The notes under the pieces were generated by a model that was not told the DNA's origin, did not search any database, and saw only the letters and a program-made list of their open reading frames with translations. A stretch of DNA of 43,497 nt. Source: a virus. This document shows positions 1 through 43,497 of this stretch, in pieces. Position numbers and translations under genes: made by a program. The DNA is taken from IMG/VR virus record IMGVR_UViG_3300036876_000124, positions 1-43,497 of that record. One strand, given 5' to 3'. The stretch's first letter is position 1; the number at the start of each line of letters is the position of its first letter.

Positions 1-2
1 CC

Positions 3-644
3 AGTATTACCGACAACGGTACGACGGTTGCGTCAGCGGAGCCTGTCGTTCTGGGCTCGGCTACCTGCACAACGTTCGGCACAGCAGGCGGTATCTGTCC
101 AGCAGAAGGCACGAGTCCAACTAACGTAAGTGGTGCCGCGCCTTTGTATCCCGACGCTACAACACACGAATACATGGCCGCAACCAACGGAAGCTCTAGT
201 TACGGCATGATGGTTCGTCGGCAGCCGGGAGCAATTAAGCTCACCGGGCAGACAGCATCAATCTCGACTGCTACGCTATGCGCGGCTTCGGCGGGAGCTT
301 GCAACGTTGCTGGCCAGTATCATGTTCACGTATCGATGTATCAAGGTACACCATGTTTAACTAACACCGCCAATGGTGTATCTTTTTCCTTGTCGTGGAC
401 GGATCCTAACAGTACCGCACTCGGCTTGATCGTCCCACTGGCTGGTCAGCCGACCAATACCGGAACATTTTTTACGAATGGGATTATGGTTTGGGGGTCG
501 AATACAGCTGCTATCGCATTTGCTAGTGGAGACTTCACCATCGACACCAATGGCTCCGTTATCCAGTACGCCACGACCTATCAGTCGTGCAGTTCTGGGA
601 CAACAAGCTACGCAGTCAGCGCCGTGGTCGAGAGGCTGCAATGA
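3..644 (+). CDS. Surface/fibre-like protein, 3' part only
   Basis: The frame is open to the left window edge, so the N-terminus lies outside the window. About 214 residues are visible, rich in Gly, Ser, Thr and Ala with few charged residues. That composition is typical of beta-structured phage fibre or virion-surface proteins. I see no catalytic motif. The stop overlaps the next start as ATGA (641-644), so the two genes are translationally coupled. Base composition is GC-richer than the structural genes further right. Function is inferred from composition only. Confidence 0.6.
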   Translation, partial: SITDNGTTVASAEPVVLGSATCTTFGTAGGICPAEGTSPTNVSGAAPLYPDATTHEYMAATNGSSSYGMMVRRQPGAIKLTGQTASISTATLCAASAGACNVAGQYHVHVSMYQGTPCLTNTANGVSFSLSWTDPNSTALGLIVPLAGQPTNTGTFFTNGIMVWGSNTAAIAFASGDFTIDTNGSVIQYATTYQSCSSGTTSYAVSAVVERLQ

Positions 645-1315
645 GCAAGTTCCTCATCGCTTTACTTTTGTGTGTTTCGGCTTTCGGCCAGACGACCGTT
701 GCTCCAAACACGACTGTCGCGCCGAATACGACTCTTGCTTACTCATCTGTCATTTCCTTCGTCTCATCCAACTCTACCGGCGCGGCGATGAACACGACCG
801 GGGCAACATTGCTTGTTGTGGGCTGTGGGTTAGGCAGCAGCACCGGCGCATCCAGCTCACCATCGAACACATGGACGGCAACCGGGGCTACTCTTAATTC
901 AGATCTCAATATTTATTACGCCTACGCTCCCACGACCAGTACGTCGCAAACCTTCGCCTGTGTAGGAGGATCGTCATCCGTCTTAGGGGCGCTGGCTCTC
1001 AAGGGAACTCTCACCACATCTTCCGTGTTCGATAATCGTACAGTACGTGGCGGATCTCCTTCAACTTTTACGCTTACCGCAACTCCAGCAATATCCGGGG
1101 AAGCGGGAGTCATTATTTCATGGAATCCAGACGAGGGCTGCGACTTCGTTTCTCTGGGAGGCTCCCCGACATGGAATACGGTTACGTCTAACACTTCAGC
1201 TTGCTGGCTTATGAGTTACGCAATCAATGCGGCCGCAGGAACATTCACCGCGAACGTAGACTTCGGATCAGATGCAGATAACGCGGATGCCATGCTTGCC
1301 TTGTTCGAGCCTTAA
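641..1315 (+). CDS. Secreted lectin-like beta-sandwich protein
   Basis: A 224-residue product. The ATG at 641 overlaps the upstream TGA and is chosen because it gives a clean signal peptide (MSKFLIALLLCVSAFGQ) with a likely cut after Gln17. A duplicated VAPNTT motif follows, then a Ser/Thr/Gly-rich region with spaced Cys residues and patterns such as NTWTATG and YYAYAP. I associate these with concanavalin-like domains repeated in phage surface proteins. No catalytic motif is seen. A signal peptide suggests export by the host Sec system and a role at the host envelope, but a virion adhesin is also possible. Confidence 0.6.
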   Translation: MSKFLIALLLCVSAFGQTTVAPNTTVAPNTTLAYSSVISFVSSNSTGAAMNTTGATLLVVGCGLGSSTGASSSPSNTWTATGATLNSDLNIYYAYAPTTSTSQTFACVGGSSSVLGALALKGTLTTSSVFDNRTVRGGSPSTFTLTATPAISGEAGVIISWNPDEGCDFVSLGGSPTWNTVTSNTSACWLMSYAINAAAGTFTANVDFGSDADNADAMLALFEP

Positions 1316-1331
1316 CGCTGAGGAGTCTTGG

Positions 1332-1415
1332 ATGAAAAAAGTAATGAACGCGATGCTTGTTCTTGCTGGTACGGTACTGGCGGCGCTGCTGTTGGGATTT
1401 GGGTTGTATTGCTAG
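1332..1415 (+). CDS. 27-residue single-helix membrane peptide
   Basis: MKKVMNAMLVLAGTVLAALL then a short hydrophobic end finishing in Cys. Two basic residues are followed by one hydrophobic helix. AGGAG lies about 9 bases upstream of the ATG, and the gene follows the secreted protein by 16 bases. It ends in TAG. Such peptides are common in phages (holin-like, spanin-like or regulatory), but the sequence does not tell which. Confidence 0.45.
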   Translation: MKKVMNAMLVLAGTVLAALLLGFGLYC

Positions 1416-1458
1416 CTAGCACCGTCAGCATCATTAATAACACTTTTCGTTTATAAGT

Positions 1459-1995
1459 ATGGGCGAAAATATCTTTGCGTTGCAACTTTCCAAACCCCAG
1501 CCTCAGGAAGTAATTCCAATCAGTGGCATTCCATGGGATGATGGGATGCGTGCGGTTCTTAGTGTGCGCGGAGTCTGGGCAAAGCTTCAAACCACTATAT
1601 TATGGGGAGATTCACTTTACATGATATGGTACGATATTGGGCAACTCACCAAGCAAGATGGATTTAAAGCATTTCTCAAACCTTATTTTGGTACTCCGGT
1701 GCCAGCGGGTCAACTTTCCCAACCGCCATTCGCTGCTACCCCGGCTTTGTACTTTCGATTTCCAGGTATACCAATTCCTCCCCCCGTGCCCCCAGTAGCT
1801 TTAGGTACTGTCACTATGCTAAATGCTGGTTTTGATGCTTTTCGAGGATATTGGATTGAATTTGCTGGAAATTATTTTTTACAATTCCCTTTATTTAAAG
1901 ATTGGCCGAATGTTACTAGAGATACATTGAATTATAAAGGATTTCAAGGATCTACAAATAACCCCGGCTCTAATAATAGCAATTGCACAGGTTAA
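1459..1995 (+). CDS. Hypothetical protein with proline-rich centre
   Basis: A 178-residue protein that I do not recognise. It has many aromatic residues (WGDSLYMIWYDIG), a central proline run (IPIPPPVPPV) and an Asn/Gly/Ser-rich tail (GSTNNPGSNNSNCTG). No signal peptide or membrane helix is seen. It lies between the surface-protein genes and the small and large zinc-ribbon-associated genes, so a virion or tail-tip role is possible but not shown. The Shine-Dalgarno sequence is weak. From here on the base composition is AT-richer than in 1-1400. Confidence 0.6.
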   Translation: MGENIFALQLSKPQPQEVIPISGIPWDDGMRAVLSVRGVWAKLQTTILWGDSLYMIWYDIGQLTKQDGFKAFLKPYFGTPVPAGQLSQPPFAATPALYFRFPGIPIPPPVPPVALGTVTMLNAGFDAFRGYWIEFAGNYFLQFPLFKDWPNVTRDTLNYKGFQGSTNNPGSNNSNCTG

Positions 1996-2011
1996 ATGGT
2001 AGGATAAATAA

Positions 2012-2263
2012 ATGGACAATATTCCTTCTGATTTCCAGATAGCTTATGAGCATTTTATGCTCATGTGTACTAAATATAACTATTCTTTCGCTGGAATGGC
2101 GATTAGGGTAGACCCGCCTGCTATCTTAGCTATCGGCAACGCCACAGAACGCGGACACGATTTTGCTAAGCTCTTAAGATCATATGCTGATTTAGTTGAT
2201 GAAAAACAATCTGCTGGCTTAGTTAAGGACGGTAGTACTGAATCTTCATCTACAGTGAATTAA
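2012..2263 (+). CDS. Small hypothetical protein
   Basis: An 83-residue protein starting 16 bases after the preceding stop, with AGGA upstream. It looks soluble and helical, with an acidic, Ser-rich tail (KDGSTESSSTVN). I see no known domain. It is followed 31 bases later by the large zinc-ribbon gene, so the three genes probably share a transcript. Confidence 0.55.
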   Translation: MDNIPSDFQIAYEHFMLMCTKYNYSFAGMAIRVDPPAILAIGNATERGHDFAKLLRSYADLVDEKQSAGLVKDGSTESSSTVN

Positions 2264-2294
2264 CTGTAATTTCCATTCCTCTGATGAGGCTCTT

Positions 2295-4289
2295 ATGGTT
2301 AAATGTCCAAAATGTCACATGATTCTCGATTCTGGTATTGAGAATTGCTTAAATTGCAACGAACCACTAAAAAATGCTGAACCAATTCCTGATGAACCCC
2401 AAGATACGGGAGATTATGAATTTTATCAACCTGATCCGGGCTCTCCCAACGCCATGGAAGATGAAAAATTTCTAAGTGAGTCGCACATCACCGCGGCATC
2501 TAATTCCACATTGGACGGAAAAAAGAATGCCGCCAGTCGATACATGGATGATGAATGGCGTGAGATTCTAGAGGCTAATGGATATCACCCAAGTACAGAA
2601 AATAATCCAGGATCTCCCAACGGTGAAGTATGGAGAAATCCTGATACCGATATTCATGTAATTATAGGAGTTAATGAAGACAGGGAACCTTATTTTCAAA
2701 TAATAACTCCTGATCACCCCATTACTACTGGTTATGATTCTGATGTTTTGAAAGATATGATTCAAAACGAAGATGAACCTGGCTTCGCTGATAAGGGTGG
2801 AGAACAGCTAGATGTGGATTACAATGAAAAAATCACACCAGAAGACAAAGATTTTTTACGCCAGATGAAAATTATTGGTAAACAAAAAACATTCTCTGGT
2901 AAATTTGCTGGTATTTCTCCTCGTTTTAGTTTCGCTGTACCGATAGAGGCGGGTGGTAAAGTAGCCTTTCATTTGGCAAAAGCGGGTATGGATGATTTTG
3001 AAGTAGATACTTATGAGGGAGATGGGGCATCTATATTTATATTCCCTAATGAACCAGAATTGCATGTTGCAGAGGAAATTGTTAGAGCTGAATTTACTGA
3101 ACAAATTTCCGCAGCAGTGAACGCTGATCAATCAGGAGGTAAAATATCAGAAGAAAAAAGTGTGTGGGCTCTTTGGTCTCCGGTAGCAACTCACAAGTAC
3201 GAATATCCAGAATCCAAACACACCACCCCTTTGATGAGTAGTGAAAAAACCGCCGATGACCCAAATAGCTACATGCGGGGCAAGCAATTCTCCGGCCCAC
3301 AACTTGTGCCATCCAGATATAAAGCCGCATTAGAGCAAGCCCTGAGTGGCTTAGACGCGCTCACTGAAATCGGCCCTAGTGTAGATATTAAAGGGTGTGC
3401 AGAGATGAGTGCTGCCGATTTACGTCAGTTTGCTAATGATTGGGCAGCAGGTAAACCGCGTTTTGCAGCCGAAAAAATAGCTGGTCAATGGGGAGAACGA
3501 TCCTATGACAGAGATTCAGTTCATGATTTATTGGATCAATTTCGTACCCAAGGGGATGATACTCAAGGCTTTGATGAACCTGTCCCCGATGAAAATTTAC
3601 CGGCATTTTTAGAAAATTTGGAAACGGGGCAAAATTCCGATGATGCTTACTTAGGCTCAATTGTATTCATGGTAAATCAAGGCTCTAAAATTCCTGCAAT
3701 TTATCGTCAACGAGCGAAACAAATTGCAGAAGCCTTGCTGGCAGATGAAAATTACTTAAGTACTTGGTCAAATCCGGATCTTAGAAAAGCGGAACTTGGA
3801 AAAGAAATTGATATTTTAGCAGGTGATTCAACAAATGCAGGAAAATATCGCCGTGCCAAATTCCTAGCTACGGCCAAGGAGTTGGGTCTGGATATAAACA
3901 AATATGCATCGGATTGGGATTCCGCAAGTGCCTACAAACAGGATGATTACATGCACGAAGTTCAAGCTATGGCACAAGAAGATAGAAAATTTGGTAGTCA
4001 TTACCGACAAAAAATTACAAGCGGTGCGGCATTAAGTTTTCCGACATTTTCCAGGTGGTTTAACCAGCTCAAAGAAATGGGAGATTTAAACAATTTTACC
4101 GTTACGATAGGCAACGGTGCTATTCGAGCTAATTACAAAGGAAAGCCTTTCGCATACTTAGGGTTCCCACTGGAACAACTGGAAGAAATTATAGGGCCGG
4201 TTCGAAGATTCTTGGAAAAAGAAACAGATCAACAAGATGAAGCTATTTGGGAAGCCGTACGTAATCAAGATTCTAGCAAATGGAAATAA
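2295..4289 (+). CDS. 664-residue protein with N-terminal zinc ribbon
   Basis: The N-terminus carries CPKC (residues 4-7) and CLNC (18-21), a four-Cys zinc ribbon. The next 60 residues are acidic and disordered-looking, with the element PGSPN at about 50 and again at about 106. The rest is a soluble mixed protein with many Asp/Glu and helical stretches towards the C-terminus (LEQLEEIIGPVRRFLEKE). No ATPase, nuclease or protease motif is evident. GAGG precedes the ATG. The size and lack of enzyme motifs fit a virion-internal or assembly protein, but this is inference. Confidence 0.65.
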   Translation: MVKCPKCHMILDSGIENCLNCNEPLKNAEPIPDEPQDTGDYEFYQPDPGSPNAMEDEKFLSESHITAASNSTLDGKKNAASRYMDDEWREILEANGYHPSTENNPGSPNGEVWRNPDTDIHVIIGVNEDREPYFQIITPDHPITTGYDSDVLKDMIQNEDEPGFADKGGEQLDVDYNEKITPEDKDFLRQMKIIGKQKTFSGKFAGISPRFSFAVPIEAGGKVAFHLAKAGMDDFEVDTYEGDGASIFIFPNEPELHVAEEIVRAEFTEQISAAVNADQSGGKISEEKSVWALWSPVATHKYEYPESKHTTPLMSSEKTADDPNSYMRGKQFSGPQLVPSRYKAALEQALSGLDALTEIGPSVDIKGCAEMSAADLRQFANDWAAGKPRFAAEKIAGQWGERSYDRDSVHDLLDQFRTQGDDTQGFDEPVPDENLPAFLENLETGQNSDDAYLGSIVFMVNQGSKIPAIYRQRAKQIAEALLADENYLSTWSNPDLRKAELGKEIDILAGDSTNAGKYRRAKFLATAKELGLDINKYASDWDSASAYKQDDYMHEVQAMAQEDRKFGSHYRQKITSGAALSFPTFSRWFNQLKEMGDLNNFTVTIGNGAIRANYKGKPFAYLGFPLEQLEEIIGPVRRFLEKETDQQDEAIWEAVRNQDSSKWK

Positions 4290-4325
4290 ATCCGTCTTTC
4301 TATTCTATTATGAGAGGTAAAAAAT

Positions 4326-4514
4326 ATGATACACATTCTGATCATTTTAGTTGTCATTGGGGTATTGCTATGGTTGGTAAATACATACATCCCTATGGAC
4401 GCAACTATCAAGAAAATCATTAACATAGTAGCGATCATTCTTGTTGTACTGTGGTTGCTAAGTGTTTTTGGAGTACTGGGCGGAGCGGATATTCCTATTA
4501 CCCGTCTGCATTAA
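4326..4514 (+). CDS. Two-helix small membrane protein, Thivi_2564-like
   Basis: A 62-residue protein with two hydrophobic helices (about 3-20 and 33-52) separated by YIPMDATIKKIIN. The pattern GVLLWLVNTYIPMD...IKKI is typical of the small bacterial membrane family annotated as Thivi_2564, recognised from memory. AGAGG lies just upstream of the ATG. The gene sits directly before the tmRNA promoter and closes the preceding transcription unit. Its function is unknown in the family. Confidence 0.7.
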   Translation: MIHILIILVVIGVLLWLVNTYIPMDATIKKIINIVAIILVVLWLLSVFGVLGGADIPITRLH

Positions 4515-4518
4515 ATTA

Positions 4519-4547
4519 TTGACAAATTTTCCAACTATCAGTATTAT
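4519..4547 (+). promoter_or_regulatory. Consensus sigma70 promoter of the tmRNA gene
   Basis: TTGACA (4519-4524), a 17-base spacer and TATTAT (4542-4547). The predicted start is near 4554. The -35 box continues as TTGACAAATTT, which recurs at 10375 and 11642 and in a variant at 7788, so these form one promoter family. Confidence 0.8.
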
Positions 4548-4553
4548 ATAAAG

Positions 4554-4911
4554 AGTATCGTAGTTGGTTCGGAACGAGCCATCAGGCGTTAACATAGAAG
4601 TATTAAATTCAAGCGTAGCCTGAGAATCTTCATGTAAGGTGAAGAGGTTCAAGAATGGTTGTTTGAAGCGTTCTAAGAGCACGACGGACCCGGATGGCTT
4701 CCGGCACCTCCACCAAGTTTTGTAACACGCATCAATATGGGGGTGAACATGCCGTTTCGACGGAGTGAATGAGGAACGGGGACAACTCGGGATGCTGTGG
4801 CCTACCGGTCATACTGGACACAGAAACAGTAAACGCAACTGCTCCAAAAGCATTTGCTGCCGCTGCATAAGCGACCCTAGACCGTGTCTAGGTTCCTCAA
4901 CACGACAAAAG
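4554..4911 (+). ncRNA. ssrA: Circularly permuted (two-piece) tmRNA
   Basis: The acceptor half comes first: CACCTCC (4705-4711) followed by ACCA (4712-4715). A 23-base spacer separates it from the coding half, which begins GGGGGTG (4739-4745). The two pair as a 7-bp acceptor stem, with a G-U third pair as in alanine tRNA. The coding half has the tmRNA signature TTTCGACGG (4755-4763) and then a tag frame ending GTA AAC GCA ACT GCT CCA AAA GCA TTT GCT GCC GCT GCA TAA (4829-4870), read as ...NATAPKAFAAAA. A hairpin (4876-4892) follows the tag. Upstream of the acceptor, several short hairpins (4570-4660) fit the pseudoknot domain. The product would rescue stalled ribosomes and tag the nascent peptide. 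This order (acceptor then coding) is known from some bacterial lineages. Exact mature ends are not visible. Confidence 0.85.
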
Positions 4912-4933
4912 ACCCGCGCAAGCGGGTTTTTTT
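4912..4933 (+). terminator. Rho-independent terminator of the tmRNA
   Basis: ACCCGC, a GCAA loop and GCGGGT, followed by a run of seven T. This is a perfect 6-bp GC-rich stem placed just after the tag-distal hairpin. Confidence 0.9.
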
Positions 4934-5070
4934 GTTTTCCGGGTACTCTAGTAGAGCGGTACTCAGCGGATTTTTTGCCGTTTCATCCGTGAAGATTGGA
5001 TCAAAGCGGAACGGCGTCAGGTTCAATCGATATCGCTCGCAATTCGGTATTTTACTATTAGGCGGTCGAT

Positions 5071-5394
5071 ATGAAATTTATTTCTATATTTCTTTTTTTA
5101 TTTTCGTCTTTATGTTTTGGGGATAGTGTTGTGTTAACCTGGACGCCCAGCACCACAGCAAATCCAGTACGCCAGTCAATTTATAGACAGATAAATTGTA
5201 CATCGATAACGAGTATTCCTACTCCTGTACGCAGAGCTGAAGTGGATCCAGGTGTAAAAACTTGGACAGACACCGCCGCAAAAGCGGGAGAAAAATATTG
5301 TTATTTTGTAACCGTTTCAGCTAAGACTTCTAAAACATCAACTACAACCATTGAAAGCGGCCCATCTATTGCTATCCTGGTTACGGCGAATTGA
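5071..5394 (+). CDS. Small secreted fibronectin-III-like protein
   Basis: A 107-residue protein. The signal peptide MKFISIFLFLFSSLCFG is followed by a single domain with VVLTWTPSTTANPVRQSIYR, KTWTDTAAKAGEKYCYFVTV and a final beta-strand, which is the pattern of a fibronectin type III module. AGGCGG precedes the start. Two Cys could form a disulfide after export. It is followed 35 bases later by the glycosyltransferase-sulfotransferase gene. A role in the host envelope or periplasm is inferred from the signal peptide only. Confidence 0.65.
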   Translation: MKFISIFLFLFSSLCFGDSVVLTWTPSTTANPVRQSIYRQINCTSITSIPTPVRRAEVDPGVKTWTDTAAKAGEKYCYFVTVSAKTSKTSTTTIESGPSIAILVTAN

Positions 5395-5429
5395 GAAAAT
5401 AGTGGTATTAAACAATAAAGAGGGTAGTA

Positions 5430-6884
5430 ATGATCGTATTTTGCACAACATGTAGAGGACGCGCGGACCATGTTGAAAAAACATTGCCACAAAATTTGGC
5501 TGACAATCCCAATTCAAAATTTGTTCTCCTGGACTATAATTCACAGGATAATCTAGTGCCTTATTTAAAAGCGAATCACGCCAATGATATCGCAAGCGGA
5601 CGATTGGTTGTCTACAGCTTCCCGGATCCAACTCAGTTTCATGTATCTCATGCCAAGAATATGGCCGCTAGGCTAGGAATATTGGAGGGCGCTGATATTT
5701 TGGTTACACAAGACGCAGATAATTTTACGGGAGAAAATTTTGAAGGATTTGTCACTGAAAAAATGAAAGAGTCGGGGATATTTTTATGCCCTGATCATGT
5801 TGGGATTAGAGGTATTCCGTGGGGGACTGGGGAGCGTCCAAATCGTGGTTTCGCTGGGCGGTTAGCTGTCAGAGCACAAGATTTCATTAAGGCTGGGGGC
5901 TATAACGAAACGTACGACACTTGGAGAGGCGAAGATATTGATTTTAACGCTAGAATGGGGCGTTTAGGATACACTATGCGCTATATTGATAACCATTACT
6001 TGCAGACAATCCCGCACAACGCAGCGATTCGTTTTAAGGAATACCCACATGCTCGTCAGTACGAAGTTGAAGGGGCCTGGAAAATTACCGGTAATGAATA
6101 TGATACGGTTGTCAATTACGGACAAATCGGTATGGGAACTGTTTATAGAAACTTTGGCAATAAACCCATCAAACTTTCAGCTATTCCAACAAGAATTTTT
6201 GGGGTAGGTTTACACAAGACAGCAACGACTTCTTTGCATAAAGCATTTCAGGTTTTGGGTTTTGATAGTCTCCACTGGGGTAGAGGTGAAGCGCCTTTGA
6301 TTTGGGATGAAATGCAATCAGTAGGTAGGTCAGCAACATTAGAGCGTTATTACGCGCTTTGTGATCTTCCGATTCCGCTGCTATATCAAAAATTAGACAA
6401 GACGTATCCGGGCTCCAAGTTTATTCTTACAATCCGTGATGAAAAAAAATGGCTAAAGAGTGTAGAGCGATTGTGGGACGAGGATTATAATCCAACGCGA
6501 GGAACATGGGAAATTTATCCATTTACTAATCGAATTCACACAGAATTATACGGACAAAAGGATTTCAATGCACCTGTATTTTTAAAGCGTTATCGTAAGC
6601 ATAACGCTGAAGTGCTTGAGTATTTTAAAAATCGTCCGAATGATCTACTTGTGATGGATATGGAAGATGGTGCAGGATGGAAAGAACTATGTCCATTCCT
6701 TGATGTACCTGTGCCCTCACGCCCGTATCCAACAGTATATGTCACTAAGAAATTAGAAAGTATCAACAGCGGAGAACCTCCACCTCCACCTCCACCTTCA
6801 GGTATATGCCCAATAATAATCGCATTGGCGTTTGTTTTTATTACTGTTACAATTGCTGCAATTGCATTTGCAATTTGGCATTGA
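5430..6884 (+). CDS. Glycosyltransferase-sulfotransferase fusion with C-terminal membrane anchor
   Basis: A 484-residue protein with three parts. Residues 1-245 look like a family-2/GT27-type glycosyltransferase, with an acidic metal motif QDAD (94-97) and RGEDIDFNAR (166-175) near the acceptor side. Residues 255-440 look like a PAPS-dependent sulfotransferase: GLHKTATTSLHKAF (260-273) is the 5'-phosphosulfate loop, and the 3'-phosphate segment is around SKFILTIRDEKKW (329-341). A proline run (about 450-456) leads to one C-terminal hydrophobic helix (459-482). The predicted enzyme would add a sugar and a sulfate to a glycan while anchored in the inner membrane. Substrate is unknown. I see no frameshift, so the fusion appears genuine. 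Confidence 0.75.
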   Translation: MIVFCTTCRGRADHVEKTLPQNLADNPNSKFVLLDYNSQDNLVPYLKANHANDIASGRLVVYSFPDPTQFHVSHAKNMAARLGILEGADILVTQDADNFTGENFEGFVTEKMKESGIFLCPDHVGIRGIPWGTGERPNRGFAGRLAVRAQDFIKAGGYNETYDTWRGEDIDFNARMGRLGYTMRYIDNHYLQTIPHNAAIRFKEYPHARQYEVEGAWKITGNEYDTVVNYGQIGMGTVYRNFGNKPIKLSAIPTRIFGVGLHKTATTSLHKAFQVLGFDSLHWGRGEAPLIWDEMQSVGRSATLERYYALCDLPIPLLYQKLDKTYPGSKFILTIRDEKKWLKSVERLWDEDYNPTRGTWEIYPFTNRIHTELYGQKDFNAPVFLKRYRKHNAEVLEYFKNRPNDLLVMDMEDGAGWKELCPFLDVPVPSRPYPTVYVTKKLESINSGEPPPPPPPSGICPIIIALAFVFITVTIAAIAFAIWH

Positions 6885-7189
6885 ACGGCTCTAGTGAGCG
6901 CAATCCCAGACTTTAGTCTGGGTTAGCGAATACCTCAGTATTTATACTTTAAGTCCGTGCTCTTGGAGTCGCATAATCCCTGAGTAGGCAAGAAGAGAAA
7001 AAGCACAAAAGCGGACTTTACGCTTTTCTCTTCGGGCCGGGATTCGGCCACGAGATAGGGTAACACCCTAGTCAGGAATCCCAGACTTCAGTCTGGGAGG
7101 ATCAACTAAAACAGCCTACGGAACCGATGTTGTATTTTAATCTTGGTTGCTGTAATATTGGGGAACTATATAGTTGAGAGGATGCCGCA
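6885..7189 (+). ncRNA. Structured RNA leader with alternative pairings (copy A of a repeated motif)
   Basis: No convincing gene lies here. The stretch contains a hairpin (CCCAGACT/AGTCTGGG, 6905-6922) that recurs at 7080-7097, a closing stem AAGTCCG (6951-6957)/CGGACTT (7012-7018), and a competing pairing of 6993-7004 with 7022-7032. Further hairpins are GGCCG/CGGCC (7036-7050) and TAGGGT/ACCCTA (7056-7070). The core 6960-7019 is conserved at 22260-22304. Mutually exclusive stems ahead of a gene (7190) suggest a cis-regulatory RNA. I do not match it to a known class. Confidence 0.5.
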
Positions 7190-7507
7190 ATGAGGGTGTA
7201 CTACTTCGGATGCGTTGGCGAGGCGGGCCACTATATGCACACGCCGGATATGCAGCAAGATTGGAACTTCATGCGCAGCAACCCTTGGGCTGGTGCGCTG
7301 GACGATGCCTTCAAGGGTTTGCGGCATAAAGACGGTTGGACCGCATTTGCGATGCACGATTACACGGTGGATCAACGACCCGGATCAAATAGTGTGTTCT
7401 TGGCCGAAGGCATCTTCTCCGAGGAAGAGATGCGGGGACTGGCACACGAACATTTCCCATTGGTCGCTAGACGCATCGGCCTGCCACAGAAAGGGTTAGG
7501 GAGTTAA
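7190..7507 (+). CDS. Hypothetical protein, GC-rich gene
   Basis: A 105-residue soluble protein (MRVYYFGCVGEAGHYMHTPD) with many His and aromatic residues and an acidic segment SEEEMRGLAHEHFP. GAGAGG precedes the ATG. Its GC content is clearly above that of both neighbours, which suggests separate acquisition. It follows the structured leader at 6885-7189, so its expression may be controlled by that RNA. No known function. Confidence 0.6.
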   Translation: MRVYYFGCVGEAGHYMHTPDMQQDWNFMRSNPWAGALDDAFKGLRHKDGWTAFAMHDYTVDQRPGSNSVFLAEGIFSEEEMRGLAHEHFPLVARRIGLPQKGLGS

Positions 7508-7527
7508 GTCTTGACAGGGGGTCTATA

Positions 7528-7785
7528 ATGCCGAAGAATAAATCTACTTCCCCTACATGTCGATTTATTCTCGATTTCACAGAAGAAATGACCCCCCAAA
7601 CCAATGAAAAAGGGGAGTCGATCAAACCGTTGTACAATTTAACCCATATCATTTATTGTGATGATCCAGCGCTGTTCAAAATAAATGAATTGTGGTATTG
7701 TGGAAAACATCAAGCGGAGATGGATGCAGGGGTTAACGGTATAAGGATCAATAATATATGGCATTCTTACTCCCTACTAAAATAA
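7528..7785 (+). CDS. Small hypothetical protein with possible zinc site
   Basis: An 85-residue protein with Cys11, Cys49 and a CGKH motif (63-66) that could hold a metal. It begins 20 bases after the previous stop with GGGGG just upstream. It is AT-rich again, like most of the phage. I do not recognise the family. It ends just before a promoter at 7788-7817. Confidence 0.55.
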   Translation: MPKNKSTSPTCRFILDFTEEMTPQTNEKGESIKPLYNLTHIIYCDDPALFKINELWYCGKHQAEMDAGVNGIRINNIWHSYSLLK

Positions 7786-7787
7786 AA

Positions 7788-7817
7788 TAGACAAATATCG
7801 TGACTTCGTAGTATAAT
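7788..7817 (+). promoter_or_regulatory. Promoter before the first ATG-ACA-TAG gene
   Basis: TAGACA (7788-7793), 18 bases, TATAAT (7812-7817). The -35 extension TAGACAAATATC resembles the TTGACAAATTTCC boxes at 4519, 10375 and 11642. The start codon at 7835 would follow a leader of about 11 bases. Confidence 0.6.
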
Positions 7818-7834
7818 ACATGTAGGAGAAAATT

Positions 7835-8059
7835 ATGACATAGGTTCAACCGTATTTTTACTTGTTCATCCGTCAGGATCTTTCTGCTGCTCAGCAGATC
7901 GTCCAGTCCAATCACGCAACCTTTGAAGTTGCTCGCCGTTTACCCCCTGAATATGAAGAAACTCCCAACCTAGTTCTTATTGGTGTGCCAGATAAAACCG
8001 AACTTTTCCGTGTGGTCGAAAAACTTAAATTTCATGAAATTGATCATCAGGTTTTTTAA
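7835..8059 (+). CDS. Pth2-like protein N-terminal part, TAG at codon 3
   Basis: AGGAGAAAATT precedes ATG ACA TAG, and the frame then runs on as VQPYFYLFIRQDLSAAQQIV to a TAA at 8057. The segment FIRQDLSAAQQIVQSNHA (about residues 11-28) is the start of the peptidyl-tRNA hydrolase II-like family found in phages, whose conserved part begins right at this point. The natural start is therefore the ATG, and the amber codon (7841-7843) lies inside the gene. A TTG at 7862 is the only obvious start after the amber codon. The C-terminal half of the family (threonine-alanine motif) continues in the same frame after the TAA (see 8060-8209), so the gene is also broken there. Confidence 0.6.
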
Positions 8060-8209
8060 ATATCCTTTTTCGGTATTTTGAATGTATACTGGAACATGGA
8101 CGATATCAAAGGCACTGTAGCAACCGCGGATAATCCCATATTGTCATCGGGCTCATACAAGAGCAGCGCCGTCCATTATCAAATTATCAAACCTGGAAGG
8201 AGCAAAACA
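8060..8209 (+). pseudogene. Separated C-terminal half of the Pth2-like gene
   Basis: In the same frame as 7835-8059 but after its TAA, about ten codons of unrelated-looking sequence are followed by NMDDIKGTVATADNPI and then VHYQIIK. This fits the Pth2-like C-terminal pattern (Asp..Thr-Ala-x-Ala-Thr..Pro..Tyr-x-Leu-Leu-Lys). There is no stop before the next gene's ATG at 8210, so the frame runs into it. I infer a decayed or interrupted gene. A -10-like TATACT lies at about 8080. Confidence 0.45.
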
Positions 8210-8644
8210 ATGTCGTCAATTAAGGAAATGGCTATTCAATGCAAGCAACTAGACGCGCAAATCACAAAGGCTGCGCAGAAAGCCTTTAAAGACTGCTCTG
8301 AGGCAGGGCTTGTTTTAGAAGAACACTGGCCCAGCGGTGTATGGGAACCGGCATACGATTATAAATATTATGACCATGAAATTGATGCCACTGGTATCGA
8401 TATTCAAGGTCATAAGTATATCGGTGGAGGTGAGTATGCTGACGCAAGAGTGCATGTGACCTTTGAAGCCTTTGAGGATTTCGACACCTACATCGGTCAG
8501 AAAAAAGCGGAGCACGCCGCCGCTAAAACTGAAAAAGCAGCTGAAAAGGCCGCATACGATGAAGAGGAACGCTTAAAAGAAGAGGAACGCGAAAAACAGT
8601 GTTATTTGAAACTGAAAGCAAAATACGAAGGAGAAAAATTATGA
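8210..8644 (+). CDS. Hypothetical protein with charged C-terminal coiled coil
   Basis: A 144-residue protein starting at ATG 8210 behind GGAAGGAG. The open frame extends further upstream through the Pth2-like remnant, but the strong Shine-Dalgarno site supports this start. The first 100 residues look globular (YDYKYYDHEIDATGIDIQGH). The last 45 are a Glu/Lys/Ala-rich helix, probably a coiled coil. The final TGA overlaps the next ATG (8641-8644), so translation is coupled to the second ATG-ACA-TAG gene. Confidence 0.65.
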   Translation: MSSIKEMAIQCKQLDAQITKAAQKAFKDCSEAGLVLEEHWPSGVWEPAYDYKYYDHEIDATGIDIQGHKYIGGGEYADARVHVTFEAFEDFDTYIGQKKAEHAAAKTEKAAEKAAYDEEERLKEEEREKQCYLKLKAKYEGEKL

Positions 8645-8796
8645 CATAGGATAAAGAAAATGCTTTGAGATTGGCGGAGGCTGTCATTAATGTTCATCGT
8701 ACTAATGAATGTCCTTTTTGTTTTACCGACAATTGGGAACATGACTCTGAATGCCCCATAATCTTGGCTAGAACCATTTTGGAGGAAGATTCTTAA
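8641..8796 (+). CDS. Small zinc-finger protein with TAG at codon 3
   Basis: AGGAGAAAAATT precedes ATG ACA TAG (8641-8649). The frame then stays open as DKENALRLAEAVINVHRTNE and continues through CPFC and HDSEC to a TAA at 8796, 51 residues in all. CPFC...H...C is a zinc-binding pattern common in small phage proteins. The region before the amber codon is nearly identical to that at 7835. Without suppression only Met-Thr would be made. A TTG at 8665 could serve as a weak internal start. Confidence 0.6.
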
Positions 8797-8826
8797 TTTT
8801 GGGTATTCTTTATAGAGAGGGATTCT

Positions 8827-10206
8827 ATGAAAATTTTGAAAATTGTAATATCTATGATGTTGTTTTGTGGCAGTGTATTTGCTCAACCGCCTTATACTTA
8901 TTCTATGGGAAGGACAGATACAAATGTAACTCAATTGCCGAAGCCGCTTCCGACTTGGGGTGGATCAACCGGTGTTGGGACAAAGTGGTGTGATCCCAAC
9001 TTCAAGAATGTGTGTCATATCCGGCTAACTGATCGCAATACAAGCAATGGAAATACATTTGAAACTCAACCTCAAAGTATCGCCGTAGATGATCAACACA
9101 TTATTGTACAGGCCACAACTGGTGGGAAAACAGTCATCGGTTTTAACCCTACCACATTCGCGGTAACTCCCACTGGAGCCAAGATACTTACTGATGTTGT
9201 ATTTTCAACCCAAAATCCAAATGAACTTTTAAGCTTAAGTGGTTTGCAAGTTAGCTCACTCACCACTACAGATTGGGTGAATTTCACTCCCACTTTACTT
9301 TACGATTTTACCAGCTGCTTGGGCATTCCTGTAGATACAGTCAAGTGGCACGGTGATTGGCAGGTACCCCTGGGAGACGGATTGTACACAGTATCTTATT
9401 CAGATCGGGGCTTTCAAGGTAGCGGTGAATATCTTGTTGCTTATCAAGTGACTTCAAAGACATGCAGTCTTCTTAATACAATGACAGGAGCCGTTTATGT
9501 GAATGGTAAAATGATTGGGACAATTGATGATGGATCAGGAAAACCTAATGTAGCTCGTTTTACAATTCATGATTCAGCTCCATCACGCAATCCAACTTAT
9601 GTACATGTGATGCCGTCCATCAATGATCCGACAGGTGGCAGTGGATGTAAATCTGCTAAAGGAACCTGTAATAATGGGTCAGTGTATTATTGGGAAGTTG
9701 GAACAACTCATTTAATTCCGTGTGTAGGTTGTAGTAACGGTGGTCATGCAGCCGAGGGGTATGCAGGGGCTTACCACGGCAATCAAACGGAATACAGATA
9801 TTTTTCAAATCCGACAAAACCTATGACTTTTAACGGTAATCTTCCCACATATAGCAAATTGGATTTTCATAGTAGTTACTTTGATGCGCTAGCAACAAAT
9901 CCTGATACACAGGCTTTTCTTGTCGTCAACTCTGTTGTAACAAAGAAGCCAATTGCTAAAAATCCTATTTGGGGATTTGATGAACTTTTTGTAGTGCAAC
10001 CTGGGAAAACACCGGTTGTTAATCGTTTAGGACAAACGCGCAATACAGGTTTGTCGCCATATTATGTTTGTCAAAATGCAACCGCGGAGATTAGTTCGTC
10101 TGGAAAATTTGCGGTGTACACTTCAGACCAAGGCGCAAAAGGTATGTTGGGAATGGATCCAAACAAAAATAGCGCCTGTGATGTGTTTATTGTTCCATTG
10201 AATTAA
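8827..10206 (+). CDS. Secreted beta-propeller-like protein
   Basis: A 459-residue protein. The signal peptide MKILKIVISMMLFCGSVFAQ has a likely cut after Ala19. The mature part has repeated blade-like segments and paired Cys (KWCDPNFKNVCHIRLTDRNT near the start, CVGCSNGGHAAEGYAGAYHG in the middle, NSACDVFIVPLN at the end). I associate this style with large secreted proteins of Acidobacteriota. GAGAGGGA precedes the ATG. It is probably exported by the host and folded in the periplasm or outside. No catalytic residues can be assigned. It could have been acquired from the host. Confidence 0.6.
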   Translation: MKILKIVISMMLFCGSVFAQPPYTYSMGRTDTNVTQLPKPLPTWGGSTGVGTKWCDPNFKNVCHIRLTDRNTSNGNTFETQPQSIAVDDQHIIVQATTGGKTVIGFNPTTFAVTPTGAKILTDVVFSTQNPNELLSLSGLQVSSLTTTDWVNFTPTLLYDFTSCLGIPVDTVKWHGDWQVPLGDGLYTVSYSDRGFQGSGEYLVAYQVTSKTCSLLNTMTGAVYVNGKMIGTIDDGSGKPNVARFTIHDSAPSRNPTYVHVMPSINDPTGGSGCKSAKGTCNNGSVYYWEVGTTHLIPCVGCSNGGHAAEGYAGAYHGNQTEYRYFSNPTKPMTFNGNLPTYSKLDFHSSYFDALATNPDTQAFLVVNSVVTKKPIAKNPIWGFDELFVVQPGKTPVVNRLGQTRNTGLSPYYVCQNATAEISSSGKFAVYTSDQGAKGMLGMDPNKNSACDVFIVPLN

Positions 10207-10219
10207 GTTCCTTTGATAT

Positions 10220-10252
10220 CATCGGCATTAGCCAAAAAAGCTTTTGCCGATG
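10220..10252 (+). terminator. Strong hairpin after the secreted-protein gene
   Basis: CATCGGCA (10220-10227) pairs with TGCCGATG (10245-10252), with an inner AGC/GCT. It lies 14 bases after the stop at 10206. It lacks a clear T-run, so it may be a transcript end-protecting stem or a weak terminator. Confidence 0.45.
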
Positions 10253-10264
10253 TATACTTCAAAT

Positions 10265-10339
10265 GCCTCGATAGCTTAGTGATCAAAGCTGCCGTCTCTA
10301 GAACGGTGATCACCGGTTAAAATCCGGTTCGGGGCACCA
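10265..10339 (+). tRNA. Amber-suppressor tRNA, anticodon CTA
   Basis: The acceptor stem GCCTCGA/TCGGGGC (7 bp), D stem GCTT/AAGC, anticodon stem GCCGT/ACGGT, loop CTCTAGA and T stem ACCGG/CCGGT, with encoded ACCA. The anticodon CTA (10298-10300) reads UAG. The T loop is TTAAAAT (not the usual TTCRANN) and the D loop lacks the GG pair, so the elbow is unusual, with both partners changed. The variable loop is short. Discriminator is A. The amino acid cannot be assigned from the sequence. Confidence 0.8.
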
Positions 10340-10374
10340 TTTTACTCTCGTAGCCATGTCTCTAAAGAACAGTA

Positions 10375-10402
10375 TTGACAAATTTCCACAGTAGAGTATT
10401 AT
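10375..10402 (+). promoter_or_regulatory. Promoter of the TTGACAAATTT family
   Basis: TTGACA (10375-10380), 16 bases, TATTAT (10397-10402). It reads into the two overlapping small genes at 10423 and 10632. Confidence 0.75.
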
Positions 10403-10422
10403 AAGAACGGCAAAATCATCCA

Positions 10423-10635
10423 ATGAAAACAAAGAAAATATCGCACGAATTCACCTGGACGAGTAAAAATACAGGTACATGCGGGGACAATTATTGTGAC
10501 GGGCATCAAGATTTTGAAGTAAAATGCGTATGCGGATGGAAGAAGAAATTTGTAGGTTCCCGTCCGCACAACCAAGAAGAGCAAAATTTAATGCTTAATC
10601 ATCGTCTCGATTGTTTAGAGAGAAAATTTAAATGA
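10423..10635 (+). CDS. Small zinc-binding hypothetical protein
   Basis: A 70-residue basic protein with Cys20, Cys25, His28, Cys35 and Cys37 (CGDNYCDGH and CVCGW), which suggests a metal-binding finger. The leader from the promoter at 10375 is short. The last bases overlap the next gene as ATGA (10632-10635). No known family. Confidence 0.65.
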   Translation: MKTKKISHEFTWTSKNTGTCGDNYCDGHQDFEVKCVCGWKKKFVGSRPHNQEEQNLMLNHRLDCLERKFK

Positions 10636-11117
10636 AAATAGCACAAATTAATCACTACAGATGCGGTGAGTCCGACGCCCAATCATATGTTTGGGTGCCT
10701 GATGATATGGCAGCGGATCAATTACAAGTATGGGTCGATAAAGCTCAGAAAGAATATGATATCGCTGTCCAAGCTTTAGAGAAACTTCACCATCCTCTTC
10801 CTCCACCTGGGTATGCTCCTGACTATAGCAAGTACCCCGATAAAACTGTAGCTGAAATAGAAAAAGCGCACGCTGTACGAGTGTCCGAATGGGCCATACA
10901 AGGAAATATCAAGAAGACCGCTCAACGAAATTTTGGGCAAATCCTGAAAGGTATCACTGACGGTAAAATTCTCACATTCTACGAGGTTGCTTTTAGTATA
11001 TCGGCTGATGTAGACTGGGGGCATAGGCACGGTAAGAAGGTTGATTATGGGGAAACTGACATAAAAGATTTTTACCCAAATTTCGATACTTACCCTGGAG
11101 AAGAAGATGGCTCGTAA
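10632..11117 (+). CDS. Hypothetical protein
   Basis: A 161-residue soluble protein starting inside the stop of the preceding gene (ATGA). It has a helical N-terminal half (DKAQKEYDIAVQALEKL) and an acidic end (FDTYPGEEDGS). I see no motif. AGAGAGAAAA upstream supports the start. It is followed with overlap by a small Cys-rich gene at 11107, so these early genes form one operon from the promoter at 10375. Confidence 0.6.
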   Translation: MKIAQINHYRCGESDAQSYVWVPDDMAADQLQVWVDKAQKEYDIAVQALEKLHHPLPPPGYAPDYSKYPDKTVAEIEKAHAVRVSEWAIQGNIKKTAQRNFGQILKGITDGKILTFYEVAFSISADVDWGHRHGKKVDYGETDIKDFYPNFDTYPGEEDGS

Positions 11118-11283
11118 TGTGGATTGCAAATGTCTTTGTCACGGCACTGATGGTAATGTTGTTGGTGATGCTTATTGGAGTTGCAAGGGTTGCTACGGTG
11201 CCATGCATCAGCATAATCTTCCCCGCAACCCTGAAGCTAAACAGAAGGCCGCATCTAGACCGAAGAAACCTAAACCGAGATGA
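11107..11283 (+). CDS. 58-residue zinc-finger protein
   Basis: Starts at ATG 11107 behind GGAGAAG, inside the end of the preceding gene. CKCLCH (7-12) and SCKGCYG (25-31) give a four-Cys/His zinc site. The tail is basic (KQKAASRPKKPKPR), suggesting nucleic-acid contact. It overlaps in another frame the open N-terminal extension of the next gene, so the true start of that gene is downstream of its longest frame. Confidence 0.65.
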   Translation: MARNVDCKCLCHGTDGNVVGDAYWSCKGCYGAMHQHNLPRNPEAKQKAASRPKKPKPR

Positions 11284-11638
11284 TAGGTTTTGCTGCCTTG
11301 GAGTGGCTTGTGAGGTAGCTATCGCCAATGGAGTTCCTTTAAACAAACAAAAAAAAGAGTTTGGTACTCTTCTTCCTAACCCTCTTTCACCTAATGATGA
11401 GTGTACACTTTACAACACTCGATACGGTGATCTCCCGGCTGCGGTTAGAGTATGGCTGGGTTTTAAAAAAGGACAAAATTTCGTTGAGTTCCATGATGCA
11501 TTAATCACTGCAAATGATGTTGATGGGTGTACATTCAAACAAATTGCCAAGATCATCGAAGCAGCTCCCGATAATTTATGGGTAGAATCTATGGCTAAGA
11601 AAAAGTCAAAATCCATAGCTAAGAAAAAGTCAAAATAA
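11117..11638 (+). CDS. Phage protein with FCCLGVAC motif; start uncertain
   Basis: The conserved part is RFCCLGVACEVAIANGVPL, then YGDLPAAVRVWLG, then FHDALITANDVDGCTFKQIA. I recognise this as a widespread phage family of unknown function whose members start shortly before FCCLGV. The first 55 residues of the longest frame overlap the zinc-finger gene at 11107 and look non-native, so initiation probably lies near 11200-11280. Inside it is the peptide GTLLPNPLSP, encoded by 30 bases identical to 31994-32023. The C-terminus carries a lysine-rich tandem repeat (KKKSKSIAKKKSK). Confidence 0.6.
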   Translation: MWIANVFVTALMVMLLVMLIGVARVATVPCISIIFPATLKLNRRPHLDRRNLNRDDRFCCLGVACEVAIANGVPLNKQKKEFGTLLPNPLSPNDECTLYNTRYGDLPAAVRVWLGFKKGQNFVEFHDALITANDVDGCTFKQIAKIIEAAPDNLWVESMAKKKSKSIAKKKSK

Positions 11639-11641
11639 GTA

Positions 11642-11670
11642 TTGACAAATTTCCCAACTATGGGTATTAT
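11642..11670 (+). promoter_or_regulatory. Promoter of the TTGACAAATTT family
   Basis: TTGACA (11642-11647), 17 bases, TATTAT (11665-11670). It closely matches the tmRNA promoter, including CCAACTAT in the spacer. It reads into a stretch that ends in a strong terminator. Confidence 0.8.
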
Positions 11671-11820
11671 TATATAGGCTACAAAATAAGCGCTGAAACG
11701 GGAGGGCTTCGACATGACATATCAAGGCTGGGACGACTGAATTTGACTGACCCGCAAACAACCGAAAAACTAATGAGGGGCTTTGGGTAAAACTGGAGCC
11801 CTTCACCAAAAAGAGATTTT

Positions 11821-11910
11821 ATGAATCAGACATCCACAACACGAATTACCACTACCCAATGCACTACAACGGGTGTGCGCGTGAGCGTGTCTGATAAATG
11901 GCCTGAATAA
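11821..11910 (+). CDS. 29-residue Thr-rich peptide
   Basis: MNQTSTTRITTTQCTTTGVR and nine more residues, ending in TAA. AAAGAGA lies upstream. Ten of 29 residues are Thr, notable beside a tRNA set with three Thr tRNAs. No homology recognised. It may simply be part of the RNA unit 11677-11957. Confidence 0.35.
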   Translation: MNQTSTTRITTTQCTTTGVRVSVSDKWPE

Positions 11911-11933
11911 AGCCAAATCAGAAAGTTCACAGC

Positions 11934-11957
11934 CGCCGAAAATGGGCGGCTTTTGTA
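11934..11957 (+). terminator. Rho-independent terminator
   Basis: GCCGCC, a short loop, GGGCGGC and then TTTTG. The next gene's ATG (11962) lies immediately behind it. Confidence 0.8.
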
Positions 11958-11961
11958 TTTT

Positions 11962-12342
11962 ATGGCTAAATTTGAAGATCATTGTCGAGATTGTGAGCGA
12001 TTACTAGGCGATAAGCACGAAAACGTAAATCGCTGGATAGATGAGCTTTTTAAGCAGTACGGGCCTAAGCACAGACGCCACAGGCACTGTTGGAAGGGCG
12101 TAAGAGAAGCTAGGCAGCTATTTGGGGACTTGGGGGCTAAAGCAGCCATCGTGCATATTGTAAGGGACTGTGGGGCTGTGCCAGCGCAACGTACCTACGA
12201 TGAGCAAAGCTTAGGTATTGTCCTGGCACCGGAATATTTGATTTATGATGGTTTGAACGAAACCGCACTGGAGAAATTTAAGAAAGCGGTTGAGGAAGAC
12301 TGGGCTGTTTGGGAAAATTTGAACGGTGCTCAGTTGGATTAA
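11962..12342 (+). CDS. Hypothetical phage protein with His/Arg-rich motif
   Basis: A 126-residue protein. The ATG at 11962 is preferred to the TTG nine bases upstream. It contains CRDCERLLGDKHENVNRWID and YGPKHRRHRHCWKGV, and AAIVHIVRDCG in the middle. This resembles small phage proteins of unknown function that carry an RHRxxxH-type motif. The Cys/His set may bind metal. It is the last gene before the tRNA cluster. Confidence 0.6.
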   Translation: MAKFEDHCRDCERLLGDKHENVNRWIDELFKQYGPKHRRHRHCWKGVREARQLFGDLGAKAAIVHIVRDCGAVPAQRTYDEQSLGIVLAPEYLIYDGLNETALEKFKKAVEEDWAVWENLNGAQLD

Positions 12343-12346
12343 GTTT

Positions 12347-12422
12347 TGGCGAATAGCTCAGCTGGTGGAGCCCTCCGCTGATAACGGAGAGGTCGGCGGT
12401 TCAATCCCGTCTTCGCCAACCA
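12347..12422 (+). tRNA. tRNA-Ile (GAT)
   Basis: Acceptor stem TGGCGAA/TTCGCCA, D arm GCTC, anticodon stem CTCCG/CGGAG with loop CTGATAA, T loop TTCAATC and encoded ACCA. Anticodon GAT at 12380-12382. It starts four bases after the preceding stop. Confidence 0.9.
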
Positions 12423-12440
12423 AATTTTGAGGAGGCTATC

Positions 12441-12578
12441 ATGTCTGGGAGCTGGGAACAGGATTACTCGACGTGGACTTCGTGCCAGATGTACGGGCAC
12501 AATTACGTGACTGATGAATATCAGCCGAACTATCATTTCTGTACCGACTGTGACGAAGCTTACTTTGACGAGGAGTAG
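12441..12578 (+). CDS. 45-residue acidic zinc-type protein between tRNAs
   Basis: MSGSWEQDYSTWTSCQMYGH and 25 more residues, with C15, H20, H32, C34 and C37 (FCTDCDE) as a possible zinc site. A very strong Shine-Dalgarno site (GAGGAGG) lies just upstream. It ends TAG GGG CGG TAA, an amber codon with an ochre codon two codons later. Confidence 0.65.
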   Translation: MSGSWEQDYSTWTSCQMYGHNYVTDEYQPNYHFCTDCDEAYFDEE

Positions 12579-12639
12579 GGGCGGTAAGACGCCCTTAAAT
12601 GGTGGGCGTATGATTACGCCTACCTTGAAAAGTTTTTGA
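12579..12639 (+). terminator. Paired hairpins before the second tRNA
   Basis: GGGCG/CGCCC (12580-12595) is followed by GTGGGCGTA, a TGAT loop and TACGCCTAC (12602-12623), then TTGAAAAGTTTTT. The T-run is interrupted, so this may be a processing stem or a weak terminator. Confidence 0.45.
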
Positions 12640-12716
12640 GCGCGGATAGCCAACTGGTAAAGCGCACGCCTGATTAGCGTGGTCATTTGGGGGTTCGAAT
12701 CCCTCTCCGCGTACCA
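12640..12716 (+). tRNA. tRNA-Ile (GAT), second copy, atypical
   Basis: Acceptor GCGCGGA/TCCGCGT, anticodon stem CACGC/GCGTG, loop CTGATTA, T arm GGGGG-TTCGAAT-CCCTC and encoded ACCA. Anticodon GAT at 12672-12674. Position 37 is T instead of a purine and the D stem has only two good pairs, so function or identity is less certain than for the first copy. Confidence 0.75.
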
Positions 12717-12721
12717 TTTTT

Positions 12722-12913
12722 ATGATGGACACTTTGACAGAGCGGCCTTGTTCAGCGTGCGGAGTGACCGCAGGTGGAAACCTGCGGATGCATAAAAAAG
12801 ATTGCACGCTGATCGCAAGTTATTGCGAGAGGTTCCCGGGAATCAAAACTTTTGTGAAAGGCACTGATACTAAATGGGAGCGTGAAGGACCGAGGAAGAA
12901 CGCGAAACATTGA
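12722..12913 (+). CDS. Small zinc-finger protein
   Basis: A 63-residue protein starting six bases after the tRNA's CCA. CSACG (10-14), H24 and C28 form a C2HC-type finger. The C-terminus is basic (KWEREGPRKNAKH). It has no clear Shine-Dalgarno site, so translation may depend on processing of the tRNA-mRNA transcript. Confidence 0.6.
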   Translation: MMDTLTERPCSACGVTAGGNLRMHKKDCTLIASYCERFPGIKTFVKGTDTKWEREGPRKNAKH

Positions 12914-12959
12914 TATTTTACCCAGCGATTGGTTAGAGTTAGAGTCTATGGGTACAAAC

Positions 12960-13031
12960 GCCGACGTAGCACAATGGCAGTGCAGCCGCTTCGTAAGCGG
13001 AAGGTTGGAGGTTCAAGTCCTCTCATCGGCC
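12960..13031 (+). tRNA. tRNA-Thr (CGT)
   Basis: Acceptor GCCGACG/CATCGGC (one C-A mismatch), anticodon loop TTCGTAA with anticodon CGT at 12992-12994, and T arm with loop TTCAAGT. A full CCA after a discriminator is not encoded (the sequence reads GGCCCA), so the 3' end is approximate. Confidence 0.8.
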
Positions 13032-13040
13032 CAAAATTTT

Positions 13041-13113
13041 GCCGCTATAGCACAGCGGGTTAGTGCAGGCGCTTGGTAAGCGTCAGACTCGGATTCGAAT
13101 TCCGATGGCGGCC
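13041..13113 (+). tRNA. tRNA-Thr (GGT)
   Basis: Acceptor GCCGCTA/TGGCGGC, anticodon stem GGCGC/GCGTC with loop TTGGTAA and anticodon GGT (13075-13077), T loop TTCGAAT. It follows the Thr(CGT) gene by nine bases. As in that gene, the 3' end reads GGCCCA, so CCA is probably added after processing. Confidence 0.85.
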
Positions 13114-13126
13114 CAGGAAGTGGTTT

Positions 13127-13279
13127 ATGAATGAACAAGAAAAGCAACCAGAGCAATTACCGTTTCCGTTGGATGTAACGTCACCTGGACCTTCCCAGAA
13201 ATTAGGTGAGTGTGGGGAGCTGGGATCAAGCGGTGACCAGCCGCAGTATCCGATGAATGGAAATTTTAAGGAAAAGTAA
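13127..13279 (+). CDS. 50-residue Pro/Gly/Glu-rich hypothetical protein
   Basis: MNEQEKQPEQLPFPLDVTSP and 30 more residues, ending in TAA. AGGAAG lies about 8 bases upstream. It looks disordered, with no motif. It sits between two tRNA genes and is followed one base later by another small gene, so the tRNA cluster and small mRNAs are probably co-transcribed. Confidence 0.5.
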   Translation: MNEQEKQPEQLPFPLDVTSPGPSQKLGECGELGSSGDQPQYPMNGNFKEK

Positions 13280-13280
13280 A

Positions 13281-13430
13281 ATGGAAAAATGTAAATATTG
13301 TGGTAGCGAAATTAGGTACACCGTTATGGGTGAGTATTGTTCCAATAAAGATTGCGGTTACATAGATGGGCATTATTGGCCTGTGAAACAAGAGGACAAA
13401 TATCCCATGCATGGACTTTGTTGTAAATAA
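13281..13430 (+). CDS. 49-residue zinc-ribbon protein
   Basis: MEKCKYCGSEIRYTVMGEYC followed by SNKDCG gives CxxCG and CxxxxCG, a four-Cys ribbon. A CC pair lies near the end. AAGGAAAAG lies before the ATG. It starts one base after the preceding stop. It resembles many tiny phage zinc-ribbon proteins of unknown role. Confidence 0.65.
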   Translation: MEKCKYCGSEIRYTVMGEYCSNKDCGYIDGHYWPVKQEDKYPMHGLCCK

Positions 13431-13438
13431 AAATTTTT

Positions 13439-13522
13439 GCCAGCGTGGCACAGTGGACGACTGCACCTGCCTTGTAAGCAGGAACACAAACATCATCAGT
13501 TCAAATCTGATCGTTGGCTCCA
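13439..13522 (+). tRNA. tRNA-Thr (TGT)
   Basis: Acceptor GCCAGCG/CGTTGGC, anticodon stem CCTGC/GCAGG with loop CTTGTAA and anticodon TGT (13473-13475), T arm ATCAG-TTCAAAT-CTGAT, discriminator T and encoded CCA. The variable region is about 12 bases, longer than the usual 4-5. This tRNA reads ACA, the second codon of the two ATG-ACA-TAG genes. Confidence 0.85.
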
Positions 13523-13527
13523 AAATT

Positions 13528-13602
13528 ACCGGGTTCGTTTAACGGCTAGGACCGCTGCCTTTGAAGCAGCTTATGGTGGTTCGATTCCATCACCCGGTGC
13601 CA
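13528..13602 (+). tRNA. tRNA-Gln (TTG)
   Basis: Acceptor ACCGGGT/ACCCGGT, anticodon stem GCTGC/GCAGC, loop CTTTGAA with anticodon TTG (13561-13563), T loop TTCGATT, discriminator G and encoded CCA. It follows the Thr(TGT) gene by five bases. Confidence 0.9.
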
Positions 13603-13689
13603 TTAAAAAATAAAAAATGCAAAACCATAAATACTTGCATCATAATAAATGAAGCCACCCCCGAGGCTATTCTTAAAAGGAAGGTATTT

Positions 13690-14562
13690 ATGCGTAAATT
13701 ATTTAGTTTGTTGATCATGCTGATGGTGGTTACTTTTGCTTTTCCTCAAGATGCCCCAGCTCCCCAATGCAAAAAGAAGGTTCCTCCTCACACAAAGAAT
13801 CTCAATGAAAATACAAACACGAACAAAAACAACAATCGAAACACGAATACCAACACCAACACAGCTACGGGTGGTGGGGCCGCTATTAACGAAAATGTAG
13901 GCACATCTGCATCTTCGGCTTTTACTCCGATGGGAAATAACACTGCTTCATGTCTCCAGTTTTATGGCTTGAGCGGACAGGGTGTGACTGGCGGGGGTGG
14001 TTTGGGTTTCTCTCGCGCCAATAAAGTTTGCCAACTGATGGAAATGGCGAACAGTTTTGCAAACCACGGCAATGATGTGGCCTATTGCAAAGAAATGGTT
14101 GTAGCAGCAAAGAAAGTGGATAAGCACACTACAATCACTTTTGATGACTGCAAGCCTCAACCTCCGTCTCTGGAATTGAGCGGTTCGCCTGTAGACACAA
14201 AGGGATCCGTAGAAAAAGATGAAATAGTAGAACCCCCTTTTAAGGGTAGTCTTGATAAACCCTATGTTGGTGAATTACTCGTTCCAAAAAGCCCCACAAC
14301 ATATTTTTTGGGATTTATTTCCAAGATGGATAATGTGGCGAAAGCGCGATTTGACGATACTATTCTGCGTTTGAAAAATCATGCAGATTCTTACATTACA
14401 TTAACCAGTGATGAATCCCATAAACATTTGGCGAGACAAATCGTTCAGTATTTCACAAATGCGGGGATTGATTCATATCGTATCTTATTGCGGGGAAATG
14501 ACGATGACGTGCGAGGAGTCTCTATTACATGGTTTGATAATCAGGGGACTATAGGGCAATAA
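13690..14562 (+). CDS. Secreted protein with OmpA-like C-terminal part
   Basis: The ATG at 13690 (AAGGAAGG upstream) gives a 290-residue protein with signal peptide MRKLFSLLIMLMVVTFAFPQ. Residues about 35-60 are a low-complexity Asn/Thr linker (ENTNTNKNNNRNTNTNTNTA). A middle domain carries spaced Cys (CLQFYG, KVCQLMEMA, VAYCKEM). The last 80 residues (HLARQIVQYFTNAGIDSYRI and LLRGNDDD) look like an OmpA-type peptidoglycan-binding end. I infer export and contact with the cell wall. The longer upstream frame runs through the tRNA and is not used. Confidence 0.6.
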   Translation: MRKLFSLLIMLMVVTFAFPQDAPAPQCKKKVPPHTKNLNENTNTNKNNNRNTNTNTNTATGGGAAINENVGTSASSAFTPMGNNTASCLQFYGLSGQGVTGGGGLGFSRANKVCQLMEMANSFANHGNDVAYCKEMVVAAKKVDKHTTITFDDCKPQPPSLELSGSPVDTKGSVEKDEIVEPPFKGSLDKPYVGELLVPKSPTTYFLGFISKMDNVAKARFDDTILRLKNHADSYITLTSDESHKHLARQIVQYFTNAGIDSYRILLRGNDDDVRGVSITWFDNQGTIGQ

Positions 14563-14672
14563 ATTTGATTGGTGTACCGGCAACGGTTTGGGGCAAAAAC
14601 ACCAAAAGCGGGTATCAGCTCCGATTATCCCGCTGCCACAAGGAACTAAGGGCTCCTTGGGCTGCAATCCTT

Positions 14673-14705
14673 ACTCCCGGGCTACCCTAGCCGGGAGTTA
14701 TTTGT
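14673..14705 (+). terminator. Terminator-like hairpin
   Basis: ACTCCCGGGCTA pairs with TAGCCGGGAGT with one bulged base, followed by TTATTT. It separates the secreted protein gene from the next small gene. A smaller hairpin AAGGA/TCCTT lies just before it (about 14640-14658). Confidence 0.65.
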
Positions 14706-14731
14706 GGTATACTCTTTACAAGGAGAAATTT

Positions 14732-15001
14732 ATGGTCTGTGATATCTGCGAACAAGAAATGCTAGAGGCTGATTCCTGTAAAAGTTGCCCAATCGTTATT
14801 GATGGGGAAGATTTTGAACCCGTCCCCTATGAAACGGATGATCCCAACCATAAGTGCCATGACTGCGGGGTTAAAGCCGGTGGATTCCATCATCCTGGCT
14901 GCGATATGGAGTGCTGTCCACGATGCGAAGGGCAGCTTATCAGTTGCGGGTGTTTGGAAGAGGAAGAGGAAGATGGTAAAGCTTCAAGATCGAGAGATTG
15001 A
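14732..15001 (+). CDS. Small multi-zinc-ribbon protein
   Basis: The start is the ATG at 14732 behind AAGGAG, not the longer upstream frame that crosses the terminator. It is 89 residues with CDIC, SCKSC, CHDCG, HHPGCDMECCPRC and CGC. The HHPGCDxExCPRC pattern is shared by many small phage and bacterial proteins of unknown function. The C-terminus is acidic, then basic. It overlaps the next gene by 29 bases. Confidence 0.7.
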   Translation: MVCDICEQEMLEADSCKSCPIVIDGEDFEPVPYETDDPNHKCHDCGVKAGGFHHPGCDMECCPRCEGQLISCGCLEEEEEDGKASRSRD

Positions 15002-15266
15002 GCGTTTGCGGCAGCTTCAATGGACGCTCCATCGGCTTGCCAAACCTTTCGTAGACCTCAAGGTAGACATCCTCAGTCGCGTGATTCCCACTATGCGGAT
15101 TTATGCTGATGGCAAAACGGAAACGATATATCCGCCTGAAGCAGTAGAGATGCTAGCGCAGGTGGATGAAATGTACCAGCGCGAAGTCGCTCGCGTAATC
15201 AAGAATGATTTCAGGGATTTTGAAGATGCTTTTTTACTGCAACTCGTCGCACCGCAAGCATCGTGA
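14973..15266 (+). CDS. Hypothetical helical protein
   Basis: A 97-residue protein. The ATG at 14973 lies behind GGAAGAGGAAGAGG. The longer frame from 14799 is a shadow of the zinc-ribbon gene. It is mostly helical and charged (LQDREIERLRQLQWTLHRLA), with no known motif. It is translationally linked to the upstream gene by overlap and followed 35 bases later by the PP2C gene. Confidence 0.6.
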   Translation: MVKLQDREIERLRQLQWTLHRLAKPFVDLKVDILSRVIPTMRIYADGKTETIYPPEAVEMLAQVDEMYQREVARVIKNDFRDFEDAFLLQLVAPQAS

Positions 15267-15301
15267 AAATCTAGCCGAAATTATCTAAACAGGAGATCAA
15301 A

Positions 15302-16186
15302 ATGAAATTTATTCCCCTAAAAACCGATGCTACAGCTAAGGGGCTACGCCCATATCAAGAAGATAGGGCGTTTGTGTCCATCATGCCTGAGGGTACACTC
15401 TTCGCTGTTTTTGATGGGCATGGCGGCGACGAAGTGTCTAAATTAGCTTGTGACGAACTGCCTGGAATTTTCGCGGATGAAATTAGTGAAGAAGGGGCTA
15501 ATCCTCGTTCCGCTTTATACATCGCTCTTGAGAAACTGAATGAACTCACAAAGCCCAAAGAAGCCGCCCCTTTGGACGATGAAGATATTAATTATGGATA
15601 CCGCGATTATCATTCAAACTCTGGGTCTACGGCTTCCCTGGTATTCGTGCCAGCAGACGGAAATACAGTGACTTGCGCGGTACTTGGCGATTCTCCTATC
15701 ATTATCCAAGACGCCAAGAAAAAAATTATCATTGGACCAGACCATAATGTTCGCACTAACGCAGAAGAAGCAGCGGCAGCAAAAGAGCGTGGTGGAGTAA
15801 TTTTTAATGGTTACATGTACGCAGAGGGTAGTAAGTTTAATGCCCCCGGTATTCAAATGGCGAGAGCTTTAGGAGACTGGGAATTCGGCAAAGCAATGTC
15901 GCATATTCCGGAAATTTTCGAAGCTCAAATCAACGCTAAAAGTTTTATTGTTGTAGCATCAGATGGCGTATTTGATCCAGCGCATGGCAACTTCAAAAAA
16001 GCCGCAAAAAAAGTAGTGAAGTTGGTTCGACAAGGAGCTAAAGCTGAAGATTTGGTTAAATACGCAACCGATCTTCCTACGGAAGATAATGCTACATGCA
16101 TAGTCATTCACTTTGAAAAATTTAAAAAGATGGTTGATCCAGAAATCAAATTACCTACAAGCTTGGTGGATTTACATGAAGAATGA
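15302..16186 (+). CDS. PP2C-type serine/threonine phosphatase
   Basis: A 294-residue protein with the PP2C motif series: RPYQEDR (16-22), FDGHGGDE (37-44), SGSTASLVF (about 107), AVLGDSP (about 129), RALGDWEFGK (about 188), ASDGVFD (219-225) and EDNATCIVI (about 261). The metal-binding aspartates are all present, so the enzyme should remove phosphate from Ser/Thr with Mn or Mg. The length is usual for a single-domain PP2C. AGGAG lies 7 bases upstream. Its end overlaps the next gene. It may counter host kinases or kinase-based defence, which is inference. Confidence 0.9.
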   Translation: MKFIPLKTDATAKGLRPYQEDRAFVSIMPEGTLFAVFDGHGGDEVSKLACDELPGIFADEISEEGANPRSALYIALEKLNELTKPKEAAPLDDEDINYGYRDYHSNSGSTASLVFVPADGNTVTCAVLGDSPIIIQDAKKKIIIGPDHNVRTNAEEAAAAKERGGVIFNGYMYAEGSKFNAPGIQMARALGDWEFGKAMSHIPEIFEAQINAKSFIVVASDGVFDPAHGNFKKAAKKVVKLVRQGAKAEDLVKYATDLPTEDNATCIVIHFEKFKKMVDPEIKLPTSLVDLHEE

Positions 16187-16616
16187 AGATAAACGTCCCC
16201 CGATGCCCAATAATTTTCAATGGTTTTCCATCTGCTCCGCACACTCATATGACCCTGCCTGTGGCGCTTGTAACACTGGTCGTTGGGTAAATGATGAATT
16301 CCATGAATTAGACCACTGGTTATATGATCATGATCCTAAACTATGGCGTAAATGGGCGAATCGTGAAACAAAAGAAGGTGATCCGGGGCATAAGGCACGA
16401 CATTTTCTTGAGAGTGTATTTCCAGGTCTACGTCCAAAACCCACAACCTCAGTAATTGCTACTAGCCAAACTGCGCCAGCGGCTTGTAATCGTCACTCGA
16501 ACTGTGAAGAAGCTATAGAAAAATGGCTAGCAGAACATCCAGGCATGAAACGATTGGATATCCCATTCTCTTTTCATTGTCATGATGACGAGTGCGAGGA
16601 TTGTTTTGGTTGTTAG
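16176..16616 (+). CDS. Cys/His-rich hypothetical protein
   Basis: A 146-residue protein starting at ATG 16176, overlapping the end of the phosphatase gene by 11 bases. It contains CSAHSYDPACGACNTGRW, an acidic-aromatic segment ELDHWLYDHDP and a C-terminal HCHDDECEDCFGC. It probably binds zinc. I do not know its function. The gene ends in TAG (16614-16616). Readthrough would run into further in-frame stops within the helicase gene, so TAG acts as a true stop here. Confidence 0.65.
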   Translation: MKNEDKRPPMPNNFQWFSICSAHSYDPACGACNTGRWVNDEFHELDHWLYDHDPKLWRKWANRETKEGDPGHKARHFLESVFPGLRPKPTTSVIATSQTAPAACNRHSNCEEAIEKWLAEHPGMKRLDIPFSFHCHDDECEDCFGC

Positions 16617-16636
16617 CTGCCGCAGTATTAGATAGA

Positions 16637-18655
16637 ATGCAGCTCAATGAAGAACAAACCCTCGCTGTTCAGCATCCTCAAGGTGAACCATCTGTTCTCA
16701 TAGCAGGGGCCGGTAGCGGTAAAACCCGCGTCATTACAGAACGTGTAAAATGGTTATTAGAACAAGGCGTCCTACCTCGGCGTATAGTAGTTATTACTTT
16801 TACTAATCGTGCCGCTAACGAACTTAAGGAACGACTGGAGTTAGGTAAAGTCTCCATTGATAAGGAACCCCGCGCCAGTACCATCCATAGTTTAGCTCTA
16901 TCAGGAATCCGCAAAAACCCTAAAGCCTTCGGACTGGCAGATAAAATAACCCCCTTAGATGAGTGGGATCAATCTCAATTAATGAAAAAAGTCATTGAGC
17001 GTTGGGGGGCGAAAAGGAACCAAGAAGTAGAAATAAAACCTATGACTATCTTGGAGAAAATAGGATTTCACCGCGCTCGTGGTGTGGGATTTAGAAACGA
17101 GTATACCAATACAGTCCACCAGAAAGCTCTCATAGAACACGCTGGTTACCACGCGCTTAGTGATGATTTTTTAGAGTTGTGGGGTCTGTTCGAGATTGAA
17201 AAATCGAAAATGAGTCTGGTAGATTTTGATGATATGCTTCATCTGTTTAACCGAAGAGCCAAAAATGATGGAGCCTGGATAAAAAGAGTTCAATCGCAAT
17301 TTGATCATGTCTTAGTGGATGAGGGGCAGGATCTATCAATTGTACAGTGGGAATTTGTCAACCATCTTCTGGGACAGGACAACAAAAATTTATGCGTAGT
17401 TGGGGATCAAAATCAGTCAATCTTTGGTTTTAATGGGTCATCCCCTGAGCTTCTTATGGAGTACTCCGAAGATTGGCGCGGAATTAAACCTCATCTATAT
17501 CGCATAGCTCGTAATCATAGGAGCATGAAAAATATTGTTTATCTGGCTAATAGGCTGCAAAAAACTATGACGCGGACCATACCCCTTCAAATGCAAACAT
17601 TTAGGGAAGAAGATGGGGAGATAAAAATCAAAGTAGCTTGTCTACCCGTGGACATCGCAAACAAAATTGCTGCTGAAATTCAAAAGGACGCCCAGAAGAA
17701 ACGGGATCCTATTCTATATAAAGAGAACGCGATCCTAGTTCGTAGCGCTATTCAAATTCGAGATTTGGAAGGGGAGCTAGTAAGAAGGCGCATACCTTAT
17801 ATTGTGAGGGGCGGTAGGGGGCTTCTGGCAACAGAAGAAGTACGAGATATTTTGGGGTATTTGCGTTTGGCGTCTAACCGTAAAGATTTTACAGCTTTCT
17901 CTCGCTGCTGCGCTGTCCCTCGATGCGGTGTGGGGGAAGTGGCTTTAAATAAACTGCGTATTGAAGCTAATAAAACTTGTGATGGAGATTTGTTAGAAGC
18001 CGCTAAAGCGGAACCTAAACTACACAATTTGATTAGCATCATCGACCAAATCACTGTATTTAAAGACACTCCTGTAGACGCTTTAGACAAACTTTTATCG
18101 CTGTTTGACTACCGTAAATACATCGGAGTGAAGTACGCGAAAGATAAAGAGAAAGCAAAAATAAAACAAGAAAATATTGATCGTTTTGTATTGATGGTAA
18201 TGGCCATTACTGAAGATACAAATTTAACCCTGGATGATCTGATTTTTCAAATGGTACTGGATAGACCAAAGGGTGACGATACAGAAAAAGTCTTGTATGA
18301 ACAGCAACTCGCCACTGGAGAATTAACACAGGAACAATTCGACCAGAAGATGGATGAGTTGAAAAATGGTAGTGTGACAATTAGTACTATTCACGCCTCC
18401 AAAGGTTTGGAGTGGAAGAGAGTTTTCGTTACGAATCTTGTTGAGGGGTCATTGCCCCACAGATTCTCTATGGGGTCGGATGAAGAAATTGAGGAGGAGA
18501 GACGCCTTGCATATGTCGCCTGCACCAGGGCAAAAGATACCCTAGTTCTCTGTATACCGGAGAAAGCGCAAATGCAAGCAAACACAGTACGTTTAGCCCC
18601 ATCCAGATTTTTGGAAGAAATTGGTATCGTTCCTGAAAAACCTGCATCAAAATAG
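16637..18655 (+). CDS. UvrD/PcrA-like superfamily 1 DNA helicase
   Basis: A 672-residue protein. The ATG at 16637 is chosen because MQLNEEQTLAVQ is the usual UvrD N-terminus. The longer frame adds a spurious hydrophobic stretch. Motifs are in order: Walker A GAGSGKT (24-30), TFTNRAANELKERL (Ia), VDEGQDLS (II, about 226), GDQNQSIFGF (III, about 255), RNHRS (IV), TISTIHASKGLEW (V, about 580) and YVACTRAKD (VI, about 625). It should unwind DNA 3'-5' using ATP in phage replication or repair. It ends in TAG, with TAA ten codons later. There is no clear Shine-Dalgarno site, but CAGTATTAGATAGAAT precedes the ATG. Confidence 0.92.
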   Translation: MQLNEEQTLAVQHPQGEPSVLIAGAGSGKTRVITERVKWLLEQGVLPRRIVVITFTNRAANELKERLELGKVSIDKEPRASTIHSLALSGIRKNPKAFGLADKITPLDEWDQSQLMKKVIERWGAKRNQEVEIKPMTILEKIGFHRARGVGFRNEYTNTVHQKALIEHAGYHALSDDFLELWGLFEIEKSKMSLVDFDDMLHLFNRRAKNDGAWIKRVQSQFDHVLVDEGQDLSIVQWEFVNHLLGQDNKNLCVVGDQNQSIFGFNGSSPELLMEYSEDWRGIKPHLYRIARNHRSMKNIVYLANRLQKTMTRTIPLQMQTFREEDGEIKIKVACLPVDIANKIAAEIQKDAQKKRDPILYKENAILVRSAIQIRDLEGELVRRRIPYIVRGGRGLLATEEVRDILGYLRLASNRKDFTAFSRCCAVPRCGVGEVALNKLRIEANKTCDGDLLEAAKAEPKLHNLISIIDQITVFKDTPVDALDKLLSLFDYRKYIGVKYAKDKEKAKIKQENIDRFVLMVMAITEDTNLTLDDLIFQMVLDRPKGDDTEKVLYEQQLATGELTQEQFDQKMDELKNGSVTISTIHASKGLEWKRVFVTNLVEGSLPHRFSMGSDEEIEEERRLAYVACTRAKDTLVLCIPEKAQMQANTVRLAPSRFLEEIGIVPEKPASK

Positions 18656-18702
18656 TATGAAAGAAGCAATACTTTTCTGGTATAATAAATAAGGAGTTTC
18701 GT

Positions 18703-18783
18703 ATGTCATGGCCTGATGCGTTGGTAGCAGTTGCGGGAATCTGTGCTTGGGTGTTTTGGATATATCTGCTGTACAGGGATTAA
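18703..18783 (+). CDS. 26-residue membrane peptide
   Basis: MSWPDALVAVAGICAWVFWI then YLLYRD, one hydrophobic helix. AAGGAG lies upstream, and a TATAAT box at 18681-18686 may drive it. The stop TAA overlaps the next ATG (TAATG). Such peptides are common in phages. Role unknown. Confidence 0.5.
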   Translation: MSWPDALVAVAGICAWVFWIYLLYRD

Positions 18784-18852
18784 TGGCTATTCTAATGCTT
18801 GGTCAAGTATTTTTGAAACTGTGTGAAGATGATTAGAAGGTGTTAGAATAAT
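18784..18852 (+). CDS. Possible tiny ORF with internal TAG
   Basis: MAILMLGQVFLKLCEDD, then TAG (18835-18837), four more codons and TAA. The start overlaps the preceding stop (TAATG). It is only weakly supported, and is listed because of the amber-then-ochre ending. Confidence 0.25.
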
Positions 18853-18869
18853 TTAGTGATGGAGAAACC

Positions 18870-19034
18870 ATGGCACGCCTGTACGTACTTTTATTTTTTG
18901 TAGCTCTTATCTTCGTTATTTTTTTCATTCTCAGTCATTCATGGTTTGTTATGAGCGCTTTTACAATGTTAAGTGGGGCATTGATTGTATTTTGTGTTGT
19001 TTGGATAATCGCCTACATTACTAGACGGAGATGA
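18870..19034 (+). CDS. Two-helix membrane protein
   Basis: A 54-residue protein with helices at about 4-22 and 27-50, ending in TRRR, behind GATGGAG. Its TGA (19032-19034) is directly followed, in the +1 frame, by an open stretch to 19245 (DGDEVSYDKNNKIFECGEFF and then a further membrane helix). No start codon is available for that stretch. The two may be one gene split by a frameshift. Confidence 0.55.
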   Translation: MARLYVLLFFVALIFVIFFILSHSWFVMSAFTMLSGALIVFCVVWIIAYITRRR

Positions 19035-19245
19035 AGTATCTTATGATAAAAACAATAAAATCTTTGAGTGTGGGGAGTTTTTTGCCGCTGTCTATGCCGC
19101 TATACGTTATCACTGGACTCATAATTTTTGGGAAAGTTTTTTTCTATTCGTGTTTGGTTGGTTTCTGTTAGATTTGCTGTTCTATTTGGGCGGTAAGGTC
19201 GAGACTTTGATTTCATTTTTCGAAAGGAAACGCAATGTTAAATAA
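19009..19245 (+). pseudogene. Open frame with membrane helix and no start codon
   Basis: The frame from after TAA 19006-19008 to TAA 19243-19245 encodes DGDEVSYDKNNKIFECGEFF, RYHWTHNFWESFFLFVFGWF and LISFFERKRNVK. It reads like native protein and ends by overlapping the NadM gene start (19235). No ATG, GTG or TTG occurs in it before the conserved-looking part. I infer that it is the C-terminal half of 18870-19034 after a +1 shift, or a gene that lost its start. Confidence 0.45.
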
Positions 19246-20164
19246 ACCATCTTACGGTATTTGCGTTGGGCGATTTCAAGTTAATGATCTTCACGAAGGT
19301 CACATGGAGTTGTTTCGTCAAATCAGCGCGAGACACAACGGCGTAATAGTATTCGTAGGCAAAGCCCCCGCTGGACTCACTCAAGACAATCCTTTAACCT
19401 TTGAAGCACGTAGAGCGATGATCAACGCCAAGTTCCCGAATTTTACAGTACTTCCGCTTATGGACACCAAAACCGATGAGCAGTGGAGCGCTGATTTGGA
19501 TACCGCGATTAAGTCTGTTGTGGATTTTGGGGATGTCACTCTTTATGGGGGAAGGGACTCTTTTGTACCCCATTATTCTGGGCAATACAAGCCCGTGGAA
19601 CTCGCTCTACCCACGCAGAGTGTCAGCGGTACGGATATTCGTAAAGATGTTTCCAATAAAGTGATTGAGTCATCAGAATTTCGTGCGGGTATGATATACG
19701 CCCTGCACCATTTATGGCCGGTGCTATTGCCTTGCGTAGATATCGCTATCTTCAATCAGGATTATACTCAAGTACTTTTAGGGCGGAAGCCCGGAGAAAA
19801 AGAATTCCGGTTTGTTGGGGGGCACGCTGAAAAGAAACACGGCAGCTATGAAATCGGGGCTCGCTATGAAGTGCTGGAAGAAGCAACGGTTGAGCCTGGT
19901 GCTATGCAATACATAGGATCAGCAGTTATTGATGACTGGCGTTATCGAACGGTAGACAGAGGTATTATGACCGCCTTTTTTGCTACCACTGTCAGCAACC
20001 AAGCCTCGCATCCAAACGATGACATAGTAGAAACTCGTTGGTTTGATGTAGATAAATTAAAACAATCGGATTTTGTGGACACGCATCATATACTATATAA
20101 AATGATGATGGCGTGGTTAGTAAAACGATCCGTAAAGGAGAATTATGGAACCGCTAAAGCTTAA
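19235..20164 (+). CDS. nadM: Bifunctional NMN adenylyltransferase / Nudix hydrolase
   Basis: A 309-residue protein with two domains. Residues 1-175 are a nucleotidyltransferase with GICVGRFQVNDLHEGH (HxGH at 20-23) and SGTDIRK (about 131-137), which joins NMN and ATP to NAD+. Residues about 180-300 are a Nudix domain with GGHAEKKHGSYEIGARYEVL followed by EEA (about 196-218), likely an ADP-ribose pyrophosphatase. This order matches the known bacterial and phage NadM-Nudix enzymes. GAAAGGAAA lies upstream. The end overlaps the next gene by 20 bases, so the two enzymes are made together. Confidence 0.9.
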   Translation: MLNKPSYGICVGRFQVNDLHEGHMELFRQISARHNGVIVFVGKAPAGLTQDNPLTFEARRAMINAKFPNFTVLPLMDTKTDEQWSADLDTAIKSVVDFGDVTLYGGRDSFVPHYSGQYKPVELALPTQSVSGTDIRKDVSNKVIESSEFRAGMIYALHHLWPVLLPCVDIAIFNQDYTQVLLGRKPGEKEFRFVGGHAEKKHGSYEIGARYEVLEEATVEPGAMQYIGSAVIDDWRYRTVDRGIMTAFFATTVSNQASHPNDDIVETRWFDVDKLKQSDFVDTHHILYKMMMAWLVKRSVKENYGTAKA

Positions 20165-21581
20165 TCCGATTTGGAATACAGACAGCTATAAATTAGGTCA
20201 CTGGTCTCAGTATCCTCCGGATACCAAGCATGTATACTCACACTTGATGTCTCGTGGCGGGTTCTGGAAGCATACTCTATTTACTGGTCTTCAAGGTATT
20301 TTGAAAGCCAACTATACGGGCGTGGTTTTCAATGAAGCCGATGTGAAAGAAGCCCGCGAACTATCTGCACTGCATTTTGGGTCTGACACAGTGTTTAACA
20401 ATGCTGGTTGGCTGCGCCTTCTGGAAAAGCATGGGGGCAAGTTGCCTCTTCGTGTTCGGGCACCAAAAGAAGGTAAGCTCATTCCGGTAAAAAATGCCTT
20501 GATGACTATTGAAAATACTGATCCGGAATTCCCATGGTTGACCAACTGGGCCGAGACCCTATTGCTCCAGATATGGTATCCGGTCACTGTTGGGACTTTG
20601 TCTTTTGAAATTCGTCAAGCCATCGGAAAAGATCTGGTGCGCACTGGGAATCCTAATTTGATCGATTACAAACTACATGATTTTGGTTTTCGTGGGGTTT
20701 CATCCAAAGAATCAGCAGCTATCGGCGGAGCAGCCCACTTGTTCAATTTCCACGGCACAGATACCTTGGCCGCGATTTCATACCTGCGCCAATATTACAA
20801 GGCCCAAATGCCTGGAAATTCCATTCCAGCCATGGAACACAGCACAGTGACTTCTTGGGGTAAGGATCATGAGACAGATGCTTACCGTAATATGCTTACA
20901 AAGAACCCTACGGGGCTTGCGGCTTGTGTGGTAGATTCTTATGATACTATTAACGCGGTGGATGTAATTTTTGGGGATACTCTCCGAGAGATGGTTTTAC
21001 GGCGCTCCGGTACTGTAGTTTTACGCCCGGATTCAGGCGACCCCACACAAATTCTTGAGGATATTTTCAATTCGGTATCTAACAAATTTGGGTTTGAGAC
21101 CAATACCAAGGGCTGGAAGGTGTTGCCTTCTGTAATTCGTGCTATTCAAGGTGATGGGGTTAACTATCAGAACATTTTGCGCATCAACTCACACCTTATT
21201 CGCGCTGGCTGGTCAATGGATAATCTCGCATTCGGAATGGGTGGTGCTTTATTACAGCAACAGAATCGAGACACCCAACGTTTTGCTATCAAATGCAGCG
21301 CTATCAATCGAGCGGGTGTTTGGTCTCCGGTTTACAAAGACCCAAAGACTGATCCCGGTAAGGCGTCTATTGGTGGAAGACTCAGTTTGGTGGATCGTGA
21401 TGTAAACCATTCAGGAGATTATGTTACTCAAGTCTCTGATGACAATGATTCTTATGGTAACGAGCTTGATGTGGTTTTTGAGGACGGAGTTCTCAAGAAA
21501 GAATACACATACGATGAAGTTTGGGCTCAATGCCGCAAAGCCGATCGTTACTCAGAAGAGGCACAGGAAGCATTCGCCTAA
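20145..21581 (+). CDS. nadV: Nicotinamide phosphoribosyltransferase
   Basis: A 478-residue protein, the usual length for NAMPT/NadV. Clear signatures are NPIWNTDSYKLGHWSQYP near the N-terminus, DFGFRGVSSKESAAIGGAAH, PAMEHSTVTSWG, VVDSYD and VVLRPDSGDP (phosphate/PRPP binding). It makes NMN from nicotinamide and PRPP. Together with the upstream NMN adenylyltransferase it completes a two-step route from nicotinamide to NAD+, as in phage NAD+ reconstitution pathway 2. AAAGGAG lies within the preceding gene. Confidence 0.93.
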   Translation: MEPLKLNPIWNTDSYKLGHWSQYPPDTKHVYSHLMSRGGFWKHTLFTGLQGILKANYTGVVFNEADVKEARELSALHFGSDTVFNNAGWLRLLEKHGGKLPLRVRAPKEGKLIPVKNALMTIENTDPEFPWLTNWAETLLLQIWYPVTVGTLSFEIRQAIGKDLVRTGNPNLIDYKLHDFGFRGVSSKESAAIGGAAHLFNFHGTDTLAAISYLRQYYKAQMPGNSIPAMEHSTVTSWGKDHETDAYRNMLTKNPTGLAACVVDSYDTINAVDVIFGDTLREMVLRRSGTVVLRPDSGDPTQILEDIFNSVSNKFGFETNTKGWKVLPSVIRAIQGDGVNYQNILRINSHLIRAGWSMDNLAFGMGGALLQQQNRDTQRFAIKCSAINRAGVWSPVYKDPKTDPGKASIGGRLSLVDRDVNHSGDYVTQVSDDNDSYGNELDVVFEDGVLKKEYTYDEVWAQCRKADRYSEEAQEAFA

Positions 21582-21591
21582 TTAAATTCAA

Positions 21592-22224
21592 ATGACAACC
21601 TACTATAAGCTCACGACGCAGGAAGGAATGACCCAAAACAATACTCAATGGGGAGAGAATGTAACTCATGAGGCTACGGGAGACATTAAACAAGATTTGT
21701 GCTCCGATGCATGGATACATGCTTACACTCATCCTCTACTCGCCGTGTTTATGAACCCGGTTCATGCGAGGATAAAAAATCCCATCCTTTGGGAAGGAAA
21801 GGGAGAAGGGGAGGCAAAATTCGAATCCGAAAAATGCGGGTTCAGAAAATTCACTACGCTTCGACAAATTCCTCTTCCCGAAGTAACCGATGTTCAAAAA
21901 ATAACCTTTGGTATTCTCTGTGTTAAAGAAGTTTACAAAGACCCAAGTTGGAATCAGTGGGCAGATAAATGGTTAAGCGGGGAAGATCGTACTGAAGCTT
22001 CTGCTGCTGCTAATGCTTATTATGCTGCTAATGCTGCTAATGCTGCTAATGCTGCTGCTTATGCTGCTGCTTCTAATGCTGCTGATGCTGCTTATGCTGC
22101 TTCTAATGCTGCTAAGTATGCTGATGCTGCTGCTTATGCTGCTTATGCTGCTGATGCTGCTGCTTCTAAAGGCAAAGAATTAGATTTTGTTTCGATTGCC
22201 CTTAAAGCTGTAAAGGAGCTATAA
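21592..22224 (+). CDS. Ala-rich repeat protein, paralogue 1
   Basis: A 210-residue protein. Residues 1-130 form a globular domain (YYKLTTQEGMTQNNTQWGEN, HAYTHPLLAVFMNPVHAR, DKWLSGEDRTEAS) seen in many phage proteins with an N-terminal domain and Ala-rich tail (DUF7666-like, from memory). Residues about 135-195 are a low-complexity run of Ala with Asn, Tyr, Asp and Ser, encoded by GCTGCT-type repeats. The end GKELDFVSIALKAVKEL is conserved in the second copy at 24356. The start is 10 bases after the NadV stop. Function unknown. Confidence 0.75.
   Translation: MTTYYKLTTQEGMTQNNTQWGENVTHEATGDIKQDLCSDAWIHAYTHPLLAVFMNPVHARIKNPILWEGKGEGEAKFESEKCGFRKFTTLRQIPLPEVTDVQKITFGILCVKEVYKDPSWNQWADKWLSGEDRTEASAAANAYYAANAANAANAAAYAAASNAADAAYAASNAAKYADAAAYAAYAADAAASKGKELDFVSIALKAVKEL
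22002..22170 (+). repeat. GCTGCT-type trinucleotide/hexamer repeat tract
   Basis: The coding strand alternates GCT GCT with AAT, TAT, GAT or TCT over about 170 bases. It is prone to slippage and encodes the Ala-rich segment of the 21592 gene. A shorter version lies in the paralogue at about 24772-24880. Confidence 0.85.
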
Positions 22225-22258
22225 AAATTTTAAACTGTACTATGGCAATGATAATAGT

Positions 22259-22324
22259 ACTCTTGGAGTCGTGAGTAGGTAAGAAGAGGTCTTAAGCGGA
22301 CTTTTAGTCAGTAATTTCAAGAGT
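22259..22324 (+). ncRNA. Structured leader RNA motif, copy B
   Basis: The core 22260-22304 repeats the blocks of copy A (6960-7019): CTCTTGGAGTCG, TGAGTAGGTAAGAAGAG and AGCGGACTTT, with different spacer lengths. CTCTT can pair with AAGAG, and GAGTC in the loop with GACTT downstream, which would make a pseudoknot. An outer stem ACTCTTG (22259-22265)/CAAGAGT (22318-22324) also exists. It lies in the leader of the gene at 22349. Confidence 0.55.
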
Positions 22325-22348
22325 AAGAGGATATCAATAAGGAGAGTT

Positions 22349-22537
22349 ATGCCTGGAAAAAGAACGATGGGCGGGAAAGCCCGCAAAAGTGATGAACGAG
22401 TTCGCCAAACGCCGTCCAAGGAGAAGTTCTTGGATCAATTTTACTGGCGCAAGGACTGTTTGAAGGCCCGTGCCAAAGCGGGAAAACTTACTGAGAAGAA
22501 TAAAGTTGAAGTTAAAAATTTGGGGATTAACTTGTAA
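22349..22537 (+). CDS. Small basic protein
   Basis: A 62-residue Lys/Arg-rich protein (MPGKRTMGGKARKSDERVRQ) without Cys or hydrophobic helices. AAGGAGAG lies upstream, directly after the structured RNA copy B, so it is the likely regulated gene of that leader. A nucleic-acid-binding role is plausible from charge only. Confidence 0.6.
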   Translation: MPGKRTMGGKARKSDERVRQTPSKEKFLDQFYWRKDCLKARAKAGKLTEKNKVEVKNLGINL

Positions 22538-22579
22538 TCTCCGCTCTAATTTGATAGTATCTCAATTGAGGAAAACAAA

Positions 22580-24283
22580 ATGGCTTGGATGGAAGAAAAA
22601 ATTGTGGTGGTAGATAAATCTAGTTTTTATCAAGTTCTGGAGATTAACGGAAAATCGTATATTGACTGTCGTGACCCCAACCATTGTCAATTACGAGATT
22701 ACATCTCTTCCTACCTGGGTCGAGAAATTGATTCCTACACGATAGATGACTTTGGGCATCGATATCCAGTAACTTTTCTTTTGAATTACATTCCATCTTT
22801 TAAAGCTAAGCGAGATGGCGGTATGCCCCTCTTAGTAGCTTACTTGGAGAAAGTAAAAACCATCAGACAAGACTCTTATAAAGAGCGCCAAAAACTCGGC
22901 AAAATTGAGATGGGTGACCTAGAATTGGTCTTTCCTCAAGGTACAGATATAGTGTACCATGACGGCAACGGTGGATTGATCGGTGGGCAGGTACAGAAAA
23001 TTGATGTCCGCAATTCTTTTTTTACCGGTCCTTATTTCATTATTCAACTCAAAGTTATTCACGCCATTAAAGGCGAAATTGAAAATGGAATTTATTCATT
23101 CAGTATTGGCGGATTTTATGGTTTGGAGGATCTTAAATCTTTACCGATTTGTGTTCCAACAGATTCGGATAAAGAATTTATGTCCAAGCGTGGTGAAAAA
23201 TTCGCTAAGTTTTTTACACCAGGACAATATGTTTCTTATAACGGTATTCTGACACAGCCAAGTTATTGGTCAGCTCGTACCTTCCGCGCTGATGGACGGG
23301 TTGTAATTGACCCTGTATCTTTTCAGCGTGCGGAACCAGAAATCTGGAGAGATTGCATATACAAGTGCGGTATTAACATAGACGAGGGTCGTGATGATCG
23401 GGCAACTATTAAACATACCGCCATTGATCCAGCCGATTACTGGCGCTGCGCACCATTTCTTTACGGTTTTAGTCTCGCTGTAAAACAGTGGGGTCGTCTG
23501 GAACTGGACGGAATGTCAGAGATCAACTGGCGAGATGATGCTTGGGATAAATTAGTATTGGATGAGGGAGAAAAGGATTTGATTTTTTCTCTGGTTAAGT
23601 TCCATGGTCAAGGATTCACCGACATCATCGAAGGTAAGGGTGGTGGGTGTATTTTCCTACTTCACGGTAAACCCGGTTGGGGAAAAACTTGTTCCGCTGA
23701 GGCTGTAGCTGAGCTGCTGCACAAGCCGTTGTACTCCGTAGGCGTGGGAGAACTGGGAACTGATACCACAACCCTGGAAGAAAAACTGCGTTCTATTTTG
23801 GATGTAGGGACCATCTGGGACGCTGTAATTCTGCTAGATGAGGCCGATATCTTCCTAGAGGAGCGGGATGACCACAATATCGCCCGTAACGCTATGGTGG
23901 GGGTGTTCCTGCGGCTACTGGAGTATCACAACGGGGTGTTGTTTTTGACCACGAATCGAGTCAAGAAAATTGACGAAGCATTTTATAGCCGTATTTCTGT
24001 TGCTCTTCACTATAAGAGCGACGGGAAGGCGCTTAAAATATGGCAGAATCTACTCACAGCATCCAAGTTGAACCCAGCGTGGGCAAATGCTCTGTCTTCT
24101 TATGATATTAATGGTCGTCAGATCAAAAACTCTATTCGTATGGCTCAGACTTTGGCGCGTGCAGGAAGTCGTCCAGTGGATATTGAAGATTTAAAGCGGG
24201 CAGCTACAGCGGCTATAAGCTTTGAACGTGAGATGAAAAAACAACATCTTGAAAATGAACTACAAGTACTCATGCAGATATAG
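22580..24283 (+). CDS. AAA+ ATPase with N-terminal DUF7025-like domain
   Basis: A 567-residue protein. The C-terminal half is an AAA+ module: Walker A HGKPGWGKT (about 362-370), Walker B AVILLDEADIF (about 414-424), sensor-1 FLTTNR and an arginine at SRISVALHY. The N-terminal half has DLELVFPQGTDIVY, GGLIGGQVQKIDVRNSFF, SKRGEKFAKF...YVSYNG and DGRVVIDPVSFQR. This order resembles the DUF7025 domain that precedes AAA modules in many fungal proteins (recognised from memory). It probably remodels a protein or nucleoprotein target. TGAGGAAAAC lies before the ATG. It ends in TAG. Downstream lies a remnant of the 25047 gene. Confidence 0.8.
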   Translation: MAWMEEKIVVVDKSSFYQVLEINGKSYIDCRDPNHCQLRDYISSYLGREIDSYTIDDFGHRYPVTFLLNYIPSFKAKRDGGMPLLVAYLEKVKTIRQDSYKERQKLGKIEMGDLELVFPQGTDIVYHDGNGGLIGGQVQKIDVRNSFFTGPYFIIQLKVIHAIKGEIENGIYSFSIGGFYGLEDLKSLPICVPTDSDKEFMSKRGEKFAKFFTPGQYVSYNGILTQPSYWSARTFRADGRVVIDPVSFQRAEPEIWRDCIYKCGINIDEGRDDRATIKHTAIDPADYWRCAPFLYGFSLAVKQWGRLELDGMSEINWRDDAWDKLVLDEGEKDLIFSLVKFHGQGFTDIIEGKGGGCIFLLHGKPGWGKTCSAEAVAELLHKPLYSVGVGELGTDTTTLEEKLRSILDVGTIWDAVILLDEADIFLEERDDHNIARNAMVGVFLRLLEYHNGVLFLTTNRVKKIDEAFYSRISVALHYKSDGKALKIWQNLLTASKLNPAWANALSSYDINGRQIKNSIRMAQTLARAGSRPVDIEDLKRAATAAISFEREMKKQHLENELQVLMQI

Positions 24284-24299
24284 AGAATAATGATTAAAA

Positions 24300-24367
24300 A
24301 TGATTCAATTAAACCTCAATTAAAAATATGCGACATTACCGGATGAAGAGAAGGAATGATGTTGGAT
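24300..24367 (+). pseudogene. Degraded copy of the start of the 25047 gene
   Basis: GATTAAAAATGATTCAATTA and the bases after it repeat the 25040-25065 region, then skip to CGACATTACCGGATGAAGAG (as at 25110-25129), and then to GGAATGATGTTGGATATG (as GGAATGGTGTTGGATATG at 25156-25173). Internal deletions leave no frame. It marks a duplication boundary just before the second Ala-rich gene. Confidence 0.75.
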
Positions 24368-24940
24368 ATGTACTATAAACTCACGACGCAAGAAGGAAAG
24401 ACTCGTAATGAAACTCAATGGGGCGAGAATTTGACTCATGAGGCTACGGGAGACATTAAACAAGATTTGTGCTCCGATGCATGGATACATGCTTACACTC
24501 ATCCTCTACTCGCCGTGCTTATGAACCCGGCTCATGCAGATATAGAGAATCCCATCCTTTGGGAAGGAAAGGGAGAAGGAGAAGCAAAATTTGAATCCCT
24601 TAAATGTGGGTTTAGGAAGTTTACTACGCTAAAGAAAATCCCTCTTCCCGAAATAACCTATGTTCAAAAGGTAGCCTTTGGTATTCTCTGTGCTAAAGAA
24701 GTTTACAAAGACTCAAGTTGGAATCAGTGGGCAGATAAGTGGTTAAGCGGGGAGGATCGTACCGAAGCTTCTGCTAAGTATGCTGCTGCTTACTCTGCTG
24801 CTAATGCTTATTATGCTGCTAGGGCTGCTGCTAATGCTGAGTATGTTGCTTATGCTGCTAAAGCTGCTTCTACTGCTAAAGCTATGGGTAAAGAATTAGA
24901 TTTTGTTTCGATTGCTCTTAAAGCCATGGAGGTGAAGTAA
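24356..24940 (+). CDS. Ala-rich repeat protein, paralogue 2
   Basis: A 194-residue protein highly similar to 21592 in its first 130 residues and at its end (GKELDFVSIALKAMEVK), with a shorter Ala-rich stretch (AAAYSAANAYYAARAAANAE). The first five residues MMLDM come from the adjoining remnant of the 25047 gene, so the ancestral start is probably the ATG at 24368. The duplication thus replaced the original leader and start. The two copies differ mainly in repeat length and in a few substitutions. Confidence 0.75.
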   Translation: MMLDMYYKLTTQEGKTRNETQWGENLTHEATGDIKQDLCSDAWIHAYTHPLLAVLMNPAHADIENPILWEGKGEGEAKFESLKCGFRKFTTLKKIPLPEITYVQKVAFGILCAKEVYKDSSWNQWADKWLSGEDRTEASAKYAAAYSAANAYYAARAAANAEYVAYAAKAASTAKAMGKELDFVSIALKAMEVK

Positions 24941-25046
24941 TGCTAATAACGGACTTACGCCACAGCTAACAACGGCATCTTTGACTTTAATCGCAACGAA
25001 ACGGGCAGATACGCGAAGAAAATAAAGCATCGAATAAGGATTAAAA

Positions 25047-25478
25047 ATGATTCAATTAAACCTCAGTTTAAAATCAAAATATGATCCTCCGGTTCCTGTT
25101 AAGCCGGATGCGACATTACCGGATGAAGAGTACCTAGCCCTATGTGTGAAGTTAGGAATGGTGTTGGATATGCCTACCTATCCTTTACATGATGTTATCA
25201 GATACCTTAACGCAAAATTTGGAGTACATAGTAGGAAATCACTCACGGACTCAGTGAGCCGACCAAATTGGGTGTGGGTGCCTCTTCGACACAAAGATAT
25301 TATTACTACGCGTAATTTTAATGATACGGATCAACGTATTTATACTAAACCTATCCCGTACCCCGTTCTTAAGACCATTGAATCTATTCAAGAACGTTGG
25401 CCGGAAGCGAAATTTTTCATTTCGGATGAAAGATACGCATCCGATGAGAAAGACCCATTTTTTAATGTTTACTGTTAA
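25047..25478 (+). CDS. Hypothetical phage protein, frameshifted near the C-terminus
   Basis: A 143-residue protein ending DPFFNVYC after a run of six T (25458-25463). If one T is skipped, the frame continues as DPFLMFTVNEARTIHVVERW and DEPKFR to the TGA at 25533. This matches the usual end of a phage protein family (...DPFLxVT...VxExWDEPxF). I therefore think the complete product is about 161 residues and that the sequence carries a frameshift, a slippage site or a base-calling error. It contains PYPVLKTIESIQERWPEAKF, with no catalytic motif. A degraded copy of its start lies at 24300. Confidence 0.7.
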   Translation: MIQLNLSLKSKYDPPVPVKPDATLPDEEYLALCVKLGMVLDMPTYPLHDVIRYLNAKFGVHSRKSLTDSVSRPNWVWVPLRHKDIITTRNFNDTDQRIYTKPIPYPVLKTIESIQERWPEAKFFISDERYASDEKDPFFNVYC

Positions 25479-25533
25479 TGAAGCTCGTACGATTCATGTA
25501 GTTGAACGCTGGGACGAGCCAAAATTTCGATGA
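25465..25533 (+). pseudogene. Out-of-frame C-terminal end of the 25047 gene
   Basis: MFTVNEARTIHVVERWDEPK then FR and TGA. It reads as the natural continuation of 25047-25478 after a one-base shift in the T-run. As a separate ORF it would have only 22 residues. Its TGA overlaps the next ATG (25530-25533). Confidence 0.6.
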
Positions 25534-25700
25534 ACGAGTATTATAAAGTATGGTGTACACAAGGACAAGGTCCTGGAGAAACTCCTGACAAAGAGTTTCC
25601 AACTTTAAAAAAAGCCCTGACTTTTGTCGAAGAAAATAAAGATGACGCTTCGTGGGCTATTGAATACCCTGATGGCACATGGCATAAATGGGACAATTAG
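25530..25700 (+). CDS. 56-residue hypothetical protein
   Basis: MNEYYKVWCTQGQGPGETPD, then FPTLKKALTFVEENKDDASW and EYPDGTWHKWDN. Its start overlaps the TGA of the frameshifted gene. It ends TAG TAA, a tandem amber-ochre stop, immediately before the next ATG. It resembles small soluble phage proteins of unknown role. Confidence 0.65.
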   Translation: MNEYYKVWCTQGQGPGETPDKEFPTLKKALTFVEENKDDASWAIEYPDGTWHKWDN

Positions 25701-25703
25701 TAA

Positions 25704-25997
25704 ATGGCTAAGAAACTTAAGACTAATGCTGTCATAGCAGTTATCCCTCAAGAAACACAAGAACAGAAGGAAGCTAAAGAAGATAAAGTGTTTGAAGTAG
25801 CGAACCGCAAATACACAACCTCAATGAACAAAGCATGGCAAAAATATTGCACAGCTTTGGATGAAGATTTGAAAGATAATCCCAAAAAATCCACAAAGAA
25901 AGAGTCCTACACTTTACAATATATCGAGGATAGAGAGCGAGCATTAAAAGAATGGATAGATTTTTTTGGCGGTGATTTTATTGTTTCGGAGGATTAA
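25704..25997 (+). CDS. Hypothetical Lys/Glu-rich protein
   Basis: A 97-residue protein (MAKKLKTNAVIAVIPQETQE) with many Lys and Glu and a C-terminal FFGGDFIVSED. It starts right after the TAG TAA of the preceding gene and lacks an obvious Shine-Dalgarno site, so it is probably translated by coupling. No known domain. Confidence 0.6.
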   Translation: MAKKLKTNAVIAVIPQETQEQKEAKEDKVFEVANRKYTTSMNKAWQKYCTALDEDLKDNPKKSTKKESYTLQYIEDRERALKEWIDFFGGDFIVSED

Positions 25998-26003
25998 ACA
26001 AAT

Positions 26004-26798
26004 ATGCACACTTCTTTGGGATTTTGGTTGGAAATACGCAAAAGTTTAATGGTACGAGGGGATAACTGGAAACTAGTTATTGATTCTCTTCCGTCAAGAA
26101 TAAACAGTTTAGATGCGCTTTCTCTCTTCCAAGAATCGGATCAATTAACTTACCTTACTGGTCAAGGCTATATTGCTGGAGAGTTAGTTGAAGCTAGTCC
26201 ATTCAAAGGAATCATTCTACCCTATATTTCAGACGATATAGAGATAACACTCGAAAATATTGCACTTCAATGGGTGTACAGATTTTTAATTCTTGAGGGT
26301 CTGATAGAGCATAATCGCAAAGAACCTATAAAAAAATGGGCACCGATGTTTTTACATCTCACGGATCAAGGTCTGCATTTCTTGGTGTATATGTCGGCGG
26401 TACTAGTACTCATGGAAGAAGGGCAAATAGTTGGTAAGAAGATATCAAAAGCTAAACTTCTCAGCGGAGAATTGGATGACTTAGTGCGCTGGCGGGTTAA
26501 AAAAGTATGTGAATTGCTTCACGAAAAAGCGCAGGATTATGGAGAAAGTTTTCGTCGTCATGGCTTGCCTGGACTAGTTCCTAGATTATGGGATAAAATC
26601 GCTCGCTATGCACAGCTCAAGGCTGATAATCGTACCGCTAAATTTGAAAGAATGGAAGATTCAGTTGTAGATTTATTGGGATATTGTTGTGTCGCCTGGT
26701 CACTTATGTTAGAATTACCAGAAGATTTTAGAAAAGAATATCAACCCTCTTGTACTTATGAAACAGAACAAATCGGAAAAGAGTGGAAAAAACTGTGA
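26004..26798 (+). CDS. Protein with C-terminal DUF1599 (nucleotide modification associated) domain
   Basis: A 264-residue protein. The last 90 residues (LHEKAQDYGESFRRHGLPGL, VPRLWDKIARYAQLKADN, MEDSVVDLLGYCCVAWSLML) match the DUF1599/nucleotide-modification-associated domain 1, an all-helical relative of MazG-type NTP pyrophosphatases with ExxD-like acidic residues. The N-terminal 170 residues are unassigned. In phages this domain is found with genes for modified DNA bases, so a role in nucleotide metabolism is likely. The gene ends exactly where a GC-richer cassette starts. Confidence 0.75.
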   Translation: MHTSLGFWLEIRKSLMVRGDNWKLVIDSLPSRINSLDALSLFQESDQLTYLTGQGYIAGELVEASPFKGIILPYISDDIEITLENIALQWVYRFLILEGLIEHNRKEPIKKWAPMFLHLTDQGLHFLVYMSAVLVLMEEGQIVGKKISKAKLLSGELDDLVRWRVKKVCELLHEKAQDYGESFRRHGLPGLVPRLWDKIARYAQLKADNRTAKFERMEDSVVDLLGYCCVAWSLMLELPEDFRKEYQPSCTYETEQIGKEWKKL

Positions 26799-26800
26799 GA

Positions 26801-26836
26801 GCGGCTGAGCGCAGGGACGGATGAGTGAGACAGTGA
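26801..26836 (+). repeat. Cassette-boundary repeat, copy 1
   Basis: GCGGCTGAGCGCAGGGACGG followed by ATGAGTGAGACAGTGA. It recurs at 27051-27100 and, shorter, at 27384-27413. It includes the start of the Lar-type gene. Confidence 0.7.
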
Positions 26837-27429
26837 AAAATAACCATACGTGCGACAAGCCTAACTATACGGATGGCCCGTGTCAGGTTTGCGCGGCTGA
26901 GAAAACGCTACTGCCGTGCCCATTTTGCGGCGGCGCTCCGATCTTGGACGACTTAGGCGAAGAGGATGATTTCTTCGTACACTGCGGGTCATGCGAAGTG
27001 CAGCAAATCGCCAACAAGACAATCGACACGGCTGTAAGCGAATGGAATCAGCGGGTGAGCGCAGGGGATACCCCAGATTTGCGGAGGAGTGAGACAGTGA
27101 GCCAGTGTTTAAGAACTCGGATTCTGGAAATGATGAAGCATCGAGAGTGGTCAACCCATTGGATACATCGAAGCGCGTACCTGCATCTGGAGTCTGCGGA
27201 ACTTGCGGAAGCGGTTCGGGGAAAACGGGGAGACACACTCGATGAGTCGGCGGATGTGCTCATAACGATGCTGGCTCTGAGTCCGCATAATCTGCCAGAA
27301 ATCGTTCAAGCCGCTACAGCCAAAGTGGAATCGTTAATGACGAAACCACGATACGCGGGAGAAACCGGAACATTTGGTGATGTGCGGGTGAACGCAGGGA
27401 CGGAGGAGACAGTCCATGCCAACGATTAA
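26821..27429 (+). CDS. Lar-type restriction-alleviation domain fused to MazG-like domain
   Basis: A 202-residue protein. Residues 30-78 have LLPCPFCGGAPILDDLG, HCGSCEVQQIA and AVSEWNQR, the Lar family zinc domain. Residues about 95-175 have LESAELAEAVRGKRGDTL and DESADVLITMLAL, the acidic helices of a MazG-like NTP pyrophosphatase. The joining segment (VSAGDTPDLRRSETV) is encoded by a copy of the boundary repeat, with a GTG at about 27097 that could be the old MazG start. The two domains may thus be formerly separate genes. GC content is clearly above the phage average. The stop lies in a 28-base tandem repeat. Confidence 0.75.
   Translation: MSETVKNNHTCDKPNYTDGPCQVCAAEKTLLPCPFCGGAPILDDLGEEDDFFVHCGSCEVQQIANKTIDTAVSEWNQRVSAGDTPDLRRSETVSQCLRTRILEMMKHREWSTHWIHRSAYLHLESAELAEAVRGKRGDTLDESADVLITMLALSPHNLPEIVQAATAKVESLMTKPRYAGETGTFGDVRVNAGTEETVHAND
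27051..27100 (+). repeat. Cassette-boundary repeat, copy 2
   Basis: GCGGGTGAGCGCAGGG, an insertion, then GGAGGAGTGAGACAGTGA. It lies inside the fused Lar-MazG frame. Confidence 0.65.
27384..27413 (+). repeat. Cassette-boundary repeat, copy 3
   Basis: GCGGGTGAACGCAGGGACGG followed by AGGAGACAGT, a shortened version of the copies at 26801 and 27051. Confidence 0.6.
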
Positions 27430-27458
27430 AGAGGAGACAGTCCATGCCAACGATTAAA
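27403..27458 (+). repeat. Perfect 28-base tandem duplication at a gene start
   Basis: The unit GAGGAGACAGTCCATGCCAA plus CGATTAAA occurs at 27403-27430 and again at 27431-27458. It duplicates the Shine-Dalgarno site and start of the metalloprotease gene. The first copy supplies the stop of the Lar-MazG gene and a 13-codon decoy frame. Confidence 0.9.
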
Positions 27459-27890
27459 GAGTGGACAGAACTGCATGCCGATCTGATGCAGAGGTTGCAT
27501 CTCCCGTGCGAACTGAATTTCTCTACTGATGTCAAAGTAGCACAGCACAGATTCGACGACGATGACACCTGTGTGATCACTATCAATCCAGAAGTGGATT
27601 TTAAAGTACCAGTACACCTCATTCTCCACGAAGCTGCCCATCATCGCGCTTATGTCAGGGCGTTTAGACATCTCACGGACAATACTTTCGTGGACTTATG
27701 CTGTTCTGGCTGGACGGGCGGACACTGCGAGCACTGGGCGAAAATTCTCATCGGCATGTACGCCGAAATGGGAATCGCATTGCCGTACAGCACAAGCTTT
27801 ATAGCATTTGCAAAGCTGGCGGGCATCGTGCGAAAGAACTATGCAAGGGAGGGTCAATGGAATGGACAGCGGAACAATGGCGCAGGCTAG
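27444..27890 (+). CDS. HEXXH-type zinc metalloprotease-like protein
   Basis: A 148-residue protein. The second start of the tandem repeat (27444) begins the long frame. LILHEAAHHRAY holds HEAAH (62-66), the zinc protease motif, and GGHCEHWAKI (92-101) offers a third ligand. The size and lack of other domains resemble small SprT-like or minimal metallopeptidase proteins. GAGGAG lies upstream. It overlaps the next gene by 34 bases and ends in TAG. Function unknown. A role against host proteins is possible. Confidence 0.7.
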   Translation: MPTIKEWTELHADLMQRLHLPCELNFSTDVKVAQHRFDDDDTCVITINPEVDFKVPVHLILHEAAHHRAYVRAFRHLTDNTFVDLCCSGWTGGHCEHWAKILIGMYAEMGIALPYSTSFIAFAKLAGIVRKNYAREGQWNGQRNNGAG

Positions 27891-28108
27891 CAGCCTGTTT
27901 AGGTTACGGACCTTTGCGGGGACGATTCAAAAAAAATCTGATCCCCATAATGAAGAAACGCGATCAAATCTGCATCAAATGTCTCGCTGACGAAGTAGCC
28001 GAAGGTCTGGGCGGGGAATACGGTTTGTGGGCGGAGGAAATTTTGATCGCCGCATCCAAAGAAACGTCCATCGAAGTGTACTGTGGTAAGGGGAAACACA
28101 ATGCCTGA
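27857..28108 (+). CDS. Hypothetical protein, GC-richer cassette
   Basis: An 83-residue protein from ATG 27857 behind GGGAGGG, within the end of the metalloprotease gene. It reads MEWTAEQWRRLAACLGYGPL, then a basic stretch and CIKC in the middle. It may be a small regulatory or DNA-binding protein, but I do not recognise it. Its TGA overlaps the next ATG by eight bases. Confidence 0.6.
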   Translation: MEWTAEQWRRLAACLGYGPLRGRFKKNLIPIMKKRDQICIKCLADEVAEGLGGEYGLWAEEILIAASKETSIEVYCGKGKHNA

Positions 28109-28265
28109 AGTCCCGAACGCTTACCAGTGCGACTTTTGCCATAAGATCATGACGCCTATCGAGACGAAGGACACCCGCTGGAATTCGAAGTTCTGCTCAC
28201 TTTGTGGCTTCCGATTCTACGATGTTTTCATCGGGGAAACCCGCATAAACACAGATACTTACTGA
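28101..28265 (+). CDS. 54-residue zinc-ribbon protein
   Basis: Start at ATG 28101 behind AAGGGG. It has CDFCHK (10-15) and CSLCGF (32-37), a four-Cys ribbon. It ends the GC-richer block that began at 26799. No specific function is visible. Confidence 0.65.
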   Translation: MPEVPNAYQCDFCHKIMTPIETKDTRWNSKFCSLCGFRFYDVFIGETRINTDTY

Positions 28266-28347
28266 CTTCTGGATGATCCAGGGCAAGAAAGTTGATGGTG
28301 TCGCTGTCAAAACCTTTCAACTATCCATTTCTAGATTAGAGGTTGAT

Positions 28348-28557
28348 ATGAGTAAAAAAAATAAGTCTAAAAAACGCACTAAAAAAGTAACTTCAGCTCC
28401 GAAGGTTGTAAAACCAGAAATATCAATGCCAGAAATACCAGTGCCAGATTCAGTAAAAACTGACTATCCTCTTTCAGTGTATGACGAGAGTATTTATCCA
28501 ACCCCTGAGTCTAAACCAAGTAAAAAACTAGGATTCTGGAAATGGTTAGTTGGGTAA
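28348..28557 (+). CDS. Small Lys/Pro/Ser-rich protein
   Basis: The ATG at 28348 behind TAGAGG is preferred to the longer frame from 28273. The 69 residues start MSKKNKSKKRTKKVTSAPKV, have a Pro-rich acidic middle (PEISMPEIPVPDSV) and end in GFWKWLVG. It looks disordered with a hydrophobic tip, a pattern seen in small phage assembly or membrane-tip proteins. Role unknown. Confidence 0.5.
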   Translation: MSKKNKSKKRTKKVTSAPKVVKPEISMPEIPVPDSVKTDYPLSVYDESIYPTPESKPSKKLGFWKWLVG

Positions 28558-28576
28558 AGTTGAAATAGGAGAAATT

Positions 28577-28642
28577 ATGTTAGGTTTATTCGGAACGATT
28601 TTAGTTATACTTTTAATTGTTTGGCTTGCACGAAGAGTTTGA
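28577..28642 (+). CDS. 21-residue membrane peptide
   Basis: MLGLFGTILVILLIVWLARR followed by V and TGA. It is a single hydrophobic helix with a basic end. AGGAGAAA lies upstream with good spacing. Role unknown. Confidence 0.5.
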   Translation: MLGLFGTILVILLIVWLARRV

Positions 28643-28691
28643 GCGATGAAAAATAAGTCCTTTATGGGAATCCTTGATAGAGAGGATTTTC

Positions 28692-29645
28692 ATGATCGTT
28701 CTTACGCAGGGGCAAATAACCGGTTCCGCTGATTTGGCTATTTTGATTCGAGACGCCAGCGGTAACCTAATTGACCCCGTTTCTATTAGTTACACCATAT
28801 ACAAACTCCGCGATATATTACCAACATCCCCCACGGTAGCATATGAATATGATATGCACCAACCAGAAAACATGCAAGGTGGGCCACCTCTCCCACCTGA
28901 AAGCTCTACCTTAGTCAGCCAGCCCCAGCAGACCCCTAAACGTCTCTCTTTGGGCACCTATGCGGCTGTAGTGACCATTCCTACCGCTTGGAAGGGAATT
29001 TATAAGATCGTATGGCAGTTTCAACAATATGCAGCAAGCTGCCCCCAGAACTATGTTCACATGGATTTTATTGTGCAAACTGTGGATCCAACAGATCCTG
29101 CTTTCGAAGCACCTTCTATGATTATTGGTAAGCAGTTGGGTATCGCCAGTGCTCAGACTTCCCCAGCTATGTATGCGCAGGCAATTCGAGTGGTTCGAGA
29201 ATTAATTTCCGATGTTAATCCTGATAGAAATTATCATTTTCGTCCTCCAACCCCCGGAAAAGTTGTGGCGAATTATACAACTAGAGTGGGATTTATATGG
29301 CTGGATACAACTATTTTGGTAAATTTGAGTATGTCTATTTCACAGCTAAATCTTTATAATCCCATGAATTATTTTAATTGGACCATGGATACAATTCCTC
29401 GGGACTGGGGAAATATAGCGGCAATGGGAGCAGCCGCTTTTTGTCTTTCTGGTGAGTCAGCTCGATGGGCCGCGGACGAATTTTCTTACAGTCTTAACGG
29501 GGTTTCGCTAGATATAAATAAATCAGCTTTGTACCAATCTTTAGCAGGAACCTACTTGACTCAATTTAACACCATGGCTCCATTAGTTACAGCTAATAGA
29601 CCCTATTCAGCCGGATTGAGACAATCTCGTTGGCTCCTCGGTTAG
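28692..29645 (+). CDS. Putative virion structural protein
   Basis: A 317-residue protein. The ATG at 28692 behind AGAGAGGA is chosen over the longer frame from 28674. The N-terminal 130 residues are beta-rich (GQITGSADLAILIRDASGNL, GTYAAVVTIP, YKIVWQFQQY), like a carbohydrate-binding or phage adaptor domain. The C-terminal part is helical (IGKQLGIASAQTSPAMYAQA). It is the first gene of the structural block and is followed by two more beta-rich virion proteins. It ends in TAG. No exact homologue is recognised. Confidence 0.6.
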   Translation: MIVLTQGQITGSADLAILIRDASGNLIDPVSISYTIYKLRDILPTSPTVAYEYDMHQPENMQGGPPLPPESSTLVSQPQQTPKRLSLGTYAAVVTIPTAWKGIYKIVWQFQQYAASCPQNYVHMDFIVQTVDPTDPAFEAPSMIIGKQLGIASAQTSPAMYAQAIRVVRELISDVNPDRNYHFRPPTPGKVVANYTTRVGFIWLDTTILVNLSMSISQLNLYNPMNYFNWTMDTIPRDWGNIAAMGAAAFCLSGESARWAADEFSYSLNGVSLDINKSALYQSLAGTYLTQFNTMAPLVTANRPYSAGLRQSRWLLG

Positions 29646-29653
29646 CCGTGTAG

Positions 29654-29788
29654 AAATTTGACTTCTCAGTATTAGATAGAATCAGCGTACAGAACGGCAG
29701 CTACGCTAAGGCGATACACACTCGCTGGCATGTCAACCGTGGGCGAACAAATCCATTCTGCGCGTTTTGTCACCACTCCGCCGACTAG
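29654..29788 (+). CDS. Small zinc-type phage protein, start unresolved
   Basis: The frame reads DFSVLDRISVQNGSYAKAIH, TRWHVNRGRTNPFCAFCHHS and AD, ending in TAG. The RWHVNRG...CxFC pattern is a small family of phage and bacterial proteins of unknown role. There is no ATG. Upstream in frame lies GTG TAG (29648-29653). The base sequence CAGTATTAGATAGAAT (29668-29683) before it is the same as that before the helicase ATG, with ATC where the helicase has ATG. Confidence 0.45.
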   Translation, partial: KFDFSVLDRISVQNGSYAKAIHTRWHVNRGRTNPFCAFCHHSAD

Positions 29789-29862
29789 CTATTTCATTAT
29801 TCAGAAGAAATGAAACCAAATAAGACCGGAAAACAAAAAACGCTATTCTTTCCCTTTAATAG

Positions 29863-31149
29863 ATGATTACCAACTTACTAGTTTTGAACAGCAGTTATGT
29901 AGGATCCCATGATTTGTGGTGGGCTCATGATCCTGAAGCTGTTAAGGGTTACAACATTTATCGTGCTTACGAACACCCGTCTAACTGGGAATGTATTCAA
30001 CAGAGTTGGGCAGGTAATTTCTATCGAGATATGACATCTCTTCAACAAGTCACATACACTCTCAAACCTGATGATTTTATTGAACAAGGAGAATTGGGAC
30101 GTTGGGCTTTTAGGATACCAGATATTCCATATGCTACAGTACAAGCTGGTAGAGCTGTCATAAGCAATAGTCCGGATGATGTGAGCGTTACTGTAAGTGT
30201 AAGCGGCAATGTAGGTGTGGATGGACAAACATTTCGCCCCATAAAAGTTGAGGGGTTTGATCGTTCAATTTACATGGAAATGGACAACACCTTAGCGGAA
30301 GGGGGAGCTGTGAGTGATACAGCTTTGGTTGATACAGATGATGTCAACCATGCTAATTACGCTGGCATAACTCTTTGGCAAGTAACTTACAATAAACTCA
30401 TTAATTATGTAGATATTTATACCGCTTTAAATCGTGTTTATTATACAGTAGTACCGGTGAGTGCAAAAGGAGAGTTACATGCACCTGGGGATCACGGGTC
30501 AATGATAAAAAATACTCAAGAGGTAGATCAGATTGATTGGGTGTTTGAGGAAATGGTACGGCGTAATCAATATTTATTTGAAACAACTGGGGAACCAGCT
30601 TATCTTATGTTTCGCAAATGGCGAGGCACTGCTTGCGGCTGTGTGTACGGCAGTCAACAACCAAAAACAGGATGTAGGGTTTGTTTTGAAACAGGGTTTG
30701 TAGGCGGATACATAGGTCCGTATGATTTTCTTTTTGTACCTCCGGATTCCGCTTTGATGCGTGAGATTACTGAAGGTGGTATCAAAACCACCAGAGACTC
30801 TCGTAGTTATTTGACTCGTACCCCAATCGTGCAGAACGGTGATTTAATCATACGGCGCAATGGGGATCGCATGACAATCAGCAATGTGGTTTACAAAATG
30901 CCGCGAGGTATTATTCTTCAGCAAGATTTCACCGTATCTTTGCTGTCGCCTGGGGATACTCGTTATTTAATTCCCGTGGTGAATACGGGGCTACCTACGA
31001 TATTTAATCCTGTGGTTCGCCCCGATCCGCTGGATGGAAAAGGCGGGGGTGAGCCAGTATTTGATCCACGCACAGTTCCAAATAAAGATTTTGAGAACGT
31101 GAATATTCCTATCGGTCGCACAGTGGAATTTGGCAAGATAACTTCCTGA
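29863..31149 (+). CDS. Virion structural protein with Cys-rich centre
   Basis: A 428-residue protein. It opens with a fibronectin-like segment (LWWAHDPEAVKGYNIYRAYE) and has beta-rich repeats. A Cys cluster TACGCVYGSQQPKTGCRVCF (about 262-281) could bind zinc. It ends in a Pro/Gly-rich tail. It sits between other structural genes and is probably a baseplate or neck protein, but I cannot name it. It is followed by two minus-strand genes, so transcription converges here. Confidence 0.65.
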   Translation: MITNLLVLNSSYVGSHDLWWAHDPEAVKGYNIYRAYEHPSNWECIQQSWAGNFYRDMTSLQQVTYTLKPDDFIEQGELGRWAFRIPDIPYATVQAGRAVISNSPDDVSVTVSVSGNVGVDGQTFRPIKVEGFDRSIYMEMDNTLAEGGAVSDTALVDTDDVNHANYAGITLWQVTYNKLINYVDIYTALNRVYYTVVPVSAKGELHAPGDHGSMIKNTQEVDQIDWVFEEMVRRNQYLFETTGEPAYLMFRKWRGTACGCVYGSQQPKTGCRVCFETGFVGGYIGPYDFLFVPPDSALMREITEGGIKTTRDSRSYLTRTPIVQNGDLIIRRNGDRMTISNVVYKMPRGIILQQDFTVSLLSPGDTRYLIPVVNTGLPTIFNPVVRPDPLDGKGGGEPVFDPRTVPNKDFENVNIPIGRTVEFGKITS

Positions 31150-31210
31150 CTCCTAAACTTTTCGACTTTCTCAGAAATGGCGACTCCGCTTTTATGAGAA
31201 CGCACAGACA

Positions 31211-31561
31211 TTAAATCAAGTAGTCTTTCATGGGCACTGACACGCTCCAGCGCGGTTCCACGCCGAGCCGGACGCACCGCTCAAAGTACTCCGCCTTGGC
31301 TTTGTCGTAGTCCAAGCCGTCCTTGGCGTACAGTTTGCGGTAGTTGTTCTCGGTGTCAAACCCCTCTACGGTGTTGAAGTTCGCTGGGCAAAAGGTGTAG
31401 TCATCCAAGGTCAACGGTCGGGCGATCCTTTTCTCAAGGCACGCTCGACAGCAGAACTCTCTGGGAAACAGTTTAGCGGCCGCCCAGACTGAGTCGAACA
31501 CTATGAAGGTGTCGTGTTCTTGACGGCAGTCTTTGCAGGTGTAATCTCGTTTAGGTCTCAT
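31211..31561 (-). CDS. Zinc-ribbon hypothetical protein on the minus strand
   Basis: A 116-residue protein. CKDC (9-12) and CCRAC (36-40) near the N-terminus suggest a zinc ribbon, and the C-terminal part is acidic and helical (YDKAKAEYFERCVRLGVEPR). GGGAG lies just before the ATG on the minus strand. The gene is GC-richer than the surrounding structural genes and on the opposite strand, which suggests an acquired accessory gene. It is the second gene of a two-gene minus-strand unit. Confidence 0.75.
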   Translation of the reverse strand: MRPKRDYTCKDCRQEHDTFIVFDSVWAAAKLFPREFCCRACLEKRIARPLTLDDYTFCPANFNTVEGFDTENNYRKLYAKDGLDYDKAKAEYFERCVRLGVEPRWSVSVPMKDYLI

Positions 31562-31587
31562 CTCCCTGATTTTACACCAAAAAGTAA

Positions 31588-31788
31588 CTACGGTAAATCG
31601 GCAAGATCCTCTTCGAAGTAAATATCTAGAAGATACATTAGCGCCTCACCATTATCTCCATCTCCGCCTGATTTAAAGCAAAAATAATCATTATTTTGTG
31701 TAAAGTCAATAGCAGCAATATTGCGATAAATTTCCTCACTTCGTGGATCGTGTGGAATTCCTTTTTCCCAGCGTTCCTTTACAGTCAT
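31588..31788 (-). CDS. Small acidic protein on the minus strand
   Basis: A 66-residue protein with GIPHDPRSEEIYRNIAAIDF and the motif SGGDGDNGEALMYLLDIYFE near the C-terminus. That motif is shared by small accessory proteins in phages and bacteria, role unknown. The promoter at 31795-31823 puts the predicted transcript start at or next to the ATG, so this is a candidate leaderless mRNA. It is AT-rich, unlike the gene after it. Confidence 0.75.
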   Translation of the reverse strand: MTVKERWEKGIPHDPRSEEIYRNIAAIDFTQNNDYFCFKSGGDGDNGEALMYLLDIYFEEDLADLP

Positions 31789-31794
31789 TTTCCC

Positions 31795-31823
31795 ATAATA
31801 CCATTAAAAATAACTATTGTAAA
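31795..31823 (-). promoter_or_regulatory. Minus-strand promoter with leaderless spacing
   Basis: On the minus strand: TTTACA (31823-31818), 17 bases, TATTAT (31800-31795), then GGGAAA and the ATG at 31788. Only six bases separate the -10 box from the start codon. Confidence 0.75.
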
Positions 31824-31843
31824 CATTGTAGAGGTACATTCTC

Positions 31844-32362
31844 ATGACATTTGACGCAGCAGAGTTAGCAAAAACAGCTCGTATATTGGACGAATCGGAT
31901 AGGCCGAATTCTGACCCAGAACTTCAGAAAATTGTAGGGGACCCGGATGATGCGAGAATTTCAACTTTCGCTCAGTTCGCCCCCAATCCCCGAGGTACTC
32001 TTCTTCCTAACCCTCTTTCACCTGTTGAAGGAGATGAGATATTTTTCGCCTATCTTATTCCTGGAGCTAAGTTTCAATCACATGATGGAAGTCAGTGGAT
32101 GATTGAAGATTATCCTTGGCAAGGAATGGTGCAGATTACTAATGTATGGTACCCGCGGATTAACGCCCAAGTATCTGTATATGATGTTCGAAGATCTATA
32201 GAGCAATATGTTGAACCCATACAACAGTTTATTCCACCTCCCCCTCCTGGAGTTGATTATTCTGCTTTACGTGTAAAGATTGTAGACGGTCCAGAAACCT
32301 ACGGAGCTGGAGACGAATTGTCTACGGGTAGTAGCAAATCATATGTACCTAGCGGGTGGTAA
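31844..32362 (+). CDS. Putative virion protein
   Basis: A 172-residue protein with a helical N-terminus (TFDAAELAKTARILDESDRP), a beta-rich middle (FQSHDGSQWMIEDYPWQG) and a Pro run (FIPPPPPGVD). It contains GTLLPNPLSP, encoded by 30 bases identical to those in the unrelated 11117 gene. AGAGG lies upstream. Its position between structural genes suggests a small head or neck protein. No homologue is recognised. Confidence 0.6.
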   Translation: MTFDAAELAKTARILDESDRPNSDPELQKIVGDPDDARISTFAQFAPNPRGTLLPNPLSPVEGDEIFFAYLIPGAKFQSHDGSQWMIEDYPWQGMVQITNVWYPRINAQVSVYDVRRSIEQYVEPIQQFIPPPPPGVDYSALRVKIVDGPETYGAGDELSTGSSKSYVPSGW

Positions 32363-32377
32363 AGGTCATAAATCACG

Positions 32378-32566
32378 ATGATAGTTTATTGTCAGACAAA
32401 CACCTGTAGTGAAGCACACTGTGCCCATATTAGTCAGGCGAAAAAAGGTCATGGCCTCGGCCGAAAACATTCACCTGAATCAGAGCGTATGCGTATAGCT
32501 AGAAGCCTGTACTGGGCTCGTAAAAAGGGGGTCAAAGGATTAAGTCCTTTGTTTTCATATAGTTGA
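32378..32566 (+). CDS. Small NUMOD3-like DNA-binding fragment
   Basis: A 62-residue basic protein. The segment LGRKHSPESERMRIARSLYW and the following ARKKG resemble NUMOD3, the short DNA-binding motif of homing endonucleases. Three Cys near the N-terminus (CQTNTCSEAHC) may bind metal. No nuclease domain remains. It lies exactly before a structural gene without a clear start codon, so it may be what is left of a mobile endonuclease that inserted there. Confidence 0.5.
   Translation: MIVYCQTNTCSEAHCAHISQAKKGHGLGRKHSPESERMRIARSLYWARKKGVKGLSPLFSYS
32534..32555 (+). terminator. Terminator-like hairpin
   Basis: AAAGGA, loop TTAAG, TCCTTT, then GTTTTC. It overlaps the end of the NUMOD3-like gene and precedes the large virion gene. 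Confidence 0.5.
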
Positions 32567-32594
32567 TTTATCGGGGGCCAATCTTGTAAATTAT

Positions 32595-34514
32595 TTGCGG
32601 CGGATCATAGAGGAAGCTGTCTCTAAAAATCCCAGATTCAAACAGACTTTGGGAAATGTGACATTCGTTGCAAATACACGTATTGCGTGGAATGATGTTC
32701 AAGTTACATTCACCAACATAACTACTTCAGGCACGAGACTTTCGCCTGATTATTTTATGTGTACCCAAATTGGTCGAGCCATTCTCGCTAAGGTGGGAGA
32801 CAAAGATGGGCAATTCATCGAATGGACTAGAGAAACAGATAAAACTCGTCTAACTCCCGATGCTGGTGTTTACTATATCAATGTAGATTTTTTTGATGAC
32901 CAGACCAGGGATTTGGGGCTCACGGTACAAAAATATCGATGGATTGAAGGAAAGCTAAAACAGGCTCAAGGGTCTATTGTATATTTTGCTCCCGGCATTG
33001 ATGTAACCACAATATCAATGTCAGATGCTGCTACATCTCTTCCGGTACAGTTTACCGGCTTCAACCAAAGTTTAGGAGCATTTGCTTATTTACTCAATCC
33101 TACTCAAACTCTGGTTTGTACTTACATAAGCGGTCCAAACACCGGTCAGCGTCTAGCTCCTCTTACAGAGTATTGGTACGAGCATCCTCAAAGTGTATCT
33201 GTAGTCTCTTCTACAACCGATGGAAATGAACTTATTAATATTCCCAATCCTTACATTTCTGTAACCTTTACGGATCAAAATGGATACGAGTTACGGCAGG
33301 GAATTGATTACAATTTTCAAGGGGATCAATGGATTACTCTCTCGTCTCTATATCCGCTCGGGACTACAATCACAGCCAACATGATAGTGAAACAGAATCC
33401 TTACTATACCACCGGTACAATGCCAGAAAATATTCTGCAAGTAAATATGACAGGCACTGAAACTTTAGCTCCGGATCAAGTGTTTATTCATACCCCAGCT
33501 GGCACATTCACAAATCCAATTGTTAACTCCGATGGCACACTTACTATTCCTCAACTGCTAACACCCGGGGACTGGCTACGCTGGGAAGTCAGAGTTAATT
33601 CCGGTCAGCAGAAAGCGGTGGCTAAAAAATTGGAATTGAATAGTTTGACTTTAGTGAATCCTTTAAGTATTACATACACCAAGACCGGGGCTAATGGTAC
33701 AACATACCCTATAACAGCTGCCCAAGTAGCCACTGCGGACGATACAGAGCTTGTGGGCGTGAAACAAACATCCGCAGGGGTTCCACAGCCCTTCAATTCC
33801 ACTATCGCCCCTATAACAGCTACTTTGATTTATGACAATGTATTAACCGTAACAGCGAATAATACATTTCAAGCTGGTGATATGGTGTTATTGGGTGCAA
33901 CAAAAGAGCGATTTTTGAACGGAAGCGTGGTTACGGTACTGGCTTCTGGACTATCTGATACTCAATTTACAGCCAATTTTACATGGAACAACTATGTAAA
34001 TACCACAGATACAGGCACAGCATGGGGACAACGAAAGCTAATATTGCCTGGTTTAAGACTGGCTATAGGTGACAATGTAGTGGTAGGAGACCAATGTGCA
34101 ATTATAGTAAGTCCAACTTTAACAGAGACTTATGAAGTATTTGGTTCCAAGGAAAACCTATCCTTCACGTTGGAAGTTAAAGCAAATGACATGCAAACAG
34201 CTTCTGATCTCTCGGAGATGTTAAAACGGGAACTTTTGATTTATAGTCGCACTAACACTGAAGCGGATGGATTGACTATTTTTGAAATTACCAGAAGTTT
34301 TATTGGTCAGGCTCGTGATCCCAGCGCCACAGCTCCTAGTTACGTATTTTCAGTTTCAGTAACCGCTTCAGCAGATTGGAAAGTCTATGTACCTTTAGTT
34401 ACACGACTGGCTAGTCTGGAAATTGTTGGCATTCCATACGCAAGCACTAAACTCCATCTTAATCCTCGTTTAGCCGCTTTTGGGAATATGGTTTTTATCC
34501 CTGCATACAGTTAA
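32595..34514 (+). CDS. Large beta-rich virion structural protein
   Basis: A 639-residue protein from a TTG. No ATG or GTG occurs upstream in this frame back to a TAA at 32541, although the sequence there (VDLSGANLVNYL) reads as native, so the true start is unresolved. It is rich in Thr, Asn and Val, with beta-repeat patterns such as PNPYISVTFTDQNGYELRQG and GTTITANMIV that resemble the repeat unit of the tail sheath at 35710. No enzyme motif. Probably a tail or baseplate protein. Confidence 0.65.
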   Translation: MRRIIEEAVSKNPRFKQTLGNVTFVANTRIAWNDVQVTFTNITTSGTRLSPDYFMCTQIGRAILAKVGDKDGQFIEWTRETDKTRLTPDAGVYYINVDFFDDQTRDLGLTVQKYRWIEGKLKQAQGSIVYFAPGIDVTTISMSDAATSLPVQFTGFNQSLGAFAYLLNPTQTLVCTYISGPNTGQRLAPLTEYWYEHPQSVSVVSSTTDGNELINIPNPYISVTFTDQNGYELRQGIDYNFQGDQWITLSSLYPLGTTITANMIVKQNPYYTTGTMPENILQVNMTGTETLAPDQVFIHTPAGTFTNPIVNSDGTLTIPQLLTPGDWLRWEVRVNSGQQKAVAKKLELNSLTLVNPLSITYTKTGANGTTYPITAAQVATADDTELVGVKQTSAGVPQPFNSTIAPITATLIYDNVLTVTANNTFQAGDMVLLGATKERFLNGSVVTVLASGLSDTQFTANFTWNNYVNTTDTGTAWGQRKLILPGLRLAIGDNVVVGDQCAIIVSPTLTETYEVFGSKENLSFTLEVKANDMQTASDLSEMLKRELLIYSRTNTEADGLTIFEITRSFIGQARDPSATAPSYVFSVSVTASADWKVYVPLVTRLASLEIVGIPYASTKLHLNPRLAAFGNMVFIPAYS

Positions 34515-34548
34515 ATCGTCTTCAAAACTCTATACAGAGGGTAATTAT

Positions 34549-34905
34549 ATCGCTATTTATGAGTTTTTGTGCCTAACCGAATCCTGCGGAGTGGTTACTG
34601 AACATATTTGTTCTATGGGGGATCGCCCAGATACTATTCCCTGTTCTAAATGTGGTGGTTTGACAGAACAAAAAGTATCACAAATCGCTGTGCTTACAGG
34701 AAATATGTCCAACCCATCCTTAGATGTAGCAATTGGTAAAGATGCCGCCGAACGCTGGGGAATCATTCATGATCGAGCGGCAGTTAAAGACAAAATCCGA
34801 AAAGAAAGTGGTAAACAAATCTTAGCCAAAGTGGACGGAAAGTATGAACCAAGCACTAAAACTAGGTTGGATTTTGTTAGTACACCAGAACCTTTGGATG
34901 ATTAA
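34549..34905 (+). CDS. FmdB-type zinc-ribbon structural protein, non-ATG start
   Basis: About 119 residues. The conserved part is AIYEFLCLTESCGVVTEHIC followed by CSKCGG, the FmdB-like zinc ribbon that many phages keep next to tail genes. The codon before Ala is ATC (34549), with AGAGGG about seven bases upstream, so initiation appears to be at ATC or at a nearby non-standard codon. The longer frame from 34480 overlaps the previous gene. The C-terminus is charged (KDKIRKESGKQILAKVDGKY). Confidence 0.6.
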   Translation: MAIYEFLCLTESCGVVTEHICSMGDRPDTIPCSKCGGLTEQKVSQIAVLTGNMSNPSLDVAIGKDAAERWGIIHDRAAVKDKIRKESGKQILAKVDGKYEPSTKTRLDFVSTPEPLDD

Positions 34906-34906
34906 T

Positions 34907-35698
34907 ATGGGTGGAAAAAATAGAATAGATATAACAGGACAAAGATTTGATCGTATTTTGGTTCTTAGTTATAACTCAACTAAAAATAAAATAACTTATT
35001 GGAATTGTATTTGTGACTGCGGTAAAGAGAAACTTATTAGTGGAGCATCTCTTCGCAACAGATGCACACGTAGTTGCGGATGTCTTGCTCATGAAATCAG
35101 GATAATGAAAGGTAAGAAGACTAAAAAGAAATGGGTAGATATAACAGGACAAAGATTTGGTAAATTAGTAGTTCTTGGATATACCGATGATCGTAAGAGA
35201 GGCTATGCTATTTGGCGTGTTCAATGCGATTGTGGAAGTCCAGAGAAAACTTATTGTACGGCATCTTTGACGAGTCGAAAACATCCAACTAGAAGTTGTG
35301 GTTGTTTATGGCGTAAACCGTTAGGAGAGGCTTGTAGATTGCGCGTGCTTAGAGGATATAAAAGAAACGCAAAAACACGATCGCATATTTGGGGGCTAAC
35401 GGATGAACAGTTTTTTATACTTATTCAACAAAACTGTCATTATTGTGGTATGTCTCCATCCAATACGAGTTATGAAAAAGAAAGTAATGGACCTTATATC
35501 TACAATGGAATTGATCGTAAAAATGGCACTCTTGGATATTTTTTAGAGAACTGTGTTCCTTGTTGTAGACCCTGTAATTGGGCTAAAAGACATATGTCAT
35601 ATGATGAGTTTATGGCTTATTTACAACAACTTGTTCAATATCATAATGAAAAACAGACTTTTACTACCTTAAATAGAATGGCAGCAATCAGTTATTAG
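34907..35698 (+). CDS. HNH homing-type endonuclease
   Basis: A 263-residue protein from ATG 34907, one base after the preceding stop. It has two copies of a DNA-binding module (DITGQRFDRILVLSYNSTK and DITGQRFGKLVVLGYTDDRK, each followed by CDCG and SCGC). The C-terminal HNH domain has CHYCGMSPSNTSY, YNGIDRKNGTLGYF, NCVPCCRPCNWAKRHMSYDE. It cuts DNA and is probably a free-standing mobile gene inserted before the tail sheath gene. It ends in TAG. Confidence 0.85.
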   Translation: MGGKNRIDITGQRFDRILVLSYNSTKNKITYWNCICDCGKEKLISGASLRNRCTRSCGCLAHEIRIMKGKKTKKKWVDITGQRFGKLVVLGYTDDRKRGYAIWRVQCDCGSPEKTYCTASLTSRKHPTRSCGCLWRKPLGEACRLRVLRGYKRNAKTRSHIWGLTDEQFFILIQQNCHYCGMSPSNTSYEKESNGPYIYNGIDRKNGTLGYFLENCVPCCRPCNWAKRHMSYDEFMAYLQQLVQYHNEKQTFTTLNRMAAISY

Positions 35699-35709
35699 GA
35701 GATATTATT

Positions 35710-38700
35710 ATGGCCTTGTTTAGTTCATATGCCGCACCCGGAGTTTTTACATTTGAGCAGTTCATTGCTCAAGCAGCAACAGCTAATGTAGCAGTTAGAA
35801 TTCCTGTATTTATTGGTGAAGGTCAACAATTTTTCACCTTCAATAACGTGGAATTGTTCCGTGGGTCTTCATCAGTTGCAGATGACCAATCAGTGAATGA
35901 AAATATTTCCGATCAATGCGCTTCGGGGTTGACTCAAAGTTTCCAAACCACATTTTACCCAGTGGTAGATGGCTCTGGAAAAGGTATTACCACAAATAAC
36001 CCAGCCTTAATTCAATGTCAAGCCGTTTATTCCAACGGTAATGTGGTTCCTGTCACTGTAATTTCACTCGTTGGAGCAACCGGACAATTTGTAACTCAAG
36101 ATATCATCCCTGCTGGTACTGATTTAACAATCTCATACTATTTCAAACGCGGTGATACTTATATCCAACAAGAAAATGATACTTTTCAAGTACCACAATA
36201 CGCCGTACAAACTGTAGCTGGTGGACCAAGTGGGTCACCCGCTGGTACAGGTTCCATAACTCTTAGTTTAACAAAACCAGGTGCTACAGGTAATTTAGTT
36301 ACACTTCAATTTATTAACAGCGGCAAGAATATACCCGACGCTCAAGCAGTAATAGGTGCGGGGACCGATGCAATCACAATTGATATTAGTGGCCCCACAG
36401 GTCAATATTTTGGTGGAATCCGTACCTTACAATCTCTCTACAATTTAGTAAACCTTGGAAATATTCCTACTTTGGATGGTGGGTATTTAACTTCTGGTTC
36501 CATTACTGGTGACCCATCAGCTCAATTAACAGTATCAACAGGTGCAACGCCATTCGCGGGCGGTGTGGGTCAAGGCAGTAACACAGTCTTCCAAGTACAA
36601 AATATTCCAATTACAGATGGGACAAATGGTGGAATTGTTACCACAACCCCAACAAATGTAATCGCCATGGTAAACGGAAATCCAGTTACAGTATCCGCAG
36701 TTAACGGTGCTCAAGGTCTTGTAACTCTTGCTAGTAGTGTAGCTTACGGTCAGACTCTTACATTCACTTATTACACCAATACTTGGCAAAATACTTATGA
36801 TCTTCTCCCTAGCGCAAATGTAGCCAGCATTACTCAAATTGGTTTAGGTCCAAACACTAGTACATACAACCTTGATGTTGATTTTAGTTTGGGTGTAGCT
36901 TATGACAGATTGGGCAATCCTGTAGCTAATACGGTAAACTGGGGTAATAATGTCAGCACTGTGTTGGGTACGGATAATACAGGTGATACGCCGTTCAGTC
37001 CAGCGGAAGTTCTTACAACCTCGGTCGATGAAGTTGTGTGGCTCCGACTTTTGTCTGGCGCTGTAAATGGTAAAAATGCTGTATTCACTTTACCGGATAC
37101 ACCAACTACTGGAAGTGGAAATGCAACACCAACTAATAATCCAAATTTGGTAACTGTATACGTTGGCGTAAATCCATTGGTAGCTTTCCAGAGTGGGGCT
37201 GTTACAGTAGCCGCAGTGAATGGCTTGGCTCAACAAGTAACTTTATATAATCCTCCCCCAGCTGGCACCAATGTGTACGCATCTTACTATCGCAATACTT
37301 TAGAAGATCAAGAGTACACTCTTACTGTAGTGCAACCAGGATTTTCCGGGTTCGGCACATATGTAATTCAAGATAACTTGAATCGTTATATGCCCCTGGT
37401 AACTTTTAATGCTGGATCATCTTCTGTAACTCAAGAAGGGGCATTCGCGGCTACTGGGATCGTGTACCCATTCAATTTCTCTGACGCAGTAGATGATAAT
37501 GGGTCTCCAACTGAAACAGTAACTCTTACTTTCAACAATGATGGCAATGCTACTGTGATTGGAGCATCACAGGCCACCCTTACAATTCCATTCGCATCAG
37601 GCTCTTTGACATTTGTTGCTAGCACAACAGGGGTGGGGGGAAATGATGTTCAAATTGCAATTGATACAACTACAATTAATCCTCAACCAGTCGTAGTTCA
37701 GGGGAATTTAGTTACAATCTATGCCTTTTGGAACGGAACTCTAAATACTTCTGCTCAAATTGCTAGTTATTTTCCATCCGCTGAAACTACAAATGGTGGA
37801 CAAATCACAGCTTTATCCCCCAGTGGATCGCCCAGAGTTACCGCGGCAACTAGTTTGACGGGTGGACAAAATGCTACCACAACTCCTGTGACTCATAGTT
37901 ATACAGTTACATCTAATTTAGCCACGGGCACAGGTACGGGCGGAAGTAACATCGGGTACTTAGACCAAACCTATATTGATTTGGTTACAGGTTTCCGTGT
38001 AACAATCGTCAATCCAGCAGACCATGTAGCTTACGGAATTACATCACTGCCTCAGAGTTACAACTTTGTACCGGGAGACAGGCTGGTATTCAATGTAAAC
38101 ACCCCAGCTACGGGGAGTTCTCCAACATCCGCTACCTCTCTGCAACAACGTTATACTGGTACCCCTAGTGTACCGCCTTGTCAATCAAATAATGAAGTGG
38201 CAATTTTTGGTTGTACAACAAAAGTAACCAGTACATTTGGTTCAACAGCAGGAGATTCAGTAATTGTTACCACAGTAAGAGGAAGCGGCAACGAGCCCGC
38301 CATCGGAACTTACTATTATGTAAGTTACACAACAAATAAGGTAGCATCTGATTATGCTTGCAAAATTTACACCAATCCTTCAGATGCTTACGCCGCTTAC
38401 GGACAACCAAGCACGATCAATCGTCTGTCTTTAGGTATTCAACTAGCAGCGCTGAATGGTATGCAGACCTTCGGAGCCATTCAAGTACCTGTTCAACAGG
38501 GAACCAATCTCGCTTCTAGTGCTGATTACATCGCTGCTTTGCAACAACTCAAAAGTAATTTACCAGGGTTCAATACCAAGGCGAATGTTGTAGTGCCTTT
38601 GTCCAACGACCCAGTGGTACACCAAGCCCTCAGCAATCAATTGTCCTCACAGGCAACTGCACGTTATAAAGGTGAAGCTATTGGATTCGTGGGATACAGT

Positions 38701-39357
38701 CAATTCACAACAGCCAATCAAGCTCGCGCAAATGCCCGTTCACTGCTCAATCAGCGTGTAGTTGCAATCGGTAATGCTGCGGCCGGTGTATTGGTAACAA
38801 ACTCTACAACCTTCCAAGCGGATGAATATTTAGTTGATGGACCATTCATGGCGGCGGCTTTAGCTGGTGCAAACTGCAATCCAGCAAATGATGTGGCAAC
38901 CAACTTAGTTCTACAAAACCTCGTAGGATTTAGTCGATTGCTGATTACATACGACGATGCAACAATGGATTTGATGGCAAGTGATGGTTTGACATTACTC
39001 TTGAACAACAACGGAGCTTTACAGATCAGAGATTATCTTACCACTAATCCAGCAAACGACTTGACCAGGATACCAACATCAACAACAATTGCTGACTATA
39101 CAGCGCAGGCGTTTAGAGCTGATTTACAGCAATTCGTTGGGCGCAAGATTAAGGATAGTTTACTCACAGATATCACCAATGTATGTATTGCTCGTCTGAC
39201 ATCTGAAGTAAGCAACTATATCATCACAGCGTATGATACACCTGAGGTTAGAGAGAATCCAAATGACCCGACAGAGGTTGATGTTACTGTGACTTTTAAA
39301 CCTATGTTTTGTTTGCTTTATTTGGTAGTGACTTTTAATGTCGTAACTGTGTTATAA
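35710..39357 (+). CDS. Tail sheath protein with three extra beta domains
   Basis: A 1215-residue protein, much longer than usual sheaths (about 400-700). The C-terminal 300 residues match phage sheaths: VVVPLSNDPVVHQALSNQLS, NQRVVAIGN, FVGRKIKDSLLTDITNVC, YIITAYDTPEVRENPNDPTE, VDVTVTFKPMFCLLYLVVTF. The N-terminus (APGVFTFEQFI) is also typical. Between them, three homologous segments of about 80 residues (near 78-152, 290-364, 452-538) share a V-NGxxVxVxxVxGxxxxVTL...YYxN pattern, probably surface domains. AGGAG lies upstream. It shows that the phage has a contractile tail. Confidence 0.9.
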   Translation: MALFSSYAAPGVFTFEQFIAQAATANVAVRIPVFIGEGQQFFTFNNVELFRGSSSVADDQSVNENISDQCASGLTQSFQTTFYPVVDGSGKGITTNNPALIQCQAVYSNGNVVPVTVISLVGATGQFVTQDIIPAGTDLTISYYFKRGDTYIQQENDTFQVPQYAVQTVAGGPSGSPAGTGSITLSLTKPGATGNLVTLQFINSGKNIPDAQAVIGAGTDAITIDISGPTGQYFGGIRTLQSLYNLVNLGNIPTLDGGYLTSGSITGDPSAQLTVSTGATPFAGGVGQGSNTVFQVQNIPITDGTNGGIVTTTPTNVIAMVNGNPVTVSAVNGAQGLVTLASSVAYGQTLTFTYYTNTWQNTYDLLPSANVASITQIGLGPNTSTYNLDVDFSLGVAYDRLGNPVANTVNWGNNVSTVLGTDNTGDTPFSPAEVLTTSVDEVVWLRLLSGAVNGKNAVFTLPDTPTTGSGNATPTNNPNLVTVYVGVNPLVAFQSGAVTVAAVNGLAQQVTLYNPPPAGTNVYASYYRNTLEDQEYTLTVVQPGFSGFGTYVIQDNLNRYMPLVTFNAGSSSVTQEGAFAATGIVYPFNFSDAVDDNGSPTETVTLTFNNDGNATVIGASQATLTIPFASGSLTFVASTTGVGGNDVQIAIDTTTINPQPVVVQGNLVTIYAFWNGTLNTSAQIASYFPSAETTNGGQITALSPSGSPRVTAATSLTGGQNATTTPVTHSYTVTSNLATGTGTGGSNIGYLDQTYIDLVTGFRVTIVNPADHVAYGITSLPQSYNFVPGDRLVFNVNTPATGSSPTSATSLQQRYTGTPSVPPCQSNNEVAIFGCTTKVTSTFGSTAGDSVIVTTVRGSGNEPAIGTYYYVSYTTNKVASDYACKIYTNPSDAYAAYGQPSTINRLSLGIQLAALNGMQTFGAIQVPVQQGTNLASSADYIAALQQLKSNLPGFNTKANVVVPLSNDPVVHQALSNQLSSQATARYKGEAIGFVGYSQFTTANQARANARSLLNQRVVAIGNAAAGVLVTNSTTFQADEYLVDGPFMAAALAGANCNPANDVATNLVLQNLVGFSRLLITYDDATMDLMASDGLTLLLNNNGALQIRDYLTTNPANDLTRIPTSTTIADYTAQAFRADLQQFVGRKIKDSLLTDITNVCIARLTSEVSNYIITAYDTPEVRENPNDPTEVDVTVTFKPMFCLLYLVVTFNVVTVL

Positions 39358-39420
39358 GTTGGGGATTAATAGATAAATCCAATAACTAGAGCGCAAGCCG
39401 CTCAAGCTGGAGTTTAAGCT

Positions 39421-39462
39421 ATGTGTAAATGTCTTAGGAAAAAAGGGCAAGGAAAAGTATGA
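39421..39462 (+). CDS. 13-residue leader ORF (tentative)
   Basis: MCKCLRKKGQGKV then TGA, overlapping the next ATG (39459) as ATGA. GAGTTTAAG precedes it. It may only serve translational coupling. In the gap before it, a reading ITRAQAAQAGV (about 39383-39418) looks like the start of a lost gene. Confidence 0.25.
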   Translation: MCKCLRKKGQGKV

Positions 39463-39905
39463 AGGTTCACGCGATCTTGACTCAAGCTAACGGAATCATA
39501 AGTATCCAACTCCAATGTTTATTTGTTGGCGACCCCACAGATACTAGTGACAAGCAAAAAATTGCTGCTTTTGGAGATCCCCAAATTAACATCGCTGGAA
39601 ATTTTAATGATCCCAATAATCCATCGTTTACTTTTGCTTTTCCTTTAACAGAACAATGGGTGGGAATTACAACTCAATTATCGAGTTTTATAGTACGATT
39701 CATGGAAGCCTTGCCAGGACCTCAAAATCCAAATATCCCGGCTCCAATACAAGGACCTTTGGACTGTGTAACAAATAATCCAAGTGAGGCTTGTCAAGCA
39801 TGGGCAAATATTATGATGACAGCAGGCACAGGTAGAATTGCACAGGCAATGGCAATATTACGATCACAAGTGGTAGTTCCTACAATTTCAGATACAACTG
39901 TATAG
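39459..39905 (+). CDS. Putative tail-associated protein
   Basis: A 148-residue protein between the tail sheath and the tail tube genes. It has a beta-rich N-terminus (MKVHAILTQANGIISIQLQC), an acidic-Asn middle (NFNDPNNPSFTFAFP) and a helical end. GGCAAGGAAAAG lies upstream. Position suggests a tail or tail-completion protein. It ends TAG, with TAA six codons later. No homologue is recognised. Confidence 0.6.
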   Translation: MKVHAILTQANGIISIQLQCLFVGDPTDTSDKQKIAAFGDPQINIAGNFNDPNNPSFTFAFPLTEQWVGITTQLSSFIVRFMEALPGPQNPNIPAPIQGPLDCVTNNPSEACQAWANIMMTAGTGRIAQAMAILRSQVVVPTISDTTV

Positions 39906-39915
39906 GGGAAAATGA

Positions 39916-41805
39916 GTGAAATCTAAACTTATTAGCCGAAGAATAAAAGCGACAGTAGCAGTTAGCAAGCAAACAATGGAAGATGCTATTCAACAAGCTA
40001 GTATTCTAAAGCAAGAATGGATGAGTAAGAATCAAAATGACCCCCGAGTGGATGAACTTCAGCGAATAGTCGAGCATTTGACAAGTGTCCTGAAGAAGGA
40101 CCCACAAAGCATGAAATCAGAAGGGGCATCCACTATTGAAAACTATATGGATGATGCAGTAATGCCACAAGGGGCAAACACAATCAAGAGAGAGGTTGAT
40201 ATGATTTTAAATTGGCGAAAACAAGGTTCTACTAAGAAAGCAAACGCTGGTGCATTTGTTACAGACCGCGATGAAAAGGGCGAACCAAAAACACCCGAAA
40301 AAATGGAAGTACCCCGTTTAGCGGCGAAGAAGAAGAAAGAAGCTATCCCAGAACCTCCAATTGCTGACCCTATGGCCAATCCCGCTACTGATGTTTCTGA
40401 CCCAGCCGCTGAACCCGTGGCAATGGACCCAGTATCTGCTCCACCCACTACCCCGCAAGATGCAGGCGGCGAAGTGAATCCAATTGATTATATTCCAACG
40501 GATGCTTTGATTAAAATTATTGGCGATATGCCAAAGGAAGAAGATTTTGCTCAAAGTAAACCTAAGCAAGATGCTTTAATCAAGTTGACGGAAATTCTTA
40601 AATCGCGTCCTATTTTACCTCCGGAACAACCCGAAGGACAGGGACAAGCACCAGTAGCTCCAGCCCCAGCCTTAGCAAATACACCAATTGCAGCCTCAAA
40701 TAAGAGAGCTGATCTCGGTGACCATGCAATGGGTGGTAATGGAAATATAGGTGATGTTGGTCATGGAAGCGGATCACACTCCACGAATAAAATGGATTCT
40801 GACTCTAGTACCAATAATGGTAATCCAATCCCAGGTCAAGCGCCGATTGAGTTAGGCGGTTTGAATTTAGCAGCATCTGAAAAAGTTGCCGATGAAAGAT
40901 ATCAATTACACAATTTAAAAGTTGATGAATCTGGCGTAGAACCCAGCCATGCACCTGGTAGTTTACCAGACATGGATGAACAAGAACAACATATGCACCC
41001 AGAAAACCCTGAGGATGATCGTTTTTTTGATCACGGACTTCAAGAAGAAGGCATAGCCCCCACAGGTATGTTGCCTGGGGATCTCGGAGAAAACGATCCG
41101 GTGATGGAAGCTGGAGCATTTACAGATAAAGAAAGTGTATCTCCTGAAGGTTGGGGCGGTACGGTTGAACATATGAAGGATCATAAAGATATTGATAATC
41201 CTTTTGCCTTGGCTTATTACATGAAAAATAAAGGGGACTCTCCTCATTACAAAGAATCTGATGATGAAACAGATACCGTTCCACGGCGTATGGCAGCATT
41301 GGCGCATTGGAAAAAGCGTCAAGCTAGTATGTATCGAGAACTAGCAGCAAAATATGCTTCCGGTGCTGCTGGCGGTGCATGGTCTTTTGATATCGGGGAA
41401 AAAGGTAAAGTCGTTGAAGATGGTGGGCGTACACCAGAAGTTGGGGAAGCTCACAGTATGCTAGATGAAGCTCCAGCTAAACTAGAGCGTCCAGCTACAA
41501 CAGCTCCTATCAAATTAGCTGCTGATATGACTGTAAGTAAGGCTGTAAAGCAGTCAGAAACTATAGGTAATGAACTTAAAAAGAAATACTTAGAAGCAAA
41601 ATCTCTTACCTTGGTAAATGATTCTCGTCCAGTGCGAGAGGCAGTAGAATCAATTTTCCGCGCGGCGGCTATGTTTGAAAATGCTACTAAAACACTCAGC
41701 AAACAACAGCAAGCTGAAGAGAGTGAAGCAGAAGCAGCGATGATCAAAGAGAAAAATAAAAAATCATCTATGTTGGGCGGTTTGGAGTTAGCCGCCGCTG
41801 TGTAA
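39916..41805 (+). CDS. Large charged, low-complexity virion-associated protein
   Basis: A 629-residue protein from GTG (39916) behind GGGGAAAATGA. It has a helical N-terminus (KQTMEDAIQQASILKQEW), a long Pro/Ala/Asp-rich linker (about 130-260), a Gly/His/Asp-rich centre (LGDHAMGGNGNIGDVGHGSG) and helical charged C-terminal parts. No enzyme motif is seen. Its place between sheath and tube genes suggests an assembly or internal virion protein. I cannot name the family. Confidence 0.6.
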   Translation: MKSKLISRRIKATVAVSKQTMEDAIQQASILKQEWMSKNQNDPRVDELQRIVEHLTSVLKKDPQSMKSEGASTIENYMDDAVMPQGANTIKREVDMILNWRKQGSTKKANAGAFVTDRDEKGEPKTPEKMEVPRLAAKKKKEAIPEPPIADPMANPATDVSDPAAEPVAMDPVSAPPTTPQDAGGEVNPIDYIPTDALIKIIGDMPKEEDFAQSKPKQDALIKLTEILKSRPILPPEQPEGQGQAPVAPAPALANTPIAASNKRADLGDHAMGGNGNIGDVGHGSGSHSTNKMDSDSSTNNGNPIPGQAPIELGGLNLAASEKVADERYQLHNLKVDESGVEPSHAPGSLPDMDEQEQHMHPENPEDDRFFDHGLQEEGIAPTGMLPGDLGENDPVMEAGAFTDKESVSPEGWGGTVEHMKDHKDIDNPFALAYYMKNKGDSPHYKESDDETDTVPRRMAALAHWKKRQASMYRELAAKYASGAAGGAWSFDIGEKGKVVEDGGRTPEVGEAHSMLDEAPAKLERPATTAPIKLAADMTVSKAVKQSETIGNELKKKYLEAKSLTLVNDSRPVREAVESIFRAAAMFENATKTLSKQQQAEESEAEAAMIKEKNKKSSMLGGLELAAAV

Positions 41806-41824
41806 CCACAGTAGTATAAGAGTT

Positions 41825-41913
41825 CGGGGAACAAATACTGGGCATCGTGCAGCGCAGCCTTAGGGCCGTTATGTAGTTACGAAACGATGATGGAACGAAG
41901 GTAGTGTTCCCCG
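41825..41913 (+). promoter_or_regulatory. Long structured stem in the leader of the tail-tube gene
   Basis: CGGGGAAC (41825-41832) pairs with GTTCCCCG (41906-41913), enclosing ACT/AGT and CATCGT (41843-41848)/ACGATG (41884-41889). The 284-base gap 41806-42089 has no other gene. It may be a regulatory RNA or a processing site. I match it to no known class. Confidence 0.5.
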
Positions 41914-42053
41914 ATTTATATAGTAATAACATATTGATCATGTAAGACAATCATTATTAGGTAAACATCTTTCAAGGTCTCATATAGAAGCTGGGTAACT
42001 AGGAAAGCTAAAGGTTTGGGTGTAAAGGAGCTGCTATTCAAAATGGTAGACTT

Positions 42054-42079
42054 TTTACGGAACCAGAACCGTAAAGGAG
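42054..42079 (+). promoter_or_regulatory. Hairpin abutting the tail-tube Shine-Dalgarno site
   Basis: TTTACGG (42054-42060) pairs with CCGTAAA (42069-42075), directly followed by GGAG (42076-42079) ten bases before the ATG at 42090. It may hold the ribosome site open or set mRNA stability for a highly made protein. Confidence 0.55.
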
Positions 42080-42089
42080 AAATAAAATT

Positions 42090-42758
42090 ATGGCTGAAGG
42101 TGGCTATGTATATCGTCAAGGAACTACACCTAATACTGAATCAGTAATTAGTAGTCGCTTCAAAATATTTACTGACATGGTAAATGTTGGAGCATTTATT
42201 AAATTAGGTGTTACCAGTACGTTTAGTTGGTCAGAATCTAAAACAATTGATGCTGTTCGTGGTTTGGGGTATGGAGACCAAGTAGCAGAGTTAGTGCCTG
42301 GTGTTACTCAACCCCTGCAAATCACTATGACCCGTACTTGTTTGTATTTGTTGAACTTACAGCAAGCATTAGGGTATAAATCAGGAGTAAGTGGTGCTGT
42401 ACGATCCCTTAAACATCATCGCTGGCCATTTGATATCAAAACAGAAATTATTTTCTCGCAACTAGCTTCTGAAGATCCCAACCGTGGTCAGGCAATTCCA
42501 GACACATTGAATGGAAATGAAGGTGGTTTGAATAACCTTGGTAACCCTGGTTTATATGCAGTAGCAACATTATATGAAGGGTGTTGGATGGAAAGCTACA
42601 ATACATCATTTACGATTGATACGGCAGCTGTAGCAGAAGATTGCACAATTATGGCTACAGATATACTGGATTGCCGTGGATCGGTTTACGGAGATTTCCT
42701 TGATGGTGGTTTGAACACTGGAGACTCTACAGGTCGCAGTTTGTTATATACAAACTAA
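42090..42758 (+). CDS. Putative tail tube protein
   Basis: A 222-residue protein (MAEGGYVYRQGTTPNTESVI) with a mostly beta pattern, RGLGYGDQVAELVPGVTQPL and conserved aromatics. The length, its position after the sheath gene and the strong GGAG site fit a contractile-tail tube subunit, which is needed in high copy. A terminator follows. There is no direct motif proof, so the call rests on size, position and pattern. Confidence 0.65.
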   Translation: MAEGGYVYRQGTTPNTESVISSRFKIFTDMVNVGAFIKLGVTSTFSWSESKTIDAVRGLGYGDQVAELVPGVTQPLQITMTRTCLYLLNLQQALGYKSGVSGAVRSLKHHRWPFDIKTEIIFSQLASEDPNRGQAIPDTLNGNEGGLNNLGNPGLYAVATLYEGCWMESYNTSFTIDTAAVAEDCTIMATDILDCRGSVYGDFLDGGLNTGDSTGRSLLYTN

Positions 42759-42798
42759 TCCCATCTGGATGAAGTTTTACCATAAGTCAGTATTAAAG

Positions 42799-42826
42799 AG
42801 TAGGCACAAACAGCCTGCTCTTTTTT
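42799..42826 (+). terminator. Rho-independent terminator after the tail-tube gene
   Basis: AGTAGGC (with GAG) pairs with GCCTGCTC across a short loop, followed by TTTTTT. The next gene's ATG (42827) begins right after the T-run. Confidence 0.85.
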
Positions 42827-43497
42827 ATGCCTAAAAATTTAACTCAAGAAGAATACATTCAAAAAGCAATAACCACTCACAATCACACTTATGATTATTC
42901 CGCTTTAAAATACAAAAATGCTGTAACTGAAGTAGAAATTATTTGTCCTACCCATGGTTCTTTTTGGCAACTTCCGTATAATCATTTGAAAGGAAGTGCT
43001 TGCTCTAAGTGTGGGAATTTAAAAAAAGCCGCCCCCCATCAGACCACAGTAGAATTTATTGCCGCCTGCAATAAAATCCACAATAATTATTACACTTATC
43101 TCCCCCATTTTCAGCACATTGGTTATAATGTAAAAATAGAAATTACCTGCCCTGTACATGGAGTTTTCAAACAACGAGCCAATAATCACTTAGCTGGAAG
43201 AGGCTGTCCAAAATGCGGTAGAAATAAAGCTCGAACTATTTTACTAAAAGACTACCCTATTATCCCAACACTTCAACTCACATCCGCTATCGCCAAAAAG
43301 AAAAATAATGTGTGTTCTCTAGTACCGCAAGAACACACATTCGGCTGTCTTATTCCAGGTAAAAATGAATTTTCTCCTGTTCTAAAAGTTGAAGAAGTTA
43401 TCAAAACCTTGGGAGTAGTTTTTGAATCAAATAATCGTCAAGTTATCAAACCTTTGGAGTTAGACATATGGATTCCCGACTACAAACTAGCTATAGA
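42827..43497 (+). CDS. PD-(D/E)XK-type endonuclease with two zinc modules, 3' end outside window
   Basis: The first 223 codons are visible. Two similar modules (HNHTYDYSALKYKNAVTEVE with CPTHGSFWQ...CSKCG, and HNNYYTYLPHF...CPVHGVFKQ...CPKCGR) are of the DUF723 zinc type found in mobile endonucleases. The visible end LELDIWIPDYKLAIE starts a PD-(D/E)XK nuclease core. It is probably a homing endonuclease that interrupts the structural gene block. It starts immediately after the terminator with no Shine-Dalgarno site outside the hairpin. Confidence 0.8.
   Translation, partial: MPKNLTQEEYIQKAITTHNHTYDYSALKYKNAVTEVEIICPTHGSFWQLPYNHLKGSACSKCGNLKKAAPHQTTVEFIAACNKIHNNYYTYLPHFQHIGYNVKIEITCPVHGVFKQRANNHLAGRGCPKCGRNKARTILLKDYPIIPTLQLTSAIAKKKNNVCSLVPQEHTFGCLIPGKNEFSPVLKVEEVIKTLGVVFESNNRQVIKPLELDIWIPDYKLAI

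Follow-up and report, generated by a model that had tools for sequence, protein, structure and literature searches.

An early amber codon, probably opened by a phage suppressor tRNA, at the start of PTH2-like and other genes of giant phages

Many unrelated giant phages share an early UAG in the same few genes, above all in one for a PTH2-like protein, and also encode a tRNA that can read UAG; it looks, therefore, as if activity of this tRNA were needed to turn the genes on. From comparison of the sequences, we consider it highly probable that the UAG forms an amber gate near the start of a few genes apparently concerned with tRNA and peptidyl-tRNA, and that the phage suppressor tRNA opens it. 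Ribosomes would initiate at the ATG and reach the UAG after 1–12 codons, where RF1 would normally release a tiny peptide; with the phage tRNA-CTA abundant and charged, an amino acid would be inserted and the full-length protein made. The gated products would be a PTH2-fold protein, an HD protein like the HD part of CCA/A-adding enzymes, and a small zinc-finger protein. Readthrough at the gate, its dependence on the phage tRNA and its purpose are what we infer from these arrangements.

The window, the whole stretch of DNA analysed here, is an IMG/VR virus record of 43,497 bases. The features that matter for the gate are all on the + strand:

4657..4870, +, permuted tmRNA (Rfam RF04321, 74.4 bits)
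7788..7817, +, putative sigma-70-like promoter TAGACA-18-TATAAT, directly 5' of the first gene (consensus scan, 11/12)
7824..7828, +, Shine-Dalgarno AGGAG of the pth2-like gene (from the sequence)
7835..7843, +, ATG ACA TAG, start and amber codon 3 of the pth2-like gene (from the sequence; early TAG kept in relatives)
7844..8059, +, remainder of the Pth2-like frame, 71 codons and TAA (alignment, selection after the TAG, PTH2 fold of a family member)
8210..8644, +, gene between the pth2-like and the zinc-finger gene, with a normal start ATG TCG TCA (ORF list; homologue in L002/L033)
8629..8633, +, Shine-Dalgarno AGGAG of the zinc-finger gene (from the sequence)
8641..8649, +, ATG ACA TAG of the second gene (from the sequence; MT-TAG kept in the L043, L044 and L053 homologues)
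8650..8796, +, remainder of the CPFC zinc-finger-like frame (translation, homologues)
10265..10339, +, amber suppressor tRNA, anticodon CTA (ARAGORN; Rfam RF00005, 59.5 bits)

An earlier note on this DNA had described two nearly identical ribosome sites before ATG ACA TAG at 7835 and 8641, long frames running on past each TAG, a tRNA-CTA at 10265 and a tRNA-Thr at 13439. The two sites are present in the sequence (AGGAGAAAATT-ATGACATAG at 7824-7843 and AGGAG-N7-ATGACATAG at 8629-8649), ARAGORN predicts both tRNAs (the second, with anticodon TGT, at 13439-13522), and Rfam also classes them as tRNAs. The two are supported as real genes, and relatives of both keep an early TAG. With the TAG read through, the frame at 7835 has 74 codons and is Pth2-like, and that at 8641 has 51 codons and encodes a CPFC zinc finger; the stop of the gene between them overlaps the zinc-finger ATG (ATGA). 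A third ATGACATAG, at 20019, has neither a ribosome site nor a long frame. The exact DNA cassette GGAGAAAA(N)TTATGACATAGG has a single match in IMG/VR, which we attribute to chance, since its TAG is not followed by a long frame and it does not resemble the window.

The window tRNA-CTA has an encoded CCA, A73 and G37; the G37, where A37 is usual, was counted against the gate reading. Its ARAGORN label, Pyl, is a reflection of the CTA anticodon only, and a nearest-neighbour search for its isotype among about 530 phage tRNAs gave best matches scattered over Arg, Lys, Thr and Asn. The permuted tmRNA is followed by a CyVA-1 RNA match (4657-5036), and a tmRNA also lies 5' of pth2 in the relatives L002-L006.

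A profile-guided scan for relatives of the pth2-like gene yielded 55 loci, which were then clustered. At 90% identity 35 clusters have a leader of 1–12 codons beginning with ATG, a TAG and then the core of the protein; there are 22 such clusters at 70% identity and 14 at 50%. Wherever a relative of either window gene has an early stop, that stop is TAG. A first scan brought up five IMG/VR relatives; the TAG stood immediately 5' of the conserved core in all five, behind the leaders MKLQLEGL, ML, MSQH, MQ and MA, and each relative had one to three tRNA-CTA, with a tmRNA upstream.

Cultured phages with the early TAG include Serratia BF, CBB, GAP32, ME3, Arash and XacN1, and also pT24. The leader is MTH-TAG in BF and in the uncultured LR756511, MAQ-TAG in CBB and GAP32, MAH-TAG in XbC2 and Kaldavass, ML-TAG in Salmonella Arash, and MT-TAG in Acinetobacter ME3, where an annotated CTA tRNA adjoins the gene. 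XacN1 and RAS14 have the PTH2-like domain C-terminal to an HD-type domain in one fused protein, and the TAG is codon 3 of the fusion; in XacN1 its ATG lies at record position 243,735, the annotated gene beginning at an internal start. Tenacibaculum phage pT24 has the fusion in the reverse order behind an MK-TAG leader, with an annotated tRNA-Sup, and LR745206 has pth2 and HD as separate genes with an early TAG in both. A whole-genome scan of BF left pth2 as the sole early-TAG gene after filtering, and no early TAG occurs in the canonical second PTH2 genes, as far as these could be read, of XacN1 and BF. The one match in a scan of GTDB, on a contig of an Agitococcus MAG, lacks the early TAG, as well as any tRNA-CTA in the 10 kb covered. 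An early TGA paired with an opal suppressor was sought in Agrobacterium phage Atu_ph07, which has such a suppressor, and no member of the Pth2-like family was found there. RaK2 (L018, 2911-3000) has an in-frame CAT-TAG-GTA just 5' of its pth2 ATG, resembling the H-TAG leader of relatives, which may be the fossil of a gate after loss of the tRNA. In L082-L084, near 8001, pth2 starts ATG ACT CAA (MTQ), with a sense codon at the place of the others' TAG, although the records of L082 and L084 do contain a tRNA-CTA.

The choice of stop codon was also examined in a scan of 56 loci (765 kb) for a Shine-Dalgarno sequence, an ATG, at most 12 codons, a stop and at least 35 open codons. It gave 82 candidates with TAG, 68 with TGA and 44 with TAA. 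Frames were retained if another locus held a homologue of less than 85% identity that also had an early stop at a similar offset; 44 frames in four families remained, all with TAG and none with TAA or TGA. They comprise 33 pth2 frames, six HD, three zinc finger (window 8641, L044, L053) and two of an SVKEAAE family. As the loci were picked for pth2 and not for TAG, the stop-codon choice is no selection effect, and on these counts the early TAG is far from chance. The recurrence of the zinc-finger family with TAG independently confirms the second window gene; a fourth homologue, in L043, also reads MT-TAG, giving an early TAG in four of four phages. This gene set also has a small number of further in-frame TAGs. 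In the HD gene of BF, CBB, GAP32, XbC2 and Kaldavass a conserved one (LDTG-TAG-GD; L007, L008, L011, L012 and L016, around 1818-2384) lies mid-gene and divides the gene in the records. An additional in-frame TAG lies in one loop of pth2 in LR756501, L067 and L075, and two ambers in one gene would be expected to make expression rise more steeply with suppression.

That the first window gene is Pth-related, as the earlier note had it, was borne out on a relative, L080, rather than on the truncated window copy. The AlphaFold2 model of the L080 HD-PTH2-like fusion (pLDDT 85.7) has a clear PTH2 fold at its C-terminus, which matches MJ0051 (Foldseek, E 1.5e-6, TMt 0.73) and AF2095 (VIA Z 15.0, rmsd 1.9 over 102 residues). 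Pfam PF01981, with a cut-off of 23 bits, scores 25.3 for XacN1, 28 for LR756511 and 12.8 for the window copy. The window copy lacks the C-terminal strand: its frame ends HQVF-TAA (8041-8059), and in the alignment all relatives run on into EPD...GLxAxAT. This end is either a natural truncation or an indel in a TTTTTTAAA run, and the copy may be decayed or specialised. The conserved lysine of the PTH2 motif GKxAxQ has a catalytic role. It is absent from the amber-led proteins, where the aligned residue is Q or another (QQxVQSNHA), so we call these PTH2-like rather than proven hydrolases, their activity not being assured. In XacN1 and BF, which also have a canonical PTH2 gene, the amber-led protein is a divergent paralogue. 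The similarity of the HD part to the HD region of CCA/A-adding enzymes is seen by profile (E 2.7e-4 against A-adding enzymes) and weakly by structure (Z 5.8), so that any activity of this kind is putative. Since HD and PTH2-like parts are fused in both orders, a joint function is suggested, plausibly on tRNA 3' ends or peptidyl-tRNA.

Three means served to look for suppressor tRNAs: ARAGORN, a pattern search, and a covariance model made with 20 phage tRNA-CTA. The last of these, together with reading by eye, recovered tRNA-CTA missed by ARAGORN in L047, L049 and L062. With related phages counted, tRNA-CTA is present in 34 of 37 early-TAG clusters vs six of 14 relatives without an early TAG (Fisher p=5e-4). 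In most loci the tRNA-CTA lies within 5 kb of the pth2-like gene on the same strand, and RaK2 and Hallingskeid, complete genomes with no early TAG, also have no tRNA-CTA by ARAGORN. The early-TAG clusters without it are two short fragments and LR745206, which has two early-TAG genes, yet no tRNA-CTA was found in its 634 kb. For XbC2 the scan covered its close relatives, which have the tRNA. Five phage kinds (L051, L052, L055/L069, L071, L082-84) have a tRNA-CTA and a pth2-like gene without an early TAG; it follows that the tRNA serves other purposes too, or that phages can lose the gate. Two tRNA-CTA missed by ARAGORN have unusual insertions: the one at L260 13161-13267 (record of L047) has a long variable region, and that at L103 near 1417-1541 (record of L080) has about 48 nt inserted in the D-loop region. 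The record of L046 (L266 17075-17150) has a phage tRNA whose anticodon, TTA, would pair with UAA.

The pairing of gene and tRNA could also reflect a lock of ownership, in which the amber prevents expression of the gene in cells or competing phages that have no such tRNA, as cargo protection or addiction, and senses nothing. The closeness of the two in most loci would let them move together, and RaK2 and Hallingskeid lack both the tRNA and the TAG. In XacN1, RAS14, L050, L054 and L080, however, the tRNA is tens of kb or more away, and the product shows no sign of toxicity; we regard the lock as unlikely.

Still less probable is the proposal that the two-codon frame acts as a minigene, like the lambda bar minigenes, through drop-off of Met-Thr-tRNA that Pth relieves. 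Leaders here typically have 2–4 codons, the downstream product has a PTH2 fold and the window has a tRNA-Thr(TGT), but the leaders vary freely in codons and length, from 1 to 12 codons (MT, ML, MK, MA, MTH, MAQ, MSQH, MKLQLEGL, MRKAIGDL and others), and only the TAG is fixed. Long leaders such as MRKIDEGNITGL are no minigenes, and the zinc-finger gene has the same design without being Pth-like. Of the earlier note's expectations, conservation of the TAG in relatives holds (35 clusters; zinc finger in four of four phages). Because the leaders differ, with no conserved dipeptide and no single sense tRNA conserved across them, its Met-Thr minigene and its role for the ACA-reading tRNA-Thr find no support. 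Its suppressor-dependent switch, as an inference from TAG conservation, the linkage to tRNA-CTA and the Pth-related product, is the best reading.

Several signs suggest that the TAG of this amber gate is meant to be read. Purines at +4 raise amber suppression (PMC6266110), and the +4 base is a purine in 33 of 35 early TAGs (90% clusters) vs 50 of 108 terminal TAGs in four phages (p=1e-7); with clustering at 70% the count is 21 of 22 (p=9e-6). Over the first 25–30 codons after the TAG, dN is 0.04–0.15 vs a dS of about 0.6 to saturation, and by this measure the frame after the TAG is under purifying selection. It is thus very improbable that the TAG lies outside a translated gene, either with the protein starting downstream or as part of a pseudogene. 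GenBank records do begin the pth2-like gene inside the domain, or omit it, and in L047 the TAG is immediately followed by an ATG, but most clusters have no ATG between the TAG and the first beta strand (0–9 codons apart), selection acts on the codons immediately after the TAG, a Shine-Dalgarno sequence precedes the pre-TAG ATG in nearly all, and the TAG is kept across deep divergence.

Among long ORFs, those that end in TAG number seven of 34 for the window, 66 of 333 for G002 and only eight of 328 for BF; a share of about 20%, as in the first two, would make strong suppression costly. Recoding of the whole genome (code 15), which would make the early TAGs mere sense codons, has in its favour the tRNA-CTA and the internal TAG of a few genes (HD of the BF/CBB group; pth2 of LR756501, L067 and L075), but is the least credible of these alternatives, given that TAG ends those ORFs, that single-TAG interruptions of frames show no excess over phages lacking tRNA-CTA, and that TAG recurs at the start of the same genes. 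By these counts TAG elsewhere is an ordinary stop, with no genome-wide recoding.

As to purpose, we tentatively place first proportional control, by which the supply of proteins for cleaning up peptidyl-tRNA or tRNA 3' ends would follow the level of suppression; simple timing during infection is ranked second to it, and both, like the ownership lock, fit the observations. More doubtful than proportional control is a feedback circuit in which UAG readthrough would be the signal: suppression by the phage tRNA would switch on the PTH2-like/HD tRNA-end module, which would limit or repair the damage of suppression, or act on the suppressor tRNA, and the circuit would have been retained across phages of very different hosts (Pseudomonadota, Tenacibaculum). 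If the gate is real, a stop codon serves as a dedicated translational gate on specific phage genes with the remaining code unchanged, and amber suppression is tied to tRNA and peptidyl-tRNA maintenance. The early amber would also account for the truncation or omission of these genes by gene callers.

No description of an early-amber gate was found in the phage-recoding papers searched, a set with most subscription papers outside its scope. PTH2-fold proteins have been described in jumbo phages, where they are thought to clean peptidyl-tRNA (Iyer et al. 2021, PMC7824862), in a survey with no mention of the stop codon. Like the lambda bar minigenes, as cited in PMC8012679, the present genes have a very short ORF to a stop and a link to peptidyl-tRNA hydrolase; unlike them, these have no conserved leader codon, a long downstream gene in the same frame and a suppressor tRNA. 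In prfB, the gene for the translation factor RF2, a stop codon that is always the same is likewise conserved close to the start and gates the full-length product (PMC12421855). There, however, the stop is TGA, passed by +1 frameshifting, and it senses RF2, whereas here it is TAG, the same frame continues directly after it with no frameshift, and the phage has a dedicated tRNA. Also related are the code 15 crAss-like and other phages, whose stop codons are recoded by suppressor tRNAs, according to the account in PMC11210395, citing Borges et al. 2022. They share with the phages studied here a phage tRNA-CTA, in-frame TAG in phage genes and a proposed control of expression. TAG is spread across many of their genes, and the control proposed is that of lytic genes (PMC11210395), whereas here TAG is still a stop genome-wide and sits just past the start of a small conserved gene set. 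For XacN1, the same phage as analysed here, which has two tRNA-CTA per terminal repeat, the authors read through amber stops without finding any target of the amber tRNAs (PMC5852040); the early-amber genes, present in cultured phages, would give the suppressor tRNAs of standard-code phages, previously without one, a recurrent target.
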